This document shows positions 1 through 35,201 of a stretch of 35,201 nucleotides of DNA, piece by piece. Each line of letters starts with the position of its first letter. Position 1 is the first letter of the stretch. This DNA is from a virus. Where the stretch lies: positions 1 to 35,201 of the IMG/VR virus record IMGVR_UViG_3300032006_000034; one strand, written 5' to 3'. A model generated the notes under the pieces. That model was not told the origin of the DNA. It ran no database searches and saw only the letters and a list, made by a program, of their open reading frames with translations. The position numbers and the translations under genes were made by a program.

Positions 1-103
1 ATGTAATTCCTGTGTTTGTTCCATCTGCTGAACTACCTAGACTATCTGACTTACGATCTTGTTTTAGTCCGCTGTAAAGTTTGACACCGAGATTTTCGAT
101 CAA
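1..103 (-). CDS. 5' part of an unknown, probably virion, protein (runs off left edge)
   Basis: An open frame of 34 codons runs from about base 103 to the edge of the window in the same direction as all other genes. Its sequence (LIENLGVKLYSGLKQDRKSD, then SLGSSADGTNTG) is Gly/Ser/Asn-rich, like the neighbouring fiber proteins. The start is uncertain. A TTG at 103-101 overlaps the TGA of the upstream LamG gene, an overlap style common in this window, but the frame stays open upstream to about base 147. A different-frame ATG at 24-22 (MEQTQELH) is the alternative. No function is assigned; by position it is likely another adhesion or tail protein. Confidence 0.42.
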   Translation of the reverse strand, partial: MIENLGVKLYSGLKQDRKSDSLGSSADGTNTGIT

Positions 104-1623
104 GCTGTATTCCTCTCTATCCAACCAGCTATGTTTTTGCCTGTGCCACTATTGTAAATAGTAGAAATTTCACTTGCAGATAATGCTCTATTCCAAACTG
201 ACACCTGATCTAAATACCCTTGATAACCTTCTGTGCCTGTTCCACTTATTGCACCTACACCAAATGGTTGACTTGCAAGTGTGCCTTTAGCACCGTTAAG
301 ATCATGTGTAGAATCTAATGCACCATTGATATAATATTTCATAACATCACCATCAATAGTAGTTGCAAGGTGTGTCCATGTTGAATCAGGAATTGCACCT
401 GTAGCTGAACCATTAAATGTGCTTGAACCCATTGTGATATACAAATGTGGCTTACTTACACCTGAACTAACAGGTTCTAAATACAAATTATATTCTGAAT
501 TACCACCACTTCTTTTTGATACCATAGCATGATAAGATGAATCTAACCCATCTGTTCTGTAAACCCAAAGTGTGACAGTTGAATCACCTGTAAAATCAAA
601 ATTAGCACCATTAGCTGTTGAGGTTTTTGCATAATCACCATCAGCAGGAAATGAAGCAGAGGCAGTTCCTAATTTTTTAACACTTGTTGAAAACGTTGCA
701 TTATTCTGTGCTGTCATATCACCACCTGTGGTTATACTATCTGAATCAGTTGCATTGTTTGACCAAGAACTATCAAAGTTGTATAGTGCTTTTAATCCTG
801 ACGTATTTATTCCACCAAATCGATATATCTTACGAGTATCTGTTTCTTCATATCTAGAATTTGCAGGAACGTTTGTTAGTGAATCTTTTTCATCTGATGT
901 AGTTGATGTTGCATTATTCCAAATTTTAATGTCAGGTTTTATTGTTCCTTGTGTATTTCCACCGTTGTTCTGTGTATCACCACGACCTTTCCAACCAAAA
1001 TATCTTAAACCAGCTAAGCCACTTTTAGAAACAGTTTGTTCTTCGCCACCTGAATAATCAGAATTTGTTGTAATACGCACTTTTAATGTATCACCATCTT
1101 TTGTCCATGTGATATAATAATCAGTATCTACAGCAGGAACTAGAGTAAATTGTGATTTAGTTTCTGAACCACCTTCAAACGTTCCACCGTCTATTCCTTG
1201 TGTCCATAATCTTCTGATAGCACCTGAATCAGTCCAACACCCTATCTGTAATGCAAACATATCTTGTGACGTTCCACCCCAAGCATCAGTATCGTAGAAT
1301 CCTAAATATGCTCTGTTTTCATTTACACTAGCAAGAGTTAGATCAGAAAAGTTAACTATACATCTTACAACAAAGTTAGTTGCTAGGTTTGAACCATCTA
1401 AATAATCTGAATCTTGTAAATCAATGTAAACTGTATCTCTGTCACTACCACTACTTGCATCAGGTGATACCATTTTAAAGTCAATATAATCACTTGCATT
1501 ATATCCATTACCTGTTCCGTTGGATACCCAACCTAAATCTGATGTTAAAGGATCTGTCACTGTCGCAGTAGCTTCTGCTGTTGAACTTCCTTGCCATCTT
1601 CCACCTGAAAGAGCTTCAACCAT
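100..1623 (-). CDS. LamG/concanavalin-like virion adhesion protein (tail fiber candidate)
   Basis: About 507 residues, Ser/Thr/Asn/Gly-rich, almost no Cys. The C-terminal half, from about residue 280 to 500, has the Laminin_G_3/ConA-like lectin pattern: GLKALYNFD at the start, a central strand TVTLWVYRT, then TWTHLATTIDGDVMKYYING, and a closing YQGYLDQVSVWNRALSASEI motif, which is typical of LamG folds. The N-terminal half looks like a second beta-sandwich. Such domains bind glycans, so the likely role is receptor binding at the virion surface (family knowledge plus context). ATG at 1623 has a GAGGG box 8 nt upstream. An in-frame GTG at 1638, overlapping the previous stop, would add five residues. 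Confidence 0.78.
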   Translation of the reverse strand: MVEALSGGRWQGSSTAEATATVTDPLTSDLGWVSNGTGNGYNASDYIDFKMVSPDASSGSDRDTVYIDLQDSDYLDGSNLATNFVVRCIVNFSDLTLASVNENRAYLGFYDTDAWGGTSQDMFALQIGCWTDSGAIRRLWTQGIDGGTFEGGSETKSQFTLVPAVDTDYYITWTKDGDTLKVRITTNSDYSGGEEQTVSKSGLAGLRYFGWKGRGDTQNNGGNTQGTIKPDIKIWNNATSTTSDEKDSLTNVPANSRYEETDTRKIYRFGGINTSGLKALYNFDSSWSNNATDSDSITTGGDMTAQNNATFSTSVKKLGTASASFPADGDYAKTSTANGANFDFTGDSTVTLWVYRTDGLDSSYHAMVSKRSGGNSEYNLYLEPVSSGVSKPHLYITMGSSTFNGSATGAIPDSTWTHLATTIDGDVMKYYINGALDSTHDLNGAKGTLASQPFGVGAISGTGTEGYQGYLDQVSVWNRALSASEISTIYNSGTGKNIAGWIERNTA

Positions 1624-1634
1624 TGTGAGTTCCC

Positions 1635-3137
1635 TCACGCAATTTGGACTTCTTGTGTATCGCTTCCGTTTTTACGCATGATACAGAAAAGTCCATCATT
1701 GTTTGTGTCAATCTGTTTAACGTAAAATCTTGCATGATCTGCTGATGGGTTTGATGGTTTAGTTTGGACTTCCATATCATAGTAAAAATCAGCAAAGTTA
1801 TGAACTACTGTCCAAGGTGTATCAGCAGCACTTGCTGCACTTGCCCATTCAGGTGCAGTTGCACCACTGTTCATTGTAAGAACTTTTCCTGCTGTTCCTT
1901 TTGCTAATTTAGATAATGTATTAGAGGCACTTGCATAGAGAATATCACCTTGTGTATATGTTGTTTGGTTTGTTCCACCTTTGGTTTCTGCTACTGCTGT
2001 GCCTGTCCACGTTCCTGTTGTGATAGTTCCTAATGTTGTAATATTAGCTGTTCCTGCCCATGTGCTAAGTGCTGTGTTTTCTACATTGTTTAATGATAAA
2101 TCTGTTTTAACTTCTGTTGCTGATCTGCCTTCTAATCCTGTTGCTGTGAACTTTGCATAATCATCATCTGCTGCATCTGCATCATCTATTTTTACTGCGT
2201 TAGTATTTGCTATTCCAAAGGTCAAACTAGCTTGTCCTCCAATATCTGATAATACTTCACTTGCACTTCTGCCTTCCATTGTTGTGCCATCTATTCTAAG
2301 AAAATCATTGTCAACAATACCTGAACCAGCTTTTGTGACATTACCTGATGATATGCCAAAAGTTAGACTTGCTTGTTTTCCATCTAGTTGTGTTTGAGCA
2401 TTAGATGATAATGTATTGATATATTGAAATTCTGCACTTGTGACAGTTCCATCTGCAATCTTAGTTGCATCTATGCCTGCACTTGCTTTAATGTTTGCAT
2501 TTTCAACATTAGTTAAATTGTTTCCAGTTGCATCTGCATCATAGGTTTTGTTTGTGAATGTTGTAGTAGAATCTGCTGTAATAATTCCAGCTTCACTAGG
2601 ACTTTGGTTAATCCATTTAGATGTTGAATTGTCATAAGCAAGTAAATCATTATCTGCTATACTTGTGATATTTACATCACCAATATCATTTAGAGAATTG
2701 ACAACGCCTCCTCCATATTGTATGAATTCCTTATTTGATCCAATGGTCCTACACATTAAGATTAATGGACTTGTTGTTGATAGTGTTTCATTTCCTGCTG
2801 ATAATAGTCTAATTTTTCCAGCTCCTCCTGAGGCATCATGAGTAATAGTAACAGAAGTTGCTGTAGATTTAGCAATTAGGTAGATAAGATCAAATTCATT
2901 TACATCTGTTGGTGTAATTGTATTTAATGTGCCATCTGCCTGAATCTCAATTAAAGTTCCTGTGGCTGCAATAGCATTAGTAGATATTGTTGCTGTTTGT
3001 TTTGTAAAGCCAAGCATACCTGTTTCAGCTTTAACGTGTTCTGCGTTCCAAGCATTAACTGAAACTTGTTTTGAGTTATCATTTGATCCTGTTGCAGTGA
3101 CTGAATGTGTCGTGCCACCATAACTATTTCTAGCCAT
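1635..3137 (-). CDS. Tail fiber-like virion protein with internal repeats
   Basis: 500 residues of low-complexity, Thr/Ala/Gly/Asn-rich beta-type sequence typical of phage fibers. Two copies of a repeat of about 47 residues begin QASLTFGI near residues 255 and 301; each ends with a EGRSA(S/T)EV motif. They are followed by an ITTLGTITTGTWTGT stretch, a pattern I recognise from many phage fiber and baseplate appendage proteins. The C-terminal 60 residues (YYDMEVQTKPSNPSADHARF onward) form a distinct, more ordinary domain that could be the tip. It overlaps the downstream LamG gene's region by a few bases and is preceded by a perfect GGTGAT ribosome binding site. No catalytic motif is visible. 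Role is inferred from composition and position. Confidence 0.7.
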   Translation of the reverse strand: MARNSYGGTTHSVTATGSNDNSKQVSVNAWNAEHVKAETGMLGFTKQTATISTNAIAATGTLIEIQADGTLNTITPTDVNEFDLIYLIAKSTATSVTITHDASGGAGKIRLLSAGNETLSTTSPLILMCRTIGSNKEFIQYGGGVVNSLNDIGDVNITSIADNDLLAYDNSTSKWINQSPSEAGIITADSTTTFTNKTYDADATGNNLTNVENANIKASAGIDATKIADGTVTSAEFQYINTLSSNAQTQLDGKQASLTFGISSGNVTKAGSGIVDNDFLRIDGTTMEGRSASEVLSDIGGQASLTFGIANTNAVKIDDADAADDDYAKFTATGLEGRSATEVKTDLSLNNVENTALSTWAGTANITTLGTITTGTWTGTAVAETKGGTNQTTYTQGDILYASASNTLSKLAKGTAGKVLTMNSGATAPEWASAASAADTPWTVVHNFADFYYDMEVQTKPSNPSADHARFYVKQIDTNNDGLFCIMRKNGSDTQEVQIA

Positions 3138-3142
3138 GTGTT

Positions 3143-3148
3143 ATCACC
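3143..3148 (-). promoter_or_regulatory. Ribosome binding site GGTGAT for the fiber gene at 3137
   Basis: On the minus strand GGTGAT lies 5 nt before the ATG at 3137 and contains the TGA stop of the preceding gene, coupling termination to re-initiation. It is complementary to the usual 16S 3' end and fixes the fiber start. Confidence 0.72.
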
Positions 3149-3680
3149 CTAACGTTAAAGTCCACGTCACTTGTAATGTATCGCCAGAAACGAGTGCCAC
3201 GCTAGTAAAAGTTGCTTCATGTCCTAATGTTCCTGTTGATGCTGCATTTAATAATCCTGATAATTGTACGGCACTAAATGTTCCTGATGCTGTAAATGTA
3301 TTTTGTAATGTTGTAGTATTAGTTCCTGATGAATGTGTTCTTGTTGATGCTTGAGCTCTTGCTAATCCACTTGTAGAAATTTCCCCTGCAACTGCTGTGT
3401 GTCCTGCTGCAGCACCACCAGAGTTTTCTGATAATGCAATATAGTTACAACCGATTCCTCCTGCTGATGTGTTTGTATAACATTGTGCATGGAAATAATC
3501 TCGACCAGCATTTGTCAATAAGTTATGTTTGTTTTTACATAATACTTGCTCATCATCTTTTCCTGCATTTTTAATTACAGTAACATAACCATGAATGATT
3601 TGATTTTCTTCAATAGTATTAGATGGCATAAGCTTAAAGTCTAATGTTTCATCATTTGGAATATTCTCTAAAAATGTCAT
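3144..3680 (-). CDS. Hypothetical virion-associated protein
   Basis: 178 residues. The first ~70 residues are mixed polar and contain a NLLTNAGRDYFHAQCY segment. The rest is Ala/Ser/Thr/Gly-rich with alternating hydrophobics, consistent with a beta-rich virion protein. It sits between the head module and the fiber genes, starts with an ATGA overlap with the small Cys protein upstream and ends inside the ribosome binding site of the fiber gene. I do not recognise a named family. A tail or baseplate appendage, or a fiber base, is the most natural guess from composition and neighbours. Confidence 0.6.
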   Translation of the reverse strand: MTFLENIPNDETLDFKLMPSNTIEENQIIHGYVTVIKNAGKDDEQVLCKNKHNLLTNAGRDYFHAQCYTNTSAGGIGCNYIALSENSGGAAAGHTAVAGEISTSGLARAQASTRTHSSGTNTTTLQNTFTASGTFSAVQLSGLLNAASTGTLGHEATFTSVALVSGDTLQVTWTLTLG

Positions 3681-3895
3681 TGTGCTTTACACCCCTCACA
3701 TAATACATTTGGTGATAATCTGTTTTTCAATTTGCCTGTCCAGTTTACTTTAACATCTTCACCACAAGTAACACAACCAGCATAACCTGTGAAAGTGTGT
3801 TCTTTGTCACCTAAATGTCCTTGCCAATCAGAAGGTTCTGATGTTGAAAATTCATGTTCAAAACATTTGAAAGTGCCTTCCATGTGATGTGACAT
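3677..3895 (-). CDS. Small CxxC...CxxC zinc-binding-like protein
   Basis: 72 residues with C41-x2-C44 and C66-x2-C69 (CVTC and CEGC), a spacing typical of zinc ribbons, and a His/Glu-rich N-terminus (MSHHMEG, H14, H27, H33). Its stop overlaps the next gene's ATG in an ATGA. Function unknown; it is one of many small Cys-rich proteins in this genome, but unusual in sitting among structural genes. Confidence 0.6.
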   Translation of the reverse strand: MSHHMEGTFKCFEHEFSTSEPSDWQGHLGDKEHTFTGYAGCVTCGEDVKVNWTGKLKNRLSPNVLCEGCKAQ

Positions 3896-3927
3896 TAATT
3901 AATTCAAACTCTTTGTTATTAAGAGAA

Positions 3928-4317
3928 CTATTCAAGCAAAGGATCTGATTTTAGAGGATCTGTGATATATGCTTTAGTCACAGCAACTCTTTTAGTCCTA
4001 TTAGTTGGATCTGAGGTTAGTAAATTCACAAGTGTGTTGAATGTCTCTTTATAACGATCTTCCCAATATTTTGCAGAATCAAAGTTTTGCTTTCTTGCCA
4101 TATAGAGACTAGCAACATATTGATTTGTAGCCTGTTGTGCTGTTGTTAAATTTCCTGATGTTAATGGTAATTGTTCTGCATAACTTGTCATTTGGTTAGT
4201 AAAATATTGATCAGCTTTAGTTCCTAACTGTTCAAGGATTGAATCTTCACTTTCTACATTTAATGGCACATTCAGTAAGTCCTTTGTGTCCTGTAATACA
4301 AAATATACAAAAGCCAT
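3928..4317 (-). CDS. Head-tail connector/adaptor candidate
   Basis: 129 residues, predominantly helical by inspection, with a repeated pattern of helix breaks and a long central segment (TAQQATNQYVASLYMARKQN) followed by KYWEDRYKETFNTLVNLL. Length, helicity and position just after the capsid gene match the gp6/gp15-like head-tail adaptors that plug onto the portal, in which an early helical bundle is followed by a partly disordered C-terminus. Assignment is by position and fold impression, not by a diagnostic motif. The ATG overlaps the TAA of the upstream 56-residue gene (TAATG). Confidence 0.5.
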   Translation of the reverse strand: MAFVYFVLQDTKDLLNVPLNVESEDSILEQLGTKADQYFTNQMTSYAEQLPLTSGNLTTAQQATNQYVASLYMARKQNFDSAKYWEDRYKETFNTLVNLLTSDPTNRTKRVAVTKAYITDPLKSDPLLE

Positions 4318-4487
4318 TAATCCCCAGCCTCTGCTTCTGCTTTTTCTATCTCAGATTGTGTCATTTCCCTTAGGGTTTCTGTCTCTATAGGTGCAGTATT
4401 TCCTCCACCCTGAATTATTCCCTGATTTAGCTTTTTGAAAAGTTGAAAACGGCTTCCGTTTAGGTTCTTTTCCTGAAATTCACCCAT
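4317..4487 (-). CDS. Small hypothetical protein (56 aa)
   Basis: Starts MGEFQEKNLNGSRFQLF and ends in a charged helix (TEIEKAEAEAGD-type, Glu/Ala-rich). It fills the space between the capsid gene's terminator and the connector candidate and is joined to the latter by a TAATG overlap, which supports it being translated. No family recognised. Confidence 0.55.
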   Translation of the reverse strand: MGEFQEKNLNGSRFQLFKKLNQGIIQGGGNTAPIETETLREMTQSEIEKAEAEAGD

Positions 4488-4511
4488 GTATAATCATCTG
4501 TTTGTTAGTTT

Positions 4512-4540
4512 AAAAGAAAAAAGGATAGGGATAAACCCAA
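4512..4540 (-). terminator. T-rich terminator after the major capsid gene
   Basis: Directly after the capsid stop the minus strand reads a short GGG-TTTAT-CCC hairpin, then CCTTTTTTCTTTT. T-tracts of this kind terminate archaeal RNA polymerase. Placement after the most highly expressed virion gene is sensible. Confidence 0.6.
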
Positions 4541-4547
4541 TTTTTTA

Positions 4548-5582
4548 TTATGCTGAAACGCCTGTGATCTTTCTGCCTGCGTCATTTGTCGTTTTCTTTG
4601 GCTGTAAGAACTGTCTAATTACGTAACCATCAGCACCACGATATGGATCTCTGAATGATTCTGCAATAGTTGGTCCTTCACCAAGTAACATTGTTCTGCT
4701 ATCAAAGATAGTAGCAACGGTGTTGGTAAATCCAACATCAACGACTGTGTTGACATTTGGCATTTTGTCTAGTGGGAATTTACCACTAAACTCACGACTG
4801 TCAGGGCGTGTGCTAGCATGAATGTATGTGTTTGAAAGATAGTCAGATACTACTCTTGGGTGCATACAAATTACATCTGGTCTAAAGTGATTAGATGTGA
4901 TTGTAGTTACTGCATCTACTAAATCGTTTAATGGGTTTCTGTTTGAGAAGTCACCATTAGTTACCATTGCACCCCAGTCACCACCAGCTTGGGTTGTGAG
5001 AGATTCAATTTCTGTAACGATTTGTTCGTTTGCAGCTTGTGCTAAAGCCCCTGCAGCTTGATCAATTTCAAATTGCAATGGCTCTATTGTTCCTTTGAGC
5101 TGTGATTCATCTGATTCGTAGATCGAAATTACATTCTTCCACAAACGAAGTTGTGCTTGTGTGAAGGTGTTTGATTTTTGATCTGCTTCTTGAAGTTCAG
5201 GAACTTTCTTTGATGCAGCATACTTGTTTGTGATTGGCACATTTAATTGGAGTTTTGGCACAGGGATTTTACGTACAGCTTGAATTGCGTTAAAGTCTCG
5301 CCATTCTCTGCGTATAACTTCGCTGAGCAAATCGATCACAGTAATGTTTGCCAAAGATGTTGCATCTATGTTACCTGATTTGAAATCACGTTCTGCTTGA
5401 CGGAATGTTTCATAGTTGATAGGTTCAATTCTACCATCACCAAGAGCTTTCTCGACATTTAGTTTAGCAATGGCTGTCATATCGTAGTCTTTGCTAAAGT
5501 CTGTGCCTTCCTTATCCCATGCACCAGAATAGAATTTCTTGGTGTACGGTGAGTAAGTAATTGCTGTGTTTGGTTTTGGCAT
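4548..5582 (-). CDS. Major capsid protein (HK97-fold candidate)
   Basis: 344 residues, the typical size of an HK97-type major capsid protein without a delta domain of its own. N-terminal ~60 residues are a flexible arm, followed by a charged helical stretch (ETFRQAERDFKSGNIDA) and then mixed alpha/beta sequence with a GKFPLDKMPNVNTVVDVG segment and a C-terminal DPYRGADGYVIRQFLQP that resembles the last strands of the P-domain. It follows the protease-scaffold and decoration genes in the standard head order and is followed by a terminator. Starts one base after the stop of the decoration gene. Confidence 0.78.
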   Translation of the reverse strand: MPKPNTAITYSPYTKKFYSGAWDKEGTDFSKDYDMTAIAKLNVEKALGDGRIEPINYETFRQAERDFKSGNIDATSLANITVIDLLSEVIRREWRDFNAIQAVRKIPVPKLQLNVPITNKYAASKKVPELQEADQKSNTFTQAQLRLWKNVISIYESDESQLKGTIEPLQFEIDQAAGALAQAANEQIVTEIESLTTQAGGDWGAMVTNGDFSNRNPLNDLVDAVTTITSNHFRPDVICMHPRVVSDYLSNTYIHASTRPDSREFSGKFPLDKMPNVNTVVDVGFTNTVATIFDSRTMLLGEGPTIAESFRDPYRGADGYVIRQFLQPKKTTNDAGRKITGVSA

Positions 5583-6023
5583 CTAGAATCCCAACCTCAC
5601 TATTACAACATCTCCACTTGCAGCATCTGTAGGATCGTTTTCTTCATTTTCATGACCAAAATATCTGCCAATGTGTGTCTCTGCAGCAAATACACCTGTT
5701 GCAGCAACACATTTAGAGGCTGAATCAGCTTTGACGGCTTCGCCAACTTTGATTGCTCCTCCTGCTGTGGCATATACGAAAGTGTTTCCAACTGCACATC
5801 TAATTTCTAGATCACCAGCAGATCCACTACTATTATCAACTGTTTCTATTGCTACGAAAAGACCTCTTGCAACAGTTCCAACAGAATTGGTTGCCAATAC
5901 TGCTCTACCGTTTGCATCTAATGCGACAAGTTGTCCTCTTGTAATAGAAGTTGATGCAGCCATGTTAAATGATTGAACTTCGATTCCTGTAGATCTTGCG
6001 AGTTGCCCTGCTGTTGCAGCCAT
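5583..6023 (-). CDS. Capsid decoration/stabilisation protein (DUF2190-like)
   Basis: 146 residues, Ala/Gly/Val-rich and beta-type, with the layout of DUF2190-like decoration proteins: an early turn RGQLVALDANGRAV, a middle VARGLFVAIETV strand pair, then IRCAVGNTFVYATAGGAIKV and a closing SGDVVIVRLGF. Proteins of this type sit on capsid three-fold or quasi-three-fold sites and stabilise the shell. Position between protease-scaffold and capsid genes agrees. Starts in a TAATG overlap with the upstream gene. The family is recognised by eye only. Confidence 0.66.
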   Translation of the reverse strand: MAATAGQLARSTGIEVQSFNMAASTSITRGQLVALDANGRAVLATNSVGTVARGLFVAIETVDNSSGSAGDLEIRCAVGNTFVYATAGGAIKVGEAVKADSASKCVAATGVFAAETHIGRYFGHENEENDPTDAASGDVVIVRLGF

Positions 6024-7348
6024 TAGTTAAATCCTCCTCTAATTCTTTTTAGGATTTCATCACCTGATTTAGAATCAACACTAGCATATTTAGCTGTGAA
6101 TCTTGGTGTAATTTGACTTGCACTAAGGGTTTCATAGTCTGCTTTCAAACTTTCTAATGTATCACTATCGAGTTTGATTAGTTTGTTATATTCTGCCTCA
6201 ACATTGATTTTTCCTAATTTTGATTTAGCTTCAAGGATTGAATCAATAACTGGTTCAAGCTTGGCTCTACGGAATTGGGCTTTCATTGCTCTTAATTCAG
6301 ATTTCAAAGATTTGACTTCTGCTTGAAGTGCTGATTCCTTTTTGTCCTTCAAGAATTCTTCTTGTCGGTCAGTTAGGTCCAACTTGTTTTCATCTTCTGC
6401 ATCTTCATCTTCTTTTTCATCTTGAGCTTTTCTGCCTTTCTTCATTTCCTCATCAAAACGCTTTTCTTCTTTATTTGATAAATCCTCTGCCTTGACGTGT
6501 TCTTCTTCGTCATTGGCATCTTCATCTTTCTTTTCTTCTGCGTATAGATTTTTCATGTTGTTAGAATTTTTGGATTTTTTGAGCTTATGAGAACTACTTT
6601 TTGACTTTTTAGGCATTATTATTTTCTTTTTGTTTTTAGTAGTGACCTCAGATTCTGCTTCTTTGCTATCACATTCACTATAGCATATTGCTAAATCCTG
6701 ATCATCTAGTTCCTCTTTTGATTCTAATTTTTTATTAATACAAGCCTGAACACATTCTGAGGCTTTTCCAATTATTCTTTTATCTGCTGATCTTACTTTA
6801 GAATATTTGCCACAAGGACTTATTGAAGCTTCAACCTTCTGTAAATTATTCATACAGGTTTCTTTATTTCCTGAACATTTACCTTTGATTTGTGCTTTGC
6901 CTATTGTATATGCTGGTTCTGCTACTGCAGCAACGTGAGCTCCTTCAAAATTTTCAATTATAGCATTACCATGAATATCAACTTCATCTTGTGTATTGAA
7001 TACGATACTTGGGGAAACAAAATTCACTTCACCATTCTTCAAAATATCTTTAGCTTGTTCATTTTTAATTTCTGCTACGCCATAGGCTTTTCCTGTTCGT
7101 TCTTCTATACCAACCATGATAATATCACCAACTCGATATTTTTCTTGTTGAACCAATAAATCATCACCATCTTGTGCCTTAGGGTGATCAAAATCAGGGG
7201 TTAATACAAATGGTTTTCCAATGAATGATTCTAGGTTTGCCTCTAGGCTTTGTTGGGTTACGCCCCAAGAGTTTAGATTTAATGAGGCATCTAAGAGAAA
7301 GAACTTAACAAAGAACTTGTCCTCATTCTCGAAATTAATTAATGCCAT
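6023..7348 (-). CDS. Prohead protease-scaffold fusion
   Basis: 441 residues in three parts. Residues 1-157 look like a prohead protease of the Mu gpI-like kind: H55 in FDHPKAQ, an NFVSPSIVFN motif with Ser112/Ser114, and a GAHVAAVAEPAY segment. Residues 158-226 are a Cys-rich helical insert (C158, C165, C179, C199, C203, C222, C226) ending ECVQACIN...AICYSEC. Residues 245-441 are a highly charged, Glu/Lys-rich coiled-coil like a scaffold. In phage Mu the scaffold is also made from an internal start in the protease gene; here M245 (MPKKSK) is a possible equivalent, though it lacks a good ribosome binding site. It should process the capsid shell during assembly. Confidence 0.74.
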   Translation of the reverse strand: MALINFENEDKFFVKFFLLDASLNLNSWGVTQQSLEANLESFIGKPFVLTPDFDHPKAQDGDDLLVQQEKYRVGDIIMVGIEERTGKAYGVAEIKNEQAKDILKNGEVNFVSPSIVFNTQDEVDIHGNAIIENFEGAHVAAVAEPAYTIGKAQIKGKCSGNKETCMNNLQKVEASISPCGKYSKVRSADKRIIGKASECVQACINKKLESKEELDDQDLAICYSECDSKEAESEVTTKNKKKIIMPKKSKSSSHKLKKSKNSNNMKNLYAEEKKDEDANDEEEHVKAEDLSNKEEKRFDEEMKKGRKAQDEKEDEDAEDENKLDLTDRQEEFLKDKKESALQAEVKSLKSELRAMKAQFRRAKLEPVIDSILEAKSKLGKINVEAEYNKLIKLDSDTLESLKADYETLSASQITPRFTAKYASVDSKSGDEILKRIRGGFN

Positions 7349-7572
7349 AAGAGAAAACCATAATCAATAGATAACAGAACTATTCCACTAGCAATTCCTG
7401 CACCACAGGCTGTTGCTATAGCATCTTTAGTTTCTGGCTTTCCATTACCTAGAGCATCAAATAATTCCTTGCCTATAGCAAAGAAGAACCCTGAAAGGAT
7501 TAATGGGAAATGCAATATGCCTAGAATACTGAGCATAAATCCTACAATGAAATGTGCTAATTTGTCATTCAT
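7339..7572 (-). CDS. Small VanZ/DUF2279-like membrane protein
   Basis: 77 residues from the ATG that overlaps the upstream TGA (ATGA); an in-frame GTG at 7587 is less likely. It has two or three hydrophobic helices with conserved-looking polar positions: DKLAHFIVGF, GKELFDALGNGKPETKDAIAT, then a Gly/Ala/Ile-rich helix. This D..H.. / KE..D / D pattern is shared by small membrane proteins found in many tailed phages, whose role is unproven. A holin or membrane-associated role is possible but not shown by the sequence. Confidence 0.6.
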   Translation of the reverse strand: MNDKLAHFIVGFMLSILGILHFPLILSGFFFAIGKELFDALGNGKPETKDAIATACGAGIASGIVLLSIDYGFLLWH

Positions 7573-8036
7573 ATCTCTAGTAACCACTTTTTGATTTTCT
7601 CTAAGCTTGCATCTTTGTAAGGGTAATCAGGTATTTTCTTTTGCCATTTTTCATTCTCAAACATTGTATCTACTATTAGGTCCATTTTATTTTTAGTCAA
7701 ATTCTTTCTATTTTTCTTAAGATAGTTTATCCTTTGTTTATCTGATAGTTTGTTTCGTTCTTTTACAGATCTTCTGCTAGATATGTTTGTAACAATTTCC
7801 CCTGTGTCCTCTGCTACATAATAACATCTACAGTTAGGGTGTGTGTCGTCAGGAATTACAGGTCTGAGGGGATCGTCAATTTCAAAGGCAATTCCTGATA
7901 ACTCTAAGCAGACCTTATCATCAACACGATTGTCTCTTTGTGTAGTGAATACAACTCTAGGTGGTTTTTCCTCATCTAGTAGTTGAAAGGAATTAACTGC
8001 GTTTCTTATCAGTTTTAGCAGACTTTTTTGCATCAT
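7569..8036 (-). CDS. Minor head protein, Mu gpF/SPP1 gp7-like C-terminal domain
   Basis: 155 residues. The middle carries the hallmark of the phage Mu protein F-like head morphogenesis family: a DDKVCLELSG segment followed by DDPLRPVIPDDTHPNCRCYY, with the HPNCRC signature at about residues 67-72. Full-length family members are usually 250 or more residues, so this is a short form retaining the C-terminal part plus a basic tail (KKNRKNLTKNK). Position directly after the portal, overlapping it by 44 bases, is the family's usual place. It probably sits at the portal vertex and may be injected with DNA. Confidence 0.78.
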   Translation of the reverse strand: MMQKSLLKLIRNAVNSFQLLDEEKPPRVVFTTQRDNRVDDKVCLELSGIAFEIDDPLRPVIPDDTHPNCRCYYVAEDTGEIVTNISSRRSVKERNKLSDKQRINYLKKNRKNLTKNKMDLIVDTMFENEKWQKKIPDYPYKDASLEKIKKWLLEI

Positions 8037-9516
8037 CTATCATCTTGTCAATTTTACCTAATACCTCTAGCTTTTTGGCTGCTAGAGTATGTTTGATTAT
8101 TTCATCATCTATTGCTTTAGCTGATACAGTATCAGTTTGGTTCATAGTTTTGTTAATTTGTTTATTGACAATATCCTGTGCAGTATTAATTGGCACATTA
8201 CCTTGAGGAACATTAGTTGCTCTTGTAGGTGCTTGTGCTAGTTCTGTTTTGTATTCTTCCAAGTTCAATAATTCCAATAGTTGATCATCTGGCATATCAG
8301 GAAATATTCCTTTAACTCTTAGAACTGCATCAACTAGGTCAAACCATGATTCGACAATGATTGATTCAAACTCTGCCTTGACAGTTACTTTTTCTAACAA
8401 GTCACCCATACCCATCTTAATCATATTTCTCTCATACCATTGTTTACTTACTAAATCACTAATCCAATCACGTCTTGACTTTACAACACCACTAAGGAAA
8501 AATTGTATTTTACCAAGAAGTGTAGCTCTGTTCTGATCCTCCTCTCTGCCTAACAAAGCACTTGGCACAGCAAAGTTTCCAATAATTATTCTTTCATAAA
8601 ACGAGGCTAAATCAACCATTTCTCTTATCTTTGGTTCTAGGTCCAATTTCTCAAACGTTACTTCATCATTAGCATCTACACTAACTGCATTAAATGCTCC
8701 TGCTTTTAGTGAGGATAGTAATGTATTCATATCGTTTTCTGCATCAGCTTTTGATCTGCCCATTTTCTTTACTAAGAACATTCCATAACCTGACCACATA
8801 CTTGTAGCAACTTCTGGCATATCATATTCTACAATTCTTCGCCAAGCTCTTGCTGCACCTACAACTCTTTGCACTTCTGAGTAACCATACCACATAGTCC
8901 TACGTTTTGGGCTGTCTGGTCTATTTACCAAATAAACCATATCCTCAGGTTCAATTTCATCACTAGGGAATGTTGTTATGACTTTTTCTAGTGACCAATC
9001 TTTTTGGTTAATGAATACCCTTCCAAGATCTCTAGGGTGAATAATCTTTAATGCTCTAGGCAATCCCCTGCCTTCAAATGCCATAACACATCTACCAAAT
9101 ACAATGGTCATAGTAATAGCATCTCTTAGTTTCTTTTCAAAATTCATTCTCTTATCATACTCAATAAGTTCTGAAAGTTCTGATTCATACTTTTTTAATT
9201 CTGTTTTCTTTTGTTCATCGTCCATTCCTGTCTCATCTTTTAGTTCAAACACAGGCTGAATTCCTCCTCCGAATGTGTATTCAATTAATTTATCAATAGT
9301 TGCTCCACAGACAGATGAACCCCAAACATCTTCAAATTGCTCTAATTCCTGATCAGTGTAGGCTGGATTAGAATACATATACAGGTGGTCACTTGAGGAC
9401 ATTCTCTTTGAAGCACTTGCATATTTGGAATTAGTTGTTGAACTGACTGGAACAGCTTTAGAATCTACCACAAAGTTATTAGAAGTATTTTTCGCCTTTT
9501 TTGCTTTAGCTGGCAT
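7993..9516 (-). CDS. Portal protein
   Basis: 507 residues, the usual size of a portal. After a disordered Lys/Ser-rich N-terminus it has the wing/stem layout: VFGRCVMAFEGRG, a KIIHPRDLGRVFIN strand pair, EDMVYLVNRPDSPKRRTMWYGYSEVQRV, the long stem helix region with YERIIIGNFAVPSALLGREE, and a C-terminal acidic/hydrophobic helix set (PDMPDDQLLELL). The portal is the dodecameric ring through which DNA enters and leaves the head. Its neighbours (terminase upstream, Mu F-like protein downstream) confirm the call. A TATA-like element about 25 nt upstream suggests its own promoter. Confidence 0.85.
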   Translation of the reverse strand: MPAKAKKAKNTSNNFVVDSKAVPVSSTTNSKYASASKRMSSSDHLYMYSNPAYTDQELEQFEDVWGSSVCGATIDKLIEYTFGGGIQPVFELKDETGMDDEQKKTELKKYESELSELIEYDKRMNFEKKLRDAITMTIVFGRCVMAFEGRGLPRALKIIHPRDLGRVFINQKDWSLEKVITTFPSDEIEPEDMVYLVNRPDSPKRRTMWYGYSEVQRVVGAARAWRRIVEYDMPEVATSMWSGYGMFLVKKMGRSKADAENDMNTLLSSLKAGAFNAVSVDANDEVTFEKLDLEPKIREMVDLASFYERIIIGNFAVPSALLGREEDQNRATLLGKIQFFLSGVVKSRRDWISDLVSKQWYERNMIKMGMGDLLEKVTVKAEFESIIVESWFDLVDAVLRVKGIFPDMPDDQLLELLNLEEYKTELAQAPTRATNVPQGNVPINTAQDIVNKQINKTMNQTDTVSAKAIDDEIIKHTLAAKKLEVLGKIDKMIDDAKKSAKTDKKRS

Positions 9517-9533
9517 TAATTAGGATTAAAATC

Positions 9534-9545
9534 TGATATACAAGA
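9534..9545 (-). promoter_or_regulatory. TATA-like promoter element for portal/head genes
   Basis: Minus strand reads CTTGTATATC about 22-28 nt before the portal ATG at 9516. That spacing fits a TATA box of a leaderless or very short-leader archaeal transcript. No experimental support. Confidence 0.4.
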
Positions 9546-9550
9546 GAACT

Positions 9551-9676
9551 TTATTCATTTTTTTTAAGTTTCTCTCGTAGGTCCAATAACTGTTTAAGCT
9601 TTCTTGATCGCTTTTTTTCTATTAATTTTAAATCATTTACAAGCCTGTCATATCTCATAGTTGCATTATCCCTCAT
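9551..9676 (-). CDS. Small basic helical protein (41 aa)
   Basis: MRDNATMRYDRLVNDLKLIE followed by a Lys/Arg-rich helix (KKRSRKLKQLLDLREKLKKNE). ATG at 9676 has GGAGG 9-10 nt upstream and overlaps the previous stop. Single charged amphipathic helix, possibly a nucleic-acid or coiled-coil partner; function unknown. Confidence 0.55.
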   Translation of the reverse strand: MRDNATMRYDRLVNDLKLIEKKRSRKLKQLLDLREKLKKNE

Positions 9677-9833
9677 CTTTCATTTCCTCCATCTTTGTAA
9701 TACACATAACTGAGATCTTTTTGAAGGTTATTTCATCTTGAGTTTTCTGTGATTTAGTTTTAGCAAAAGCTAGTTCAAACCAATTAGTGATACACTTGTA
9801 ATCATCTAGGGTTAATTCAACACTCATACTCAT
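9666..9833 (-). CDS. Small hypothetical protein (55 aa)
   Basis: MSMSVELTLDDYKCITNWFE then a mixed helical sequence ending KMEEMKDEG. Starts in an ATGA overlap with the terminase nuclease gene, which supports coupled translation. Function unknown. Confidence 0.6.
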   Translation of the reverse strand: MSMSVELTLDDYKCITNWFELAFAKTKSQKTQDEITFKKISVMCITKMEEMKDEG

Positions 9834-10498
9834 GGTGTGAAAACCTCTCTATGTAATGATTCTGCATGGGTTGGAACGCCTGAGCCATAAATGTCCTCCT
9901 CATTATTCTCAAATTTTCTTGAAGTAACTTGAAGTTGTTGAAACATTCCCTCATGATTTTTAATAAAATTCCTGCCTATGAAACAAGCTAGCATTAAAGC
10001 CATTACAGTATCATCATGCTCATTTCCTTCTGCCCTATATGATACATTGCCTGATTCAGTAACAATTTCTGAGAAAATTGAAATTTGCCTCTTTAATTCC
10101 TCTATATCCTTATTGCTAGTTTTTGGGAACTTTATTCGATTATTCTGAAACATTCTTGCCAACCATAACACCATTTGGTTCTTAGGCATAACACGACCTG
10201 AATTGATTTTTGATTGGTCCTTAGTCTCTCTAGTAGTAAATGTAGGGATAACATTAGGAATTTTATGACGATATTTCAATTCTTCAAAGACGTGTTCACC
10301 TGTGTTGTTAATCTCTACAACATAATAATTGAATGGTTTTGTATCATGAATATTTGCAATTAAGTTCTCAACATCTAGATAGTTTCTACCAAGCCAAGTC
10401 TTTACACCTGTTACATACACGTTATCATTTCTGATTTCAATACCTACAAAAGCAAAAGAATCTTTGCGTTTGCCACTATCAATTCCTGCTATTCTCAT
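9830..10498 (-). CDS. Terminase large subunit, separate nuclease domain
   Basis: 222 residues with an RNase H-like fold pattern. Strand 1 carries GIDSGK with Asp7, strand 4 carries VVEINNTG with Glu62, and the C-terminal catalytic segment is NEHDDTVMALMLA with Asp162/Asp163. This acidic layout matches the C-terminal nuclease of phage TerL, which cuts concatemeric DNA during packaging. There is no ATPase domain in this gene; the ATPase is encoded about 420 bases upstream in transcription order, with two small genes between. Split TerL proteins are uncommon, so the two halves presumably act together. Overlaps the upstream 84-residue gene by 20 bases. Confidence 0.82.
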   Translation of the reverse strand: MRIAGIDSGKRKDSFAFVGIEIRNDNVYVTGVKTWLGRNYLDVENLIANIHDTKPFNYYVVEINNTGEHVFEELKYRHKIPNVIPTFTTRETKDQSKINSGRVMPKNQMVLWLARMFQNNRIKFPKTSNKDIEELKRQISIFSEIVTESGNVSYRAEGNEHDDTVMALMLACFIGRNFIKNHEGMFQQLQVTSRKFENNEEDIYGSGVPTHAESLHREVFTP

Positions 10499-10733
10499 TT
10501 TCTACCCACACCCATTTACCTTTATTGTTTAATTTGATTGGTTTCTTTGGTTTCTTTTTTCCTTGAATTTGACTAAGAAACATTAATTGATTTGCTAACA
10601 TATAGGTTAATTTGGTTTTTTCAGAACCTTTCGCTGTTTCTAATTTCTTTTCTATTTCCTTCACAAATTTAATTTGAAATTCTTCTGTTGGTAAAACGAA
10701 TTTTTCTTTCTTAAGCCAATCCCAAAAAGTCAT
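10479..10733 (-). CDS. Hypothetical protein between the terminase halves (84 aa)
   Basis: Starts MTFWDWLKKEKFVLPTEEFQ, then a Lys/Glu-rich helix and a very basic C-terminal region (GKKKPKKPIKLNNKGKWVWV). No family recognised. Its place between ATPase and nuclease genes and its basic tail make a packaging-related or DNA-contacting linker role possible (inference). Confidence 0.65.
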   Translation of the reverse strand: MTFWDWLKKEKFVLPTEEFQIKFVKEIEKKLETAKGSEKTKLTYMLANQLMFLSQIQGKKKPKKPIKLNNKGKWVWVENENSRN

Positions 10734-10737
10734 TTTT

Positions 10738-10926
10738 TTATTCTTTATTCTGAATATGTTTTACAATTTCATCTAGTAGAACTTGTTGAGCATTAATTAC
10801 CTGTTTAAGACTATCAATTTCAATCTGTTGCCTTTGAAATAGTTCATGTAATGATTCGCAAGTATCTCTGTTATCCTCACAGGCAATAGCTATCTGAAAC
10901 ATATTTGGTAGATCACTAACTTCCAT
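10738..10926 (-). CDS. Small coiled-coil protein between the terminase halves (62 aa)
   Basis: Starts MEVSDLPNMFQIAIACED; the rest (ESLHELFQRQQIEIDSLKQV...LLDEIVKHIQ) is a clear heptad-like coiled coil. ATG at 10926 has GAGG 9 nt upstream and overlaps the ATPase stop; an in-frame ATG at 10941 would add five residues. It could bridge the two terminase polypeptides, but that is speculation. Confidence 0.6.
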   Translation of the reverse strand: MEVSDLPNMFQIAIACEDNRDTCESLHELFQRQQIEIDSLKQVINAQQVLLDEIVKHIQNKE

Positions 10927-11818
10927 ATTCTTCTGCCTCATAATCTTCTAGAGCATCGTCTTTTATAACACCAAATATTGAGGAACGTGAAGAAGTAAAT
11001 TGGCATCTGTATTCCTGATCTACATCTATGTCTATTCGTTTTAATTCCTCAGCCATCTCTTTTTCTGAATAAATCCAACCTATTGCATTAGTGTAATCAT
11101 ATTGCAATTTCTTATAGTCATTTTCCTTAATTGCTAAATCATAAAAAAATCCTCTTTGACCTCTAGGTGTTGAAACTAGGAATATGTCAGACTTGTTTGT
11201 ATGCAGGATAGGTTCAATCGCATCTAATACAACACTATCATTTACTAGGGCAAAGTGTGCAGCCTCATCTACAACTACGGCTTTGATTTTAGTTTCACCA
11301 CGAATAGCCTCACTATTTGATGGTTTGCCTTCAATCTCAGTTCCGTTTTTTAGGACCAATCTCAAATCATTTCTATCCTCTTTTAATGTAGAATGAATAT
11401 TGTTGAATAACATCTTAAGCCTGTTAATTACTGTCTTAGTAGTTTTTTCCCTAGTTCCTGCAATAATTAAGATCTTACCACCTTTGTATTTATGAAAGGC
11501 ATGGTATTGAACAATCCTTAGAACAATTTCTGTAAGTCCTATCTGTCTTGATTTGTTAATATGAAACTTAACTTGATGTGGTGATAATGCTTGTTGAATA
11601 AGGTCAGATTGGTGAGGCATAAACTTCATAGGTTGAAGGGTTGCTGGGTGTTCAGGCAGACCAACTTTATGTGAAAAACAACAGTTCTCACTAGGGTTAA
11701 TATTTCCACAGAAGAACTTTAGTTGTGATATTTCTTCTGATATATCCTGTTCAACTGAATCGTGATCAGTTTGGAATGTTGGATAAATGTCCTGTATCTT
11801 GAACGACTTTGGTCGCAT
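10916..11818 (-). CDS. Terminase large subunit, separate ATPase domain
   Basis: About 300 residues from the ATG at 11818 (GGAGGT 11 nt upstream; an in-frame TTG at 11827 is less likely). It shows the TerL ATPase motifs: the Walker A-like KSRQIGLTE near residue 90, Walker B VVVDEAAH near 182-189, and motif III FLVSTPRG near 214-221. The N-terminus holds a Cys/His-rich patch (FFCG...ENCC...H). The protein ends just after the ATPase domain (SSIFGVIKDDALEDYEAEEY), where a nuclease domain would normally follow. It powers DNA translocation into the head with the small subunit encoded just upstream. Confidence 0.85.
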   Translation of the reverse strand: MRPKSFKIQDIYPTFQTDHDSVEQDISEEISQLKFFCGNINPSENCCFSHKVGLPEHPATLQPMKFMPHQSDLIQQALSPHQVKFHINKSRQIGLTEIVLRIVQYHAFHKYKGGKILIIAGTREKTTKTVINRLKMLFNNIHSTLKEDRNDLRLVLKNGTEIEGKPSNSEAIRGETKIKAVVVDEAAHFALVNDSVVLDAIEPILHTNKSDIFLVSTPRGQRGFFYDLAIKENDYKKLQYDYTNAIGWIYSEKEMAEELKRIDIDVDQEYRCQFTSSRSSIFGVIKDDALEDYEAEEYGS

Positions 11819-12197
11819 CTCTTTCAATTACCTCCTGTGATGCTGAATAATATGCTGATAATAATGGCTGTATGCTAGATATTGAATCAAGGATTCTTTG
11901 CTTTTCAGAAGCACCTTTTGCCCTATGAAAGTTTTGCCATGAAAATTTTAGTATGGTTTCTAGTTGGTCAATCCTCTCAAGATGTTGCTCCCATAGACCT
12001 TTCTGTTGTAGTTCAAATTTACGCTTATCTGTAATACTTTTCAGCCTGCCTTTAATCCTGTAAAATGTTGCTACAGACATTGGTTTCTTCTTTTTGTCCT
12101 TAGGTTGATGAGCTCTAATCCAAGCTAGTGATTCTGCCTCACTAAGCTTCATAATCATAGTCTGCATAACTAGGACTTCACTATCATTTAGAGCCAT
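11766..12197 (-). CDS. Terminase small subunit (HTH) candidate
   Basis: 143 residues, all-helical. The N-terminal ~50 residues look like a helix-turn-helix: LSEAESLAWIRAH, a lysine-rich loop, then MSVATFYRIKGRLKS as the recognition region. The remainder is long helices (LEQHLERIDQ-like, EKQRILDSISSIQPLLSAYY) suited to ring oligomerisation. It overlaps the ATPase gene by about 50 bases and lies directly upstream of it, the standard TerS-TerL arrangement. TerS recognises viral DNA for packaging. Assigned by architecture and position. Confidence 0.72.
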   Translation of the reverse strand: MALNDSEVLVMQTMIMKLSEAESLAWIRAHQPKDKKKKPMSVATFYRIKGRLKSITDKRKFELQQKGLWEQHLERIDQLETILKFSWQNFHRAKGASEKQRILDSISSIQPLLSAYYSASQEVIERDATKVVQDTGHLSNIPN

Positions 12198-12226
12198 TTT
12201 TCCCTAACAAAATGAGAGAAATCCTA

Positions 12227-13216
12227 TCATTTAAGGATAGATATAATGTGTAATGCTATGTGTTTCATTAGGTTAGGTGGCACAGCCCTGCCTACTCTTT
12301 CAAACTGTTGCATATAATTTCCTACAATCTTAAAGTCCTCAGGAAAACTTGAACAGGCTTTTAATTCCTCTATAGTTAACCCTCGAACTTCTTTAGGGTG
12401 TAAGATACATAGTGGAAATGTAGTGATAGTTGGTAATGGTTCGTGCATAGATGCTCTAGTAGTATTGAACCAATTCCCTTTAGGGTGTAACTCAGCAGGA
12501 CTATGACCTTGTTTTGTTTGCTCAAATAAGTGATAACTTGACCAAGATTTTGCCTGTTCTGTTAATTTTTGCCTTTGGTCCTCATTGTTTTTTATTCCTA
12601 ATACAGCCTCACTAAATGTGATTGGTTTTCTGAATGGCTTAGGGTGTGAGGCTTTTTTGTTAAGATCCTTTCTAATTCCTATACAGAACATTCTTTCTCT
12701 TGCTGTAGCAGTTTCAAAGTATTTGGCATTTAGTATCTCAGCATTAATATCATAACCAATTTTTGATAACTTCACTAGGTAGTTAGATAACAAGGATTTT
12801 GCAATACCCATAGTCATTCCTTTAACATTCTCTATGACAAATGCTTTTGGTCTTATCTCGTCAATTAACCTAATTTGCTCATCAAACAAATCATCAACCC
12901 TTTGAACTGTGTCGCTATACTTCTTTTCTTTTCCCCACATTTTCTCTCTTTTACCAGCCACAGAGAAACTAGCACAAGGTGGTGAGCCATCAAGAATATC
13001 TAATTCACCTTTTTTTAATCCTATTAGGTCCAAAATATCCTGCCCTTTAACCTCACGAATGTCTTTTTCTATGATAGGTGTGTTAGGAAAATTAAGTCTG
13101 TAACATTCCCTTGCAGCCTCGATAAACTCTAAGCTTGCTAATACTTTGCAGCCTGCTAATTTGTAGCCCATACTAGAACCACCTACGCCTGAAAATGTCG
13201 ATACAACTGTTGTCAT
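12227..13216 (-). CDS. DNA (cytosine-5) methyltransferase with altered cofactor pocket
   Basis: 329 residues with the C5-methyltransferase motifs in order: I FSGVGG (8-13), IV GSPPC with catalytic Cys81, VI ENV (129-131), VIII RER (173-175) followed by MFCIG, and X near 309-314. The target-recognition region (~190-270) is short. Two pocket residues are unusual. The residue after Cys81, normally Gln in PCQ, is Ala82, and motif X reads GRAVPP, with Arg310 where GNxV normally has Asn. These equal Gln82 and Asn304 of M.HhaI, the positions mutated by engineers to admit larger SAM analogues. With a CmoA homolog two genes upstream, I infer it uses carboxy-SAM to make 5-carboxymethylcytosine. Ordinary methylation remains possible. 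Overlaps the ligase gene by ATGA. Confidence 0.9.
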   Translation of the reverse strand: MTTVVSTFSGVGGSSMGYKLAGCKVLASLEFIEAARECYRLNFPNTPIIEKDIREVKGQDILDLIGLKKGELDILDGSPPCASFSVAGKREKMWGKEKKYSDTVQRVDDLFDEQIRLIDEIRPKAFVIENVKGMTMGIAKSLLSNYLVKLSKIGYDINAEILNAKYFETATARERMFCIGIRKDLNKKASHPKPFRKPITFSEAVLGIKNNEDQRQKLTEQAKSWSSYHLFEQTKQGHSPAELHPKGNWFNTTRASMHEPLPTITTFPLCILHPKEVRGLTIEELKACSSFPEDFKIVGNYMQQFERVGRAVPPNLMKHIALHIISILK

Positions 13217-14004
13217 TTATTCCAATCTCTGCAAATATCCATTACTCTTTTCCTGTTATTAATATTAATCTGTTTGTTTGTTAAAAGATGTTCAAATAAT
13301 TTATCAATTTTAGCCTCTAATTGAAGATTAAGATGTGGTTTAATTTTATCAATTTTTAATAACTCATTAGAAAAAGCATTTCTGACATGACATTTTTGAA
13401 CTTTATGATGTAACTGTTTATGATTGTATTTCATAAAAAAATTTTCTATGGTTTTATGCCATAAGTAAGGGTGAATAAGGGTTTTGTTATAATCATTACA
13501 AAGCATACCTAATTGCATTATCCCTGCTGGGTTTTCTTGAGTAAAATAATCATATCTAAATTGGTCAAACTTTGTTTTTGTTTGACTAAAATGAATCATT
13601 GCCTTTTTACTTAGACCATACCAACCATCAGCACATATTCCTGATAAGATAAATTTTTCATTGATTTTTGGAATAATATACAAAAATGGAAACGTACACT
13701 CAAATTGTGTTTTTTTCTTACAGTTGTATTTTCTTAATAATATGAACCAATCATTTATTAGGTTATTTTTTGGAACTTCAATGACATTAATATCCCAATT
13801 AAATTTCTTTGAAACATTAATAGCTGTCTTTGAATCATAGCTTGGCTCATCTTCTAGATGAAATGTATAAGCATGAACTTTTTTGCCAAGTCTATGAGCT
13901 GAAAAAGCAATGCTTAGGCTATCTATCCCACCTGATAGTAATACAGCAACCTCATTATCTTTAACCTCATTTTGTATTATATCTTGTAATAATTTATCAA
14001 TCAT
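13213..14004 (-). CDS. Stand-alone asparagine-synthetase-like (PP-loop) ligase
   Basis: 263 residues matching only the C-terminal synthetase domain of AsnB-type enzymes. It has the PP-loop SGGIDS at 24-29, a YTFHLEDEPSYD segment, and ILSGICADGWYG at about 119-130, which corresponds to the AsnB SGxGxDExFGG motif. There is no N-terminal glutaminase (no Cys2 nucleophile). Family members adenylate a carboxylate and then form an amide with ammonia or another amine (for example beta-lactam synthetase). Here it sits, in ATGA overlaps, between the CmoA-like and C5-methyltransferase genes. A reasonable substrate is the carboxyl group of carboxymethylated DNA, giving an amide. This is inference. Confidence 0.8.
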   Translation of the reverse strand: MIDKLLQDIIQNEVKDNEVAVLLSGGIDSLSIAFSAHRLGKKVHAYTFHLEDEPSYDSKTAINVSKKFNWDINVIEVPKNNLINDWFILLRKYNCKKKTQFECTFPFLYIIPKINEKFILSGICADGWYGLSKKAMIHFSQTKTKFDQFRYDYFTQENPAGIMQLGMLCNDYNKTLIHPYLWHKTIENFFMKYNHKQLHHKVQKCHVRNAFSNELLKIDKIKPHLNLQLEAKIDKLFEHLLTNKQININNRKRVMDICRDWNK

Positions 14005-14732
14005 TTTGTTGCTATGAATCCAGCAAAATTATACCACTTAAAGAATAGGTCCACCCTGTTAAATCCTGCACTTACTAACAGTCGTCTATTTTCCTCTAGT
14101 GCTATTGGTGTCATAACACCTCTCAGGCTTTTGCTTTTCTTTTGATTATTCTCTGCTGTCAAACCATTCCTTAGTTTCATATCATGGTAAAGATCTATCA
14201 TCATTTCGTTAAAGTGAGCATCATTAGCTAGGACTTTCTCAACAAATACTATTGCCCCACCATCTCTTATATTCCTGCAAATATCTCGTAATACATTCAG
14301 GCGTTTTTCCTTCTTTAGAAACTGTAAGGTGAATAGGGAAATAACAAAGCTATACTCACCACTTGTCTTAATACTAGGCATACCTTGATTTAGGTCTGCA
14401 CATATTACTTCTGTATTATTAAATTTAGAAATAAACTCATTTAGGTTTCTATTACAAACATCAACCATTTCCTGTGATTCATCAATAGCAATATACTGAA
14501 TATGTTTTCTGTCATTATTAATGTCAATACTTCTAATTGTAGTTCCTGTTGAAGCTCCTATATCTAGGACAACATCACCATCTCTAATGAAATAGGTTGA
14601 CATTTCTGTAACCATTCTTTGTATCTCATTATAGAGAGGCACAGACTGAGTAACGTGTTGATCGAAGTTTTCTGCTACATTCTTTGACTTAAAGGACCAG
14701 CTTTCTGCATACTCTATAGGATCATTGACCAT
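14001..14732 (-). CDS. cmoA-like: CmoA-like carboxy-SAM synthase
   Basis: 243 residues, close in size to E. coli CmoA (247) and alignable by eye along its length. Matches include FDQHVTQSVPLY with CmoA FDERV...RSVPGY, SAM loop DIGASTGTT (57-65), IAIDESQEMV, SLFTLQFL (132-139; CmoA NFTLQFL), GGAIVFVEK, LYHDMKLRNG (181-190; CmoA MHHDFKRANG), QKKS (197-200; CmoA QKRS) and the ending YNFAGFIATK. The CmoA arginine that holds the extra carboxylate (Arg199) is Lys199 here, a conservative change. CmoA makes carboxy-SAM from SAM and prephenate for tRNA wobble modification. No CmoB partner is present; a C5-methyltransferase lies two genes on, so I infer a role in DNA modification. Confidence 0.88.
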   Translation of the reverse strand: MVNDPIEYAESWSFKSKNVAENFDQHVTQSVPLYNEIQRMVTEMSTYFIRDGDVVLDIGASTGTTIRSIDINNDRKHIQYIAIDESQEMVDVCNRNLNEFISKFNNTEVICADLNQGMPSIKTSGEYSFVISLFTLQFLKKEKRLNVLRDICRNIRDGGAIVFVEKVLANDAHFNEMMIDLYHDMKLRNGLTAENNQKKSKSLRGVMTPIALEENRRLLVSAGFNRVDLFFKWYNFAGFIATK

Positions 14733-15225
14733 GACTACAATCTTTGACTATACACCTATGCTCTATACTATTTGAAAAATCAATCTTAGTATTTTCTGTA
14801 GGTATCTCAGTATTTTTAGTTAAAGCATCAAGGAATGATTGTTCTGGCTTTGCTATTAGTTCAGAAAATTCCTCTAGCTTACCAGCATTTTTTAGTATTT
14901 GAAACTCTAGTGAATCTTTCTTTGCATCATGCTCACCCCTGAGTTTGTTTAGGATTTGCCTTAACATTTTTCCGTCCATCTTGTTAGCAGGAATTACATA
15001 AGCAGGAATATTTTTTTCACCTAGCTTTTCATAGGCTTTTACCCTATGCTCACCATCTAATACTTGCATTTTTTCATTAAGTATGATAGGTGCAAGAAAT
15101 CCAAATTTTTCCATACCCTTAGAAAGTGCGTCCATTTGTTTATCAGTTAGATAATTTGGGTTTGTATTATCAAATTTAATTTGATTTATTGGAATTTTTT
15201 TAATAGAAAATTCTTTAACCTTCAC
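14722..15225 (-). CDS. ParB/Srx-fold (ParB-like) protein
   Basis: 167 residues. The N-terminal ~80 residues are a ParB N-terminal-like domain: IPINQIKFDNTNPN, KGMEKFGFLAPIILN, then the box VLDGEHRVKAYEKLGE (55-70) with GEHR in place of the classic GERR nucleotide-binding motif. The C-terminal part is helical and ends with CIVKDCSHG (two Cys, one His). Stand-alone ParB-like proteins often lie beside phage DNA-modification enzymes; whether they bind nucleotide, cut or guide the enzymes is unsettled. GTG start at 15225, first gene of the cassette after a strong terminator, overlapping the CmoA-like gene by 11 bases. Confidence 0.78.
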   Translation of the reverse strand: MKVKEFSIKKIPINQIKFDNTNPNYLTDKQMDALSKGMEKFGFLAPIILNEKMQVLDGEHRVKAYEKLGEKNIPAYVIPANKMDGKMLRQILNKLRGEHDAKKDSLEFQILKNAGKLEEFSELIAKPEQSFLDALTKNTEIPTENTKIDFSNSIEHRCIVKDCSHGQ

Positions 15226-15256
15226 AAGAATTTGAAATAATAATGAAATAATAGAA
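15226..15256 (-). promoter_or_regulatory. Putative promoter of the DNA-modification cassette
   Basis: Between the terminator at 15266-15306 and the GTG at 15225 the minus strand is AT-rich, with CTATTATTTCATTATTATTT about 11-31 nt before the start. A TATA-like element is needed here for a new transcript, but the match is loose. Confidence 0.35.
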
Positions 15257-15265
15257 GTTTTTTGT

Positions 15266-15306
15266 AAAAAAAAGAAAAAAGGAGGGAATCCCTCTAAAGA
15301 GGGATT
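15266..15306 (-). terminator. Strong T-rich terminator with perfect hairpin
   Basis: The minus strand has a perfect 8-bp stem (AATCCCTC / GAGGGATT, loop TTTA, plus-strand 15287-15306), followed by CCCTCC and a run of T broken by one C (15266-15281). A second, overlapping GAGGG-ATT-CCCTC stem is mutually exclusive with it. It separates the protease region from the modification cassette. Confidence 0.75.
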
Positions 15307-15635
15307 GATTTTGGCAAACTCATTCTCACTGCATCGTGAAACGCATTCCTAGATATGCGAAAATCCTGTGTAGGATCTTCTGAGTGTGCCATAAATCTAT
15401 TTGTTTGCCAAAGAAACAAGAGTTGATATTTGCCTGCCCTATACATTTTATATGGAAACTCTGATTCAAAATCACTAAACTCAAAATAGATTGCGTTTAG
15501 AATAGATTGACCTCTATCAGATTGTCTAAACAATTCAATTTCATCTTCACTTTTTCTTCGAAATTCCAAGTTGAATGATTCGTATTGCCTTAGAATCTGA
15601 TGTTCCATTTTCTTTACAGCTTCTTCAAGGTTCAT
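15294..15635 (-). CDS. Hypothetical protein (113 aa)
   Basis: From the ATG at 15635, which overlaps the upstream TGA (ATGA); the longer in-frame start at 15668 is less likely. Sequence is a charged N-terminal helix (NLEEAVKKMEHQILRQYES), then EFSDFESEFPYKMYRAGKYQ, LLFLWQTNRFMAH and a C-terminal helix. No family recognised. Its 3' end is built into the terminator hairpin. Confidence 0.6.
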   Translation of the reverse strand: MNLEEAVKKMEHQILRQYESFNLEFRRKSEDEIELFRQSDRGQSILNAIYFEFSDFESEFPYKMYRAGKYQLLFLWQTNRFMAHSEDPTQDFRISRNAFHDAVRMSLPKSIPL

Positions 15636-15823
15636 TGCTGTTTTTCCTTCTCTGTGCAAGTAAAGCACTTAGGGTGTTCTAGCAGTCCGTTTTCTAATGT
15701 GGTCTTGAAAAGTTTATGACAAGATTCACAAATAAACTCAAGTGCTACAGGTTGACCTTGATTATTGAAAATAACCCAATAATGCTTTGGTCCTTTGTAT
15801 TCACTATATTCTGACTGGCTCAA
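15632..15823 (-). CDS. Small zinc-ribbon-like protein (63 aa)
   Basis: C32-x2-C35 (ICESCHK) and C53-x2-C56 (KCFTCTE) 17 residues apart form a zinc-ribbon pattern after a WVIFNNQGQPVALEF beta hairpin. ATGA overlaps at both ends couple it to its neighbours. Function unknown. Confidence 0.65.
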   Translation of the reverse strand: MSQSEYSEYKGPKHYWVIFNNQGQPVALEFICESCHKLFKTTLENGLLEHPKCFTCTEKEKQQ

Positions 15824-16170
15824 TTTTTATGCTCCACTGTATCAGGTAGGTGATGTTGTAGTTTCAAGAAGTGGTGATCGCAAAGCCAAATTTTCCTGCC
15901 ATCTTCGAATTGAAGTTCAGGTCTTGGAAGTGCTAAACCATTTTGCTCAAAATAGCAACGTGATGTAAGTTCACAGTTTTCATCTTTGAAATACATACAA
16001 GGTTTCATACCATCTTTTTCATTGTAGGCTTTAACAATGTCCTCATTAGTTGCTCCCATTCTGTGAAGGACTTTGACTGTTGCTCCATTACTTTCAACCA
16101 TGTGTCTGATGTTCCAACCTAAGCGATTGTTACGAGCAAACTTCATTGGTTGTGGACCTAATTTAGCCAT
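15820..16170 (-). CDS. Hypothetical Cys/His-rich protein (116 aa)
   Basis: Helical N-terminus (MKFARNNRLGWNIRHMVES, KVLHRMGATNEDIVKAYNEK) that could contain a helix-turn-helix, then a Cys/His-rich half: KPCMYFKDENCELTSRCYFE and IWLCDHHFLKLQHH. The latter could bind one or two metals. Ends in an ATGA overlap with the next zinc-ribbon gene. Could be a small DNA-binding regulator; not assignable to a family by eye. Confidence 0.6.
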   Translation of the reverse strand: MAKLGPQPMKFARNNRLGWNIRHMVESNGATVKVLHRMGATNEDIVKAYNEKDGMKPCMYFKDENCELTSRCYFEQNGLALPRPELQFEDGRKIWLCDHHFLKLQHHLPDTVEHKN

Positions 16171-16413
16171 TTAATCTAAGTCCTGATCATGTCTAATGAC
16201 CATTAGATGAGCTCTTTCTTTTGTAATTTGATTTGGTCTTTTGTCAAAATCAAAAGTAAAGCAATCCACTTCACGTCTATCTGGTAGTGTAAGGATATTG
16301 ACTGTATGTGATCCTTCAACCCATCTATAACAAATTGTATCAGGGTATGAAGTTGATTTGAAGATATAGACAGGATCTTCTAATTGTGTTTCCTGTGTAT
16401 AGTCAACTAACAT
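16171..16413 (-). CDS. Hypothetical protein (80 aa)
   Basis: ATG at 16413 has GCAGGAG 9 nt upstream, better than an in-frame TTG at 16431. Mixed alpha/beta, with DPVYIFKSTSYPDTICYRWV and ILTLPDRREVDCFTFDFDKR. Acidic, soluble, no recognised family. Confidence 0.55.
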   Translation of the reverse strand: MLVDYTQETQLEDPVYIFKSTSYPDTICYRWVEGSHTVNILTLPDRREVDCFTFDFDKRPNQITKERAHLMVIRHDQDLD

Positions 16414-16642
16414 CTTTGTCAACTCCTGCAACTTTTAGACCTCGTTTGTGTGCCTCTTTGACATTTAGGTCAAACATTTCCCAATTTTCAGTAACAGTGG
16501 TTTTGCAATTATCTAGGACTTTGCCATCATTACTGTTGAAATTATTTACTAGATTTTCTGTAGTACAATCTAGGGTAACAATTCCCTTAACTGAGGTTTT
16601 CAGATTTGACCTGTTTTTTTGGAAGTTATCGTCTGGATTCAT
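16403..16642 (-). CDS. Hypothetical protein (79 aa)
   Basis: Starts MNPDDNFQKNRSNLKTSVKG; Asn/Lys/Val-rich, ends EAHKRGLKVAGVDKDVS. Overlaps the next gene's start by 11 bases. A 58-base gap upstream contains a weak TTTAAGTAA element. No family recognised. Confidence 0.5.
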   Translation of the reverse strand: MNPDDNFQKNRSNLKTSVKGIVTLDCTTENLVNNFNSNDGKVLDNCKTTVTENWEMFDLNVKEAHKRGLKVAGVDKDVS

Positions 16643-16700
16643 GTTCTTAAAATCTTCTTTATTCCTAGATTACTTAAACACTCAAGAACAAATGGTTTGT

Positions 16701-16955
16701 TTAAGCCTGCCATTTTCTTACTTTAGAAAATATCATCATAGAAATAGAGATCATAGGAATTATCTCAATTAGGTCCACCCCATATAGAAAGAAGTCTAAA
16801 ACAGGGTGATAATTACTAACCAACCCAGCCTGTAAATACAAATCAGCGTTCCATATCATGTGAGGAATTTGAATGTAAATAATTACAGCAGTAATGAATA
16901 ATGACTTTGTAGTGTGTTTTTCATACCATGCCCAAAATCTTTCCCAAGTATTCAT
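16701..16955 (-). CDS. Small two-helix membrane protein
   Basis: 84 residues. N-terminal amphipathic MNTWERFWAWYEKH, a first membrane helix (LFITAVIIYIQIPHMIW), a short loop, and a second membrane segment (FFLYGVDLIEIIPMISISMM) with a basic tail KVRKWQA. It is joined by ATGA to the membrane-anchored protease gene upstream, so it may partner with it at the membrane. No family recognised. Confidence 0.6.
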   Translation of the reverse strand: MNTWERFWAWYEKHTTKSLFITAVIIYIQIPHMIWNADLYLQAGLVSNYHPVLDFFLYGVDLIEIIPMISISMMIFSKVRKWQA

Positions 16956-17737
16956 CTACAATCACTAATTATTCCTTCCATAAAATCACATTGTTTTGGA
17001 ATCCAACTAGGTCTTGGATAACCAAATCCATCTTCACCATAAATTTTAATCAGCATTTGTATATCTTCATGCTGAACTGTTTTAGTTTGGTTTTTCCAAA
17101 TATCTAACGAATGATACATAATTGAACGGTCTTGACATTGACCTACTAAACAAGATGTATCATGTAAATAATAATGCCCTAATCCTAATGCGTGTCCAAA
17201 TTCATGCGATACAATGTTTCTAATATCAATCATATCCAAATCTTTTGGTTTTAATTCTATATTGATATCACTACTTCCACCTATTGATATTGTAATTTTC
17301 TGTGGTGGATATGCCTGTGTGTATGTTGTGATAAAAGCATACTTATGACTACTATGTGAAAAATCATAACCTGTCGTGCCAAGTGCTGATGAACCACTTA
17401 ATTGTTCAAACGTTAAAAAAATATCACATTCAGGAAAATCTCTAGGTGTTTTTTTATCATGTGTATGAAATGGATATTCATAAATTGGAAAATCCCAATC
17501 ACCATTCGTTGCTTGATTAAGTCTTAATTCCCATTCCCAAATTGCTGATCTTGTTATGTCATACATATACGGATAAAATAATGGTTCAAGTTCAGGATCT
17601 GGTGACATGATACAGGACACAGGATTATTAGTTTGATATAATCCCATAGTGTCCATATAATCACCAAAGGCAATTCCTAGTATTCCAAAAATTAACAATG
17701 AGCATACTACTGCATAAAGTGCTGCATAGATATACAA
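16952..17737 (-). CDS. Membrane-anchored or secreted matrixin-like zinc protease
   Basis: 261 residues. An N-terminal hydrophobic segment at about residues 3-25 is a signal peptide or anchor, putting the catalytic domain outside the cell. The metzincin site HEFGHALGLGH is at 178-188, followed by the Met-turn SIMY at 205-208, the M10 (matrixin) signature. TRSAIWEWELRLNQATNG at ~62-79 is the usual helix after strand 1. Cys196 and Cys201 flank the active-site loop and may pair. The start is TTG at 17737, the only one that keeps the hydrophobic segment. It could degrade host S-layer or pseudo-envelope proteins during entry or exit (inference). Confidence 0.82.
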   Translation of the reverse strand: MYIYAALYAVVCSLLIFGILGIAFGDYMDTMGLYQTNNPVSCIMSPDPELEPLFYPYMYDITRSAIWEWELRLNQATNGDWDFPIYEYPFHTHDKKTPRDFPECDIFLTFEQLSGSSALGTTGYDFSHSSHKYAFITTYTQAYPPQKITISIGGSSDINIELKPKDLDMIDIRNIVSHEFGHALGLGHYYLHDTSCLVGQCQDRSIMYHSLDIWKNQTKTVQHEDIQMLIKIYGEDGFGYPRPSWIPKQCDFMEGIISDCR

Positions 17738-17738
17738 T

Positions 17739-17825
17739 TTAATCTGCCTGTTTGTTAATATGCTCTAATAGACAACTTCTGCACATTTCATCGCCATGTT
17801 CATGACAAGAACAACTACAAGCCAT
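17739..17825 (-). CDS. Cys-rich microprotein (28 aa)
   Basis: MACSCSCHEHGDEMCRSCLL then EHINKQAD. Six Cys in 28 residues (C3, C5, C7, C15, C18 plus His8, His10, His22) suggest metal binding, although exact pairing is unknown. It overlaps the second protease gene's 3' end by 11 bases and ends one base before the TTG of the first, so it links the two proteases. Confidence 0.5.
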   Translation of the reverse strand: MACSCSCHEHGDEMCRSCLLEHINKQAD

Positions 17826-18477
17826 TTTTACGTCTCAATAACCATCTTTTTACTGCCTTGTATATTCTAGGATTCCAACGCCTTTTACCATACTTGTCTG
17901 TTATTCGTTTAATATCAAAATCATTTAGATGCAACTGACCATTATACTGCCACCACATTACTGATTTGTTATTATTAGCATCATGGGTTAATCCTAGACT
18001 GTGACCAATCTCATGTATTAGAACGTGAAGCATATTCCAAGTCTTAATTGTTGTTCTAGTTCCAAAAGGATATTGTAATGGATAAGCTTCGTGAGCATTA
18101 ACAGGGTTTCCATCTAAGGACCAAAGATAATCCTCATTAAACACAATTTTTCCTGCATGACTTGTTTTAGGATAGTAAGCATACGCCAAAGTTCCTTTCT
18201 TTAGCCACTTATCATTTTCACTTTTTACAAAGTTAATGTAAATGTCAGGGGTTTGATTGCCCCTGACAGATTTTAACTTGATTGGTATTTCGAAATTCCA
18301 AGTTGAAAAAGCTAGATTAACTGCTTTCATTTCTTTTGCTCTGCCTTCAATGTCCACACTATCTCTTTGCAGGGCATAATAGACGGTTTGCTTATCCCAC
18401 TTATGATCCCAATGTGTCTGATTTTCCTCTGAAAACTCTAGTTCACCATTATTATCACGAACTAAACAAACTGCCAT
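17815..18477 (-). CDS. Matrixin-like zinc metalloprotease without signal peptide
   Basis: 220 residues. N-terminal domain has the matrixin opening (KQTVYYALQRD, then AFSTWNFEIPIKLKSV), a strand pair PDIYINFVKS, and AGKIVFNED. The zinc site HEIGHSLGLTH is at 155-165 and the Met-turn SVMWW at 172-176, all ligands present. The C-terminal helix ends in a very basic tail (RRWNPRIYKAVKRWLLRR). No signal peptide is visible, unlike its neighbour, so it may work in the cytoplasm, be packaged in the virion or be released on lysis. It lies directly after the terminator of the DUF932 gene. Confidence 0.82.
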   Translation of the reverse strand: MAVCLVRDNNGELEFSEENQTHWDHKWDKQTVYYALQRDSVDIEGRAKEMKAVNLAFSTWNFEIPIKLKSVRGNQTPDIYINFVKSENDKWLKKGTLAYAYYPKTSHAGKIVFNEDYLWSLDGNPVNAHEAYPLQYPFGTRTTIKTWNMLHVLIHEIGHSLGLTHDANNNKSVMWWQYNGQLHLNDFDIKRITDKYGKRRWNPRIYKAVKRWLLRRKNGL

Positions 18478-18499
18478 ACTGTTATTTGTAAAAGGTATT

Positions 18500-18530
18500 A
18501 AAAAAAAGAAAGGAGGGGTTGAAATAACCT
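18500..18530 (-). terminator. T-rich terminator after the DUF932 gene
   Basis: Just past the DUF932 stop the minus strand has a weak GGTT-ATTTC-AACC stem, then CCCCTCCTTTC and eight T. The CCTCC plus T-run resembles the terminator at 15266-15306. Confidence 0.6.
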
Positions 18531-19774
18531 TAAGCGTTTCTGCCTATGGTTAATTCTGGGTTCATACGGTTTTTCTCACTAAAGAATAGTGAATTGACCT
18601 TACCGTATTTCTTGAAGTGTGATCTCCAAGTTCCTGATACATCTTCGCTAGTTAGAATTCTAGTCAAATCATTTGCTCCCATATACCAAGTCTTGTTACG
18701 GTCTAGTAACTTGACATCAGTTTCTTTATGGTCGCCAACTTTAGTGACTGTGACTTCTAACCATTGTTTGAGTAGAGGGTGGTTGTAAAGATTAGCAGGC
18801 AATGATTCGACTACCATTTGAGCCATTGCTTGATTAATCTTGTATTCACCTAGTTCTTTCCAGACACTTAGATATTCATTTCCAAGTTCTAATGCTACAA
18901 ACATTGATTGTCTCATCTCGATTGGATCAATATCTCGTCTGTGAACGAATCTGCCTAAGGTTGCTGGTCCAGTTAAGTCCTTAACATCTTCCAACTTTTT
19001 GGCTGTGGTGAGTTCCTTCCACTTTTTCTGTATCTTTGTGTCAATCTCTAGAAATGCCTCTTTAGCACGTTTCAATATTTCCTCTAACACTTGTCCAGAG
19101 AAAACTCTGTTAGTGCCGTACAAGGACTTTGAAGAATGTACCATTGTGTTTGAGCAGACACCTCTGAATGTTACAGGTTCTATGATGAGTGCAGAACTGC
19201 CATCTAGGGAATTCCTGATGCTGAATCCTGCTCTGATAGAATCTTTTACACCTGTGGTTGCTTGACCAAGATCTATGTTGTATTTTTCCTTAAACTCATC
19301 TTTGATGAGAAAGGTTGCATTCATAAATCTTCCATCTGGTGAAATGATAGCATCTGGTGAACCACCAGCAAATCTACCATCTCTTGCAGATGAAATAAAT
19401 GGTCTTCGCCATCTGCCTGTTCCAAAGCATCTAGATAGCTGGATTGGCATACCTAGAGTTTCTGAAACTCTTTGTGCATTTTCTAAAGGAATTTGGTGTG
19501 GGCAAGCATGGTATTGAGTTGAAACGTCCCAAGCGTGATTTAGGAACGTAACTTGTCTTGAACCAGTTCCTGTGCCTCTATACAAAGTGTTGTAAGTTAC
19601 AACACCGTATTCAGCCCAAGTTTGATCTGAGACTAACTGATGAGAAAATTCCTCACCTGTGAGTTGTTCTTCCTCAAGACCTTTAGCAAGAAACTCGTCT
19701 TTAGATTTTTGACTGAGTTCATACTCTGCCTGCGTAGCCCCTCTATTGAGGGGATTTCTGTTATTTGCGTTGTT
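18530..19774 (-). CDS. DUF932 phage/plasmid-like protein
   Basis: 414 residues from the ATG at 19774; the long upstream extension would begin with TTG and run through a promoter. The centre has the DUF932 hallmark: an AGFSIRNSLDGSSALIIEP segment followed by FRGVCSNTMV, i.e. N-S-x-D-G-S and R-x-x-C-x-N. N-terminal SPDAIISPDGRFMN and C-terminal helical (FVHRRDIDPIEMRQ) parts surround it. DUF932 proteins are common in large phages and plasmids; their role is unproven but linked to DNA metabolism by context. A TATA-like box and a palindrome precede it and a terminator follows, so it is its own transcription unit. Confidence 0.78.
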   Translation of the reverse strand, partial: NNANNRNPLNRGATQAEYELSQKSKDEFLAKGLEEEQLTGEEFSHQLVSDQTWAEYGVVTYNTLYRGTGTGSRQVTFLNHAWDVSTQYHACPHQIPLENAQRVSETLGMPIQLSRCFGTGRWRRPFISSARDGRFAGGSPDAIISPDGRFMNATFLIKDEFKEKYNIDLGQATTGVKDSIRAGFSIRNSLDGSSALIIEPVTFRGVCSNTMVHSSKSLYGTNRVFSGQVLEEILKRAKEAFLEIDTKIQKKWKELTTAKKLEDVKDLTGPATLGRFVHRRDIDPIEMRQSMFVALELGNEYLSVWKELGEYKINQAMAQMVVESLPANLYNHPLLKQWLEVTVTKVGDHKETDVKLLDRNKTWYMGANDLTRILTSEDVSGTWRSHFKKYGKVNSLFFSEKNRMNPELTIGRNA

Positions 19775-19800
19775 CATGTTCTTAGAGAGACTTAGAAAAA

Positions 19801-19818
19801 ATACTATATTTAGTTTAG
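19801..19818 (-). promoter_or_regulatory. TATA-box promoter of the DUF932 gene
   Basis: Minus strand CTAAACTAAATATAGTAT, with the TAAATATAG core centred about 33 nt upstream of the ATG at 19774, fits an archaeal promoter with a very short leader. A perfect palindrome sits directly upstream. Confidence 0.52.
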
Positions 19819-19840
19819 AGGTTTTTAGGTCCAAAAACCT
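19819..19840. repeat. Perfect 8-bp inverted repeat next to the promoter
   Basis: AGGTTTTT and AAAAACCT flank a 6-base loop AGGTCC. It adjoins the DUF932 TATA element on its upstream side, where an archaeal repressor or TFB could be affected, and could be an operator. It is too far past the upstream gene (stop at 19909) to be its obvious terminator. Confidence 0.5.
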
Positions 19841-19908
19841 GTTTTCCTCATTTACCTCTTGTCAATGCCTTTTTCAGCATTAAGACTTAGTAAAATTTGC
19901 TCTTTTTT

Positions 19909-20070
19909 TTAGATCTCATTTCTATGCTTAATTTGATCAGCAACTACAAATGCAGCCAAAGGTGCTAGAAGTGCGATTGCTCCTTCAACATCTTGAACTA
20001 CGTCTTTTGCAATAAGTAGTGCAGCGACTAAGCCGTATGAAATGATTCCAACGTATCTTGTTGTCCACAT
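19909..20070 (-). CDS. Small membrane protein (53 aa)
   Basis: MWTTRYVGIISYGLVAALLI then AKDVVQDVEGAIALLAPLAAFVVADQ and a charged end IKHRNEI. One clear membrane helix and a second weaker one. It starts 15 bases after the upstream stop. Size and layout are holin-like, but so are many small membrane proteins; function unknown. Confidence 0.6.
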   Translation of the reverse strand: MWTTRYVGIISYGLVAALLIAKDVVQDVEGAIALLAPLAAFVVADQIKHRNEI

Positions 20071-20085
20071 AGAAAATCAGAAAAT

Positions 20086-21066
20086 TTATTGCTTAATAGG
20101 AACTTTTGGTTGATTCATGTCTTGTTCAAGATTACAGCGTTCACATTGCTCATTAAACCAGTCATAAGCCTCCCATGCTAATTGTTTTTTGCAGTGTGGA
20201 CAGGTTAGATAAACTGTCTTAAACCATTGTAATAATTTCTTGGACCTATCAATATTCCTGATTACATTATTAGTCATGTGCTTTGGTGTTATGTTAATGA
20301 TTTTAGCCACATGAGCAACCGTATGCGTAGTTAGTTGTAATATGTATGCCTTAATTTTTTCAAACTCACCCACTTTCTGTCTTGCATCTGAGGACTTGTC
20401 AGCATGAATTAGTTTTGCTTCAAGAGACTTTATTTCAATCATTAATTTTCCAATATCCTTTTTGGCAAATTCCTCATCTATTGCACTAGCAACTGATTCA
20501 TATTTATGATACTTTTTGATTTGGTCATTAAGCAGGCTAGCATAATCACTACACAGATATGACATTCGTAAAAGATAATCAATAAGCTCGTTGTGGTATG
20601 GTCTTTTTTCTGATTTATCCTGTTTAGGTTTATCAACTGATGATTTGGCTTTGGGTTCTTTTTCTATTTCCTGAGGCACTTGTTTGTAATATCTTCCAAG
20701 TCTTATCATATCACCACACTCGCATATCTTTTCAAAATCATCACCGACAAAAATATGCTCATGCTCATTTCTACCTAACATAGAAATGACATTAGTTCCA
20801 TAGTTTCTTTTTTCTGAATCTGAAAAAAGGTTGTAGTAACTTTCGTTACGTGGAAATTTAATTCCATATTCTAGCAGTTTTGCATTGATATAAGTAGCAA
20901 GATCGGAACTTTTTAGACCTTTAATCACACCATTATTGAGTAAAGGTCTGGACACATCAATAAATTGTTTGACTAAATCTGTTTTAGTTTTGAAATCATT
21001 TTCATTTGCCTTGATTAATTCCTCTATTATGCCATCATGTTTAGCTTTCAAATCATTAGTATTCAC
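20086..21066 (-). CDS. Hypothetical DNA-associated protein with Cys/His clusters
   Basis: 326 residues. N-terminal helical part (to ~95), a putative metal site HEHIFVGDDFEKICECGD (H102, H104, C115, C117), a Lys/Pro-rich linker (~130-155), a long helical region (~155-285) and a C-terminal zinc ribbon CPHC ... CERC. A THTVAHVAKIINITPKHMTN stretch near residue 245-265 could be a helix-turn-helix. Probably a regulator or replication-associated DNA-binding protein, with no family recognised. It has a good TATA box about 26 nt upstream of the ATG. Confidence 0.65.
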   Translation of the reverse strand: MNTNDLKAKHDGIIEELIKANENDFKTKTDLVKQFIDVSRPLLNNGVIKGLKSSDLATYINAKLLEYGIKFPRNESYYNLFSDSEKRNYGTNVISMLGRNEHEHIFVGDDFEKICECGDMIRLGRYYKQVPQEIEKEPKAKSSVDKPKQDKSEKRPYHNELIDYLLRMSYLCSDYASLLNDQIKKYHKYESVASAIDEEFAKKDIGKLMIEIKSLEAKLIHADKSSDARQKVGEFEKIKAYILQLTTHTVAHVAKIINITPKHMTNNVIRNIDRSKKLLQWFKTVYLTCPHCKKQLAWEAYDWFNEQCERCNLEQDMNQPKVPIKQ

Positions 21067-21088
21067 AGTTTTAGTAAAAAAATTGGTG

Positions 21089-21096
21089 CATATATG
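21089..21096 (-). promoter_or_regulatory. TATA box for the 326-residue gene
   Basis: CATATATG lies 23-30 nt before the ATG at 21066, the expected position for a leaderless archaeal transcript. Confidence 0.6.
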
Positions 21097-21105
21097 GTTT
21101 CTGAT

Positions 21106-21240
21106 TTAATCAGAGCAGTCTAGTTCACCACCACATCTCAAGCATTTTTCATGACAGGGTTGAATACGTGCCATTACATTCTCGCAACGTGGGCAAATAA
21201 TATCAGGTAATTCATGAACTACCATGAATGTTGTGGACAT
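21106..21240 (-). CDS. Small Cys-rich zinc-finger protein (44 aa)
   Basis: MSTTFMVVHELPDIICPRCE then NVMARIQPCHEKCLRCGGEL and DCSD. CPRC and CLRC plus further Cys/His (C29, H30, C33) form a zinc-ribbon-like pattern. A TATA-like element lies about 27 nt upstream. Function unknown. Confidence 0.62.
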   Translation of the reverse strand: MSTTFMVVHELPDIICPRCENVMARIQPCHEKCLRCGGELDCSD

Positions 21241-21262
21241 TCTAATTTGTTTGGGTAGTATG

Positions 21263-21273
21263 TATGTATAAGG
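21263..21273 (-). promoter_or_regulatory. TATA-like element for the 44-residue zinc-finger gene
   Basis: Minus strand CTTATACATAC, 23-33 nt before the ATG at 21240, the distance expected for archaeal basal promoters. Confidence 0.45.
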
Positions 21274-21281
21274 GAAGTATG

Positions 21282-21527
21282 TTAATCGACATATTGCTCA
21301 GCCCAAGCCATTCTGAATATAATTTCCTCCTCATGTTCTTCATCAATTTCCTCCTCATCTTTAATGCAAAAGTGAATTGATTCATGCTGTATTGTAGATA
21401 AAATATCTGTCAGGTTTTCATGGTTAGGTAAAATGATAACAGCACGATTTGTTTCCTCATAAAATACACCTCTGTCTGCTGTTAAGGTTCTGCTGTTAAT
21501 TCTAAACTCAACATTTAGTTTTTCCAT
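21282..21527 (-). CDS. Small HExxH putative metallopeptidase
   Basis: 81 residues from the ATG at 21527, just after the upstream stop; an in-frame ATG at 21563 overlaps that gene. QHESIH is an HExxH zinc site, followed after 8-12 residues by a run of acidic residues (EEEIDEEHEEEI) that can supply the third ligand, similar to small phage gluzincin-like proteins. The N-terminal half is a beta sheet (LNVEFRINSRTLTADRGVFY). Could be a minimal protease; activity unproven. Confidence 0.55.
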   Translation of the reverse strand: MEKLNVEFRINSRTLTADRGVFYEETNRAVIILPNHENLTDILSTIQHESIHFCIKDEEEIDEEHEEEIIFRMAWAEQYVD

Positions 21528-21528
21528 T

Positions 21529-21828
21529 TTATTTCCTGTAATACATTTTAACTCTATAACCATTAAACACTCTTGTTACAGGCACTAATCCTAGTAAGCC
21601 CTTTTCACAATGATATTGTAAAGCTTCTCTGGTCCTTCTAATACTTCGAGTTTCAAATCCCTTCATTTGTATGATTTTATTATGTATTGTTTGAGCATGA
21701 AAACCATTCCAAATTTCCCCTGCTTTTGTTTTTTTACCATATCCTGTAGGTAATGTCATAATTAGATCCCTAGTTACTTCTATTAGTGTAGGTAATGGAT
21801 TATGAATTGCCCATGATGGTATTTCCAT
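21529..21828 (-). CDS. Winged-helix-like small regulator candidate
   Basis: 99 residues from the ATG at 21828; a GTG at 21870 lies inside a TATA-like element and is less likely. The C-terminal half (HNKIIQMKGFETRSIRRTRE, then ALQYHCEKGLLGLVPVTRVF and GYRVKMYYRK) looks like a recognition helix followed by a beta wing. Probably DNA-binding; family not identified. Confidence 0.52.
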   Translation of the reverse strand: MEIPSWAIHNPLPTLIEVTRDLIMTLPTGYGKKTKAGEIWNGFHAQTIHNKIIQMKGFETRSIRRTREALQYHCEKGLLGLVPVTRVFNGYRVKMYYRK

Positions 21829-21858
21829 TTCAATTTTAATTCCCTTGCCTCTAGTCAA

Positions 21859-21868
21859 AATAATATAC
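21859..21868 (-). promoter_or_regulatory. TATA-like element upstream of the winged-helix candidate
   Basis: GTATATTATT, about 31-40 nt before the ATG at 21828. It supports the shorter start and a short leader. Confidence 0.42.
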
Positions 21869-21915
21869 ACTGCTCCTTACTTTAACATCTTTTGTTTCAT
21901 AGTTTCGTCTTATTC

Positions 21916-22812
21916 TCAATAATGTTTCACCATTGGCACTACATCTACAGGTTCTATAATTGGGTTAATTTGATATTCACCATTACTTTCAATAACACAT
22001 TCTACCATTCCAATATCTGGCATTATAGGCAAACCATTACGATACATAAATGAATCAGGCAGTTTCCACGCTGGTGTTGAAAATGCCCTAGTATTTAGGA
22101 ATCCAACCTCACAATAATAATGAACGTGACTTCTTACTAGGACATCAGTATGATACTTTCTATTGTCATGGTCAAAATGAATTTTGATTAATTCCTGAGC
22201 TAATGCTGTTGGTCTGTATTGCCACCATCTACCAAATCCTACATGGTGAGTGCAATTAAAGACCTTACCATTAATTTCAAAATTAACCTCATAGTCTGTT
22301 TTTCCCTGTCCACCGTATGCCTTGTAAGCATCAGCATTAAGTTGATTTGCTGTTATTTCCTCAAAGTTAGTTCCATCAAGTGTTACATGATAAGGTGAAC
22401 CTCTTGTTAATAGCAGATGTTCATAAGGTAAAATTTTGATACATTTTCCAAAGTCCTGTATTTGATCACCCATGTTAACGGTCCATAAACCACTTCCATT
22501 TGATTTTCTATTTCCTCCATCACATGGTTCGCCATTAACTACAAACACTTTTGCCTTCTTAGTTAGTTTATCAGGAATTGTTTCAAAGAAATTCCAAAGT
22601 GCTTTTTGTTGCTTAGTGGGTTTTATTTCCACCCCATCATCTCGAATTGGTTCAGGACTACAAAGTGCATGAATACTGCCATTATGAAAATCACTACCAA
22701 ACAATACTGTCTTACTTGACATTGATCTGCCCATTACCCTAATCACACCATCAACTGACATTTGGTGTTTTTCAATATACCTAACTAATTTATCAAACTG
22801 TTTTTTATCCAA
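21916..22812 (-). CDS. Divergent calcineurin-like metallophosphoesterase
   Basis: 298 residues. Motif I is GSDFHNGS with D41 and H43; the second metal motif is VVNGEPCDGG (94-100), where GDxxDxG is usual; the third is TRGSPYH (137-143) in place of GN(H/D); then THH at 188-190, and SHVHYY with H229 and H231 as the final GHxH-like motif. The metal-ligand order therefore survives but two motifs are altered. Phage members act on nucleic acid or nucleotides, sometimes as DNA-repair nucleases. Function not fixed by sequence. Confidence 0.68.
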   Translation of the reverse strand: MDKKQFDKLVRYIEKHQMSVDGVIRVMGRSMSSKTVLFGSDFHNGSIHALCSPEPIRDDGVEIKPTKQQKALWNFFETIPDKLTKKAKVFVVNGEPCDGGNRKSNGSGLWTVNMGDQIQDFGKCIKILPYEHLLLTRGSPYHVTLDGTNFEEITANQLNADAYKAYGGQGKTDYEVNFEINGKVFNCTHHVGFGRWWQYRPTALAQELIKIHFDHDNRKYHTDVLVRSHVHYYCEVGFLNTRAFSTPAWKLPDSFMYRNGLPIMPDIGMVECVIESNGEYQINPIIEPVDVVPMVKHY

Positions 22813-22996
22813 CTGTTTTAACCCTCACTTTATTTGCTCTTTTTCCTCTTGTGGCAACTCTGAATTTATTCCTGCAACAATTACATCTTGAATCTTCATT
22901 CTTTTCCCAAGTTCTACAGGTAGAACAAAATTTGTAACCCTGTGCATATTTTTTTCCTCTCACCCATTTCTTTTCACAGATGCCTTTACAATACAT
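22805..22996 (-). CDS. Small basic Cys-rich zinc-finger protein (63 aa)
   Basis: C3, C7, C24-x2-C27, C38, C40 and C41 lie in a strongly basic protein ending RVATRGKRANKVRVKTVG. Likely a nucleic-acid-binding zinc finger. The ATG overlaps the upstream TAA (TAATG). Confidence 0.62.
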   Translation of the reverse strand: MYCKGICEKKWVRGKKYAQGYKFCSTCRTWEKNEDSRCNCCRNKFRVATRGKRANKVRVKTVG

Positions 22997-23112
22997 TATA
23001 CATCATAACCTCGTAATACTGCATAGATAAAATCATATTCTTTAGCGAATTCCAAGTCTTTGTCAATGATTTTGTCTGCCCTAGACAGCCAAATAATACC
23101 TTCATTGGTCAT
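22996..23112 (-). CDS. Small hypothetical protein (38 aa)
   Basis: MTNEGIIWLSRADKIIDKDL followed by EFAKEYDFIYAVLRGYDV. Ends in a TAATG overlap with the next gene, which favours this frame over the alternative ATG at 23105. Function unknown. Confidence 0.5.
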   Translation of the reverse strand: MTNEGIIWLSRADKIIDKDLEFAKEYDFIYAVLRGYDV

Positions 23113-23563
23113 TTTCAGCCTTCAATTCACGCTGTGCTTGGTGTTTACAATATTCCTCACAGGCACGATAAGCTGAGATAAAATGCACTAGATCTTCATC
23201 TTTTGCAACAATACCAAGAACCTGTTTTAAGACCTTAACTTGTTCGTGGTTAATCAAAATATATTGTCTGTTGGTCCTTTCAAAATCCTTATTCCTTTCA
23301 TTAGTTGATTTTGTAGGACATTCTAGGCTGCCATGAACCTTGCCATCTGATTCTAGAATAGCAATCATACCATCAAAAGTTAATACAACATCAGGATTTC
23401 TAATTTTGTTTCTAGTAGAGAATTTTTCATCTTTTATTGTAGGTTCAATTTTACAGTGAAAACCACAACTGTTTAAGGTATCAACTATTGCATAAATTTT
23501 TGATTGACCAAAGTTCTCAGTCGCTTTTTTATTAGCATTTGAAATAAAGGATTTTTTGACCAT
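23102..23563 (-). CDS. DUF559/VSR-like PD-(D/E)XK endonuclease
   Basis: 153 residues. Active-site-like segment RNPDVVLTFDGMIAILESDG, with D58 and E71-x-D73, then H77 as in the DUF559 pattern (IExDGxxH), followed by KDFERTNRQYILINHEQVK, which matches the D..R...L....v..l end of VSR-like nucleases. A helical C-terminus has Cys residues (RACEEYCKH). Possible roles are DNA repair, restriction-like cleavage or homing, not distinguishable here. TAATG overlap at the start. Confidence 0.62.
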   Translation of the reverse strand: MVKKSFISNANKKATENFGQSKIYAIVDTLNSCGFHCKIEPTIKDEKFSTRNKIRNPDVVLTFDGMIAILESDGKVHGSLECPTKSTNERNKDFERTNRQYILINHEQVKVLKQVLGIVAKDEDLVHFISAYRACEEYCKHQAQRELKAENDQ

Positions 23564-23655
23564 TACTCTGCAACCTCACAATCAGGGCATTTGCCTTTTA
23601 TTTTTCTATTTGGTTTTAGGACTTTGCCACATTTACAATGGTCCTTATCTATCAT
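23563..23655 (-). CDS. Zinc-ribbon microprotein (30 aa)
   Basis: MIDKDHCKCGKVLKPNRKIK then GKCPDCEVAE: CxC ... CxxC in 30 residues, a minimal zinc knuckle. TAATG overlaps join it to both neighbours, so it is very likely translated. Confidence 0.58.
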   Translation of the reverse strand: MIDKDHCKCGKVLKPNRKIKGKCPDCEVAE

Positions 23656-24197
23656 TATTCACCCTCCTCACACCAAACTGCACAATCACCACCACATTTA
23701 GAGCAGGGTGTACGAACCTGTTCTTTACCATTCATAAAAATCCATACACTAGGATAAGGTGCAGATTGTTCTCTGCCATTCTTATCTAAAATTTTTTGAC
23801 CATTTTCATCTAAGAATTTTATTCTATGATGTTGAAACTTGTAAGTTACCATTGGGTTGTTTTCAATATATTCATGCCACCAATCTGTATCTGTCTTTGC
23901 ATATACTAGGATTAACAATCTAATATGATATTTTGAACATTCGTTATATGCTTTTTCCATAACCTTTTTGACTTGCGAATATGGAGGGTTTACAAACCCA
24001 TCTTCTGTCCAATCCATTTCAAAGGAATTTTCTTTCATAGTATAATATTTTTGGACCACATGATTTACAGGACTAGCAAAATAATCTACCTTAGGGATAA
24101 AATCAAAGTGCTTACAATATTCTTGAAAAAGAAAAAGGGGTGTTCCATATTCATCTTGAATACGGATATTTTGTAAGTGCTTAACTGCCTTGCTCAT
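23655..24197 (-). CDS. dam-like: Dam-type DNA N6-adenine methyltransferase
   Basis: 180 residues of the phage Dam family: EYGTPLFLFQEYCKHFDF, then VDYFASPVNHVVQKYYTMKE, the catalytic NPPY at 70-73 in FVNPPYSQVKKVMEKA, ILVYAKTDTDWWHEYI, and YPSVWIF. It transfers a methyl from SAM to adenine in DNA. After the methylase domain comes an extra Cys-rich tail TPCSKCGGDCAVWCEE that looks metal-binding. It could protect viral DNA from host restriction or complement the cytosine-modification cassette. GAGGT lies just upstream of the ATG. Confidence 0.85.
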   Translation of the reverse strand: MSKAVKHLQNIRIQDEYGTPLFLFQEYCKHFDFIPKVDYFASPVNHVVQKYYTMKENSFEMDWTEDGFVNPPYSQVKKVMEKAYNECSKYHIRLLILVYAKTDTDWWHEYIENNPMVTYKFQHHRIKFLDENGQKILDKNGREQSAPYPSVWIFMNGKEQVRTPCSKCGGDCAVWCEEGE

Positions 24198-24312
24198 TTA
24201 CCTCAGATCCATGCTGTAGTTCGTGAAAAGTTTTGTCTGCCAAACCTAGCATGGATTCTGTAAATATTCGAGGGCAAATTCTGCACTTGAAGGGATTTAG
24301 ATTTTTTTCCAT
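24181..24312 (-). CDS. Small C2H2-like zinc-finger protein (43 aa)
   Basis: MEKNLNPFKCRICPRIFTES then MLGLADKTFHELQHGSE. CRIC followed by a helix with H30 and H34 is the classic C2H2 layout. Overlaps the methyltransferase start by 17 bases. Probably a nucleic-acid binder. Confidence 0.6.
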   Translation of the reverse strand: MEKNLNPFKCRICPRIFTESMLGLADKTFHELQHGSEVNEQGS

Positions 24313-24313
24313 A

Positions 24314-24676
24314 TTAGGACTTCATCTCACTATAGAACTTATAGAATGTTAAATTATTTTGATTGCTTTGTAAAAATTCCTCTAAAGTCTTAATTTTCGA
24401 GACTAACTCAGCACCCTTCCAAGTTAGTTCATAAGGTCCAGCATAATTTTCAGCAGTTCTGCCTCCTGTGATCATTCCTGCATCTTTTAAGATTCTAAGT
24501 GGATATGCTAATTCACGTTCAAGTTTTCTATCTTCCATTAATCCTTTGTTTACTAATTTACGAAAAATTGCAAAACGTCTTAACCTTTCATTTTCTAACA
24601 ACTTTAAAATTTCAATAGGATATTTTGTTGCTAGTATATTTGCTAAAGGATTTTCATTTTCAGGCACTCTTGCCAT
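24314..24676 (-). CDS. Winged-helix transcriptional regulator
   Basis: 120 residues. A winged helix-turn-helix spans about 20-95: IEILKLLENERLRRFAIFRK, then ERELAYPLRILKDAGMI as recognition and pairing helices and the wing GGRTAENYAGPYELTWKGAE. The C-terminal helix could dimerise. ArsR/PadR-like regulators have this layout. AGGAGG sits about 9 nt before the ATG, one of the best ribosome binding sites here. It could control the accessory operon or host genes. Confidence 0.7.
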   Translation of the reverse strand: MARVPENENPLANILATKYPIEILKLLENERLRRFAIFRKLVNKGLMEDRKLERELAYPLRILKDAGMITGGRTAENYAGPYELTWKGAELVSKIKTLEEFLQSNQNNLTFYKFYSEMKS

Positions 24677-24768
24677 TATCTAACCCTCCTAAATTCCTCA
24701 TTATGACAAGAGCATCTGCAATGCTTTTCACACTTTGCATTAACACAGCTAGTGCATTTTAATTTCAT
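24676..24768 (-). CDS. Cys-rich microprotein (30 aa)
   Basis: MKLKCTSCVNAKCEKHCRCS then CHNEEFRRVR. Six Cys and two His, including CxxC and CRCSC, suggest tight metal binding. ATGA and TAATG overlaps at the ends support translation. Confidence 0.56.
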   Translation of the reverse strand: MKLKCTSCVNAKCEKHCRCSCHNEEFRRVR

Positions 24769-24881
24769 AGAAACGCCTCTAATTTTGTTTGAAGTTTAGA
24801 TAAACACTTTTTACAACAATTATTTTCCTTATCCCAATCACAGTATGGGTGAAGTTCAAAACATTTGTTACAGTGAGGCAT
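24765..24881 (-). CDS. Cys-rich microprotein (38 aa)
   Basis: MPHCNKCFELHPYCDWDKEN then NCCKKCLSKLQTKLEAFL. CxxC, a single C, and CCxxC give a ribbon-like or treble-clef-like layout. ATGA overlap with the next gene. Confidence 0.56.
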   Translation of the reverse strand: MPHCNKCFELHPYCDWDKENNCCKKCLSKLQTKLEAFL

Positions 24882-24882
24882 A

Positions 24883-25020
24883 TTAGAAAGCCTCTAAAGT
24901 TGTTTGCTTTGATTTTTTAGGAATGTTAAACCACATAAAATGTAAGTTATCTATTTGATTATATGCTTTTTTAAAGTCAAGAAATTCCTGTTTGAGTTTT
25001 TTCTGAACCATTCCTCTCAT
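24883..25020 (-). CDS. Small hypothetical protein (45 aa)
   Basis: MRGMVQKKLKQEFLDFKKAY then a helical NQIDNLHFMWFNIPKKSKQT. Starts in an ATGA overlap with the upstream gene. No Cys; function unknown. Confidence 0.54.
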   Translation of the reverse strand: MRGMVQKKLKQEFLDFKKAYNQIDNLHFMWFNIPKKSKQTTLEAF

Positions 25021-25283
25021 CTTAATTTCCTCTTTGCAAAGGTTGATTTCCCACATTGTGTGCAGTATAATTCAGACCATTTGTTTTTAGTTAGGCAGTT
25101 ATAGCACCATTTGTATTTAGTTTTTAATTCTGTTGGAAGTTTGGTTTTATGAACAGTTTCTTTTTTCCTGCCATAATCACTTGTAGTTATTCTAACACCA
25201 ATAGTATCTTTGGTATCTTTAGTATTGTCAGTATCTACCAAAACCCTAAATGCTCCTTCTTGATATGTTCTTGAAGTTTCCAT
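25017..25283 (-). CDS. Small protein with C-terminal zinc ribbon (88 aa)
   Basis: N-terminal beta-type half (EGAFRVLVDTDNTKDTKDT) then a basic linker and KWCYNCLTKN ... LYCTQCGKS, a zinc ribbon with two CxxC pairs. C-terminus is basic (AKRKLR). Overlaps the next upstream gene by 49 bases. Nucleic-acid binding is likely. Confidence 0.6.
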   Translation of the reverse strand: METSRTYQEGAFRVLVDTDNTKDTKDTIGVRITTSDYGRKKETVHKTKLPTELKTKYKWCYNCLTKNKWSELYCTQCGKSTFAKRKLR

Positions 25284-25465
25284 GCTGGCATATATTTTCT
25301 AGTAAGAGGATCACACTTTGGGCATTTTACAGGTTTTTCATTTCTACCTGAACAGGTGTGAGGCATTTCTCTAGACTTTGACCAAATCATTTTTTCGCCT
25401 GTGCCTTCATGAGTTTTAATTATAAAATCATCAGATTCCATTTGACATTTAGGGCATTTAATCAT
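25235..25465 (-). CDS. Zinc-finger protein with CPKC pairs and C2H2-like end
   Basis: 76 residues from the ATG at 25465 (start MIKCPKCQMESDDF); in-frame ATGs at 25474 and 25510 exist, and a GAGGGG lies about 10 nt upstream of the chosen one. CPKC near the N-terminus, C at MPHTCSG, CPKC at KPVKCPKCDP, then KLQEHIKKEH, whose two His resemble a C2H2 finger. Likely DNA or RNA binding. Confidence 0.6.
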   Translation of the reverse strand: MIKCPKCQMESDDFIIKTHEGTGEKMIWSKSREMPHTCSGRNEKPVKCPKCDPLTRKYMPAWKLQEHIKKEHLGFW

Positions 25466-26024
25466 GTTTTTCATTCCCCTCATTATCATTAAGGAAATAA
25501 CTAATATCAAATCTTGAAGTTCCTATTTCCTTAGATCCCTCTAGTATTATTTTCAAATATTTTCTTTTGGTCCTTTTATCTGCCTCAGAATTGCCTTTTT
25601 TCATAACATCACTAATTGTATCATTAAGATTGTTAAGATGAAAAACAGGATAATTTCTGCCTTCAATAGACCATGCTCTAAGAAGGGTTCTAATCCTCAT
25701 TAGGTTATTATTTACATCTGACCTGTGCTTAGAATTAGAAATTGTCATAGTTGTTGTTTGTTGTTGTTTGTAGGCTAATCCTATCTCTAGCATTTCCTCT
25801 ATTTCTAAGGAATAAACACCATTTAATTTTCCATGCTTTAGAACAACATACTGTATAATTTTCTCTTTTAGTTTCTTAGTTATCCTAGTACCAACTTGAA
25901 CATTTTGTAGTTTAATATCAGGATAGCTCTTTGCCTTTACTTTAGAAGCTCGATAGCTAATAGCATTATTATTATTATTATTATTAGCAATATGTGATTT
26001 CTCTAGTAGTGAATCTAGGTCCAT
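25458..26024 (-). CDS. Ribbon-helix-helix DNA-binding protein with Asn tract
   Basis: 188 residues. Residues 14-20 are seven Asn encoded by a trinucleotide repeat. Around 45-85 is a ribbon-helix-helix pattern: a strand VGTRITKKLKEKIIQYVVLK, then a helical SLEIEEMLEIGLAYKQ. A second homopolymer-like stretch KQQQTTTMTIS follows. The C-terminal half (SDVNNNLMRIRTLLRAW, ERDK-rich) is helical and may oligomerise. Likely a transcription factor or partition-type binder. Confidence 0.62.
   Translation of the reverse strand: MDLDSLLEKSHIANNNNNNNAISYRASKVKAKSYPDIKLQNVQVGTRITKKLKEKIIQYVVLKHGKLNGVYSLEIEEMLEIGLAYKQQQTTTMTISNSKHRSDVNNNLMRIRTLLRAWSIEGRNYPVFHLNNLNDTISDVMKKGNSEADKRTKRKYLKIILEGSKEIGTSRFDISYFLNDNEGNEKHD
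25965..25985 (+). repeat. (ATT)7 trinucleotide microsatellite
   Basis: Seven perfect ATT units on the plus strand encode the Asn tract of the ribbon-helix-helix protein (AAT codons on the minus strand). It can vary in length in frame. Confidence 0.85.
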
Positions 26025-26025
26025 T

Positions 26026-26163
26026 TTAATCTAGTTCCTCAGGTGGACAAACAACATCATTCTGCATTGTTTCTAGTTTTAACATACAGTTTGAGCAGGC
26101 ATTATGGTCAAAGTCTAATTCCTCCTCTGATACAAGGGTATAACAATGATCACACTCAGGCAT
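26026..26163 (-). CDS. Small CxxC...CxxC zinc protein (45 aa)
   Basis: MPECDHCYTLVSEEELDFDH then NACSNCMLKLETMQNDVVCP. C4-x2-C7 and C23-x2-C26 with an acidic middle, a zinc-ribbon-like layout. ATG at 26163 is set by GGTGA 5 nt upstream; a longer in-frame start at 26226 is unlikely. Confidence 0.62.
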   Translation of the reverse strand: MPECDHCYTLVSEEELDFDHNACSNCMLKLETMQNDVVCPPEELD

Positions 26164-26302
26164 CAAACTCACCGTTTTTTTCTCGTTTATGATCTTTGTA
26201 AATAGCAATAATATACTTAATTCCAAAATTAGATTTGAATAAATTCCAACTTTTGAAATTCATCTTAATTGCCCAAATGATTTGACTGGTTTTAAAATTC
26301 AT
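26156..26302 (-). CDS. Small basic protein (48 aa)
   Basis: MNFKTSQIIWAIKMNFKSWN then LFKSNFGIKYIIAIYKDHKR. Aromatic and Lys-rich; one amphipathic or weakly membrane-associated region. Start in TAATG overlap with GGTGAG upstream, a strong translation signal. Function unknown. Confidence 0.6.
   Translation of the reverse strand: MNFKTSQIIWAIKMNFKSWNLFKSNFGIKYIIAIYKDHKREKNGEFDA
26169..26173 (-). promoter_or_regulatory. Ribosome binding site GGTGA deciding the 26163 start
   Basis: GGTGA lies 5 nt before the ATG at 26163 and inside the end of the 48-residue gene, so it decides against the longer in-frame start. Confidence 0.7.
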
Positions 26303-26709
26303 TAAGGCTCACCAAACATTTGTTTCATTTCTAAGTCTCTAGAAGTTTTGAGTTTAATTTTAGGTTCTTTTCTTTCCAATGCTCCTATTGCTATTTCTGT
26401 GTCATTTAAAGTTCTAAATCTTAATTTCCTTGACTTTTTGTCAGACCATGAGATTAAAATCATCATCTGCCATTTGTGTTCATTTTCTCTAAGTTTCTCT
26501 AGTTCCTCTTTAGGCACATATCCATTCTTCTTTGCCTGTATTCCTAGAGTAATGTTATGAATATTGTTAATGTTTTTTGGTGGTATGGCAATAACATCTA
26601 CTAAGCCTTTTGAACCGAAAGCTCGCATACAATAATAGCTATTCTTTCTAAAAAAATTCATAACACGATATTCAAATCGCCTGCCAATCACATAATTTTT
26701 ACTTGCCAT
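26302..26709 (-). CDS. Hjc-like Holliday junction resolvase
   Basis: 135 residues of the archaeal Hjc/PD-(D/E)XK layout: NYVIGRRFEYRVMNFFRKN with E13, a CMRAFGSKGLVDVIAI segment with R29 and D38 in the G-S-x-G-x-x-D-V motif, and LGIQAKKNG where the usual ExK is Q58-x-K60. The Glu-to-Gln change is notable for the metal site, but Q at this position is tolerated in several PD-(D/E)XK families. The family resolves four-way DNA junctions made during replication and recombination, before packaging. Archaeal viruses often carry it. Overlaps the upstream gene by 11 bases. Confidence 0.72.
   Translation of the reverse strand: MASKNYVIGRRFEYRVMNFFRKNSYYCMRAFGSKGLVDVIAIPPKNINNIHNITLGIQAKKNGYVPKEELEKLRENEHKWQMMILISWSDKKSRKLRFRTLNDTEIAIGALERKEPKIKLKTSRDLEMKQMFGEP
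26308..26313 (-). promoter_or_regulatory. Ribosome binding site GGTGAG for the 48-residue gene
   Basis: GGTGAG lies 5 nt upstream of the ATG at 26302, inside the 3' end of the Hjc-like gene; the ATG itself overlaps that gene's TAA. Confidence 0.7.
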
Positions 26710-27508
26710 ATTTCTCTCTATATTCTAATTCTTTGTCATAATGCTTCATATCATTATCAAGTTCTTTTCTAAATGCCCTTGAAATGCTCTCTAAGGAAAT
26801 AGGAATATCAGGCAATTCAATGCCATAAATTTCTCTTAAGTAAATTTCAATATTTTCATTGATGCTTGTCTTTTTAGTAAAAAAAGAGGGGTTTCTAGAG
26901 ATAACTATTTTGACATTATCTTCTAGTGTGTTGAATCTCGAGACTTTGCCAAGTCCTGCCAACAGAGCATTTTGATGGTAAGAACCTTTTGCACCCTCCT
27001 GCTTTGCAAACAATTTATGAATAGACGATGCTCTGTTGATTTCAGTTGGCATTTGGTCAAGAGATTTTTGCAGATCTACAAGTTTGGTTTTAACCCTGAG
27101 CATTATGAGATTTCTAGTTTCATAGGCTACGATATCCCCTCTAAGTTGTCCATTTCTCTCTTTAACAAGAGAAACTGCGACCTTTCTTAGTTCTCGTATC
27201 TCATCTAGTTCTGTCTCATAAAGTTTCAAGGTATCGGCATTTGCCTCCTCAAACTTTTCTTCTGCAGCAGGATTGCCACCATTTGTATTAGGAATAGGTC
27301 CACCCATCTTCTTTGAAACGTGTTCAAAGTTAGGTGGGATCTGGTGAGCAGAACCGTCAGAATTTCTCCAACTTAGTTTCTGTCCTCCTGAACCATCATT
27401 GACCATTTGTGCCTGTAGCACAATGATTTGACCTCTATCTTTACAAACAGGACATTCCATGTTTTCACCAGCGAATTTTGGTCGTCTGATGAAAGTGTTT
27501 GCTTGCAT
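26699..27508 (-). CDS. Hypothetical protein with N-terminal zinc pair (269 aa)
   Basis: CPVC at about residues 19-22 and a QKLSWRNSDGSAHQIP motif near 43-58 form a small N-terminal module. An acidic Ala/Glu linker (AAEEKFEEANADTLKLYETE) and long helices follow (KTKLVDLQKSLDQMPTEINR, ENIEIYLREIYGIELPDIPI). It has a TATA box about 26 nt upstream and heads the accessory operon, so it is likely an early or regulatory protein. No family recognised. Confidence 0.6.
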   Translation of the reverse strand: MQANTFIRRPKFAGENMECPVCKDRGQIIVLQAQMVNDGSGGQKLSWRNSDGSAHQIPPNFEHVSKKMGGPIPNTNGGNPAAEEKFEEANADTLKLYETELDEIRELRKVAVSLVKERNGQLRGDIVAYETRNLIMLRVKTKLVDLQKSLDQMPTEINRASSIHKLFAKQEGAKGSYHQNALLAGLGKVSRFNTLEDNVKIVISRNPSFFTKKTSINENIEIYLREIYGIELPDIPISLESISRAFRKELDNDMKHYDKELEYREKYGK

Positions 27509-27529
27509 AAAATGTCTAGGAAATTTTTT

Positions 27530-27539
27530 AATTTAAACT
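27530..27539 (-). promoter_or_regulatory. TATA box heading the accessory operon
   Basis: AGTTTAAAT, 22-31 nt before the ATG at 27508, in an 81-base gap between gene groups. It is the likely start of transcription for the accessory region. Confidence 0.5.
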
Positions 27540-27589
27540 TGTAAAATCTAACCAAATTTGAAAAATGTTATTTTACCATTTACAAATTG

Positions 27590-27817
27590 TTAAGAGTTAA
27601 TCAATATTGACTTTAGATCATCTATCTTATCATAAAGCCGTTTGTGACTATCATCTGCTCTTTTTGTTTCATCTACAATCTGTTGTTCTAAGTCTGCAAT
27701 TTTACTCATTGCTAGGTTTGCACTTCTCTCTGCACAGGTAAGCTTCTTTGATATAAACCAAGTTGCCCCTGCAATACTACTAACTATTGCTAGTATGTAG
27801 CTTAGATTTTCGAGCAT
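27590..27817 (-). CDS. Small membrane protein with coiled-coil tail
   Basis: 75 residues. MLENLSYILAIVSSIAGATW is one membrane helix; the rest (LEQQIVDETKRADDSHKRLYDKIDDLKS) is a heptad-rich coiled coil. This TM-plus-coiled-coil layout recalls XhlA-like or spanin-like phage lysis proteins. Lysis of archaeal cells by such proteins is not established, so the role is open. Lies after the fiber gene. Confidence 0.58.
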   Translation of the reverse strand: MLENLSYILAIVSSIAGATWFISKKLTCAERSANLAMSKIADLEQQIVDETKRADDSHKRLYDKIDDLKSILINS

Positions 27818-27932
27818 TTGGTTTTTGTTCGTTTTGTTGCTTTATTAGAACATCTTGTTGTTTTAGCATTTGTCGTGCCTGAAACAGTTCAGATATTATT
27901 TGGTTTACAAACAATAACTCATGATCATTCAT
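27780..27932 (-). CDS. Small helical protein (50 aa)
   Basis: MNDHELLFVNQIISELFQAR then QMLKQQDVLIKQQNEQKPNA and a basic end. Gln-rich helix. It overlaps the membrane gene by 38 bases and starts 12 bases after the fiber stop. No clear ribosome binding site, so moderate confidence that it is real. Confidence 0.42.
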   Translation of the reverse strand: MNDHELLFVNQIISELFQARQMLKQQDVLIKQQNEQKPNARKSKLHTSNS

Positions 27933-27944
27933 ACAATTCACATT

Positions 27945-29093
27945 CTATGAGTAGTAATAAAGTTTCTTATCTGTGCCATTAATCTTAATTGTGATATATC
28001 CTTCACGATCACCTGTGGTTGCACTAGATGATGTTGTGTTTGTTTTCCAATCTGTTTTTCCATAAAAATTAACTTGATCTGTGTCACCATCACCTAAGTT
28101 TGAAGTGCCTGTTGTTGAGAATGTTATCACTGAAATTGTTCCTGATGATACAGTATCAATATATGCTATACCATCAACGTATAAATCCTTCCACTCTTTT
28201 GTTGAACTACCAAGATCATAATCGTTGTCAGTATCAGGAATTAAATCATTAATTATTCTTAATGGTGTGCCGTCACCTTTTTTCCAAGATATTTGTGAAG
28301 TTCCGATAAAGAATCTATCATCATTGTTTTGTGTGAAATTATAAGTATCGCCTGTTGGCACATTGAAGTGCATCTTAGAGCTTGTTGCATCTATTCCTGT
28401 TGTGCCATTTGCTAATGTGTCAGTTCCTGTTAAGTCAAACTCTAATCTGCAAATACTTGTAATGTCATAAGTTGCCATATTCAAATTACTTGTTGCAGTT
28501 CCAACCCAACTACTGCCTGTTGCTTCTAAATCGACTTCACTTCCATCTGATTTTCTAACAGTAAGATGATCTGAATTATCTGAATCTGCAAATAATTTTA
28601 CATGATTTGTTGCAGGGTTTGATGGCGATACAATATTGTCAAAATCAATAAAACTTGATTTTAATGAACCACATAAGATCGGTTCAGCTGTAACAATTCC
28701 AAGAGTATCACTAAATGAAAATTGTCCTGAACCTGAATTAAAATAAAATGATTTTGTTGCAGGAACACGAAAACTCATACCGTATGCGTCACCACTATTG
28801 TAAATTGCTTCAATACCATAATCACTTGTTGTTAAAGCATCGCCTGCACCTTCGCTTGTTGCAAACTTCAATCTATCTAGGTCCAAAATATCATAAGTTC
28901 TCATATTTAGATCAGCAGTTGCTAGTGTTGAAAATTGTCCTCTAACTTCTGTATTATTTACACTACCTGATACAGCAGACTTTTCTGCTGATGAAATAAT
29001 ATTTTTGTTTAAACTGTAAAGTGTCGAAGTGTCATTAGAAATATCTTTGATTTTTTTACCGAATGTTTTTTTCCCTTTTGCCTTTCCACTCAT
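27945..29093 (-). CDS. Tail fiber-like virion protein
   Basis: 382 residues. A basic N-terminus (MSGKAKGKKTFGKKIKDISN) is followed by beta-rich, Ser/Thr/Asp/Gly-rich sequence. Two related units start near ADLNMRTYDILDLDRLKF (about 60) and SNLNMATYDITSICRLEF (about 202). A DTDNDYDLGSSTKEWKDLYV segment near 285 is shared in style with many marine phage fibers. Likely part of a fiber or its trimeric shaft. ATGA overlap with the hub gene upstream. Confidence 0.68.
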   Translation of the reverse strand: MSGKAKGKKTFGKKIKDISNDTSTLYSLNKNIISSAEKSAVSGSVNNTEVRGQFSTLATADLNMRTYDILDLDRLKFATSEGAGDALTTSDYGIEAIYNSGDAYGMSFRVPATKSFYFNSGSGQFSFSDTLGIVTAEPILCGSLKSSFIDFDNIVSPSNPATNHVKLFADSDNSDHLTVRKSDGSEVDLEATGSSWVGTATSNLNMATYDITSICRLEFDLTGTDTLANGTTGIDATSSKMHFNVPTGDTYNFTQNNDDRFFIGTSQISWKKGDGTPLRIINDLIPDTDNDYDLGSSTKEWKDLYVDGIAYIDTVSSGTISVITFSTTGTSNLGDGDTDQVNFYGKTDWKTNTTSSSATTGDREGYITIKINGTDKKLYYYS

Positions 29094-31744
29094 ATTCTTT
29101 TAACCCCTGTTATTTTTCTTACAAATCCTCCTGCACCACCATCTGTGCCATTTACAGTATATTCAATTTTTTTGGCTACCAATTTTATTGTGTTTGCACT
29201 ACCTGTATCTGAGAGATTTACAAGCTTGTTATCTTTCAAATAAAATGAATATCCAAATTTAATATCAGGATCACAAATTCCTTCACCCTCTATTTCAAAG
29301 GCTTGGTATCTGAATTTTTCAATTTGTTCTTGTGATTCTACATCTGTTTGTAATTGCCTATAGTTTGTTGTTGTAGGTCTTTCTAGAAATTTCGGTTCAA
29401 TATTCCTAGTTGTGTCCTGTCCACTTACTGCCAATAATTGCTTTGTAAAGCAGAAATTATCAATGCTTAGTCTTGCTATCATTTCAACAGGGTTTGTCAT
29501 AATTTCACTAAATCTGCCAGCTAATGGATCATAGCGACCTTCATCATCATAACTCTCTTGTGTTTGTATGCTAATCATTCTCAAATTCTTCCATTCAAAA
29601 ACTTCTGTAACTTCTAGTTCTGGCACAATAAGATTGCTTGGTGTGTTTACCCATCTTTTTGTTACTCTTGCCCTATAGATCTTAAATGCAGATAATGGCA
29701 AAACAATTTCCTCCCAATTATCATCAAAGGCAATAGTAAAGTCCTGCACTACTACATTGTCACTTGTATCATAGCAAGTGCATCTCATTTTATAATCTGC
29801 TGACCAACCTCTAGGTGTTTCAGTTGATCCTGTCATGTAAAACCATTTTAGTTTTATGGCAAATTTTAACGCATCACAAGTTCCTAATTCTTTAGAATCT
29901 GTTTGATTGAATCCTGATTTACCACTAGGTGTTAAGTGCATATTTGTAGGATCAAAGGTTACAGGTTCATAACTTGAGTTTGAATCCCCTCCAAATTTAC
30001 TTCCAATAGTTTGTGATGAATAACTGTTTGAAGGAAATGGGAATCTAAAACACGCCCAAGCACCAATAGAATAATAATTTGGAACTGTGAAAACATAACC
30101 AAGCCATGCTGATGCTGGTGTGTATCTGTATTCATATTCTACTGCTGAACCATAACCGTAATTTGTATCAGGATTGCTTCCACCATTTGCTAAAGTTGCT
30201 ACACCTTGACCATTATACATATTGTGCATAACATGAAAACAGTCATTGCCTTTGTCTATTGATGTTGCCTCTGATTGCCATTGTGAACCTGTCCATCTAT
30301 AGTTAAACCCTTCATCTATTACTGCTACAACATCATTTGAATCAGGTTCTTTGATTACCTTCCAATTAGTTCCGTCATACTGAATAGGTTTTCCACTACC
30401 TGTTAATCCAAAGTTTGTGAGTGAACCTGTGCATAATACTCTAAGACCTCTATACAAATTAGTGCTAAATTTGTATTCAGCAGGGATTTGACTAGGATTG
30501 TTTGATACTTTACAATCAACCCAAGTTCTAAAATGATCCTCATCTCTTATTACAAGGTTAGAATCCCAGCAACCGTATTTTCCCAAATCATTAGTTCCAC
30601 TTTCTTGATTACTTGAATTTGGTCTTGAACCTGAATTTCGCCAAGCTTTGTAACCATCTAAACCACTAGGTGAAGTTCCTAATTTTGTATAAGGTGAATA
30701 TCTAAAGTCTGAACCAATTAGATCTTTAGCAGTTTGTGAAGTCCAATTTGTCGGAGGCGTAGATGTATTATTGTTTATTGATGATTTGTAAGTTACACCA
30801 TTATGTGATACTCTAGAATTTTGAGGATATGTTACACCTGATTGCCAAGCAGGCGTTAAATTAAATTCCTCTTTACGTCCTGCAAACTCAGATGAGTTAC
30901 TAGGAAAACTGCCATAACCAACTGCACCTTTGCCTACAATAACTGTGCCAGATTTTGATTCATTAGTTCCTTCTGTAGAATAGATAGGTGTTGTAATAGC
31001 ATTTTCAACTGTTGTTAAATTACTTGAAGGTTTTGAACCACTTGAAAAACCACGTAGATACAAATTTGCATCTGCACTTGGTTTATCCTCAAAAGCAAGT
31101 TCGTAAAAATCATTTGCTCCACCATTAGATATTGTTGTGCCAAGCCTGTCTATAACTTCATTCATACCATCATAACAAAACATTTCCTTTGAACCAAAGT
31201 CATAATTATTGGCTGTCCATTTTGGCAATTCATTATAGCTTGTATCATTTTGCTTTTCTATAGTTACTTGGGCTGAACCTTTATTCGAGTTGTATTTATC
31301 AGCAATATCTTGAATTACCTCCTGTGCATTTGCATAGTAATACTGCTTTGCAAAATGAACCTGTTGTAAATGTCTCTCTTGACCTAGAAGTTCTATCTCT
31401 AATCTATTGCCATCTTGAATTGTTTTCTTTGGCATTAATGTATCAACTTCAAGAATTCTTGAGTATGTATCACCATTTCTATCTGTTAGTAAAATTTTGA
31501 TTTTATCAAACTCGTCTAAAATTGGCGTAACAGGACTTGATGCTGTTCCTGAATCACTTGTAATAAAATGACCATCTCTTGCATTTAGAATTAGTTTGGC
31601 AGAATTAACCTCACCAGATCCTACATCTGTGAAATTTTCTATTGCTACGACATGGCTTGAAATGTCTAATGAATAAGGATAACTTGTGTATGTTGTGTTT
31701 GTATCACTACCGATATATGTAACAGTATAGGACCAATTTGCCAT
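29090..31744 (-). CDS. Baseplate hub-like protein with carbohydrate-binding insert
   Basis: 884 residues. The first ~130 look like a tail-hub beta domain: VAIENFTDVGSGEVNSAKLI, DEFDKIKILLTDRNGDTYSR and RLEIELLGQERHLQ. Near residues 300-335 is a WQSGVTYPQNSRVSHNGVTY ... W module like CBM5/12 chitin-binding domains. A long beta-rich middle follows, with the C-terminus (~830 on) again hub-like (FGYSFYLKDNKLVNL, then KLVAKKIEYTV). Repeated hub segments at both ends flank the insert. It probably forms or caps the tail tip and touches the host surface. Assigned by pattern, no catalytic site seen. Confidence 0.68.
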   Translation of the reverse strand: MANWSYTVTYIGSDTNTTYTSYPYSLDISSHVVAIENFTDVGSGEVNSAKLILNARDGHFITSDSGTASSPVTPILDEFDKIKILLTDRNGDTYSRILEVDTLMPKKTIQDGNRLEIELLGQERHLQQVHFAKQYYYANAQEVIQDIADKYNSNKGSAQVTIEKQNDTSYNELPKWTANNYDFGSKEMFCYDGMNEVIDRLGTTISNGGANDFYELAFEDKPSADANLYLRGFSSGSKPSSNLTTVENAITTPIYSTEGTNESKSGTVIVGKGAVGYGSFPSNSSEFAGRKEEFNLTPAWQSGVTYPQNSRVSHNGVTYKSSINNNTSTPPTNWTSQTAKDLIGSDFRYSPYTKLGTSPSGLDGYKAWRNSGSRPNSSNQESGTNDLGKYGCWDSNLVIRDEDHFRTWVDCKVSNNPSQIPAEYKFSTNLYRGLRVLCTGSLTNFGLTGSGKPIQYDGTNWKVIKEPDSNDVVAVIDEGFNYRWTGSQWQSEATSIDKGNDCFHVMHNMYNGQGVATLANGGSNPDTNYGYGSAVEYEYRYTPASAWLGYVFTVPNYYSIGAWACFRFPFPSNSYSSQTIGSKFGGDSNSSYEPVTFDPTNMHLTPSGKSGFNQTDSKELGTCDALKFAIKLKWFYMTGSTETPRGWSADYKMRCTCYDTSDNVVVQDFTIAFDDNWEEIVLPLSAFKIYRARVTKRWVNTPSNLIVPELEVTEVFEWKNLRMISIQTQESYDDEGRYDPLAGRFSEIMTNPVEMIARLSIDNFCFTKQLLAVSGQDTTRNIEPKFLERPTTTNYRQLQTDVESQEQIEKFRYQAFEIEGEGICDPDIKFGYSFYLKDNKLVNLSDTGSANTIKLVAKKIEYTVNGTDGGAGGFVRKITGVKRI

Positions 31745-32275
31745 CTAACTCACACCAAGTCTTGCAATATCACCATTATATCTTAGTCTTACAATAAATC
31801 CTGTTTTACCTGTGAATTCATACTCATCTATTATTTCAAAGTGTTCTAATATCAAACCATTAGTTGAAGTTGGTCTTGTATTATACTCATAACGTTCATC
31901 ATTTCGTATTCCAAATCTACCAAAGGGATATGCTGAATTTGTCTTATCCTCTCTTTGCCAATTTCTAAAATATGCAACTGCTCCTGCTGATCCTCCTGAA
32001 TTATCAAAATATCCTGTAAGTTCAAACATAACTGTTGCTAAACCTGTGTCTTGTAACCCACTAGGATTATTGCTATCTGGCACAGGATTTTCTTGAGTTA
32101 CTAATGTCATAGTTGAGCTATATGTATCGACATGAGACTTTGCATCTGGCACAGTTGAAGCCCCATTTGTAGAACTTGTATCAAATTCAACCTTATCAGT
32201 TACATCAGTTTCTTGATCATTAGAAGATCCTGTTGAAGTTAGTCTGTAAATACAGATATTTCCATTAACTGCCAT
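31745..32275 (-). CDS. Tail-associated virion protein
   Basis: 176 residues, beta-rich: ICIYRLTSTGSSNDQETDVT, TVMFELTGYFDNSGG, then ILEHFEIIDEYEFTGKTGFI and VRLRYNGDIARLGV at the end. Size and beta content fit a distal-tail or tube-initiator-like protein beside the hub, but the family is not recognised. One base from the hub gene; TAATG overlap upstream. Confidence 0.58.
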   Translation of the reverse strand: MAVNGNICIYRLTSTGSSNDQETDVTDKVEFDTSSTNGASTVPDAKSHVDTYSSTMTLVTQENPVPDSNNPSGLQDTGLATVMFELTGYFDNSGGSAGAVAYFRNWQREDKTNSAYPFGRFGIRNDERYEYNTRPTSTNGLILEHFEIIDEYEFTGKTGFIVRLRYNGDIARLGVS

Positions 32276-32898
32276 TATGGTATTCCTATTGCTTTGTCTT
32301 GCAATCCTATTGTAGCAACCCCTTGATTCCTAACTTGTTTTAATGTAGCAACCATATTGTTACCACCATTATTTACAAATCCTGTAGATGATGAGATAAT
32401 CACAGGACTTAGACCTAATTGCCTTCTGCGTTGTTCTTCTCTATTGAAAAAAGCATTTTGTTCTCTTTGCATATTTCTTTTGAATCTTTTATCAAACGGT
32501 GAGCCTGCTTTTGTTAATTGGTCCACTAATGTTTTAATTATTAATGGCACTATTTCGGCTGCCAAAACTGCTCCTCCAATAATTGGAATTGCCCTAAGGA
32601 CCATTTTTGGTAGTGCCTTCATTATCATTTGTGGAAGTTGTTGCATTAACATTCCCATAGGATTCATAGCACCAGCTTTGCCTTGTTGCATTATTCCTTT
32701 CATACCTTCTATTCCACCAAAAGCTAATGGCAAGTCTAATCCTGCCATTCCAAATCCTTTTTCGCCTCCTGTATTTTGCTTAAAATTATCTATTATTTCA
32801 TTTGCTAAATTATCACTATCTTGAGCTTCTGCTGTCCTATTATCATCTATTTCAACATTAATATCAATTTCATTTGTGGCATGGATTTCTTCTGGCAT
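32275..32898 (-). CDS. Short hydrophobic tape-measure-like protein
   Basis: 207 residues from the ATG at 32898 (GGTG upstream; GTG at 32907 less likely). A negatively charged N-terminus, then a Met/Gly/Leu-rich hydrophobic region (GMLMQQLPQMIMKALPKMVL, then AIPIIGGAVLAAEIVPLII) and a basic C-terminus (RFKRNMQREQNAFFNREEQR). Position between neck and tail-tip genes and membrane-like segments match a tape-measure protein, yet it is very short, implying either a short tail or another tape protein outside the window. Call is tentative. Confidence 0.5.
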   Translation of the reverse strand: MPEEIHATNEIDINVEIDDNRTAEAQDSDNLANEIIDNFKQNTGGEKGFGMAGLDLPLAFGGIEGMKGIMQQGKAGAMNPMGMLMQQLPQMIMKALPKMVLRAIPIIGGAVLAAEIVPLIIKTLVDQLTKAGSPFDKRFKRNMQREQNAFFNREEQRRRQLGLSPVIISSSTGFVNNGGNNMVATLKQVRNQGVATIGLQDKAIGIP

Positions 32899-32899
32899 C

Positions 32900-33496
32900 T
32901 TATACACCTAATTCAGTTGCATTGTCTTTAAGAAACTTTCTTAAACCTTTTACAAGTTCATTACCAAATTTTTTATTTCCACGCTTAAGTGTCCAATATA
33001 GGACTTTACGTGGTTTTATTCCACTTACAAAATGACCTTTTGAAAAGGCATAGACACTATCAGGATTTGCATTACTGCTTAGTGCCTGTGTTAATGTTTG
33101 TGATTGTGATCCTGTAGTGCCTCCAACTTCCCAGCGTAATGCTTTTGCCTTCTTAGGTGCAATAAAATGTCTCTTAGTTCCATATTCAAAAAATGCCCAT
33201 AATGGCACATTTCCTGTTTCTTGATCAAAGTAGTTTACTTTGAAAACAAGTTTCAATCTACCACTTTGAGAATACTTGTTTGCTAATTTAATTTCTAATG
33301 AGTTTGCATAACGTTCTGATAGTTGTTGACCAACTGCTATACTATAAAATAAATCGCCATAAACTCTTTCTGCAATTTTTAATCCGTTTTTTCTCACCCA
33401 TTCTCTTGCTCTGTGTGGTATAGAACCTAATCTAAAATCAATAATATCATCAACATCTCGTTCCTTTCTATTAACAGGTAATTTTTTTTTTACCAT
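32900..33496 (-). CDS. HK97 gp10-like neck/tail-completion protein
   Basis: 198 residues. The core LWAFFEYGTKRHFIAPKKAK at about 96-115, followed by ALRWEVGG, then AFSKGHFVSGIKPRKVLYWT, is the HK97 gp10-like pattern (E-x-G-T-x-x-x-x-I-x-P-K-x-A-K-x-L, later H-x-x-G-x-x-P). These proteins sit at the head-tail joint and complete the tail. The neighbours agree (tube and terminator just upstream). Starts in a TAATG overlap with the upstream gene. Confidence 0.75.
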   Translation of the reverse strand: MVKKKLPVNRKERDVDDIIDFRLGSIPHRAREWVRKNGLKIAERVYGDLFYSIAVGQQLSERYANSLEIKLANKYSQSGRLKLVFKVNYFDQETGNVPLWAFFEYGTKRHFIAPKKAKALRWEVGGTTGSQSQTLTQALSSNANPDSVYAFSKGHFVSGIKPRKVLYWTLKRGNKKFGNELVKGLRKFLKDNATELGV

Positions 33497-33939
33497 TATG
33501 CAACAGTTACAGTATCGCCTGTTATTTGGATTCTGCCAACGATTGCTACGCCTCCAACCCCTGAAAGTCTTTGGACCTCTAGGTGAGGAATTGTGCCTGT
33601 AGCACTAATTGTTTTACTACTGCCAGAAACATCTGTTGCTACTATTTTGTATGTATTTTCAGGTAATGCACCATTGGCATCTCTCTTAGTTTGAAAAATC
33701 AAATTTGAAGCTCCTGAATCATCTTCAAGTTCAGGCGTAGAACACAATAATGTAAAATCAATAGAGTTATCACCAGCTCCATAAAAATAAACTACACCAC
33801 CACCAGATGTGACCTCTCTTGATATTGGTCTATCTAGATTTAGCTTACAATCTTGCATTAAAATAAAAGTGTCATTTCCTGTTTTTAGTAATAGTTTTTC
33901 ATTATTTACTAATTCAGTAATTGCACCAATATCTGCCAT
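33496..33939 (-). CDS. Major tail tube protein candidate
   Basis: 147 residues, all beta: LLLKTGNDTFILMQDCKLNL, REVTSGGGVVYFYGAGDNSI and DFTLLCSTPEL, then GTIPHLEVQRLSGVGGVAIV. The length and strand-rich layout fit tail tube proteins, and it lies between tail terminator and neck genes. No diagnostic motif, so it rests on pattern and order. Confidence 0.6.
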   Translation of the reverse strand: MADIGAITELVNNEKLLLKTGNDTFILMQDCKLNLDRPISREVTSGGGVVYFYGAGDNSIDFTLLCSTPELEDDSGASNLIFQTKRDANGALPENTYKIVATDVSGSSKTISATGTIPHLEVQRLSGVGGVAIVGRIQITGDTVTVA

Positions 33940-33972
33940 ATTATTACTTAGGAATTTGACTAAATAGAACTA

Positions 33973-34473
33973 TTAGTTTGTGTGCATTATAACATGGAAA
34001 TGAATTGATCTGCCTTGAATTGGTTTTCCATTATCACTAGCATTAAATACACTAACCCTTTCAGGAAAGGACCAATCACATTTAGGATCAGATGAATCAT
34101 CAGGGTTTCTGAGTTCAAAATTAGCTTTTAGGGTTTGCATAGTTTGTTTTCCTAAGTTATCTAGTAATTTTTCAACCTCTCTTCCATCTTGAGCATCATC
34201 TACTAGGACCAAAAGATAGTGACAATCATGCCTAGTTGACTTTGAGGCATTACTCTCTACAACCCCATCTGGTTCTTGTTCTTCTAAGTTATCCTCATTA
34301 GCAATAAAACAAAACGGTGTTGTGTGTGCTGAGATATTATCAGCATAAGGTCTGCCTACAAAAACATCAACAAGTTTGGCTGGTTCACCTGTTGAATCAT
34401 ATAATGCAGGATCATCTTTGAGAATATCTCGTATTCTTGTCTTTACTGCATGGTGATCGACTTCTGTAACCAT
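33973..34473 (-). CDS. Tail terminator protein candidate
   Basis: 166 residues. N-terminal helix (HHAVKTRIRDILKDDPALYD), then VDVFVGRPYADNISAHTTPF and CFIA, HYLLVLVDDAQDGREVEKLL, and SIHFHVIMHT at the end, an alpha/beta sandwich of the size of gpU-like tail terminators, which stop tail polymerisation and join it to the head. The gene lies directly before the tube in transcription order. Inferred from fold impression and context. Confidence 0.58.
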   Translation of the reverse strand: MVTEVDHHAVKTRIRDILKDDPALYDSTGEPAKLVDVFVGRPYADNISAHTTPFCFIANEDNLEEQEPDGVVESNASKSTRHDCHYLLVLVDDAQDGREVEKLLDNLGKQTMQTLKANFELRNPDDSSDPKCDWSFPERVSVFNASDNGKPIQGRSIHFHVIMHTN

Positions 34474-34475
34474 AA

Positions 34476-34793
34476 TTAACTCGTTGGTAGTTTCTTATCA
34501 ACTTTAACAGACATTAGTTTTGTAGTTTTTTCATTTCCACTTTTTGTTAATACGACCTGTGCTACATAACTGCCATCTAGGTTTTGAGTTTGAGTTTCTG
34601 TCATAGTCCAACTTACATTTGGACTTGATATTGAAAGATTTGCAGTAAATTTATTTGTGAGTAAATCTTTTGATACTAAATTAAGTTTTGCTGTTGTATA
34701 TGTAGATATGTCTGCATTACTACCATCAGGATTTAGGATCTTAATACTGTAAGAATCCCCAAACTCCCCTTGAACGAAATTAATATCTGCCAT
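34476..34793 (-). CDS. Small baseplate/neck-type virion protein
   Basis: 105 residues, beta-rich: GDSYSIKILNPDGSNADIST, KLNLVSKDLLTNKFTANLSI and SWTMTETQTQNLDGSYVAQV. The pattern of short strands with an NPDGS turn resembles the small N-terminal domain of baseplate upper proteins (BppU-like), but no clear family. TAATG overlap with the repeat protein upstream. Confidence 0.55.
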   Translation of the reverse strand: MADINFVQGEFGDSYSIKILNPDGSNADISTYTTAKLNLVSKDLLTNKFTANLSISSPNVSWTMTETQTQNLDGSYVAQVVLTKSGNEKTTKLMSVKVDKKLPTS

Positions 34794-35201
34794 TAGTATT
34801 CATCAGTCCTAATGCTAGTGCTTCGTTTAGTTATTTCAGAACTATCTGCACGTTTTGTTGTTATAGATTCACTTGCCCTAGATAACAAATATGCAATAGC
34901 CTCTCTTGCCCTGCCTGATAATATTGAAAGTGAATCGGATATTGAAACTGATTCAGTAATGGTTTTGTATCTAACAATGGTCCTAGAAACTGCATCTGAG
35001 ATAGAAATTGATTCAGAAAGTCCTCTAAATGATGTTAATACCCTAGCTAAAACATCAGATATTGAGATTGATTCAGTTAATGTTCTTGCATAACCCTTTA
35101 CTTTTCCTATTGTATCTGATATGCTTACTGATTCAGATAAGCTTCTAATTCCTGATTTTGTTCTTGCCAATGAATCTGAAACACTAATTGATTCTGATAA
35201 T
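34793..35201 (-). CDS. 20-residue SESISISD repeat protein, 5' end cut by window
   Basis: The open frame continues without stop to base 35200, so no start is visible; the TTG at 35170 is internal to a repeat. Five copies of a 20-residue unit with core (L/I)(S/T)ES(V/I)S(I/V)SD are present, followed by a charged, Ser/Arg-rich end (ASESITTKRADSSEITKRST). Similar Ser-Glu-Ser-Ile-Ser-Asp repeats occur, as I recall, in thaumarchaeal cell-surface proteins. Probably a virion or surface protein; repeats may be spacers or adhesive. The distribution of acidic and Ser residues suggests a stiff rod. Confidence 0.7.
   Translation of the reverse strand, partial: LSESISVSDSLARTKSGIRSLSESVSISDTIGKVKGYARTLTESISISDVLARVLTSFRGLSESISISDAVSRTIVRYKTITESVSISDSLSILSGRAREAIAYLLSRASESITTKRADSSEITKRSTSIRTDEY
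34901..35200 (-). repeat. Five tandem 60-bp repeats
   Basis: Five head-to-tail 60-bp units encode the 20-residue SESISISD repeat. Units differ at synonymous and conservative positions, so they are old or diversified, and they run to the window edge, meaning more units may lie beyond. Confidence 0.8.

Follow-up and report, generated by a model that had tools for sequence, protein, structure and literature searches.

A natural pathway for the hypermodification of cytosine in phage DNA has recently been described for Synechococcus phage S-B43 (Yang et al., Nat Commun, 7 Dec 2025; PMC12783734). In this system, CmoA produces carboxy-SAM (Cx-SAM), CmoX carboxymethylates C5 of cytosine within GC motifs, and CmoY adds glycine by ATP-dependent ligation, such that the phage DNA holds 5-glycylcarboxymethyl-dC. 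The methyltransferase SpCmoX carries Arg350 where HhaI methylase has Asn304 (motif X), and this residue is in contact with the cofactor's carboxymethyl group; the wild-type enzyme with this Arg uses Cx-SAM only (PMC12783734). The same study gathered 5,615 candidates with SPPC and R350, in part from IMG/VR, and noted ParBc neighbours near many CmoX genes, to which its authors assigned no function. Its ligases were clustered with a limit of about 30% identity and E 1e-56, and further clusters have other pocket residues, including one glutaminase-bearing cluster for ammonia (PMC12783734).

The window examined here is the complete IMG/VR record IMGVR_UViG_3300032006_000034, a linear phage contig of 35,201 bases that may be a fragment. 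Four of its genes form a cassette that, judging from homology, very probably encodes a CmoA-CmoX-CmoY DNA hypermodification system. The first-pass annotation was aware of no described natural DNA pathway with these parts, a view overtaken by the December 2025 publication (PMC12783734), and the cassette is a clear new example of that published pathway and not a new invention. The logic originally proposed, wherein carboxy-SAM leads to 5-carboxymethylcytosine and then to an amide, was right, and its biochemistry is available in close homologues (PMC12783734). Given that the window methyltransferase carries both SPPC and the counterpart of R350, the window is probably one of the 5,615 candidates already gathered (PMC12783734).

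Organization of the cassette

The cassette lies on the minus strand and begins with a ParB-like gene (14722-15225; GTG start, 167 aa; PF02195 ParB_N, E=8e-7; GEHR motif). This is followed by a CmoA-like carboxy-SAM synthase gene (14001-14732; 243 aa; TIGR00740, E=1e-45), a stand-alone AsnB-like ligase gene that resembles CmoY (13213-14004; 263 aa; PF00733 Asn_synthase, E=1e-12) and a DNA C5-methyltransferase gene that resembles CmoX (12227-13216; 329 aa; PF00145 DNA_methylase, E=1e-54). Successive genes overlap by 11, 4 and 4 bases. The gene order, the single strand and the 4-11-base overlaps were all as first reported when the ORF coordinates were rechecked, and the four names agree with the family searches. 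The terminator that had been placed before the cassette fared less well. A terminator-like hairpin on the minus strand (15287-15306; an 8-bp stem, then CCCTCCTTTT) is indeed present just upstream of the ParB-like gene, where it separates the cassette from the upstream gene at 15294-15668, but such matches are no more frequent in the window than in shuffled sequence, and therefore the hairpin is weak evidence.

A block of the same four genes in the same order is present in a second phage contig, IMGVR_UViG_3300022933_000013 (G009; locus L020). The four cassette proteins are 54-69% identical between the two contigs, versus about 23-41% for the other genes they share. Recurrence of the block with this degree of conservation excludes chance, and the cassette thus appears to be conserved as a unit or to move as one.

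Phage packaging genes, comprising a terminase and a weak portal match, are located downstream of the cassette. The large terminase occupies two ORFs, one for the ATPase (9830-10498) and one for the RNaseH-like nuclease (10916-11827), with two small ORFs between them; in G009, the ATPase part is matched inside one longer ORF of 477 codons. Identity of the terminase to its best isolated-phage matches is low (about 23-28%) and the portal has no match, and we therefore propose no host. A gene for a DUF932-like protein (18530-19834) is found upstream of the cassette. The window also carries two adjacent metzincin-type (Peptidase_M10) metalloprotease genes (16952-17737 and 17815-18477), one of which has a 41% identical relative adjoining the G009 cassette, and a second DNA-modifying enzyme, a Dam-type N6-adenine methyltransferase (PF05869; 23655-24197).

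Carboxy-SAM synthase and C5-methyltransferase

In the first step of the proposed pathway, the CmoA homologue would turn SAM and host prephenate into carboxy-SAM. The window protein matches PDB entries 1im8 and 4gek (E=1e-30) and is about 30% identical to SpCmoA. Its TIGR00740 score of 155.9 bits falls below the curated cut-off of 193.3, but SpCmoA, which is proven to be active, scores only 115.6 bits, and thus this cut-off does not decide whether a protein synthesizes Cx-SAM. In E. coli CmoA, the carboxylate of Cx-SAM is bound by Arg199 (PMC3663124). The equivalent position is Ser200 in the window and Glu in active SpCmoA; among 104 aligned CmoA sequences it is mostly Glu, and Arg is kept in only eight, a count that includes the E. 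coli and Haemophilus reference sequences. An Arg four residues past this position is found in the window (Arg204), in SpCmoA and in 67 of the 104 sequences overall, and our guess is that this later Arg takes over carboxylate binding. We found neither the loss of Arg199 in most phage CmoAs nor the later Arg described in the PMC12783734 main text. A scan of IMG/VR with CmoA sequence alone gave no matches, probably because exact peptide patterns are too strict.

Bacterial CmoA is an enzyme of the tRNA pathway, and PHROG 4752 is labelled as a tRNA methyltransferase, as would be expected if the phage carried genes for tRNA wobble modification (the cmo5U pathway). However, no CmoB (PF08003) was detected in the 35,201-base contig by a search that was positive in an E. 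coli control, which bears out the absence of this enzyme recorded on first reading. Moreover, cmoA overlaps the adjacent genes and shares an operon with those for a DNA C5-methyltransferase and a ligase, and the equivalent gene set modifies DNA in S-B43. We regard a role in tRNA modification as extremely improbable.

In the second step, the CmoX homologue is predicted to follow a C5-methyltransferase mechanism, wherein Cys81 would attack C6 of cytosine to yield 5-carboxymethylcytosine at a short motif, and binding of the cofactor carboxylate by Arg310 would allow carboxy-SAM to be accepted. Among PDB entries, SpCmoX (8yf3, E=1e-70) is the best match of the window protein, with C81 (of SPPC) and R310 aligned to C98 and R350 of that enzyme. 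Across a family alignment of 127 sequences, C81 is present in every one and R310 in 126, the remaining sequence having a gap. The GC target motif is that of S-B43, and the corresponding motif of the window enzyme, whose specificity region differs, may not be GC. The dinucleotide GC shows no depletion in the window (O/E 1.09), and base composition is thus uninformative on the target motif.

Membership in PF00145 and the generic Pfam annotation carried by both methyltransferases would also fit an ordinary 5-methylcytosine methyltransferase that happens to adjoin an unrelated methyltransferase and ligase. Against this reading, which we judge to be very unlikely, Arg310 replaces the motif-X Asn, wild-type SpCmoX, which has the same Arg, uses Cx-SAM only (PMC12783734), and Arg at this position predicts a CmoA neighbour. 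Among 79 loci fetched by CmoX alone, a set that like those below includes related contigs and hence does not count independent events, CmoA lies within the fetched stretch in 75. The fetched stretch reaches 2.5 kb or more in each direction for 31 of these loci, and 29 of the 31 have CmoA. Of the 79 loci, 36 include CmoY and 37 a ParB-like gene. A second set comprised loci retrieved only by a nucleotide pattern that represents the ParB partner's C-terminal tail, and here CmoA accompanies 64 of 66 methyltransferases with motif-X Arg versus none of five with Asn or Asp (Fisher p=2e-6). For methyltransferase relatives in bacterial genomes, the locus includes CmoA in 13 of 16 cases with the Arg versus 0 of 59 others (p=4e-12), where many of the non-Arg rows show Met at the motif-X column, possibly through a slight misalignment, and none has CmoA in the fetched stretch. 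A trio unique to this one genome would have counted against the pathway in the view of the first-pass annotation; the combination is instead widespread, which speaks in favour of the pathway. Arg versus Asn in motif X offers a simple genomic marker for carboxymethyltransferases, with CmoA co-occurrence evident in two separately gathered sets.

Several other loci deserve mention. In Staphylococcus phages vB-SscS-F1 and PhiSepi-HH3 (L005:4786-5793 and L009:4672-5679), a C5-methyltransferase adjoining CmoA has the motif X sequence VVGGVIN, without the diagnostic Arg, and GSPC instead of SPPC. These proteins are possibly a second type of carboxymethyltransferase that is missed by a search for SPPC and Arg. 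Tandem CmoX pairs are present at six loci (L077, L079, L082, L085, L128 and L130), most of them beside CmoA and several with CmoY. Moraxella phage Mcat8 was considered as an example of CmoX without CmoA and rejected, since the next gene encodes a divergent CmoA-like protein (TIGR00740, E=2e-17).

The sequence GGCC is absent from the window (35 expected) and occurs twice in G009 (35 expected), and GTAC is also strongly depleted in the window (9 versus 68). These depletions suggest strong HaeIII-type restriction pressure.

The ligase and its amine

An AF2 model of the window ligase (mean pLDDT 93.6, pTM 0.91) has beta-lactam synthetase (1mc1, E=5e-10) and AsnB (1ct9, E=3e-8) as its top Foldseek matches, and carbapenam synthetase was also matched. 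All three of these enzymes adenylate a carboxylate in the course of amide formation. By the same chemistry, the CmoY homologue would adenylate the new carboxyl group with ATP and couple it with an amine, glycine being the likeliest, in the third step of the pathway.

We consider glycine the probable amine, and 5-glycylcarboxymethylcytosine the probable product, on the basis of sequence relationships. The window ligase and S-B43 CmoY share 52.5% identity (E=1e-102), and the two proteins fall in one branch of the CmoY tree (29 rows, support 100/98). Family and profile searches found no N-terminal glutaminase domain in the 263-aa protein, as matches cover the synthetase domain only, which makes free ammonia an unlikely substrate. 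Because of the 52% identity to a glycine ligase and the lack of this domain, 5-glycylcarboxymethyl-dC is likelier than 5-carbamoylmethyl-dC, and thus the 5-carbamoylmethylcytosine end product originally suggested is not favoured.

Alternatively, the pathway could be unchanged while the ligase uses a different amine, be it another amino acid, a polyamine, or free ammonia to give 5-carbamoylmethyl-dC. The loop before invariant Lys204 reads LHHKVQK in the window and LNKPxQK in the family, which means that the amine could differ; near relatives vary in this loop too. Ligase clusters with other pocket residues, and the glutaminase-bearing ammonia cluster, offer precedents (PMC12783734). However, the identity and E value shared with the proven glycine ligase are far above the published clustering limit (PMC12783734), the window retains every position that does not vary across 95 family members, and the ammonia variant in particular is at odds with the missing glutaminase domain. 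We therefore hold a different amine to be a minority prospect, perhaps one chance in a few, and retain glycine as the preferred assignment.

We claim no new role for the ligase from the 35 of 97 ligase loci that have no CmoA or CmoX nearby. The sole long record searched among those 35 (L030, 80 kb) has CmoA and CmoX elsewhere in the contig, and the other searched records are short (10.8-30.8 kb).

Taken together, the proposal that carboxy-SAM would be made, cytosine carboxymethylated and the carboxyl amidated is well supported, where these three steps have been shown for the S-B43 enzymes (PMC12783734) and are assigned to the window proteins by homology. The likely benefit is protection of the phage DNA from host restriction.

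The ParB-like partner and comparison with known systems

The ParB-like protein of the window has a Cys-containing C-terminal tail (HRCIVKDCSHGQ) and its G009 counterpart has another (HRCIVGDCEHGQ), both of which are variants of a CPxCGYEW-type tail that ends 38 of 43 ParB-like partners. We found no description of this tail in the PMC12783734 main text. A blind scan for it returned 75 tail-bearing ORFs, and a C5-methyltransferase is next in nearly all of those for which downstream DNA is covered. Some tail-bearing partners are beside Asn or Asp methyltransferases, and thus the ParB-like partner is not confined to carboxymethyltransferases. The AF2 model (mean pLDDT 73.5) has the CTP-binding fold of ParB/Noc proteins, whose structures it matches at E=2e-8, with the tail unresolved in the model; a zinc site in the tail is a guess. 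In a fourth step, the ParB-like protein would probably work together with CmoX on the DNA, perhaps in a loading or recruiting role gated by CTP. More speculatively, and with an appropriately low expectation, it may be dedicated to C5 base-modifying enzymes as a factor that loads them onto DNA in a CTP-dependent manner; its tail would dock on CmoX or on ordinary C5-methyltransferases, and the carboxymethyltransferase could thereby become processive on phage DNA.

The cassette adds another phage lineage to a natural base-modification pathway that was published only recently, and it indicates that such a pathway is recoverable by sequence reading alone. Two of its details are testable, namely how phage CmoA acts without Arg199 and how the Cys-tailed ParB partner serves CmoX.

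Among known systems, the ParB-DNA methyltransferase fusions of haloarchaeal viruses HRTV-28, HSTV-1 and phiCh1 likewise link a homologous ParB domain to a DNA methyltransferase, but their matched features are annotated as adenine or generic DNA methyltransferases, whereas the window ParB is a separate protein with a Cys-containing tail. The bacterial cmo5U tRNA pathway (CmoA/CmoB) has the carboxy-SAM synthase in common with the window, which differs in lacking CmoB, in having a DNA C5-methyltransferase as the presumed consumer of carboxy-SAM and in the replacement of E. coli Arg199. In the engineered DNA carboxymethyltransferase M.MpeI N374K (cited in PMC12783734), a basic residue gives a C5-methyltransferase the use of Cx-SAM, as is predicted in the window, although that enzyme is engineered, acts on a CG motif and has no ligase. 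The phage S-B43 system is unrelated at the level of the phages, its CmoA and CmoX are only about 30% and 40% identical to those of the window, with a different CmoX specificity region, and no ParB-like gene is annotated in the fetched 10.8-kb S-B43 stretch, whereas one is directly upstream in the window. Nevertheless, both systems have the same three enzymes in the order CmoA-CmoY-CmoX (with 4-base overlaps in S-B43), the SPPC motif and motif-X Arg in their methyltransferases, and stand-alone ligases that belong to one family.
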